IMG/VR virus record: IMGVR_UViG_3300009103_000157
Location: 1 to 23,776 of that record
Direction: 5' to 3' (one strand)
From: a virus
Length of the DNA stretch: 23,776 nucleotides
Shown: piece by piece, positions 1 to 23,776 of the stretch
How positions within the stretch are numbered: the first letter of the stretch is position 1
How the letters are laid out: the number at the start of each line of letters is the position of its first letter
Program-made: the position numbers and the translations under genes
The notes under the pieces: model-generated
What the model was told of the DNA's origin: nothing
Database searches by the model: none
Seen by the model: only the letters and a program-made list of their open reading frames with translations

Positions 1-73
1 TGGCAGCATCCATGTTAAAGATTAACCCATCTGCTACTATGGGAGTTGATATTTCTCCTCTTCGTATTCCCAT
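1..73 (-). CDS. N-terminal fragment of a probable LamG/lectin-fold virion protein (partial)
   Basis: Only the first 24 codons are inside the window; the gene continues past the left edge. The ATG lies four bases after the stop of the 937-aa fibre-like gene, so the two are probably cotranscribed. The visible peptide begins MGIRRGEIS and continues to VADGLIFNMDAA. Phage tail or surface proteins with a concanavalin A-like/LamG domain often start with a similar 'GLVLNLDA' strand, which is why I suggest that family. With so little sequence this is a resemblance and not a domain assignment. Its position after a fibre protein would suit a host- or glycan-binding accessory protein. No Shine-Dalgarno sequence is visible. 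Confidence 0.5.
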   Translation of the reverse strand, partial: MGIRRGEISTPIVADGLIFNMDAA

Positions 74-77
74 AACA

Positions 78-2891
78 TTATATTGATCTTATTGTTGTTT
101 TAATTTTCCATCCTGCAGTGTCTGTTACTGAAATTAGTTGTGCTTGACTTTGAGAAATTTCTACATTAAATACAGCTCCTGATGTTAGACCTATATCAGA
201 TGTGGCGTTTTCTGTGTAAACTAAACTTGCTCCATTCCATATTGACATTATGTTTCCTGCTCGTGCATTTGATGCAGAACTTATGGTATAATCAAAGAAT
301 ACACCATCATATGAACTAGTACTCAATGAATATATGGATTCCGATGTAGCGGCTGCTGTTGCGCTTATAGTCGCAGTAGTATATAATGAACGTGGGCTTG
401 CTCCTATTAAAGTTCTGCCATCTGAAAATATTTCAAATTGAGGTATTCCTGAAATATCATTTATTACTAATAATGAACCTGATAAAGTATCGTCTATGGC
501 AAATAATTCTCCTTCACTTCCTACTACACTAAATACTGTTGAACCACTTCCAATTACTTCTAAAGGTTTGCTTGAACCCGATATTATTAGGGAGCCTGTT
601 ATTGAAGCTGAACCTGAAAATTGCCCATCCCATGAACCTGAGTCATGATTTATTCCTGTTAATTGAGAACCATCTCCTAAATAAGTTCCGAATGAAGCCG
701 TTGAGACTGCACTTGAAGACACATGCCCCGATGATGTGATATTAGCATAGGTAGAAGTAATATCAATATTCTTAAAATTGAGCAAAGAAAATGTATCAGC
801 ACTTATGTTTATTTTTTGTGCCCCATCTAATCTTGTTTGTATATAACCAATTCCCCCTTCAATATAGGTATTACTACCTGACCCAACTAATTGAAATTGT
901 CCCCCACCAGGAACTGAAATTGTTGATGCCCCTATATGTTTGCTCGAGCTTATATTACCAGAAGCTGTTAAGTTGGTGTTAACATATAATCCACCATTGG
1001 GTGAAATTGATGCGGTTGCTGAACCTGATGCTATTTGGGATAAATTTAGTCCTACAATTCCCGATGCTGGAATGTCTGTTAGACCTGAACCATTTCCTTC
1101 AAAACTTCCACTAAATGATCCACTTACTCCAGTTGCTTGTGTAAAGTCAACATTCGATCCTGTTAATGACATTGATCCAGTAAATTGATGGGAATCATCA
1201 AAAGTATCACCAAACTTAGTTGAGCCACTTGAATATATAATTGAAGATGATTCGTAATTTGTTATTAATACATCAAATGAACCTGTTCCAATGACTGTTA
1301 GATCTCCATTAATTAATGTGCCACTAGAAGTTACTTGATTTGCAATAATGTTTTCAAACTCTGTTGTATAAGTGCTTCCATTTAATCCGTGTTTAATACC
1401 AAATATATAAAATCCATAATTCTGGGTAACTCCTCCTATTACTAATGTACTATCACTAACTCTTCTAATGTTTGAGAATCCTGATGTTGAACCATAATAT
1501 GTAGCCGCAAGTGAACTATCTGTTACTAAACTGTTTAATTTTTGATTAATGTAAGTATACCCCGTAGGTAACATTCCGTCTGTTGATGTTACTGACCCAG
1601 ATACCTTGAATGAACCTGTTATTTCAACATCACTTTCTCTAGATATTGGGTTGCTTCCTGACCACTTACTAGCTACGATTCCTGTTAATTGGGAGCCATC
1701 TCCAACATAACTACCACTAAATGATCCACTTACCCCTCCAGTTACAGTTAATGAACCTGTTATTGATGCGTTTCCAAAATGTGAACCATCCCACTCTGCT
1801 GTTACTCCTGTTATCCCACTACCGTCCCCCACAAAGCTTCCACTAAAGATCGAACCTGATATTGCTGTTACCCCTGTGAGATCAACAAAGGAACCTAATA
1901 CTGTTAAAGAACCATTTATTACAGCGTTTCCTGTGAAAGGAAAAGCTGAGGTGGTTGTTCCCCCTCCTGCCAAAGCTCCAGGACCGGTTGTTGTAAAAGT
2001 ACTGACTGCAGGTTGTGGTTGAGTTTGAGCGTTTTGTAAAGTAAATTGTTCGTCGGTAAACTTAATATTCGTTACACTAGAAAACTTAACCTTATTGGCT
2101 AAAGCTTTATTATAAGTGCTCGGAATTAAATATCCATTTAAAGTAAGCGTAAAAGTAGTTCTAACTATCCTATTTCCCCCAACTGTTACTTCTGTTTGGT
2201 TTTGAAAAGAATCAATGGTTGCTTTAAATTTCCAACGATTAGGATCTCCCCAATAAGTGTCACTTGCAAAATTGATAGCTTCTACCAACTTATTCATATT
2301 TTCAACATACTCAGTCCATATAATACAGTCGTATGTTAAGGTAACATAGTCAGGTACTACTACTGCATGGTATTCTTTTTCAGGTGATCTATTATTTAAT
2401 ATATTAAAATTGTCGTATTGATCTCTGTTTGAGTATTTTTTCTCAAAGACTTGAAAAAGATGGGCTTGATTACCATCTAATTTATTTCCTATATCTCTTC
2501 GTTTGGTTACTGTGTTCCTTTTGAACATTATTAAAGGAACCTGGATTTTGGATTCTTTATCTCTATAATAACCGTCTCTTTGGACAGTTTTCCAAATTTC
2601 AGCCCCCCCATAAATTAAGGGAACATCTATTAAAGTCCCATCCTTTACAACAGAGGGTTTTATTACGTTTTCAAAATAATAAGGTATTACACTATCATTG
2701 TCTTTTAAATCAACCTTAATATTACCTACAGTATCATCATCTCTACGAGAATGGTAGGATCTATTTGTTTTTCTATCTTGGTCTGAGGCTTTTGTACCTT
2801 GATAATTTTCAACATCATAGGGTTTTTTTAAAGAATCTAAATTCTTTCTATGGTTGTTTGGTATAGGTGATATAGGTAATCTTCTATCCAT
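78..2891 (-). CDS. Tail-terminator-like (gp15-type) domain fused to fibre repeats, 937 aa
   Basis: This is a probable virion protein in two parts. Residues about 68-285 form a globular region containing VPLIYGGAEIW, KIQVPLIMFKR and a long VTLTYDCIIWTEYVENMNK segment. That order (VP-x-x-Y-G, then a V-P-x-x-x-F stretch, then an aromatic strand leading into a helix) resembles T4 gp15 tail terminators, and the gene follows gp13-like and gp14-like genes as gp15 does in T4. From about residue 320 the protein is Gly/Ser/Thr-rich. It has four copies of an SGSFxGDGSGLTGI-type unit and many ITGSLTV strands, typical of phage fibres. The C-terminal block, about 863-937 (RAGNIMSIWNGA to TTIRSI), looks like a common fibre end domain. 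The start overlaps the upstream gene by eight bases. The structural and fibre assignment is firm; the gp15 link is inference. Confidence 0.72.
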   Translation of the reverse strand: MDRRLPISPIPNNHRKNLDSLKKPYDVENYQGTKASDQDRKTNRSYHSRRDDDTVGNIKVDLKDNDSVIPYYFENVIKPSVVKDGTLIDVPLIYGGAEIWKTVQRDGYYRDKESKIQVPLIMFKRNTVTKRRDIGNKLDGNQAHLFQVFEKKYSNRDQYDNFNILNNRSPEKEYHAVVVPDYVTLTYDCIIWTEYVENMNKLVEAINFASDTYWGDPNRWKFKATIDSFQNQTEVTVGGNRIVRTTFTLTLNGYLIPSTYNKALANKVKFSSVTNIKFTDEQFTLQNAQTQPQPAVSTFTTTGPGALAGGGTTTSAFPFTGNAVINGSLTVLGSFVDLTGVTAISGSIFSGSFVGDGSGITGVTAEWDGSHFGNASITGSLTVTGGVSGSFSGSYVGDGSQLTGIVASKWSGSNPISRESDVEITGSFKVSGSVTSTDGMLPTGYTYINQKLNSLVTDSSLAATYYGSTSGFSNIRRVSDSTLVIGGVTQNYGFYIFGIKHGLNGSTYTTEFENIIANQVTSSGTLINGDLTVIGTGSFDVLITNYESSSIIYSSGSTKFGDTFDDSHQFTGSMSLTGSNVDFTQATGVSGSFSGSFEGNGSGLTDIPASGIVGLNLSQIASGSATASISPNGGLYVNTNLTASGNISSSKHIGASTISVPGGGQFQLVGSGSNTYIEGGIGYIQTRLDGAQKINISADTFSLLNFKNIDITSTYANITSSGHVSSSAVSTASFGTYLGDGSQLTGINHDSGSWDGQFSGSASITGSLIISGSSKPLEVIGSGSTVFSVVGSEGELFAIDDTLSGSLLVINDISGIPQFEIFSDGRTLIGASPRSLYTTATISATAAATSESIYSLSTSSYDGVFFDYTISSASNARAGNIMSIWNGASLVYTENATSDIGLTSGAVFNVEISQSQAQLISVTDTAGWKIKTTIRSI
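651..1847 (-). repeat. Four dispersed copies of a fibre repeat in the 937-aa gene
   Basis: Four copies of a unit of about 16 codons encode variants of SFSGSFVGDGSGLTGI. They lie at 1800-1847 (residues 349-364), 1677-1724 (390-405), 1071-1121 (591-607) and 651-701 (731-747). Spacing is uneven, with other beta-strand-like fibre sequence between copies. The plus-strand DNA of the second and fourth copies is still alike (cctgttaattg followed by a-g/a-ccatctcc), so the copies probably arose by duplication. The unit is common in phage fibre shafts; its exact fold is not known to me. Confidence 0.75.
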
Positions 2892-3378
2892 TTCTAGTGT
2901 TTTCTATATTTACTGCTCCTCTTCTCATCATGTGAGTTTTAAGTATAATACTATAACTGTCTCCAAATTGGTCCACTTCTGTATTATAACTATAGTCTGG
3001 ATTTTTCCCTAAAATATATTGATTTTCTACTAATTCATCTACTTCAAAATAGTTGTTTGTAAATAAAATTACATCTCCCATTTGTGGATATACTTTTTGT
3101 TCTTTTAAAATTTCTTTCAAAAACCTAAAATCGATTGTTTGATTTCTATCTATACCAAAGGCATCAGCTGCTGAAGTTTGGTCTGCTTTACTAATTAAAC
3201 AAGGAACCAATACAGGGGGGTTGTATTGTTTTGCTAAGGATTCGTTATATATGTTGGTTTTTGTAGAAGAAAGATTAAGCACATAATATCCAATTTCCGT
3301 TTGGATTATATCTTTTATTACTTCCTTATTAAAGCTCTTAAAAAGGTTTATGTCTCTTTGTCTTCCGTATAACGCCAT
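2884..3378 (-). CDS. Neck protein, gp14-like (short form), 164 aa
   Basis: This probably encodes a head-completion/neck protein. The gene lies four bases after the gp13-like gene and overlaps the 937-aa gene by eight bases, matching the T4 order 13-14-15. The visible pattern is an N-terminal helix with NKEVIKDIIQTEIGYYVLNL, then a central FRFLKEILKEQKVYPQMGD. This is followed by DVILFTNNYFEVDELVENQ and a YILGKNPDYSY segment. The 'Y-P-x-x-GD followed by F-x-x-N-x-x-F-E-V' arrangement recalls gp14 of T4-like phages, which links head and tail with gp13. At 164 aa it is clearly shorter than T4 gp14 (about 256 aa). Position supports the call more strongly than sequence does; another small neck or adaptor protein is possible. 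Confidence 0.5.
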   Translation of the reverse strand: MALYGRQRDINLFKSFNKEVIKDIIQTEIGYYVLNLSSTKTNIYNESLAKQYNPPVLVPCLISKADQTSAADAFGIDRNQTIDFRFLKEILKEQKVYPQMGDVILFTNNYFEVDELVENQYILGKNPDYSYNTEVDQFGDSYSIILKTHMMRRGAVNIENTRNG

Positions 3379-3382
3379 AATC

Positions 3383-4579
3383 TTACTTTACATAAATAAC
3401 CATAGGTACGTTATTTAGTATCTTTTGTTGGTTATCTTCAATGTTTGCTCTCTTTTCTATTTGTTTCTCTCTTCCTAATTTCTCAAACATTCCTTGTAAA
3501 GTAGTTATTAATTTTTCCTTTTCTGTTCGAGCATCTGATAATAAATCGGGTGCATTTAAACTCACCGTATCTCCAGGAAGAGGAACTGTATTGTTGTATT
3601 TTCCTCTAATGTACCCTAACATTTCTTTGGACAAAGCTACAGCATAGTCAAATATCCATTTTCTCCAGGGGGAACTAATAGTGGAATAAGTTATAATGGC
3701 ATAAGGCACATTGGATGGGTTTGTTATTAGGTTTGTACTACCACTATGTTCAGGGGCTATAGGATTAGATCTGTCTTTTTCTACTATATAATCAAAATAA
3801 ATTGTAGTTTGTTTAGTTGGTATAGGAAATAAACATAAAGTATTATTTTCTATTTTAAACGAATACTGGGATTTTCTTATTTGATCATTAAATTCAATAG
3901 CTTGCATTTTTAAAACATCATAATTGATAGGCATTAACAAAAAGTTAATACCAGGACTATAATTACCAAACCCAAAGGCTTCAATTAGAGATTCTAATCC
4001 GGTGCCTGTACCTGCATATGGATCAAAATATCTTACTATGGCTGGAGGGGCTTCATTATAAACTTTTTTAATTTCTATTCTATTTCCACTCTCACTAACA
4101 TCTGCCCATAATCTCTGTAGATCATACCTTTGTTGAGAGGAGGTTATATTAATATATCCTTTTTTATAATCTATATTACCTCCAGAACCTGCTTCAGTTC
4201 CATACTGTTTTGCTATGGTTATAACATTAGATAAATTAGGGGTTACAACTTGGTTATTAAAGGGTCCTGAACTTGTTTGGGCACCTATTAAATTTATTAG
4301 ATTTTCATTAATTTCATTTTGGAACAATTGAGATGAAAATTCTGTTATGGCATCCTCAAAACAAGACCACATATCTACTTGCTGTAGTTCTATGTCTACT
4401 AAGGGGTATCCTAATCTTCTCGCAATAAAATCAGCAATTTTATTAGCATCTGATTGGAATGTTAAATCATTATCATAAAAACCAAAGGGGGTAGGTGGTA
4501 AGGATTCACCCCCACCTGCAAACGAAGATGAGTAAGTTGAAAATGAGCTTGAGCCGGGCCAAATAGATACAGTTGCCAT
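3383..4579 (-). CDS. Neck protein, gp13-like, 398 aa
   Basis: This is probably a head-completion protein at the portal-tail interface. After a Ser/Gly-rich N-terminus (about 40 residues), residues 45-85 read KIADFIARRLGYPLVDIEL and then an acidic helix WSCFEDAITEFS. This 'LG-x-P-x-x-x-I-E-L ... EDAI' opening is typical of gp13-type neck proteins in T4-like marine phages. Later parts contain YFDYIVEKD and a C-terminal helical section running from WRKWIFDYAVALSKEMLG to an acidic, lysine-rich end, also in keeping with that family. It directly precedes a gp14-like gene. Its upstream junction carries the ATATTTAT-type element, 25 bases from the ATG. Family membership is by pattern only. Confidence 0.62.
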   Translation of the reverse strand: MATVSIWPGSSSFSTYSSSFAGGGESLPPTPFGFYDNDLTFQSDANKIADFIARRLGYPLVDIELQQVDMWSCFEDAITEFSSQLFQNEINENLINLIGAQTSSGPFNNQVVTPNLSNVITIAKQYGTEAGSGGNIDYKKGYINITSSQQRYDLQRLWADVSESGNRIEIKKVYNEAPPAIVRYFDPYAGTGTGLESLIEAFGFGNYSPGINFLLMPINYDVLKMQAIEFNDQIRKSQYSFKIENNTLCLFPIPTKQTTIYFDYIVEKDRSNPIAPEHSGSTNLITNPSNVPYAIITYSTISSPWRKWIFDYAVALSKEMLGYIRGKYNNTVPLPGDTVSLNAPDLLSDARTEKEKLITTLQGMFEKLGREKQIEKRANIEDNQQKILNNVPMVIYVK

Positions 4580-4603
4580 TAATTAAATTTTATAGATGTT
4601 CTA

Positions 4604-4628
4604 CCAATAAATATAGAAAAATTATTGG
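4604..4628 (-). terminator. AT-rich inverted repeat after the PhoH gene
   Basis: The plus strand reads ccaataa (4604-4610), an 11-base loop, then ttattgg (4622-4628), a perfect 7-bp stem. It starts within a few bases of the PhoH stop. The stem is weak and no clean T-run follows, so it may be an attenuator, an operator-like palindrome or chance. Confidence 0.25.
4605..4614 (-). promoter_or_regulatory. AT-box (ATATTTATTG) upstream of the gp13-like gene
   Basis: On the minus strand this reads ATATTTATTG, a two-mismatch relative of the ATATTTATAA element found at other gene junctions here. It lies in the only gap between the PhoH and gp13-like genes, 25 bases from the ATG. It also forms one arm of the inverted repeat at 4604-4628. 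The role, promoter or leader element, is inference. Confidence 0.4.
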
Positions 4629-4630
4629 AG

Positions 4631-5296
4631 CTAATGATAACCATTCAATAACTCTAGTAAATCATCAATAGCTTCATGTCTATGACTTTCTACTAATAAT
4701 GCTTTATAAACATATTTGCTGTTTATTAATTTAGCCATGTCATGATAGGCTGAGTAGTTTTTGTCTTTTAAATCAATCTGGTAGGAATCTCCACAGAATA
4801 TCATTTTTGAGTCTCTTCCTAACCTCCCAACAGCCATTGCTAATTGTGATCTTGTTAGATTTTGAAACTCGTCCACAATTACCACAGCATTATCAAATGT
4901 TCTACCTCTAAAATGGGCTAATGAAACTAGTTCAATTTGTTCCTCACTTTCCATTTTTTCTAATACATTTGGTTTATTATAAACTTTTCTCATATTAGAT
5001 CTAATAGGTACTAACCAGGGTTCCATTTTTTCTTTTTCAGAACCTGGTAAAAATCCATCATCTTGGGTTGAAATTGTAGGACGTGTTATAATAATTTTAT
5101 TGAACTCTCTTTTAAAAAACTGATCCAATGCAACTTGACAAGCTAATAAGGTTTTTCCTGAACCTGCTTTACCCACAATAAAGTTATAAGGATGTCGTAA
5201 TATCTCGGCTTTGGCTAATTTTTGTTCTTCAGAAAGTGTTATGGAAAATTTGATTGACCCTTTAGGGGGTGTTTTTTCAATATTTTGTTTTGCCAT
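4631..5296 (-). CDS. phoH: PhoH-family P-loop ATPase, 221 aa
   Basis: This is a cytoplasmic ATPase of the PhoH family, common in marine phages; its role in infection is not settled. The motifs are clear: Walker A GKAGSGKT at residues 42-49, a TRPTI segment at 71-75, Walker B VVIVDEFQN at 138-146, and a sensor-like MIFCGDSYQID around 165-175. A LVESHRHEAI stretch follows near the C-terminus. The length of about 220 aa matches the single-domain phage form, without the PIN or KH domains seen in some cellular homologues. It follows the strong terminator of the capsid gene, so it is expressed either by read-through or from the short AT-rich leader. It then leads into the neck genes. The placement between capsid and neck genes is unusual. 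Confidence 0.93.
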   Translation of the reverse strand: MAKQNIEKTPPKGSIKFSITLSEEQKLAKAEILRHPYNFIVGKAGSGKTLLACQVALDQFFKREFNKIIITRPTISTQDDGFLPGSEKEKMEPWLVPIRSNMRKVYNKPNVLEKMESEEQIELVSLAHFRGRTFDNAVVIVDEFQNLTRSQLAMAVGRLGRDSKMIFCGDSYQIDLKDKNYSAYHDMAKLINSKYVYKALLVESHRHEAIDDLLELLNGYH

Positions 5297-5306
5297 ATAA
5301 CTGTTT

Positions 5307-5312
5307 ATTATA
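5307..5312 (-). promoter_or_regulatory. Possible -10 box (TATAAT) before PhoH
   Basis: A perfect TATAAT lies on the minus strand between the capsid terminator and the PhoH start, ten bases before the ATG. It could restart transcription after the terminator. No convincing -35 is visible, because the preceding bases are the terminator T-run and stem. In such AT-rich DNA a chance match is likely. Confidence 0.25.
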
Positions 5313-5317
5313 CATAT

Positions 5318-5347
5318 AAAAAAAAGGCGGCCTTTATGGCCGCCTTT
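5318..5347 (-). terminator. Intrinsic terminator after the major capsid gene
   Basis: The hairpin has arms 5323-5332 and 5338-5347, with GC-rich cores ggcggcc and ggccgcc and a 5-base loop. On the minus strand it is followed by eight T (5318-5325 on plus is all A). It begins about 20 bases after the capsid stop codon. It is a textbook rho-independent terminator for minus-strand transcription and the most GC-rich spot nearby. Confidence 0.93.
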
Positions 5348-5368
5348 AAGTATTTAGGTTAAGGGTTA

Positions 5369-7063
5369 TTAGATATTCTCTAATCCTCTTACGTATACTT
5401 TACCATAGAAATCAGGTCGTACCATTTTCTTAGCATATCTAGTCATGATACCTTTTCTAGGTGTGAACGATGCTGGATCGTACACTAGAGGAGTCATCAT
5501 TAACGGGATATATGGTGCGAACACAGCTCCAGTTTCAAGGAATTGATTTCCTTTATAACCCATCAAAATAACGTTTTCCGTCATATAAGGGTTTTTATAA
5601 ACTGTAAATCTGCTGTTGATTGATCCGATTTTCTGAACACCCATAGCGTATTTGTTTTTGTCTCCAACGGAGTCAGCTGCAAATCCTGGGATAGATTCTA
5701 AAATCGTAGACACTTTCGGTGAAACTACCATAAAGTTGGCACCACCTCTAAGAGTCTTCTGGTGAATTATATTACTAACCTTTTGTAATTTGATACCTAA
5801 AGTTTGGTACCAAGACATTTTGGTATAGTATAATGAACCAGCAGCACCACCATCAGTAGCACCTTGGTAATCAACACCTACTAACGCATTCCAGTAATCT
5901 ACTGTATCAGCATCAGCAATCAACATATCTAAGATCTCTAAATCAATCTCCATAGAGATATATTCAGAAAGGATAGAAGTTAATTCTGCCTCAGCATCGA
6001 TTGAATGGTAAGCATTCAAATCTTGAGCAAATTCTGGTGTCCATTGTGCTTTCAATTTACGTGTCTTAGCCGTAACTGAGTCACTTCTTAATTGAACATC
6101 AATGGTTGGGATATCTAAAGTAGATACAGCACCTGATCCAGCTGATGGAGCAGTACCTGTTCTATCTTCAAAATCACCTCTAACAGCACCTGCATCCGTA
6201 TCGTATGCATTTGGTTGTTTTTGGTAGGTGATTCCTATATCCGTAGCTGTTGCTGCAACCCATGCTGCGCTTGAAGCACTAACTACAAATTCTAAATTCC
6301 CACCATTAATTCTGGTAAATTGTGGGTATAAAGCATTTACTAATGCAGATCCACTAAGATCAAAAGCTCTAACACCTTCAGCATCAAAATTTGCTAATGA
6401 AGCAGTAGCTACAACCACATTGAATATAGTACCACTATTAGTTGCAATGGAAGCTGAAAACTCTGAATCATAATTGACTCTAGATAGGCCTGCATTTGTA
6501 GATAAATCGATAGATCCAGTTGTATATTCTGTTGCAGATGCTGCAGCAGCAATAGTTAATGCGGCAGACGCGGTCTCATTAATAGAGTATCCAAATCTAC
6601 CAGCACCATAAAGACCAGACTTAGCTGCGTCAGGTAAGTTTCTCTTTAGGTCACTTGAGGCACCATAAATAGAGCCATCAGCATTAAACCTTGGTTGAGC
6701 AGTTCCGTATTTGAAATCCAAGTAGAAGATAAGACCTGAAGGTAAGTTCATAGGTTGAACTGATACCAAATCTTTCGCTACAATTTCTCCAAATACCCTT
6801 CTCACCAATGGTAAGGCAACACCCGCCCACTGTTCTTGTGGTCCCGAGTTGGTTGCATATCCGGTAAAACCGGAAGTTTGATTGGCTTCTTTCACAAGCT
6901 GCTTCGCTTGGTTTTCAAGAAGCATCGCCATGTTGTTTGATTCAACTTCGTTGCCAATTCCTTCTAACAATCCAGTGGCATTCCACTTGTTTGCTAATTT
7001 GGAAGCTTGACCTTGAAGTGTCTTAAACGGGTTGGCGCTTTCTAAAAGGGATTTTATTTCCAT
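5369..7063 (-). CDS. Major capsid protein, gp23-type, 564 aa
   Basis: This encodes the precursor of the main shell protein. Residues 76-115 (LVRRVFGEIVAKDLVSVQPM and then NLPSGLIFYLDFKYG) align by eye with the T4 gp23 segment VRRAIP...VQPMNSPTGQVF. The C-terminus, FTPRKGIMTRY to FYGKVYVRGLENI, matches the gp23 end. The 564-aa length slightly exceeds T4 gp23 (521 aa), with extra Ala/Ser-rich sequence around 170-310, probably an insertion domain. The first ~59 residues should be a propeptide: QLVKE ends at E59, just before ANQTSGF, close to where T4 gp23 is cut (after E65). The gene follows the scaffold by 23 bases and ends before a strong terminator. No Shine-Dalgarno sequence is visible; the leader is almost pure A/T. 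Confidence 0.95.
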   Translation of the reverse strand: MEIKSLLESANPFKTLQGQASKLANKWNATGLLEGIGNEVESNNMAMLLENQAKQLVKEANQTSGFTGYATNSGPQEQWAGVALPLVRRVFGEIVAKDLVSVQPMNLPSGLIFYLDFKYGTAQPRFNADGSIYGASSDLKRNLPDAAKSGLYGAGRFGYSINETASAALTIAAAASATEYTTGSIDLSTNAGLSRVNYDSEFSASIATNSGTIFNVVVATASLANFDAEGVRAFDLSGSALVNALYPQFTRINGGNLEFVVSASSAAWVAATATDIGITYQKQPNAYDTDAGAVRGDFEDRTGTAPSAGSGAVSTLDIPTIDVQLRSDSVTAKTRKLKAQWTPEFAQDLNAYHSIDAEAELTSILSEYISMEIDLEILDMLIADADTVDYWNALVGVDYQGATDGGAAGSLYYTKMSWYQTLGIKLQKVSNIIHQKTLRGGANFMVVSPKVSTILESIPGFAADSVGDKNKYAMGVQKIGSINSRFTVYKNPYMTENVILMGYKGNQFLETGAVFAPYIPLMMTPLVYDPASFTPRKGIMTRYAKKMVRPDFYGKVYVRGLENI

Positions 7064-7086
7064 TTTGTAATTTTAAAATTTAATAA

Positions 7087-8334
7087 TTAATTAATATTCG
7101 CTAACTTTTTAAATCTAGCAACTGTTTCATTTACTGGTTGAGCTTTTCTGGTCCTATTTTCTTTAATAAGTCCCGTAGCTTTAGAAGCAAATGATTTTGG
7201 TTTTATAGACTCTTTAAGTTGTACTTTAACAGAGTTAAATGTTTCGTTCAGTGTATTGTAAATTATTTTGGCTTCTTTTGTATTGTCAGCTTGATCTAAT
7301 GAATCAACCACTTTAATTTTTTGGTTTTCTGTTAGATTGTAGGCTTTAAAAAGCTTATTAACATACAATAACTTTGAATTTAATACATTAACTTCGTTAA
7401 GTTTTCCTTTTTGGTACTTGATTACTTTGTAAGCTTCGTTTAATTCAGCTTTCATTTCGTCAAGTTCCTCGTCAGATGGTTCTTCTTTCATCATACCTGC
7501 TTGGGTTCCTGCATCGCTTTTTTTAGCGAATTGTCCTGTGTCTACCTTTTTAGACTTAAACATTTTTTTATACCATGGAAGACTTTCAATTGTGTCTTCT
7601 ATAGCACTATGAACCTTTTTTAATTGTTCAGGGGACATTCCTGGAAGTGTTCCTCCACCTTTTAATTTTTCAACACTAGCATCTGGTAAGTTTTTTCCTG
7701 TTGCTTCTTTATAGGCATTTTTAGCAGCATCTGCTATTTGTTGTTCTGCGGAACCACCTAAGATTCCTGCTCCCAACATTCCTAAAGCGAGAGCACCTGT
7801 GATTGCTAAACCTGTTGCTACTACTTCATTTTGTGGTTCTTTATCTTCATTATCATCTTCAGACAATTCAGCTAAAAGTTCATTAAGGTCGATTTCTTCG
7901 TCCATTTCCATCTCATTTAAGATTTCTGTAAGGTCGATTTCTTCATCTAACTCTTCTTCTTCTTTTGGAGCTTCAGACACTTTGCCTTCTTCTCCTGTTT
8001 CTTCGGTAGCTCCACCTTCTTCTAATTCTAGTTCAGCTAAAATTTCTTCAAGAGAAATTTCTTCGTCCATTACTTCTTCATTTGCTTCGGGGTTTTCACC
8101 TTCACCTGCTTCATCAGCTTCATACATATCTTCTTCTACGTTTTCGTCTTCATAAAAACCTTTTGGGTCTTCATTTATTTCTTCTTCTAACTCTTCAGTT
8201 AGTTTAGCAGATAACATAGATTTAAGTTTTGGTGTAAAAGCTTCTTCTAAAGCAGCCTTAGCATTTGCAAGAGCAGTGTTGCGAACAGTCTTAGCGTCAG
8301 CGATAGCTTCCTTTAATAGATCATTTTTTGCCAT
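7087..8334 (-). CDS. Prohead core scaffold, gp22-like, 415 aa, with an inserted hydrophobic region
   Basis: This is the probable main scaffold of the prohead core, between protease and capsid genes as in T4 (21-22-23). It is rich in Glu/Asp, Lys and Ala. The N-terminal helix MAKNDLLKEAIADAK is followed by an acidic middle with three copies of EEIDLxEILxELE (residues 91-104, 131-144, 146-159). The C-terminal third (about 290-370, KLNEVNVLNSKLLYVNKLF) resembles the conserved gp22 region. Two features are odd. A glycine/alanine-rich hydrophobic stretch of about 24 residues (171-194) resembles a membrane segment. About 85 further residues with a different character follow it. Near the C-terminus GLIKENRT matches the proposed protease motif, and VARFKKLANIN ends the protein. 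The start is preceded only by an A-rich leader. Confidence 0.85.
   Translation of the reverse strand: MAKNDLLKEAIADAKTVRNTALANAKAALEEAFTPKLKSMLSAKLTEELEEEINEDPKGFYEDENVEEDMYEADEAGEGENPEANEEVMDEEISLEEILAELELEEGGATEETGEEGKVSEAPKEEEELDEEIDLTEILNEMEMDEEIDLNELLAELSEDDNEDKEPQNEVVATGLAITGALALGMLGAGILGGSAEQQIADAAKNAYKEATGKNLPDASVEKLKGGGTLPGMSPEQLKKVHSAIEDTIESLPWYKKMFKSKKVDTGQFAKKSDAGTQAGMMKEEPSDEELDEMKAELNEAYKVIKYQKGKLNEVNVLNSKLLYVNKLFKAYNLTENQKIKVVDSLDQADNTKEAKIIYNTLNETFNSVKVQLKESIKPKSFASKATGLIKENRTRKAQPVNETVARFKKLANIN
7885..8067 (-). repeat. Short direct repeats encoding EEIDLxEILxELE in the scaffold gene
   Basis: The plus strand has aaggtcgatttcttcgtc at 7885-7902 and nearly the same sequence at 7930-7947. 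A more diverged copy ends with aaatttcttcgtcc near 8067. They encode three acidic amphipathic helices of the scaffold. The near-identity of the first two at DNA level suggests fairly recent duplication or slippage. Confidence 0.7.
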
Positions 8335-8403
8335 TTTTTTTAAATTTTTGGCTTCCTAAAGTTATTGGGAACTTTAATTTGGATGTAAATTAAAATTTGA
8401 GGG

Positions 8404-8423
8404 ACACTCTATTGAGAGAGTGT
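8404..8423 (-). other. Hairpin between protease and scaffold genes
   Basis: The arms acactct (8404-8410) and agagtgt (8417-8423) form a perfect 7-bp stem with a 6-base loop. It lies in the 131-base gap between the prohead protease stop and the scaffold start. On the minus strand it is followed by CCCTCAAATTTTAATTT, which is only moderately T-rich, so it could be a weak terminator or an RNA-stabilising or processing stem. Nothing else in the gap looks coding. Confidence 0.4.
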
Positions 8424-8465
8424 ATGCTTGTCATAGATACATATATGGGGAGAGTAAAAACCGAC

Positions 8466-9083
8466 CTACCTGTTAAACTGGCAGATCCCTGTGTTGCAGC
8501 AGATGATATCACTTATGATACTGTTGACTGCATCATATCGATATATTGGGGAAGATATGTTTTCATTTAGTTGACTTACTGGCTGAACATATGCTCCGTG
8601 TGTAGAAGGGGTAGATACAAAATCCCAACAAAGTAGTTCAAAGTCGTCTTGTACTTCAACTGTGTTACTTTCGTATACTTCTTTAACTGAACCTAAACCT
8701 CTAGATGAGATTCCTACTGTGAGTCCTCTGTTGAATAAAGTTTGGAGTATTCTACCTGATGGAGTGTCTAAAACTTCTATTCTTCCTATAACATCGTCTC
8801 CATCCCACCAAACATCTCTTACTACGTGGCAAGTATTTCCTAAGTTGATTACTTGAGAGTCTGGATGATCTAATTCACCATATGCTCTATTTTGAGCTAT
8901 TGGTCCTTCTTTATAATTTTTAATTTCTCTGTCTAGAATTTTTTTAGGGTAAACTCGGCCGTTTTGGTTTTTTTCTCCGGCCTTTTGAACTACTCCTTCA
9001 ACAATAAGAGGGCCGTTGCCTTTTCCTTCGGCTAATACTTTTTTAAAAACAAATGGTCTATATTCTACTAAAGTTTCTTTCAT
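8466..9083 (-). CDS. Prohead core protease, gp21-type, 205 aa
   Basis: This is a serine protease of the T4 gp21/herpesvirus assemblin type. It matures the prohead by cutting scaffold and capsid precursors. Near the N-terminus are LIVEGVVQKAGEKNQNGRVYP and PKKILDREI. Catalytic His73 lies in GELDHPD, and the serine is in GISSRG (Ser126 or Ser127). The length of 205 aa matches the family (T4 gp21, about 212 aa). The C-terminal IISDIICCNTGIC is a Cys-containing tail like those of phage relatives. The start codon overlaps the stop of the 140-aa gene (TGATG), so translation is probably coupled. The gene sits between gp67/68-position genes and the scaffold, as in T4. Confidence 0.93.
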   Translation of the reverse strand: MKETLVEYRPFVFKKVLAEGKGNGPLIVEGVVQKAGEKNQNGRVYPKKILDREIKNYKEGPIAQNRAYGELDHPDSQVINLGNTCHVVRDVWWDGDDVIGRIEVLDTPSGRILQTLFNRGLTVGISSRGLGSVKEVYESNTVEVQDDFELLCWDFVSTPSTHGAYVQPVSQLNENISSPIYRYDAVNSIISDIICCNTGICQFNR

Positions 9084-9505
9084 CAGTTTCCTAGTTCTTT
9101 AAGTTTATTGTTTAAGTGATTTATTCTTTCAGATATACGAGCTAAACGTTTGTTTGTGCCTTCGAAAAAATTCCCACCACCTAAGTTCATTTCTGTTTTG
9201 AGTTTAAGGTTGTATTCAACTATTTTGTCTACTTCTCTTAAATGTTTTTCAATCTCACGAACTGAATTATTCATTTGTTGGCGAGGATTGGTAACTTTCT
9301 TTTTAAATCTTCTATAGGATTCATTAACTGATTCTTCCCACTTTCTGTTTTTGTTAACTTTTTCCCAATCTCTCATTGAAGTAAAAGCTTTCGTAGTAGC
9401 AATTTGTTGTCCACCAGGTTGAACTAAAGCGCCAGTAGTAGACATTTCGTCTAAATGACCTTGTATTAGTTCTCTAATTAGTTCTCTTAGTTGGCTTGCT
9501 TTCAT
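9083..9505 (-). CDS. Small head protein with N-terminal tag helix, 140 aa (gp68 position)
   Basis: I do not recognise the family. The protein begins MKASQLRELIRELIQGHLDE, the same kind of LRxxIRE helix found on the uncharacterised proteins at the other end of the window. It then has MSTTGALVQPGG and a basic, coiled-coil-prone body (about 45-140), rich in Lys, Arg, Asn and Glu. The position directly before the protease corresponds to T4 gp67/gp68, small prohead core proteins, so a core role is plausible. LDE at residues 18-20 would fit the T4 protease rule (L/I-x-E). It overlaps the 92-aa gene by four bases and the protease gene by one. Confidence 0.8.
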   Translation of the reverse strand: MKASQLRELIRELIQGHLDEMSTTGALVQPGGQQIATTKAFTSMRDWEKVNKNRKWEESVNESYRRFKKKVTNPRQQMNNSVREIEKHLREVDKIVEYNLKLKTEMNLGGGNFFEGTNKRLARISERINHLNNKLKELGN

Positions 9506-9780
9506 CTTGGGTCAGTTATAATTCTTTGTATCCTGTTTCTTAAATTTTTAGCATCAACCCATATATCCCTTACTCTAGGATCGTTTGGATTTTCTTTTGT
9601 TGCTCTTTTCATTTTACGAATAATTTCATCTAAATCTTTATATATGTCTTCTAAACTAAAATCATATCTAACATTCCAAGTTACAGAACCTGTTTCAGGA
9701 TCTTTTTTTACTCGTTGGGTCTCAAAGTCATATTTAGGTTTTCTCCTTACTTCATTTAATATATTTTTTAACTTAACCAT
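9502..9780 (-). CDS. Small basic helical protein, 92 aa (gp67 position)
   Basis: No family is recognised. The N-terminus MVKLKNILNEVRR is a shorter version of the tag-like helix. WNVRYDFSLEDIYKDLDEII and a basic C-terminal helix ending RIQRIITDPR follow. The protein is small, charged and helical, and its slot between portal and protease resembles that of T4 gp67, a prohead core component. It overlaps the upstream gene by eight bases and the downstream one by four, so it is clearly part of a coupled unit. The role is inferred from position only. Confidence 0.75.
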   Translation of the reverse strand: MVKLKNILNEVRRKPKYDFETQRVKKDPETGSVTWNVRYDFSLEDIYKDLDEIIRKMKRATKENPNDPRVRDIWVDAKNLRNRIQRIITDPR

Positions 9781-10615
9781 TTACTTTATCTAATTCTCTT
9801 ATAAGTTCATAGTAATTTAAAACATTACTTATATCAGAATCTTTAAGTACACGGTCAACTGGTTTTAAAAGTTTACTTACTTCTTCAAGTTTAACTTTTA
9901 CAGCACCATCCTTGATATTTGAATGGTGATATTTAATTTTTTGTTTTATTTCTGTAATACACTTGTTGGTGTATTTTTTTAATTTGGGTGTATCAGATAC
10001 TTCGTTGATATATTCTTTGAGAAGGTTTTTTTGGTTTGGTCCTAGGTGAGAGTATTTTTTATTAAAACTCTCAACAACCGCTTTATAAGATAAAATTCTT
10101 ACATCTTTATCATATTCTTTAAACTCATCAAATATAGTCCTTTTAAGTGGAGTAGTTTCTTTTTCATTTAAGTTATCTAATACCTTAAATTTTGCCTCAA
10201 CAAGTAAGGTAGGTGAAACATTTTTAGAAATACTCTCAAATAAAGTGTACACGGAAGCCTGTTTAGAATAGTTGGTGATTTTTGCTTTGAAAAAGTTATC
10301 TATACTATAGTATTTCTTAATTTCTTTAATTAAATTATATTTTTCAGAGGATAGTTGTTTTGTGTTGAGTTTTTCTCTCTTTTTTAAAACAGCTTCTAAT
10401 AAAATTTCTGATTTTCTTGGATCTTTATATTTGTTGGTTGTAAGAACATTATAATATTGTAACTCTTCACACAACGTAGTACCTTTTTTAAAGTACTTTT
10501 TTATTAAGTCCAAAGAATGTGTGGGGTTTCCCTCAACCGTGTCAGAGGTCAATTGTCTTGACAATAATTCGAAGAGTATCCCAGTGTTTTTGTACTTTGA
10601 ATGTTTAATTTTCAT
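9773..10615 (-). CDS. Conserved-looking head-module protein of unknown function, 280 aa
   Basis: The protein is Lys-rich and probably all-helical. It begins MKIKHSKYKNTGILFELLSR, an opening I associate with an uncharacterised family found beside portal genes in T4-like marine phages; that association is from memory and not verified. LDLIKKYFKKGT and long charged helices follow, and it ends YYELIRELDKVNG. I chose the ATG at 10615. A TTG at 10627 would add four residues and lies only eight bases from the AT-box, so it cannot be excluded. The gene follows the portal by 36 bases and overlaps the 92-aa gene, suggesting a role in portal or prohead initiation. Confidence 0.8.
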   Translation of the reverse strand: MKIKHSKYKNTGILFELLSRQLTSDTVEGNPTHSLDLIKKYFKKGTTLCEELQYYNVLTTNKYKDPRKSEILLEAVLKKREKLNTKQLSSEKYNLIKEIKKYYSIDNFFKAKITNYSKQASVYTLFESISKNVSPTLLVEAKFKVLDNLNEKETTPLKRTIFDEFKEYDKDVRILSYKAVVESFNKKYSHLGPNQKNLLKEYINEVSDTPKLKKYTNKCITEIKQKIKYHHSNIKDGAVKVKLEEVSKLLKPVDRVLKDSDISNVLNYYELIRELDKVNG

Positions 10616-10635
10616 AGGTAATTGCAATTACTCTG

Positions 10636-10645
10636 TTATAAATAT
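10636..10645 (-). promoter_or_regulatory. AT-box ATATTTATAA after the portal gene
   Basis: An exact decamer on the minus strand between the portal stop and the 280-aa gene. It is followed by CAGA, as at 14868-14877. It is 20 bases from the chosen ATG and 8 from the alternative TTG. Role inferred. Confidence 0.55.
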
Positions 10646-10651
10646 ATGGAT

Positions 10652-12505
10652 TTACTCTAAGCCTGTGATTTGGCTTTCATCTAACAGTCCCTCGTTTTCT
10701 TTCAAAAGAGTTGGTTTCTTTTTTCTAAGGGAATCTAATACATTTTTGTGTCTGAATAATTGGTTTTCTTGAAAAGTACTAACATCATTTGTATCACTAA
10801 CTCTTAAAGAGTCATTGGATTTCATAGTAGCTTGTCCCAAAGGATCTTTACCAAACGTATCTCTATCAGTTTTATACTGAGTAAGTTTGGTTTTGGGTCT
10901 GCCTGGTTCTTCTTCTTCATACCCATCAGGAACGTTCGTAACTGATTTGTCTCTTTTAGTAGAATATAATGAAGCTAAATCATGTGGCGTACCAAACGAT
11001 TCGCCTGTTTGTAGAGGATCATTACCTTCATTTTCAATTTGGTTTACTCTAAATTTAAATTTAGCATCTTCTAAAGTTTCTTCTTGTTCTGTTTTGAACT
11101 CTTGATTACTAAGTTTAAATATGTTTTTATAAATCCAATCTTTACTCAACAAATTGTTCTCTAAAACACTATTCGCAAGTTCGACTTTTGATTTATAAAG
11201 TTCAGTTTTTTCTTGTTCAAATATAATAGATGGAGTAGTTAAATTTAATTCAAAATTTACTAATCTCTCATCATCATAGCCTTGAGTATATAAATGTACA
11301 AATGCGATTTTATAAAGTTCAGAGACTATAATTCTTTGGATTTTTTCTATTGTACGAGCAAACCTAATATCTTCAGCAGCTAGTGTGGCTTTACCTTCTA
11401 AGTTCTCATCATATCCTAAGAAAGCTTTAGGTACCCTCAATGCAGCAAATAATTTATCTCTATAGTAAGCTACATCTTCCATTCCATCATAATCTAATCC
11501 TTTTGTAGTATCAATTTTAGTAGCTGCATCGTTTCCTCTAATAGGGATATAGAAATCCTCAAGCATATTCTGCATGTTAAATTTTAAATTATATTCACCT
11601 GTGTTTTGGTCAACGTATGGGGTCTTTTTAATTGAGTTGACTGTTTTTTCCATAAAAGCATCTACTTCGTTTGGTGGAATAGATCCCACATTTATGTAGA
11701 AAGTACGTTTTTCAGGTGCTCTCATTATTCTATGAATAAGAGCGGCATCTTCCATCAACGTATATTGTTTAAATAGTTTACGAGCTGGTTCTAAATAACT
11801 TCTTCCATAAGGTAAATAATTAGCATCTGTTAGGAGTCTAAAATGAGCCATCTCATAGTTCTCAAAATAAACAGAATCGTCTTTATTTTGATTACTGTGA
11901 GGGTATTGAATATTGTACCCACTACTTTGTTCAAGTTTAAATTGAATTTTATCTGGGTTTTCTGGATCTTCTCCTTCTATTCTTATTACTTGATAAGTTG
12001 AAAAAGGTATTACTTTGTATACTCCAAACTTCTCACTAATTTCTAATTTTAAATAGAAATCCCCATACTTACACATATTACGAACCCATGTAGGTAAATT
12101 AAACTCTATATTTAAAATATCATAAAATAAGTTATTTAATACTTTTTTAATTGTATCATCATCTGTGTTAATAGTTAACACATTTCCATATTCATCCTTT
12201 AAAGTTGATTCTTCTGACAATATGTCTAAAGAAGAAGCTATAATAGCATCTGTATCCATTGCCTCATAATCAGAATATAATTGATATCTTAAGGTTTGGT
12301 AATTTAGGGTTGGGTTATATGCCCACGAAGCTACTGGAGAGTATAATCTAGTAAATCTATCCATCAAACGATTAGTCTCTAAACTTCCGTATGCTTGTAG
12401 TCTATTAACGTCCCCTACTTTGAGGGTTTTTCCTCCAACATTTCTGATGATAACATCGGTTGAAAATAATTTTTGTAGTCTTGAAAATAAGCTTTTATCT
12501 GCCAT
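10652..12505 (-). CDS. Portal vertex protein, gp20-type, 617 aa
   Basis: This forms the dodecameric portal through which DNA is packaged and to which the neck attaches. The N-terminal part shows LYSDYEAMDTDAIIASSLDI (about 77-96) and a WVRNMCKYGDFYLKLE segment (140-155). The mid-region AHFRLLTDANYLPYGRSYLE (220-239) and the strong LFAALRVPKAFLGYDE block (352-367) are typical of gp20 portals in T4-like marine phages. It is longer than T4 gp20 (524 aa), mainly because of a charged, low-complexity tail from about residue 500. The tail contains TLLKENEG (599-606), similar to the proposed protease motif. It lies 28 bases after the terminase, without the tail sheath and tube genes that separate gp17 and gp20 in T4. 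Confidence 0.92.
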   Translation of the reverse strand: MADKSLFSRLQKLFSTDVIIRNVGGKTLKVGDVNRLQAYGSLETNRLMDRFTRLYSPVASWAYNPTLNYQTLRYQLYSDYEAMDTDAIIASSLDILSEESTLKDEYGNVLTINTDDDTIKKVLNNLFYDILNIEFNLPTWVRNMCKYGDFYLKLEISEKFGVYKVIPFSTYQVIRIEGEDPENPDKIQFKLEQSSGYNIQYPHSNQNKDDSVYFENYEMAHFRLLTDANYLPYGRSYLEPARKLFKQYTLMEDAALIHRIMRAPEKRTFYINVGSIPPNEVDAFMEKTVNSIKKTPYVDQNTGEYNLKFNMQNMLEDFYIPIRGNDAATKIDTTKGLDYDGMEDVAYYRDKLFAALRVPKAFLGYDENLEGKATLAAEDIRFARTIEKIQRIIVSELYKIAFVHLYTQGYDDERLVNFELNLTTPSIIFEQEKTELYKSKVELANSVLENNLLSKDWIYKNIFKLSNQEFKTEQEETLEDAKFKFRVNQIENEGNDPLQTGESFGTPHDLASLYSTKRDKSVTNVPDGYEEEEPGRPKTKLTQYKTDRDTFGKDPLGQATMKSNDSLRVSDTNDVSTFQENQLFRHKNVLDSLRKKKPTLLKENEGLLDESQITGLE

Positions 12506-12519
12506 CTTTATTGTATATG

Positions 12520-12529
12520 TAATAAATAT
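12520..12529 (-). promoter_or_regulatory. AT-box ATATTTATTA upstream of the portal gene
   Basis: A one-mismatch copy of the decamer, 14 bases before the portal ATG and just after the terminase stop. The role as promoter or leader element is inferred from its repeated placement. Confidence 0.5.
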
Positions 12530-12533
12530 TAGT

Positions 12534-14117
12534 CTATAGTAACCACCTTAAATCTATGTTATCCTTACCATGTTTCATGGACCAAGGATCTTCTTTAGGT
12601 CTGTTAGTGTATACTGTTTTTGTATCTTGTGTTGATTTTTTTATTCCGTTTAATGTTGCTTTTGTTAAATCTACCCCATGCTGTGCAAATTTAAGTGCTG
12701 TGTCTCTTACGTAACATACTGTCCCTAAACTCATGGTTAAATCATCGTTATATCCTTGTTGAGCTTCTGGTCTTCCATTTTTCCAAATAAAAGTTCTAAT
12801 TTCTTCTAAAGTTCTACTACATTTAATTGTAATAGATTTATCCTTCATATAAGCATCTAGTTTAGCTATTACTAAGGGTCTAGTTCTATTTGACATTGTA
12901 AATCCAGGTGTCATTTTTGTTTTATCTAGTATGTCATATCCTTTAGCTATCCAACTTTCAGCGTCTTGTGTTTTATCGTCTTTTGGAGAATAATATAGAT
13001 TTTGATACCCTCTATCAATTACTTGTTGAAGTACTGCCCACCCAATATTTGCGTTTTCTATTGCTAATAAAGCATTGTTATATTCGGTTGCTACTGATAC
13101 TAATATATTTCCGTAGTCTTTTGTGCCGATTTGGCTTTTAAAAGAAGCCACTTGAGTACAGGAATCGATATCTACTACATGAAAAGCAGAATAATCTTTA
13201 GCATCCCCTCTAGCAACATCTGCTACAACCATATAATTTTTTGAATAATCCGGATATTCCCATATCCAATAATCTCCGCCTATACCTCTTCTTTCTATAG
13301 GTTCACAAACATATGTTTTTTCATAAAATTCAAGTACTTCCGGTGGTATAACACTATTTCCAGAGGTTAAGAAATTACAATCACATTCTTGGGCTGCTAA
13401 TCTTTCTCCTAGTTCTTCATCTTGTTGGTCTCTCCACGCTTGGTCTCTTTCTGGATGTATATTCCAAGGTAATCTTAAAGGAATAAAATCATTTTCTTTT
13501 TCTTGAGCTTTTGCCCAAGTTCTATGGAATAGATTTCCTGTACCGTTTGGTGTGGATAACATTATACATTTACCACCTGTTGCTAGGGTTTGTTGTGCAG
13601 AAGCCCATATAGGGTCTATTTTATTTGGTTCTACAAACGCTGCTTCATCTAAAATCAATAAAGATATGGCTTCAGATCTTGCTGCGTTTTCACTCGCTGC
13701 TATCGCCTTTACCTGCGACCCATTTACCAGCCGTAATGATAATCTGTTGTGTTCAACATTTTTAAGTTTAAGCCAACTAGGTAAATTGTCATACATTACT
13801 CTTACTTTTGTTACCAAGTTTTTGGCTGTTGCTTGAGTAGTAGCAATTACCAATATATTTTTATCTTTATTAAATAACATTAGATGTAGTGCTTGTCCTG
13901 CTGTTAGTGTTGATATTCCTAACTGTCTTGATTTTAATATTATGTTTCTATCATTTTTAGTTAAAATATCTAATACTTTTTCCTGAAAGGGGTAAAGATT
14001 GAATTGGATTCTTCCTCTAGTTGGGTGTTGAATTTGACAATATTTTTTTAAAAAATATGCTGGACTTGAAACACACTTTATGTATTCTTGTTTTATTATT
14101 TTTTTAATCTCACTCAT
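12534..14117 (-). CDS. Terminase large subunit, gp17-type, 527 aa
   Basis: This is the packaging motor ATPase and nuclease. The N-terminal ATPase domain has a Walker A of the atypical phage form SRQLGIST (63-70), Walker B LLILDEAAF (153-161) with the catalytic Glu, and a coupling motif LSTPNG (188-193). The RNase H-like nuclease domain shows Asp300 in VVADVARGD, Glu354 in LAIENANIGW and Asp458/459 in GYNDDL. All three acidic positions are present, so the enzyme looks intact. The length suits T4-type TerL (gp17, 610 aa; marine relatives about 540). The protein ends IDLRWLL. The start overlaps the upstream gene stop (TAATG), so it is coupled to the lysis-like gene. No small terminase subunit was recognised in the window. 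Confidence 0.95.
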   Translation of the reverse strand: MSEIKKIIKQEYIKCVSSPAYFLKKYCQIQHPTRGRIQFNLYPFQEKVLDILTKNDRNIILKSRQLGISTLTAGQALHLMLFNKDKNILVIATTQATAKNLVTKVRVMYDNLPSWLKLKNVEHNRLSLRLVNGSQVKAIAASENAARSEAISLLILDEAAFVEPNKIDPIWASAQQTLATGGKCIMLSTPNGTGNLFHRTWAKAQEKENDFIPLRLPWNIHPERDQAWRDQQDEELGERLAAQECDCNFLTSGNSVIPPEVLEFYEKTYVCEPIERRGIGGDYWIWEYPDYSKNYMVVADVARGDAKDYSAFHVVDIDSCTQVASFKSQIGTKDYGNILVSVATEYNNALLAIENANIGWAVLQQVIDRGYQNLYYSPKDDKTQDAESWIAKGYDILDKTKMTPGFTMSNRTRPLVIAKLDAYMKDKSITIKCSRTLEEIRTFIWKNGRPEAQQGYNDDLTMSLGTVCYVRDTALKFAQHGVDLTKATLNGIKKSTQDTKTVYTNRPKEDPWSMKHGKDNIDLRWLL

Positions 14118-14575
14118 TAAATTAAAGCTATTAATGTTATAATGGGTAATACAATGGACCCTATAAAACCAACTATCTTTAAGGCTTTTTGTTTTCGAAT
14201 TTCTTTCTTTTGTTGTTCTATAACTTGATTTTTAATATCAATTTCTGTGTTTTTATTAGCTAAAATTTGTTCGAAGTTATCTATTATTGATTGTTGGTTT
14301 TCAGATTTTTGAGTGAGTTTGACTATAACATCTTTTTGTAAAGTTATAGTATTTGTGTTTAATGTATCTTTTCCTTTATAGACTGTAAGAAGACTATCAA
14401 CGATTTCATATTCTAAAAGATCGCTTAATACAATTTTAGCATCTTCTAAATTCATTAAAACTAAAGTATCACCGTCACTGTTAATTATCTCCTTGACTTC
14501 TCCTCTTGAGATAGTCTGAGATGTTGCTGGTAATATCATCACTATCCATATTGCTAATGATACTAGGTATTTCAT
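14117..14575 (-). CDS. Signal peptide-coiled coil-C-terminal membrane anchor protein, possible spanin component, 152 aa
   Basis: Residues 1-20 form a signal peptide (MKYLVSLAIWIVMILPATSQ) with a plausible signal peptidase I site after Ser19 and no lipobox Cys. A section with SRGEVKEIINSDGDTLVLM follows. Residues 85-130 are a heptad-like coiled coil ending KKEIRKQK, and residues 132-152 are hydrophobic (KIVGFIGSIVLPIITLIALI). This topology, exported N-terminus, periplasmic coiled coil and C-terminal inner-membrane anchor, resembles unimolecular spanins, except that the lipid anchor is missing. It overlaps the preceding 126-aa membrane gene by 95 bases in another frame, as Rz/Rz1-type genes do. 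A function in disrupting the outer membrane at lysis is inference; another envelope protein is possible. Confidence 0.65.
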   Translation of the reverse strand: MKYLVSLAIWIVMILPATSQTISRGEVKEIINSDGDTLVLMNLEDAKIVLSDLLEYEIVDSLLTVYKGKDTLNTNTITLQKDVIVKLTQKSENQQSIIDNFEQILANKNTEIDIKNQVIEQQKKEIRKQKALKIVGFIGSIVLPIITLIALI

Positions 14576-14861
14576 TTCTTTTTTTCTCTAATTCAGCTAA
14601 TTTGGTTTCAGTTTCTTTAAGGACAACTTTAGTGCTATCTATGGCATAAAGTATAGTATTGATTTCTTTTTGAAGTTTACTATTAATACTATTTATGCTG
14701 TCATTTGATAATAGTAATTGCGTGTTGTGGTCTTTTAAAGCTTTAATTTCATCCTCATAAACATCAATAGGTTTTGAAGGCCTAAAAATTAAACTTAAAA
14801 TAAGAGCAACTGCAAGTATTACTATAAAAATTAACTGTATACTATTTATTATTTTATTCAC
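14481..14861 (-). CDS. Inner-membrane coiled-coil protein, i-spanin-like, 126 aa
   Basis: Residues 8-26 form one N-terminal membrane helix (IQLIFIVILAVALILSLIF). It is followed by a short RPSKPID linker and a long periplasmic coiled coil (about 35-100). The C-terminus is Ser/Asp-rich with a basic LKRRSQG end. This is the topology of Rz-type inner-membrane spanins. The start is a GTG; the next in-frame Met is residue 105, so no ATG alternative exists. Six bases upstream lies an exact ATATTTATAA element overlapping the stop codon of the kinase-like gene. The 95-base overlap with the next gene supports a coupled pair. I see no holin or endolysin nearby, so the lysis role rests on topology. Confidence 0.65.
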   Translation of the reverse strand: MNKIINSIQLIFIVILAVALILSLIFRPSKPIDVYEDEIKALKDHNTQLLLSNDSINSINSKLQKEINTILYAIDSTKVVLKETETKLAELEKKRNEIPSIISNMDSDDITSNISDYLKRRSQGDN

Positions 14862-14867
14862 TGTCTG

Positions 14868-14877
14868 TTATAAATAT
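14868..14877 (-). promoter_or_regulatory. AT-box ATATTTATAA overlapping the kinase-like stop codon
   Basis: An exact decamer on the minus strand. Its last bases form the TAA stop of the P-loop gene, and it lies six bases before the GTG of the i-spanin-like gene. It is followed by CAGA, as at 10636-10645. Confidence 0.55.
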
Positions 14878-15416
14878 ACAGGTGTACTCATTGTAATGGA
14901 TTCCACAACTTGTTGGATTCTCCTTTCGGTTGGTCCTTCTATTCGAATTAGATTTTTTATTCTATGATTGTATGTTTTTATTAAGTTATTTATTGAAAAA
15001 TCAACCAAATCTCTATATTTTTCATCTATTTCTCTCACACCGTTATCTTCAATATCAACCCCTTCAGGTGATACATAAAATATATAATCATATTCTGAAA
15101 TTAAATTTGCTGCGAAATCTCTAAAATAGTCTGCTTCTATTATTGAAACCGACTCAGCCAACCCTGTAAAAGCCATAACATCTATCACAGTTCTGTCTGT
15201 TATAATATTTTCATTCATTAACTCTGCTGCTCTTTCAGCTAAAAATATAGTTTGGCCCTTAAGAGTTGAATCTGTATTTAAGGGTATTCCTAAATCTCTT
15301 AAGTATTGGCTTCTTTCTGTTGCCACTTTATAATCAATAAATTCAGGTAAATTTTTTAATTCATTTACTAATGTAGTTTTACCTACACTCATTGTTCCAC
15401 AAAATCCTATTTTCAT
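14868..15416 (-). CDS. P-loop nucleotide kinase-like protein (AAA_28/NadR type), 182 aa
   Basis: This is a cytoplasmic ATP-binding protein. The Walker A GTMSVGKTT lies at residues 7-15. A TERSQYLRDLGIP segment follows (33-45), then DRTVIDVMAFTG (74-85) as a candidate substrate/Walker B region, and YIFYVSPEGVDIEDNGVR as the core strand plus lid. This layout is that of the AAA_28/NadR-like small kinases, which phosphorylate nucleosides, nicotinamide riboside or similar substrates; the substrate cannot be read here. The stop is six bases from the next gene. The start is four bases after the 82-aa gene, so it belongs to the same unit as the FAD enzyme. It could serve nucleotide or NAD metabolism during infection. 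Confidence 0.7.
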   Translation of the reverse strand: MKIGFCGTMSVGKTTLVNELKNLPEFIDYKVATERSQYLRDLGIPLNTDSTLKGQTIFLAERAAELMNENIITDRTVIDVMAFTGLAESVSIIEADYFRDFAANLISEYDYIFYVSPEGVDIEDNGVREIDEKYRDLVDFSINNLIKTYNHRIKNLIRIEGPTERRIQQVVESITMSTPVYL

Positions 15417-15420
15417 TTTC

Positions 15421-15669
15421 TTAATTTCTTACGTTAAACCTTGGGTCTTTATAAAAAGGAACCCCTTTCCAATCTCTTTTAGCTAATTTCCATTCTTCTT
15501 CAGTGTGTTGTATACCATATAAATAATATTCTCTTAATCTGTAGTTTCCTTCTGGAAGTAGAGCTGGCTCTTCCCATGAATGTAATTTATTGTTCCACAC
15601 AATCCTAATAGTCCCGTCAGGGCTTTTATATTTTTTAGATTGAGGAAACGGTGTTTTGACTTTTTTCAT
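15421..15669 (-). CDS. Small protein of unknown function, 82 aa
   Basis: No family is recognised. The protein is soluble, basic and rich in aromatic residues. KYKSPDGTIRIVWNNKLHSW suggests a small beta-rich fold, followed by LPEGNYRLREYYLYG and a helical EEEWKLAKRDWKG. No signal peptide, membrane segment or Cys is present. I take the ATG at 15669; an upstream TTG at 15687 would add six residues inside the FAD gene and is less likely. Even so, the gene overlaps the end of the FAD gene by 35 bases in a different frame and precedes the kinase-like gene by four bases, so it is tightly embedded in the operon. Confidence 0.7.
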   Translation of the reverse strand: MKKVKTPFPQSKKYKSPDGTIRIVWNNKLHSWEEPALLPEGNYRLREYYLYGIQHTEEEWKLAKRDWKGVPFYKDPRFNVRN

Positions 15670-16978
15670 TATAACTTTGTTTTTCAATTAAATTTTCTGC
15701 TGTGTAAATTCCTTGTGCACCTGATACTGTAATTCCCCTTGCACTTAAAGCGTCACCTACAAAATGTACATTAGGGAATTTAGTTAAAGATAAATTTTCA
15801 TAATTAACTAATGGTTCAGGTGATAAATATTTTACTTCAGGCATATAAATCCCCCAATCATTACCTAATGTTGGGAATACTTTTTTCATATCCTCAATAA
15901 AATCTTCTATATAAAAAGCGTAATCATCTAATGCTTCATATAATGATAACATACTATTAACTACTTCTACTTTTACATAATCACCTTCAGATGTTTTAGA
16001 TGGTACTCTGTGGCTAGGTGAATAAAATGTACCTTTACCATTTTTTTGTAATTTTTTAACTGCTTCTCTTGACCAATCAAAGGGTTTATCTATACCTCTA
16101 ATTTCCATTAATATGCCAAAATTAGTCATATCATTACGATATGCTTCATCTTTTTTAGCATGACCATTGTAACTATAATCTCCATAGGTATGTTCTGCTG
16201 CTACATAAGCTGCATTATTGTTTGTACAGAATGATCTTAATGAAACTCCTTTATCTTCAAATTTTCTATATAATTTAAAATCATAACTAATATCAATTAA
16301 TTTTTGGAAATGGTGTTGTGGTGCTTCAAATCTAACTCCTATTTGTACTGCTTTGGGTTCGGTTGGTAATTCATATTGTTCTGCTAATTTTTTACCAAAA
16401 TCAATTCCTGATTTGCCTACACCAAATATAAGTGTATCATAACTACCCTCAAGACCCCATGAAGTTGGAGATGTGGCTGATATTATTTGATTTTTAAAAT
16501 CAATATCAGTAACTTTAGTTTCCCATATAAAGTTAACACCCTTTTCAACTAAATAATCATACCAATTTTTTCCTATTTCATGTAAATAATCTGTACCAAC
16601 ATGCCATACAGGAAATAATTTTAAACCAAAATATGGTTTAATAAAATCAGGTTCTGCTTGAGGATCAGAACATTGTACTTCGGATGGGTTAGGATGAAAT
16701 CGTTTAAAGTTATCTATAACTTGGTCAAACAATTCCATTGCTTTTTCATCACCACAGTATTTAGATAATTGACCTCCTACTTCAGTATGGTAAGTTAATT
16801 TACCATCTGACCATCCTCCTGCTCCTAAAAAACCTGTCATTACTTCTTCAGGTTTTCTATTGTATGGGTCTTTACCCATATCGATAATTGTTATTTGTCC
16901 TTTGAAATTGTTGTCTACTAATTTTGTAGCTGCGTTTATTCCTGCTACTCCTGCTCCTACAATTACTACTTTATCCAT
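15635..16978 (-). CDS. FAD-dependent dehydrogenase (COG2509-like), 447 aa
   Basis: This is a flavoprotein of the FAD/NAD(P)-binding Rossmann superfamily. The N-terminus VVIVGAGVAGINAA carries the GxGxxG motif (G8, G10, G13). GFLGAGGWSDGKL (49-61) resembles the G-x-G-G-x-x-SDGKL signature of uncharacterised dehydrogenases of COG2509. The C-terminal NVHFVGDALSARGITVSGAQ (about 403-422) is the second FAD-binding GD motif followed by the G-I-x-x-S/A-x-x-G helix. The protein appears full length and intact, without signal peptide or membrane segment. The substrate is unknown. It starts soon after a strong terminator and heads a unit with an 82-aa unknown, a kinase-like gene, the spanin-like pair and terminase. 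A flavoenzyme here is unusual for T4-like phages and would count as an auxiliary metabolic gene. Confidence 0.85.
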   Translation of the reverse strand: MDKVVIVGAGVAGINAATKLVDNNFKGQITIIDMGKDPYNRKPEEVMTGFLGAGGWSDGKLTYHTEVGGQLSKYCGDEKAMELFDQVIDNFKRFHPNPSEVQCSDPQAEPDFIKPYFGLKLFPVWHVGTDYLHEIGKNWYDYLVEKGVNFIWETKVTDIDFKNQIISATSPTSWGLEGSYDTLIFGVGKSGIDFGKKLAEQYELPTEPKAVQIGVRFEAPQHHFQKLIDISYDFKLYRKFEDKGVSLRSFCTNNNAAYVAAEHTYGDYSYNGHAKKDEAYRNDMTNFGILMEIRGIDKPFDWSREAVKKLQKNGKGTFYSPSHRVPSKTSEGDYVKVEVVNSMLSLYEALDDYAFYIEDFIEDMKKVFPTLGNDWGIYMPEVKYLSPEPLVNYENLSLTKFPNVHFVGDALSARGITVSGAQGIYTAENLIEKQSYNEKSQNTVSSI

Positions 16979-17008
16979 GTTGGTTTAAAATTTATGTTGT
17001 TATATAAT

Positions 17009-17041
17009 AAAAAAAAGTGACCCAACCAAAGGTTGGGCCAC
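17009..17041 (-). terminator. Intrinsic terminator after the AT-hook protein gene
   Basis: The arms 17017-17027 and 17031-17041 form an 11-bp stem with a 3-base loop. On the minus strand it is followed by eight T (plus-strand A at 17009-17016). One pair is A/C on the plus strand but becomes a G-U wobble in minus-strand RNA, which fits selection for termination in the minus direction. Confidence 0.93.
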
Positions 17042-17065
17042 AGCTCCAAATAATTTATTTTAATC

Positions 17066-17084
17066 ACCCGGCTATGAAACGGGT
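17066..17084 (-). other. Small hairpin upstream of the strong terminator
   Basis: A 5-bp stem (acccg at 17066-17070 with cgggt at 17080-17084, 9-base loop) lies between the stop of the 556-aa gene and the strong terminator. It is too short to be convincing alone and might assist termination. Confidence 0.2.
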
Positions 17085-17105
17085 TGAATGTTTATTTTAT
17101 ATTTC

Positions 17106-18776
17106 TTATAGCTTGCTTATCATTGAAAAATCACCTTCTTCTTGGAATAAATTAATAGAAGTTAATCCTGGATCTGCTCCCCCAGGAGGTTGGATTGGTT
17201 TACTAAGTTTTATTTCTAATTCACCGGCTCCTATATTTGTAATAACCCCTGTTAGGTCATTATAATATTCCATTTCATCTTCAAATTCAAATTCCATCAT
17301 TTTTTCCGGGTTGAATTTTACTCTATCCCCTTCTTTATATTCTGAAGAATGGTCTTCTTTCAAACTATTAATAGCATACAACGATTTAATACCTGCCAAT
17401 TGTTGAAATCTTTCTGTTAGTAATCCTTTTTTAGATTTTTTAGACTTGTTTTCAGCTAAATTTTCTGCATCCCATTTATCATAATCTTCATCAGTAAAGT
17501 CATCATCATATTCAATTTTTTCTTCATCTCCAGGGAATACAACTTCGCCTGGTTCGAACATAAATTCCCAATATTTTTCAATACCTTTCATATTAGGAAA
17601 ATTAACAAAAATCCTATCATTGAATTTATCAACTTCCTTGACAGTGCCTTTCATATTTGGAGTGGGATAATCTATCTTTGAATGTGGTCCTTTTCTTGGC
17701 TTTGGTTCTGTTTTTTTATTAATCTCTATTCTTTCACCTCCTTTAACTACTATTACTTCATCACCTATTGCATAATCAGTAATTTCGTATTTTACATCTC
17801 CAAACCCATAATTGTCTTCAGGGTCTCTAAATCCTTCTTGTAATGTACTTTTAAACTTGGCAAATTCAGCTTTATATGTGTCCATGTCTAAAACTTTGTT
17901 AGTATCACTAATAATACCCATCGCTTTCATTTGATCCATAAAAGCTTTTACTTTCTGTTTTTTAGGATCTTGAGCTTGTGCTTGTGCTTGAGTAGCTTGT
18001 TGTACTACTGGATCATCGTCTGGTGCTAATTCTGGTGCCATTTCTGGAGCATCAAATTCGTCTTCTGGTTTTGGTGCAGCGGGTCTGCCTCTTCTTTTAG
18101 GTTCGGCTGATGTGTCAGGTTCAGCTGATTTTTTAAGATCTTCAGCATAATCAATATATCCTTTATCTCTCATTTTAGCTAAAATAGCATTTACAGGTTG
18201 AACTTTATCAAACCTTCCAATCGCTGAAACTATGTCTTGTGAAGTAAATGTACCTTGTCCTAAAACATCTAACATATTTGTAATGTCTTCTTCTGTGAAT
18301 TCTTTGGCTTTTCTTCCTCTACCACCAGCACCCATTGTTTTAGCTTTAATTCTGTCGTTTACTCTTTGTAAAAATGAACCCGCGTTTGTAAGTCTGTCTG
18401 TAAGTTTGTATGATTGGGCTTTTCGAGCCATTTCATCTAGATCAAAAAACTCACGTAAAGAAAGTGTTTCTTCTTCTAAATCTGCTTCTTCCATTGTGAT
18501 GATTAGATCTGCAAGTTCGTCTGCGTCTGAATCCCCACCCATATCCATTTCTTCAACGTTTTGGAAATGGTCGTCTGCGTCTGAAGAAACCCCTGTTGGG
18601 TCATTTCCAGTGTCACTAATATCTGAGGCTGGTTTTAAAAGTTCGTTGAAAGCTCCCCCCATTTTTGGGTCTTCTAAAGCGTCTTCTAAATCTTCAGTAC
18701 CCGGGTCTACTGTGTCTTCATCTACCATATTTGATAGTGCTTCTTTAACTAGTTGTTTTAATTTTTTATTGTCCAT
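17106..18776 (-). CDS. Tagged AT-hook protein with winged-helix-like and SH3-like parts, 556 aa
   Basis: I do not recognise this as a named family. The N-terminus MDNKKLKQLVKEALSNM is a tag-like helix sharing KQLVKEA with the capsid propeptide end. An acidic stretch (18-105) follows, then residues 160-217 (EEDITNMLDVLGQGTFTSQD to MRDKGYIDY), which read like a winged helix. PKRRGRPAA at 226-234 is a canonical AT-hook for minor-groove DNA binding. Residues 333-414 and 478-527 (YAIGDEVIVV, YKEGDRVKF) look like small SH3-type barrels. GLLTERFQQLAGI (451-463) separates them; it contains an L-T-E site like that of T4 gp23 and resembles the scaffold C-terminus. A DNA-binding internal head protein is my inference. 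The gene ends at a strong terminator. Confidence 0.75.
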   Translation of the reverse strand: MDNKKLKQLVKEALSNMVDEDTVDPGTEDLEDALEDPKMGGAFNELLKPASDISDTGNDPTGVSSDADDHFQNVEEMDMGGDSDADELADLIITMEEADLEEETLSLREFFDLDEMARKAQSYKLTDRLTNAGSFLQRVNDRIKAKTMGAGGRGRKAKEFTEEDITNMLDVLGQGTFTSQDIVSAIGRFDKVQPVNAILAKMRDKGYIDYAEDLKKSAEPDTSAEPKRRGRPAAPKPEDEFDAPEMAPELAPDDDPVVQQATQAQAQAQDPKKQKVKAFMDQMKAMGIISDTNKVLDMDTYKAEFAKFKSTLQEGFRDPEDNYGFGDVKYEITDYAIGDEVIVVKGGERIEINKKTEPKPRKGPHSKIDYPTPNMKGTVKEVDKFNDRIFVNFPNMKGIEKYWEFMFEPGEVVFPGDEEKIEYDDDFTDEDYDKWDAENLAENKSKKSKKGLLTERFQQLAGIKSLYAINSLKEDHSSEYKEGDRVKFNPEKMMEFEFEDEMEYYNDLTGVITNIGAGELEIKLSKPIQPPGGADPGLTSINLFQEEGDFSMISKL

Positions 18777-18778
18777 GT

Positions 18779-18788
18779 TTATAAATAT
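18779..18788 (-). promoter_or_regulatory. AT-box ATATTTATAA two bases before the AT-hook gene start
   Basis: An exact decamer between the stop of the 437-aa gene and the ATG at 18776. Only two bases separate it from the start codon. This is hard to reconcile with a classical -10 box for this start and argues for a leader or translation element, or an unusual start. Confidence 0.5.
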
Positions 18789-18790
18789 AG

Positions 18791-20104
18791 TTAATGAAAA
18801 GTTACCATAACAAATTCATTAATTTCTTCCGATATGGTTTCTTCGAGGTAATCACTTTTAAATCCTATTCTGGGTCTTAAGTTATTGTAAGCTACTTTTT
18901 CAAATTTGGCTCCCCCCTTCTTTAAACCCTTAACTATGTCCATAGGTTCCCCCTCGGCATAAATATATGTCCCATCACCACCACCAGCCCCAATATCGTG
19001 GACCATAAAATATTCAAACCCCTCTAATGCTATATATCTAACTACATTAAGGTAGGCTATAGTTTTGTGGATTGAGTCACTGTCTGAAAGATTTATGCTA
19101 TCAAATACTGTATCGAAGTGGGGGGATGCTAACTCTCCCCCTATGAGTAGGAATTCTTTAAAAGCATCCTTAAAATCCCCCTTATCAGTGGTGTTTTGGT
19201 AAGCGGCTGCGACAGCTTCCGGAAATTGATTTAATGTCGATATAGTTTCAATCTCCTTCCCATCTTTATCTTTTATTATATATTTAGAGATGTTTCCTCT
19301 TTTGTTAGCTTCTAAAAAGAGCCCAAAAGCTTCTAAGGGCTTCCAATATTTGAGGGTTTTGGTTCTTTTAAATATAACATCGGGAGTGGAACCTAAACTG
19401 GCCCCATTTCCTTTAATTTCAAATTCTTTTACATTAAGGGATAAATCTCCCTTTGCAGGCCTCATTTTTCCCGTAGGGTTTCCTTCTCTATCCTTTTCAG
19501 GCATAGGGACGGGAGCCTCAATATTTTTAAATATTAAAGCCATACCTAATTCTCCCATTCCTACTCCTCTACCTTTATCGTCAGTTGAAGTGTGTCTAAG
19601 TATGTTAGTTACTAAGGATTTAGGGACTTTATCCGTGGGGACTGCAGTGTATAGGTTTCCTGTGTTGTCTTTAGGGAAGTTGATTTGTTCTTTTGGGTTA
19701 TCTAAATATTTTATAAATTTCTTTTGCTGTTCTGGGCCCAACATTTCAATTACATCTTGTATTTCTTTAGCGTATCTTTTAAGAGTGTTTGCTTTGAATT
19801 TTTTATTTCCTAAGGTCTTTAAAATAGGTTTGTAAGAAGAAAAATTCGATATTCTGTTGTATAATATCCTTAAAGCATTGTCTGACATATCATCTATACC
19901 AACCCCCTTTAATAGCTTAAGTAATAATTCTTTAGTTATTTTTTCAGGTAATTGAGTGTCTTTGGTTTCAGGTTCTGGTTCTTCTTCAGTTAAAAGAGAA
20001 ACCATCTCAAACAGCCTTTTTTTATCCTCTTCACTATTAATGTCAGGATATCCTTTAGGAAATTTATAAGATATACTTTGTAAAAACTTATCCAATTCGT
20101 CCAT
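18791..20104 (-). CDS. Unknown protein with a PD-(D/E)XK-like pattern, 437 aa
   Basis: The protein opens MDELDKFLQSISYKFPKGYP and has a helical first half of about 150 residues. The middle contains GRGVGMGELGMALIF (Glu185), then KGDLSLNVKEFEIKGNGA. The order helix with Glu, then Gly-Asp (D220), then E-I-K (E229, K231) followed by a Gly-rich turn and a charged helix is the core pattern of the PD-(D/E)XK nuclease fold. I therefore suggest a nuclease-like protein, possibly active or possibly only a fold relative. A later GAGGGDGTYIYAEGEPMDIV segment is Gly-rich. It lacks the N-terminal tag helix seen in its neighbours. The start overlaps the metallopeptidase gene by 17 bases. Confidence 0.7.
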   Translation of the reverse strand: MDELDKFLQSISYKFPKGYPDINSEEDKKRLFEMVSLLTEEEPEPETKDTQLPEKITKELLLKLLKGVGIDDMSDNALRILYNRISNFSSYKPILKTLGNKKFKANTLKRYAKEIQDVIEMLGPEQQKKFIKYLDNPKEQINFPKDNTGNLYTAVPTDKVPKSLVTNILRHTSTDDKGRGVGMGELGMALIFKNIEAPVPMPEKDREGNPTGKMRPAKGDLSLNVKEFEIKGNGASLGSTPDVIFKRTKTLKYWKPLEAFGLFLEANKRGNISKYIIKDKDGKEIETISTLNQFPEAVAAAYQNTTDKGDFKDAFKEFLLIGGELASPHFDTVFDSINLSDSDSIHKTIAYLNVVRYIALEGFEYFMVHDIGAGGGDGTYIYAEGEPMDIVKGLKKGGAKFEKVAYNNLRPRIGFKSDYLEETISEEINEFVMVTFH

Positions 20105-20483
20105 TGTCTTTTTTATTTTTAATATTATCTTCCCAATCTCTTAACATCATATTACCTTTTAAATACGCTTCCATTTCCATTTTTCTCATATGTCCATCTT
20201 CTTGAGCATATCCTGGAGGTGTTTCTCTATCTCCTAAATCACCTCGTTCGTGTTGATGGTGATGTACTAACTCATGAGCTAAAGACCTAAGAATATCCTT
20301 AGGGTGTCTATTTGTTCTGTAAACCACAACCAAACTTTCCTGAGGAGAATAGTAGGCTGTTTTTCCAAGAAGGTTTTGAGAGTTTTCTTCATCGTCTCTA
20401 AGTTTTACTTGAGGTAATTTATCAAATTTGAGCTCTTTGTGGATCTCTTTGACTAAGGATTGTATGGCTTCGGTTAGATCCAT
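20088..20483 (-). CDS. Zinc metallopeptidase (HExxH), 131 aa, with tag-like N-terminus
   Basis: The zinc-binding signature HELVHHHQHE occurs around residues 70-79 (HExxH), preceded by HPKDILRSLA. The later KMEMEAYLKGN would supply a Glu as third ligand on a following helix, as in gluzincins. GKTAYYSPQESLVVVYRTNR forms the expected preceding beta strands. It is short, close to a minimal catalytic domain. The N-terminus MDLTEAIQSLVKEIHKELKF carries an LVKE helix like its neighbours and the capsid propeptide. The start overlaps the stop of the 340-aa gene (TAATG). A role in processing head or host proteins is plausible; the substrate is unknown. Confidence 0.85.
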   Translation of the reverse strand: MDLTEAIQSLVKEIHKELKFDKLPQVKLRDDEENSQNLLGKTAYYSPQESLVVVYRTNRHPKDILRSLAHELVHHHQHERGDLGDRETPPGYAQEDGHMRKMEMEAYLKGNMMLRDWEDNIKNKKDNGRIG

Positions 20484-21505
20484 TATGCTTCTGCTTCCGG
20501 TTCTTCAACTGGCTCCTCTTCGGCTGCCGGTTCTTCTTCAGCGGGTACTTCTTCTTCAGCCCCCATATCTTCTTCACCTTCTTCTCCCGGAGCATCTACA
20601 GGACCCATTAATAAATCATTAATCATATCTTGTGCTTCAGGTAAATTTCTATCATCTGATAAATCTATTTCATTTGCCCCTATTGTTAATAATAATCCAG
20701 TTTCATCAAAATACAGTAAAAAGCTATTTCCGTTTGTTAATACTACTTTTAGTGATTTTGGAGTCGAGTCCATAAAATTAACAAAATCAACGTACCTATC
20801 TATAGGCGTTAATCCTAATCTTTCTAAAGTTTGTTCTGCTTCTCGGGGAATAAATTCGGGTTTGTAGTGGTTTGGAACGAAAGCATCGTCTTCTTGGCCT
20901 TCTTCTTCATCTGCTTCGAGGAGGGACGGAATCATTTCTTTTATGTATTCCTCAAGTTTTTTTTTGGATTCTTTTACATTACCAATCTCTGCCTTTTTTT
21001 CTATCTTATTCTTGTCTATAGCTTTTTGTCTGGCTTTTAATGCTTGTGTCTCTAAGTCACCCGCTTCTATATCTTTTTGTGCTGCTTTTTTTTCTAAATC
21101 ATCGGCTATTTTATCTTCAGCTTCTCCCTCTCTTAACTTGTCTTCTTTTTCTTTAGCTTCTTTATCAAGTGCATCAGCAACTATTTTTGCTTCTAAAGCT
21201 CCTTTTTTCGCTTTTGTAACATCGTCTTCAGTGATTTCGTCTTCTTTGATCTCTTTTTGTTTCTTTTGAATAACTTTCTTAAACTCTTTAGACTTAGATC
21301 CGTCCTTTAAATTTTTAAGAACGTTTTTTAAAGACAAATCATCTTGGTCGTCTGTATCTTCAATAGCGGATTTCATTCTTTCTTTCCAAGCACTAGCTAA
21401 ATCACCTTTTTGTACTCTACCGTCTTTATCTTTATAGTATCCATATTTAGATTCTAAAATGGTCTTTAATTGTTTTCTGATGTGTTCTCTGAGTTGTCTG
21501 CTCAT
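20483..21505 (-). CDS. Tagged, highly charged coiled-coil protein, 340 aa
   Basis: No family is recognised. It begins MSRQLREHIRKQLKTILES, the LRxxIR tag helix. Residues about 70-185 are a Lys/Glu/Ala-rich coiled coil. KKLEEYIKEMIPSLLEADEE (182-201) is a second helix of tag type. Residues about 205-300 are a small globular region (RYVDFVNFMDSTPKSLKVVL, then LTIGANEIDL). The last 40 residues are an acidic Glu/Ala/Pro tail (EEEPAAEEEP and similar). This composition recalls prohead core or internal proteins. It is coupled to the metallopeptidase by a TAATG overlap. Confidence 0.75.
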   Translation of the reverse strand: MSRQLREHIRKQLKTILESKYGYYKDKDGRVQKGDLASAWKERMKSAIEDTDDQDDLSLKNVLKNLKDGSKSKEFKKVIQKKQKEIKEDEITEDDVTKAKKGALEAKIVADALDKEAKEKEDKLREGEAEDKIADDLEKKAAQKDIEAGDLETQALKARQKAIDKNKIEKKAEIGNVKESKKKLEEYIKEMIPSLLEADEEEGQEDDAFVPNHYKPEFIPREAEQTLERLGLTPIDRYVDFVNFMDSTPKSLKVVLTNGNSFLLYFDETGLLLTIGANEIDLSDDRNLPEAQDMINDLLMGPVDAPGEEGEEDMGAEEEVPAEEEPAAEEEPVEEPEAEA

Positions 21506-21516
21506 AATGTATTTTG

Positions 21517-21526
21517 TTATAAATAT
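21517..21526 (-). promoter_or_regulatory. AT-box ATATTTATAA upstream of the 340-aa gene
   Basis: An exact decamer in the 45-base gap between the 470-aa gene stop and the ATG at 21505, 11 bases before the start, followed by CAAAA. Confidence 0.55.
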
Positions 21527-21550
21527 TAATCTGTTCTAAAAGAATAAAAT

Positions 21551-22963
21551 TTAGGTTTTTAGTTTCTGTTTGTAATTGTCAATGTCTTTATCTAATTGAT
21601 GGATTTGGCTTTTTTTCCTACTCCATATGTCTCTAAAGTTGTCTATTTTATTTCCGTAGGATTTGTCTTTGTTTCCTGGTTTAAATGTTTTTCTATGGGC
21701 TTTGAGGTCTGTTTCAATTTTTCTTAACTCTTTTTTGAGTTTTTCCATTTCCTTTTTAGCCTTTTCTAACTTAGGGCCATATTCCATCGATTTTATATTC
21801 TCTTTAATTAACGATTTGATATTTTCTCTAAGTGTTTTTTCCTCACATCCACCACAACCACAGCTACAACTTTTAGCTTCATTAATAGGTAGTTTTCTTT
21901 TAGCTATGGCAGTTAAAGCACTTCTTAATTGTCTTTTCATGTTTCCTGCTTCCCAATCTCCTTCACCATCTTCTTTCCAAAAAAACATATATTTTCTATC
22001 ATCACCTTCTCCTGCTATTTTAATTTTAAATTCGCTGTTTTTTAGTTTTTCAAATGGATATTTTGATTTTTTCCAATCATCTTTTGTTACTGTGTATTCA
22101 GTTTTACCTTCATTTAAAGCATATCCTCTAGGGTTGCTTAATCTCCCTTTAGGACGTCTTTGAAACCCGGTTGCGGCTGCTTTATCATATCGTTTTCTGA
22201 TAAGTTCAGGGTCATTATATTTATTTATCCTGTGTCCTATAGCAATACCGTGAGACCAAGGACTACCTTTTATATATTGTTTAAGCGCTTCTTTTATGTA
22301 GGATTTTAGTGATGATATTTCGTCCAATTCTTCTTCTAAACCTCCTGGAGTGTTTCTACGTTTTCTTCCTGTTACAGCATCGTATTTGTATCCACAAGTG
22401 CCTTCAAGTTGTGAAATATCTTCTGGACGAGTTGACATATCACCTACATCCACTCCTATATCGTCTTGAGAAGCTGAGAGTTCAAATTCATCGTCCCTTT
22501 TTGGCCCTCCTGCTTCTTCAAGAGTTCCATCAGATATTCTTTTTAAGACTTCTTTTTTAATATCATTGAGAATTTTTATTGCTTTTCCGCGGGTAATTTT
22601 CTTATGATCATGATCTACAAAAACATGACTATCTATATTTCCTTGATTGGTGTCAACTGAAAAGGAACCTAAAACATGACCTCCTCTAGCTAATTTTGGA
22701 TCCCATACATAAAACTTTCTACCATGTTCTCCCCACCTGTCAGGAGGACCTGCCCAAAACCCCTCAACTCTACGTCCATTTATTTTATCATCAAAGAAAG
22801 CATTAGATGATTTTGTTCCCCCTTTATGATAAATTAATTGTTCTTCATCGTCTCCTGCTCTTTTAATTTTATCATCATCACTTTGAAGGTTTCCTTGAGA
22901 ATCTACATACATTGCTTCTTCTATTGCTTGTTTAATATATTTTTCAAGTTGGCTTCTTTTCAT
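21551..22963 (-). CDS. Tagged multi-segment protein with a Cys cluster and coiled coil, 470 aa
   Basis: The family is not recognised. It begins MKRSQLEKYIKQAIEEAM, a tag-type helix. Residues about 40-150 form a globular region containing RRVEGFWAGPPDRWGEHGRK and FYVWDPKLARGGHVLG. Similar helices recur inside: LKSYIKEALKQYIKG (219-233) and TLRENIKSLIKENIKSM (377-393). Between them is a basic region, then KYMFFWKEDGEGDWEAG. Residues 366-373 hold four close cysteines (CSCGCGGC), a possible metal site. The C-terminus (395-470) is a Lys/Glu coiled coil. The start is one of the few with a Shine-Dalgarno-like AAGGA, four bases before the ATG. Confidence 0.75.
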   Translation of the reverse strand: MKRSQLEKYIKQAIEEAMYVDSQGNLQSDDDKIKRAGDDEEQLIYHKGGTKSSNAFFDDKINGRRVEGFWAGPPDRWGEHGRKFYVWDPKLARGGHVLGSFSVDTNQGNIDSHVFVDHDHKKITRGKAIKILNDIKKEVLKRISDGTLEEAGGPKRDDEFELSASQDDIGVDVGDMSTRPEDISQLEGTCGYKYDAVTGRKRRNTPGGLEEELDEISSLKSYIKEALKQYIKGSPWSHGIAIGHRINKYNDPELIRKRYDKAAATGFQRRPKGRLSNPRGYALNEGKTEYTVTKDDWKKSKYPFEKLKNSEFKIKIAGEGDDRKYMFFWKEDGEGDWEAGNMKRQLRSALTAIAKRKLPINEAKSCSCGCGGCEEKTLRENIKSLIKENIKSMEYGPKLEKAKKEMEKLKKELRKIETDLKAHRKTFKPGNKDKSYGNKIDNFRDIWSRKKSQIHQLDKDIDNYKQKLKT

Positions 22964-23061
22964 TTTCCTTGTTTTTTTTCTAAATGTCTATATAGTTTCC
23001 AAAACCCCCAAGCGAGACATAAAATTTGTATTTCCAATATGATATCTGCATCAAAATCCAA
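22960..23061 (-). CDS. Possible small membrane protein, 33 aa
   Basis: In the gap between the 173-aa and 470-aa genes, one minus-strand frame stays open and ends in a TGA overlapping the next ATG (ATGA). The peptide has a hydrophobic segment, IQILCLAWGFWKLYR, followed by a charged HLEKKQGK end, like a tiny membrane-anchored protein. The start is uncertain: there is no ATG, only TTG at 23061 or at an internal codon, and no Shine-Dalgarno sequence. A competing ATG frame directly after the previous stop encodes 23 residues without obvious features. It is reported because it fills an otherwise non-coding gap. Confidence 0.3.
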   Translation of the reverse strand: MDFDADIILEIQILCLAWGFWKLYRHLEKKQGK

Positions 23062-23572
23062 TAGGTGTTCGTTTAGGTTGGTCTTTGAAGTTTCCTTCAA
23101 AAATGTTTTTAATTGTTTCTAGTTTTAAATCCATAGATTGTAATACTTTATCCATTTTTTCACCCCCCCTAAGTGTTACATTGTCTAAATTTTGAATGAG
23201 TGATTTTCCCATCCTATTAATATTTTCCATATCTTCCCACATAGTTTGGTTTGCTCCTGGAACTACAGGTCGATCAATGTCGTAAGGGGTTAAATGACCT
23301 GTTTTAGGAACCAAATAATCATAAATATCATTGGCATTTCTGCCTATATTATCTATTAGTGGTTTTTTTCCTTCAAATCTGCTTGTAACAAGGTTAGCCA
23401 ATTCCATGAAAATTCCTGAAGGTTGGTTGCTTCCTTGGGGTATATCAAAAAATTTAGAAAATTCTCTTTTAAAACCACCAGAGTAGTCTGTTTTACCTTT
23501 AAAACCTATTTGTTTTGGGAGTTGGCTTTCAATTTCTTCTCGGATGATATTTCTTAGTTGTTTGATTGTCAT
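23051..23572 (-). CDS. Tagged protein of unknown function, 173 aa
   Basis: No family is recognised. It begins MTIKQLRNIIREEIESQLPK, the clearest example of the LRxxIRE tag helix in this window. IGFKGKTDYSGGFKREFSKF follows, then a mixed helical region with MELANLVTSRFEGKKPLIDN and YDYLVPKTGHLTPYDIDRPV. It ends in a helical section (about 120-165) and a basic KDQPKRTPIGF tail. No membrane segment, Cys cluster or enzyme motif is visible. The ATG lies three bases after an exact AT-box. It heads the run of tagged genes. Confidence 0.75.
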   Translation of the reverse strand: MTIKQLRNIIREEIESQLPKQIGFKGKTDYSGGFKREFSKFFDIPQGSNQPSGIFMELANLVTSRFEGKKPLIDNIGRNANDIYDYLVPKTGHLTPYDIDRPVVPGANQTMWEDMENINRMGKSLIQNLDNVTLRGGEKMDKVLQSMDLKLETIKNIFEGNFKDQPKRTPIGF

Positions 23573-23575
23573 ATA

Positions 23576-23585
23576 TTATAAATAT
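23576..23585 (-). promoter_or_regulatory. AT-box ATATTTATAA between the SET-like and 173-aa genes
   Basis: An exact decamer one base after the stop codon of the SET-like gene and three bases before the next ATG, in a junction of only 14 bases. With so little room, it is hard to see it as a spacer sequence of no function. Confidence 0.55.
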
Positions 23586-23586
23586 G

Positions 23587-23776
23587 TTATCTATATTTAA
23601 GAGTCAATTCTTCTCCAACCTTAACCTCTTTAATTGTTAAAATTGTTAAAAATTCATCATCTATAATATGTTTACAATTGGGGGGGTTAGAAGAATTTAA
23701 TAAGGTAGCATATCCTAAGGGTAAGATTGTTCCTTTTTCTTTAGAGTTGGGGAAAGTGTAAGGAGATATAAAGGTA
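23587..23776 (-). CDS. C-terminal fragment of a SET-domain-like protein (partial)
   Basis: The last 62 codons of a gene that starts beyond the right edge. The peptide contains ILPLGYATLLNSSNPPNCKH and then ILTIKEVKVGEELTLKYR before the stop. This matches the end of a SET methyltransferase domain: the N-H-S-x-x-P-N-C stretch, then A/T-I-x-x-I-x-x-G-E-E-L-T-x-x-Y. SET domains transfer methyl groups from S-adenosylmethionine to protein lysines. The usual His after the first Asn is Ser here (NSS), which might affect activity. The Asn, Pro-Asn and final Tyr are kept. It is adjacent to the tagged head-protein genes; its substrate is unknown. Confidence 0.65.
   Translation of the reverse strand, partial: TFISPYTFPNSKEKGTILPLGYATLLNSSNPPNCKHIIDDEFLTILTIKEVKVGEELTLKYR

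Follow-up and report, generated by a model that had tools for sequence, protein, structure and literature searches.

A candidate spanin-like gene pair lacking a lipobox in a T4-type phage fragment and its relatives

Two genes that overlap out of frame in a viral DNA fragment encode proteins which are, in our judgement, fairly likely to work together as a spanin-like complex disrupting the outer membrane without a lipid anchor. The fragment, from here on referred to as the window, is the whole stretch of 23,776 bases of an IMG/VR virus record and carries T4-type head genes on the minus strand. The lipobox is a defining feature of spanins, and both the lipobox of o-spanins and the N-terminal lipobox of unimolecular spanins were searched for in the pair and not found; it is therefore a member of neither known spanin class. 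The criteria set out in a passage of Kongari et al. (PMC6139136) omit other topologies, e.g. inner-membrane proteins of type I that are anchored at the C-terminus, and the pair is a candidate for a topology left out there. With it come sequence families, a related pair in a phage that is in culture and one start codon that has been corrected. The pair turns a breach of the outer membrane without a lipoprotein into a directly testable question, and it gives an annotation rule for lysis genes which are currently labelled hypothetical.

The overlapping genes in the window

The pair is placed between the gene of a kinase-like AAA_28 protein and the terminase large subunit gene (Table 1), with the GTG start of the 126-aa gene 6 nt after the kinase-like gene and the stop of the 152-aa gene having 1 nt in common with the terminase start. 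The earlier note had described an out-of-frame overlap of 95 bases between the two genes and the absence of a lipobox Cys from both products; the two observations held, and neither protein contains any Cys at all.

Table 1. Coordinates of the gene pair, its predicted parts and its neighbours in the window
Feature	Position	Strand	Basis
T4-type terminase large subunit, neighbour gene	12534..14117	-	profile matches, terminase comparison
152-aa protein, predicted exported, ATG start, in o-spanin position	14117..14575	-	ORF, relatives, AF2
C-terminal hydrophobic segment of 152-aa protein; Lys/Arg-rich stretch before, no charge after	14120..14176	-	charge count
Continuous helix, residues 43-151, of 152-aa protein (predicted)	14123..14449	-	AF2
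Beta-hairpin, residues 27-41, of 152-aa protein (predicted)	14453..14497	-	AF2
Putative signal peptide, residues 1-19, of 152-aa protein, ATS/Q site, Bacteroidota Q-rule type, no lipobox Cys	14519..14575	-	sequence; SQ in 81/81
95-nt out-of-frame overlap, constrained in both frames	14481..14575	-	entropy, conservation
126-aa protein, predicted type II membrane protein, i-spanin-like, GTG start	14481..14861	-	ORF, relatives, dN/dS, AF2
Conserved C-terminal helix, residues 107-124, of 126-aa protein, SDDIT..ISDYLKRR	14490..14543	-	AF2, alignment
Long helix, residues 32-104, of 126-aa protein, predicted periplasmic	14550..14768	-	AF2
Hydrophobic N-terminal membrane segment, about residues 8-26, of 126-aa protein	14784..14840	-	sequence; AF2 helix 2-25
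AAA_28/thymidylate-kinase-like protein, neighbour gene	14868..15416	-	profile matches

Searches of Pfam, PHROGs and NCBIfam gave weak matches only for either protein, none of them above a curated Pfam or NCBIfam cut-off, and the best PHROG spanin models for the 126-aa protein (phrog_1026, E 0.44; phrog_739, E 0.66) did not amount to a significant Rz-like match. No match to the two proteins was obtained by tblastn among 50,697 phage records, the search among solved structures returned a single weak match (E 0.14) and Foldseek returned none among viral models at E ≤ 0.001, the last being no surprise with a single long helix.

Relatives of the window pair (window-type) were collected with single sequences and with alignments, giving 47 loci which represent the window and 33 distinct contigs, some of them extracted more than once. 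The partner gene was present in 46 of the loci, the exception (L006) being cut inside the partner, so that the pair is retained in 32 of the 33 contigs other than the window. The overlap measures 95 nt in 39 of these 46 loci, 98 nt in six and 83 nt in one, and the relative frame is identical in all 125 loci with a partner when the 79 of the second type described below (immuto-type) are included. For the window and 20 loci dN/dS was calculated from equal-length comparisons only (156 for the first gene, 111 usable; 130 for the second gene, 94 usable) and showed medians of 0.18 and 0.20, respectively, outside the overlap. Inside the overlap the column entropy is flat over the three codon positions (0.31, 0.34 and 0.39 bit; 18 sequences), while the third-position entropy outside it reaches 0.91 bit in the first gene (18 sequences) and 0.85 bit in the second (16 sequences). 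Since the pair is kept, dN/dS is about 0.2 and the third-position variability vanishes in the overlap, both reading frames are real, coding genes and the overlap is more than chance. An embedded, overlapped or adjacent out-of-frame gene is a feature of two-component spanins which is found in this pair as well, and among such spanins overlapped genes are the commonest arrangement (228 of 528; PMC6139136).

Predicted architecture and the absence of a lipobox

AlphaFold2 models were made from alignments of 24 rows for the first protein and 28 rows for the second; being single chains with low pTM (0.37 in both cases) they were used for secondary structure only. The 126-aa protein is predicted to consist of helices at residues 2-25, 32-104 and 107-124 (24, 73 and 18 residues; mean pLDDT 84.0), and this order, a hydrophobic N-terminal helix and then a long polar one, would agree with the type II inner-membrane topology and periplasmic domain of an i-spanin. 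Most of the immuto-type first proteins terminate in ELE.FF..RY. In the model of the 152-aa protein (mean pLDDT 83.4) a signal helix (residues 2-14) is followed by a beta-hairpin with strands at 27-31 and 37-41 and by a helix at 43-151, whose 109 residues would extend over ~16 nm if straight (1.5 Å per residue).

An SQ site follows after 14-22 residues in all 81 distinct second proteins (29 window-type and 52 immuto-type) and is, as judged from its sequence, of the signal-peptidase-I type; the Q rule is mentioned in a passage of PMC10367356. The earlier note had proposed that homologues be checked for a lipobox, and when this was done the pattern was absent from every one of the 81. Among the 29 window-type proteins four contain a Cys, three at residue 73 and one at residue 10, and at least one Cys is found in 48 of the 52 immuto-type proteins. 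Four of the latter have Cys at position 17 inside the signal peptide (LNCFSQ), a position that is Ser or Thr in most relatives, and in 35 of the 52 there is a Cys at residue 46, which might allow disulfide linkage.

A C-terminal transmembrane domain, a feature of unimolecular spanins, is likewise predicted for the 152-aa protein, and the best 15-residue hydropathy of the C-terminal helix averages 2.55 in the 29 distinct window-type proteins. The net charge around this segment has a mean of +4.8 before and 0.03 after in the same 29 proteins, and of +4.2 before and +0.9 after in the 52 immuto-type proteins. The topology of the 152-aa protein is uncertain, since a normal stop-transfer helix of the inner membrane would have its Lys/Arg stretch on the opposite side, and because of this odd charge pattern insertion into the outer membrane was kept as a model.

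With its signal peptide, central helix and C-terminal hydrophobic segment the 152-aa protein has the layout of T1 gp11, a unimolecular spanin with an exported N-terminus, a long periplasmic part and a C-terminal membrane segment, minus the lipobox. It would be conceivable that the protein acts alone in a similar manner, its beta-hairpin meeting the outer membrane and the 126-aa protein serving as a regulator. Unlike gp11, however, it has an overlapping partner gene, which 46 of 47 window-type loci retain and which is under purifying selection. The charges differ too, Lys/Arg standing before the C-terminal helix here while the helix of T1 gp11 is followed by RKHEKK; such positive charges after the helix are also found in the FCL-2 protein and are absent in 28 of the 29 distinct window-type proteins, making this reading highly improbable.

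Relatives and their gene neighbourhoods

The terminase gene follows the pair in 27 of the 33 window-type contigs, as in the window, with one additional gene in between in L035. In the other six (84-198 kb) the pair is preceded by a ~100-aa membrane protein, a multi-helix membrane protein of 269-342 aa, an Amidase_2-type protein and a 178-aa-type protein, so that it lies one gene downstream of the amidase (two in G008, where a further gene is situated between them), and a PG_binding_1 plus Amidase_3 type protein is encoded ~3 kb downstream. The Amidase_2 call was made with PF01510 in L012 (E 6.4e-10) and by similarity to the L012 protein in the other five.

The closest named phage by terminase (57%) is the cultured Flavobacterium phage immuto, in which the gene order is a GH19 protein (43732-44349; PF00182, E 2.8e-7), a holin (44363-44779; PF05105, E 2.2e-6), a 67-aa membrane protein, a 279-aa protein and a pair. 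The first gene of this pair encodes a 116-aa membrane/helix protein (45825-46175). For the overlapping second ORF the annotation, a hypothetical protein, places the start at the TTG at 46129 and so loses the signal peptide; when starting from the ATG at 46087 the protein regains a signal peptide, which ends in FSQ, and the overlap amounts to 89 nt. The immuto pair (immuto26A_84 and immuto26A_85) hence shares with the window pair the two-gene plan, the overlap, the SQ site and the lack of a lipobox, and differs from it by the GH19/holin cassette and by an internal Cys.

With the immuto second protein 106 relatives were matched among IMG/VR stretches, and 80 of them were retained. In 79 of these the two genes keep a constant order, overlap and relative frame, the exception being without a partner on the stretch examined. 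The pair occurs with a holin in 55 of the 80 contigs, 51 with GH19 and holin and four with the holin only; the holin ORF adjoins or overlaps the first-gene ORF in 52 of the 55, and the GH19 ORF is less than 2 kb away in all 51. In fourteen contigs the pair is followed by the terminase, and 11 of these contain the kinase-like gene as well; three show the amidase arrangement, and in eight none of the three arrangements was present on the stretch examined. The search for holin and endolysin called for in the earlier note has a divided outcome. Such an association is seen among the relatives, with 58 immuto-type contigs out of 80 and six window-type contigs out of 33, and is absent from the window itself, where none of the 23 proteins scanned matched a lysis family (PHROGs, E ≤ 0.01). 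Clustering with holin and endolysin is usual for spanins and not universal, the lysis genes of T4-like phages being unclustered according to a passage of PMC6139136.

When comparing the two types by profile-profile alignment (hhalign) the second proteins matched with probability 96.4 (E 1.1e-9, 26% identity over 117 columns) and the first proteins more weakly (58), with cross-controls between second- and first-protein profiles at 1.7 and 5.5. When one immuto second protein was aligned singly to the window profile the probability was only 23, and for a single first protein against a profile it was 55 across 32 columns. Ordinary HMM searches did not cross between the types: the immuto-type second-protein profile matched in 11 immuto-type records and in none of three window-type records, and the window-type profile in none of the 11. 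The proposed homology therefore rests on the profile-profile comparison and on the shared loci. The two types never occurred together in the records searched and occupy the terminase and amidase loci interchangeably, and with moderate confidence they may be regarded as one family. Each of the 11 immuto-type records searched whole holds one copy of the pair. G018 and G019 gave an extra match of 25 signal-peptide residues to the immuto-type profile, which was excluded as a copy. No relative turned up when the genome_contigs collection was scanned by pattern with the alignment of immuto-type second proteins, so that no prophage host can be named; the only pointers to a host group are the closest phage in culture and the SQ site.

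A conventional spanin with an overlooked lipobox would need a third protein as lipoprotein partner, and two kinds of candidates appeared. One is the ~100-aa membrane protein which in all six amidase-type contigs has a Cys at the end of its hydrophobic segment, in the sequence KTC. Lys at -2 and Thr at -1 do not, however, make a usual lipobox. The other kind is a lipoprotein encoded elsewhere, for which six-frame translations were scanned with a lipobox pattern that recovers Rz1 and Bor of lambda as well as T1 gp11 among other matches and misses P2 LysC. Two plausible lipoprotein genes were found in G009 and one in G007, next to matches that were antisense or very short, and immuto has two real lipoproteins and one antisense match. 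On the other hand no lipobox ORF was seen in G001 (138 kb) or G010 (65 kb), and in G005 (198 kb) only three short ORFs, each antisense to an ORF of at least 438 aa, results which are not proof of absence as contigs may be incomplete and the pattern misses P2 LysC. One of the immuto lipoproteins, of 75 aa, is encoded 257 nt upstream of a membrane/helix protein gene with a tRNA in between. It was found in five of 18 records (immuto and four related contigs) and is absent from the other 13, many of which are fragments and one of which, G017, contains GH19 as well as the pair; the membrane/helix partner of the lipoprotein gave a strong match in the same five and a weak one (E 0.003-0.008) in six others. 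In immuto and these four relatives the two genes possibly form a conventional, separated spanin pair. In the relatives the outcome is accordingly mixed as regards the conventional pair elsewhere in the genome that the earlier note had named as a refutation, and a third-protein partner for the overlapping genes is improbable.

The earlier note had left the choice between a different class of spanin and an envelope complex unrelated to lysis. In the latter case the pair would be dispensable for lysis and take part in superinfection exclusion, in the control of lysis timing or, beside the terminase, in head assembly as a membrane scaffold. The position before the terminase (27 of 33 window-type contigs, 14 of 80 immuto-type ones), the absent lipobox and the separate lipoprotein/membrane pair of some immuto-like phages are in line with such a role. 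Against it stand the holin in 55 of 80 immuto-type contigs (51 with GH19 too) and the amidase in three more; moreover, since each of the 11 immuto-type records has one copy, it is one and the same pair that is used at the terminase, amidase and holin loci. A role outside lysis is for these reasons rather unlikely, and the relatives beside holin and endolysin favour the different class.

Proposed mode of action and comparison with known spanins

In the course of events that we infer for a spanin-like complex, the N-terminus of the 126-aa protein would anchor in the inner membrane with its long helix reaching into the periplasm, and the 152-aa protein would be exported by Sec and cut by signal peptidase I at the ATS/Q site, the mature form presenting a small beta-hairpin and the 109-residue helix with the hydrophobic tail at its end. 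The long helices of both proteins may pair in the periplasm while the peptidoglycan is intact, and its removal by the endolysin at the end of infection would then allow the complex to press or fuse the two membranes. The hold on the outer membrane could be achieved in two ways. In one the C-terminal tail would be exported completely and insert into the outer membrane; in the other it would reside in the inner membrane, with the N-terminal hairpin touching the outer membrane. That T4-like phages related to flavobacterial phages possess a lipid-free spanin class, with such a tail or hairpin as anchor and an overlapping type II partner, is a tentative proposal to which we give somewhat less than even weight.

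The pair resembles lambda Rz/Rz1 and P2 LysB/LysC in the predicted type II inner-membrane first protein with a periplasmic helix, in the second gene starting inside the first in another frame and, for most of its immuto-type relatives, in the placement by holin and endolysin. It differs from them in the second protein, which has a putative signal-peptidase-I-type site and a C-terminal hydrophobic segment in place of the lipobox of Rz1 and LysC and which, in contrast to two-component spanins, is predicted as one 109-residue helix. Within limited literature searches no report of a lipobox-less spanin pair in Bacteroidota phages was found; unimolecular spanins are reported in phages Ingeline and, potentially, Nekkels in a passage of PMC8776804.

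A topology scan which recovered 78 of 130 family loci, missing the window and G001, showed no such pair in lambda, T1 and P2 or in the six Bacteroidota phages P2559S, P2559Y, B124-14, P12002L, FCL-2 and phi10:1. Other flavobacterial phages follow other plans: FCL-2 has a u-spanin-like lipobox protein with a C-terminal membrane segment near its M15 endolysin, and with this protein and the lack of a pair in the latter six phages a generalisation to the whole phylum Bacteroidota was rejected.

A similar arrangement was seen in Mel-JY01, with a terminase at 53%, where WWT39302 and WWT39303 have a matching topology, lack Cys and are located directly upstream of the terminase gene. Their genes abut without overlap, unlike those of the window, and sequence similarity between the two pairs was undetectable (hhalign probability 2.4 and 0.5). 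The first of the Mel-JY01 proteins gave a weak Rz-like PHROG match (phrog_7584, E 0.0047).

The start of immuto26A_85 and a lipobox protein in FCL-2

In the cultured Flavobacterium phage immuto the annotated TTG start of immuto26A_85 appears to lie 42 nt too far downstream, with the result that the signal peptide is lost from the annotated protein, while starting at the ATG at 46087 gives a full-length product that has a signal peptide, a helix and a hydrophobic tail. In Flavobacterium phage FCL-2 a protein with the lipobox VSC, encoded ~750 nt after the M15 endolysin, is likely a unimolecular spanin (see table).

Features discussed and their coordinates
Feature	Record	Position
immuto26A_85, full ORF from ATG	MW353175.1 (L054)	46087-46488
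Annotated as hypothetical; lipobox and C-terminal membrane helix	NC_027125.1 (FCL-2, L160)	11415-11798
Multi-helix membrane protein, polar C-terminal region, near immuto pair	MW353175.1	46550-47695
Multi-helix membrane protein, polar C-terminal region, near L012 pair	L012	3635-4573
~100-aa membrane protein with KTC motif	L012	3327-3635
Proteins opening with similar amphipathic stretch	window	9083-9505, 17106-18776, 20483-21505, 21551-22963, 23051-23572
Mel-JY01 region	PP395634.1 (L053)	5200-5941

Membrane proteins beside the pair

The small KTC protein of contig L012, one gene's distance from the amidase, has counterparts in L029, L030, L032, L033 and L036. The conserved motif is not a usual lipobox but occurs in all six of these amidase-type contigs; it lies where the hydrophobic segment ends and is followed by TTN, NTN or GTN. 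Both lysis contexts, immuto and L012, also hold a multi-helix protein close to the pair; a Pfam search with these two gave no matches.

N-terminal stretches in the window and the host of Mel-JY01

Several window proteins, dissimilar elsewhere, have similar 15-20-residue amphipathic N-termini of the type M..SQLR.LI.E.I...L.E, which bring to mind a common signal for head targeting or a propeptide, such as the internal proteins of T4 carry.

The terminase of phage Mel-JY01 is similar to that of the window. Its recorded host is Microcystis and an FSQ-type signal peptide is present; the host label may be worth checking.

Follow-up and report, generated by a model that had tools for sequence, protein, structure and literature searches.

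In phage T4, the protease gp21 cleaves after L/I-X-E, CTS propeptides carry cargo into the core of the head, and the internal proteins are ejected (PMC9026906). The ejection proteins of phiKZ and SPN3US carry propeptides that are cut at several sites with the motif A/S-X-E (PMC10052503). The DarA and Hdf proteins of phage P1 lie inside the head facing the DNA, and one of them has a cleaved N terminus (PMC12810830). Polyvalent proteins, which occur in phages and in conjugative elements, are multidomain chains predicted to be packaged and injected, and to be released by proteolysis (Iyer et al. 2017, PMC5512222). Among the proteins that marine T4-like phages carry in their heads, most match no family. 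Here we describe P0001, which is probably a mosaic prohead-core precursor, targeted by tags and cut by an S77 protease, that would leave DNA-binding cargo in the head together with the DNA to act after injection.

The window, the whole stretch of DNA analyzed here, comes from IMG/VR and is a fragment 23,776 bases long. Its source is a marine T4-like phage related to Flavobacterium phage immuto; by terminase, the closest isolates are immuto itself (57%) and Microcystis phage Mel-JY01 (53%). The genome has a GC content of 33%. P0001, a 556-residue open reading frame on the minus strand (the earlier note names no strand), lies within a head cluster in which terminase, portal, S77 prohead protease, scaffold and major capsid protein are all found on the one record (Table 1). 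Beside the head genes lies an FAD/NAD-binding oxidoreductase (15635-16978, minus strand), an odd enzyme at this place that has at least 589 relatives in the phage group. Directly before the terminase, two small membrane-type proteins overlap in different frames (14117-14575 and 14481-14861, minus strand); the pair, perhaps spanin-like, also occurs in relatives, for example in L141. The product of 18791-20104 (minus strand) is untagged, carries a possible nuclease-like signature, VKEFEIKGNG, and has a similar-looking counterpart in immuto (L208:17467-18528).

As a direct query, P0001 returned nothing from INPHARED, IMG/VR, PDB, Pfam or PHROGs apart from one meaningless match (E 0.5), and its homologues were reached only through neighboring genes and through the domain of one homologue. 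The winged-helix branch comprises 42 unique IMG/VR homologues covering P0001 residues ~113-245, and a second branch comprises 25 IMG/VR proteins, many of which have the helical segment at residues 269-316 in common with P0001. The relatives retain a layout consisting of an N-terminal tag, a domain and then usually RGR[P/K] or a similar motif, with tags present on all or nearly all complete homologues.

Table 1. Features of P0001 and of related genes, with positions in the window
Feature	Position	Strand	Evidence
P0001, mosaic head-core precursor (predicted)	17106..18776	-	ORF; homologues with matching layout
N-terminal CTS-like tag, residues 1-20 (MDNKKLKQLVKEALSNMVDE), predicted cut after E12	18717..18776	-	tag pattern, capsid-site comparison
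Acidic linker, residues 21-115, LRE and LDE sites at its end	18432..18716	-	site scan
Basic motif RGRK, residues 153-156, ahead of the first helix	18309..18320	-	motif scan, alignment
Winged-helix core (likely), residues 162-214	18135..18293	-	AF2, weak Pfam matches, alignment
AT-hook PKRRGRP, residues 226-232	18081..18101	-	motif scan, alignment
Helical segment, residues 269-316 (VKAFMDQMKAMGI...), common to second branch of relatives	17829..17972	-	homology
Possible KOW/SH3-like module, residues 317-440 (putative)	17457..17828	-	sub-threshold KOW matches
Second tag GLLTERFQQLAGIKSLY, residues 451-467, resembling scaffold C terminus	17376..17426	-	motif comparison
C-terminal module, residues 475-556, following SLKE (SH3-like putative)	17109..17354	-	homology search, AF2, Pfam, joint site
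Major capsid protein; predicted maturation site NQAKQLVKE/AN, KQLVKEA residues 54-60 (6884-6904)	5369..7063	-	PHROG 138; nine distinct site variants
gp22-like scaffold; C terminus ETVARFKKLANIN = second-tag motif	7087..8334	-	position and C terminus alike in immuto, Mel-JY01
S77 prohead protease, presumed processing enzyme	8466..9083	-	Pfam 1e-32, PHROG 207
Tagged protein adjoining protease (MKASQLRELIRELI)	9083..9505	-	tag scan
Neighboring two-tag protein, tags at residues 5 and 184	20483..21505	-	homology to free-standing tagged proteins
Neighboring multi-tag protein, N-terminal tag and internal tags at residues 219, 378	21551..22963	-	tag scan
Neighboring tagged protein (MTIKQLRNIIREEI)	23051..23572	-	tag scan

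The CTS-like tag is described by the pattern ^M.{1,7}[LIVFYM]..[LIVFYA][IVLF].E, which opens 50 of the 219 body-unrelated families from the related loci and the window, as compared with 3.7 expected from shuffled N termini, and which is found at none of 171 internal methionines. Among 71 T4 genes, it matches ipII, ipIII and gp2 only. Because the IPIII propeptide is an experimentally known CTS and the IPII propeptide is identical (PMC9026906), the pattern can be used to detect CTS propeptides. The tag patterns were composed after examples had been seen, and the families derive from single linkage of mechanically called genes; the T4, internal-methionine and shuffle controls therefore outweigh the raw counts. 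By these controls, the tag-type N terminus (MDNKKLKQLVKEAL) pointed out in the earlier note is real and non-random, and its LKQLVKE/A fits the same pattern that picks ipII and ipIII. The P3 position of this site is a valine (VKE), outside the strict T4 motif L/I-X-E. In addition, the heptamer KQLVKEA is common to the P0001 tag and to the predicted cleavage site of the phage's own major capsid protein, an agreement that arose in 8 of 200,000 shuffles, and the capsid stretch NQAKQLVKEAN lies close to where the 65-residue propeptide is cleaved from T4 gp23. RGR[PK] goes together with tags in the gene models (64 tagged versus 2 untagged), a link that stems mostly from two homologous branches and was discarded as independent evidence. 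A third type of N-terminal tag, F(D/N)L(K/R)(K/S)(Y/F)L(A/V/T)E, is seen in immuto and marine relatives (L208:18567-19568, L208:19568-19867 and L170:1468-1902).

The second tag of P0001, LLTERFQQLAGI at residues 452-463, copies the C terminus of the gp22-like scaffold. This C terminus takes an RFQQLAGI form in the window, in immuto and in Mel-JY01; the same motif also opens unrelated small proteins and lies inside P0001 at residues 456-463. We count 96 occurrences versus 0.4 expected, the distinct contexts being C-terminal in 30 cases, N-terminal in 13 and internal in 14. Both this tag and the modular layout of P0001 are absent from the earlier note.

The order within the winged-helix family runs from the N-terminal tag through an acidic linker, the winged helix with its hook and optional inserts to a second CTS-like tag (TMSELEKYIKQVIKEA, with an apparent fossil start methionine), a coiled-coil-like part, the scaffold-type tag and an optional C-terminal module. 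The modules vary strongly between close phages, and relatives of P0001 display mosaic layouts with several unrelated domains in one chain. Unrelated modules that lie between tags in the relatives almost invariably terminate in (L/I/V/M)xE, which resembles the motif of the T4 prohead protease. Across the 12 distinct inserts of at least 79 residues, a script finds [LIVM]xE just ahead of the following tag in 11, and inspection by eye finds it in all 12 (the pattern splits GLRE of L225), while 26% of random 9-mers from these mosaic proteins contain it; since several inserts are homologous, the twelve cases are not fully independent.

The neighboring genes show comparable arrangements. Residues ~182-336 of the two-tag neighbor match free-standing tagged proteins of 137-165 residues in relatives, and its internal tag falls on the N-terminal tag of these homologues. 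A small zincin-like metallopeptidase with weak matches to M78 and MPTase-PolyVal (HELVHHHQHERG; 20088-20483, minus strand) is free-standing here and a module of a 907-residue protein in immuto. The tag-aligned homologues, together with the metallopeptidase that is free in one phage and fused in the other, suggest that genes have been joined, or split, at tags. Residues 245-362 of the multi-tag neighbor share 71% identity with a module of an 829-residue mosaic protein in L137. The modules, tags, joints and homologues are thus seen in the sequences themselves.

AF2 modeling of the aligned set gives a helix-strand-helix-helix-strand topology at residues 162-213, with a local pLDDT of ~67-77 and the second wing strand not resolved. 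The Pfam model LexA_DNA_bind is touched by 30 of the 33 family members (best E 0.003, below the cut-off), and MarR, Crp or TFIIE winged-helix models are weakly matched by other members, every match lying under the curated Pfam cut-offs. A Foldseek search with the winged-helix model found nothing at E <= 0.001, the best PDB match being a winged helix at E 0.49. On the strength of the topology and the LexA_DNA_bind matches, we retain with moderate confidence the winged-helix-like part that had been noticed earlier.

The basic motifs lie on both sides of this domain. Across all six frames of the window, RGR[PK] occurs twice, both times inside P0001 (RGRK at residue 153 and RGRP at residue 229). 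RGRP arises in 0.21% of shuffled P0001 sequences and [KR]RGRP in 0.02%, and the AT-hook core, RGRP with a basic flank, is present in the protein. The PKRRGRP reported in the earlier note is thus present above chance, but the word canonical should be used with care: P0001 has no match to Pfam AT_hook even at E <= 1, a search for which the motif is too short to be fairly tested, and the winged-helix relatives have RGRK. Directly after the domain, every winged-helix member long enough to cover the position has RGR[PK], apart from L202 and L206; the canonical hook is confined to P0001 and six second-branch members, the others being degenerate (RGRK, RGPK). Ahead of the first helix there is a basic patch, KRPKKR in relatives and RGRK in P0001. 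Taken together, the AF2 fold, the weak Pfam winged-helix matches and the flanking RGR[PK] and basic patch make a winged helix with basic arms likely in P0001, and the conservation of winged helix and hook makes it plausible that the protein binds DNA.

The two SH3-like parts described in the earlier note could not be established. At residues 317-440, two KOW matches coincide at one place with E values of 0.24-0.26, below threshold, and residues 470-556 have no KOW or other Pfam match. The last 234 residues used as a query retrieved no relative, and each SH3-like part run on its own in phmmer --max gave no homologue either; past residue 316, the tag excepted, the homologue searches of P0001 found none. 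A single-sequence AF2 model of residues 316-556 has a pLDDT of 32 and is unusable.

P0001 contains 14 [LIVM]xE sites versus 11.6 expected (E12, E20, E76, E97, E102, E109, E115, E314, E381, E408, E442, E455, E474 and E495). This count equals chance and was rejected as proof of processing, so that only the positions of the sites are informative. None of them falls between residues 116 and 311, the region of the winged helix, hook and helical segment. The precursor has a pI of 4.5 and a net charge of -49, the predicted fragment 116-314 has a pI of 7.8 and a charge of +1, and the matching module of relatives is basic, with a pI of 9.8-10.3.

These charges bear on the proposal, made in the earlier note, that P0001 condenses the AT-rich genome inside the head in a nucleoid-like manner. 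Despite the presence of an AT-hook, the low GC content and the basic character of the second-branch relatives (pI 9.4-9.6), we consider this very improbable, given the strong acidity of the full protein, the single canonical hook and the neutrality of the predicted fragment. The net charge of -49 rules against bulk DNA condensation by whole P0001, and condensation of the genome by the whole protein is unlikely. The acidic precursor, the near-neutral fragment 116-314 and the site-free region of the winged helix and hook argue against whole-protein compaction and for a processed DNA-binding cargo; delivery with the DNA would also agree more closely with T4 than a bulk histone-like role does.

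A winged helix followed by an AT-hook is a common layout of transcription factors, and P0001 might accordingly be an intracellular regulator that acts on phage or host promoters during infection, its tags having another use, for example attachment to a shared partner or to the membrane. The FAD enzyme and kinase genes in this stretch, by which not all genes there are structural, would be consistent with such a role. We nevertheless think it improbable, since the CTS-like pattern finds known packaged proteins in T4, the N-terminal tag has seven residues in common with the end of the capsid propeptide, the motif of the second tag is that of the scaffold C terminus and the tags join modules at protease-like sites. 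These tags could also belong to a structural protein of the prohead core, tied to the scaffold, that builds or sizes the head and loses its fragments at maturation, with the winged helix as a protein-protein module. The whole precursor is acidic in the manner of scaffold proteins, the second tag resembles the scaffold C terminus and in T4 the majority of core fragments are lost from the head (PMC9026906), but the winged helix has a conserved basic patch and RGR[PK] on its two sides, the comparable module of relatives is basic, and strong variation of modules between close phages is expected of cargo and not of scaffold. A purely structural role therefore appears unlikely, though less so than the regulator.

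The earlier idea of a head or ejection protein finds good indirect support in the CTS-like tag, the scaffold-type tag, the S77 protease in the cluster and the heptamer at the predicted capsid cleavage site. By analogy with T4, we infer targeting and cleavage of P0001; that it binds DNA, is ejected and acts in the host is conjectural. In the cargo-precursor reading that we favor, the tags probably load P0001 into the growing head and mark the cuts of the head protease. The N-terminal CTS-like tag and the internal scaffold-type tag would bring the protein into the growing core, where the S77 protease would cut it at the (L/I/V)xE module joints, at about E12, E109/E115, E314, E442, E455 and E474. 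The predicted product is a fragment of ~200 residues (116-314), comprising the winged helix, AT-hook and helical segment, that would stay in the head with the DNA, as might one or two further small modules. Once injected, this fragment could be held on the incoming AT-rich DNA by its winged helix and hook, and may serve there in regulation or in protection from host nucleases. For the broader idea that two exchangeable kinds of head tag, the CTS-like and the scaffold-type, are connectors for polyprotein cargo built by fusing genes tag to tag, with one protease both removing the tags and separating the modules, we see an even chance. If true, it would amount to a polyprotein strategy that relies on the prohead protease, would supply new tags with which proteins could be loaded into phage heads, and would be a loading platform by which DNA-binding proteins and other effectors travel with the genome. 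With a readable tag code, head cargo could be listed and cut sites predicted from sequence alone.

The individual ingredients of this scheme, namely CTS with gp21 cleavage, polyvalent proteins and multiply cut propeptides, are already known (PMC9026906, PMC5512222, PMC10052503). In the open-access literature, we found no report of repeated CTS or targeting tags as joints of polyprotein cargo, of a scaffold-C-terminus tag or of AT-hook head proteins in such phages, although such reports may exist elsewhere. P0001 resembles IPI-IPIII and Alt of T4 in its short N-terminal stretch ending in hydrophobic-x-E, in the S77 protease within the head cluster and in a conserved tag with variable cargo behind it (PMC9026906). 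Whereas the T4 internal proteins have one N-terminal tag each, P0001, a protein known from sequence alone, has several tags of two kinds that join modules. With the phiKZ and SPN3US ejection proteins, it would have in common head cargo matured at multiple sites by a gp21-like protease (PMC10052503); there, however, the part that is cut repeatedly is a removed propeptide, while in P0001 folded modules are predicted between the sites and the motif is L/I/V-X-E. We see no sequence relation of DarA or Hdf of P1 to P0001, and neither an AT-hook nor repeated tags are described there. Like the polyvalent proteins, the P0001 family combines several unrelated domains per chain (PMC5512222). Polyvalent proteins are described as being cut by peptidase domains embedded in some members (PMC5512222). 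Pfam found no peptidase in P0001, whose joints resemble sites for a separate prohead protease, with a tag for each module.
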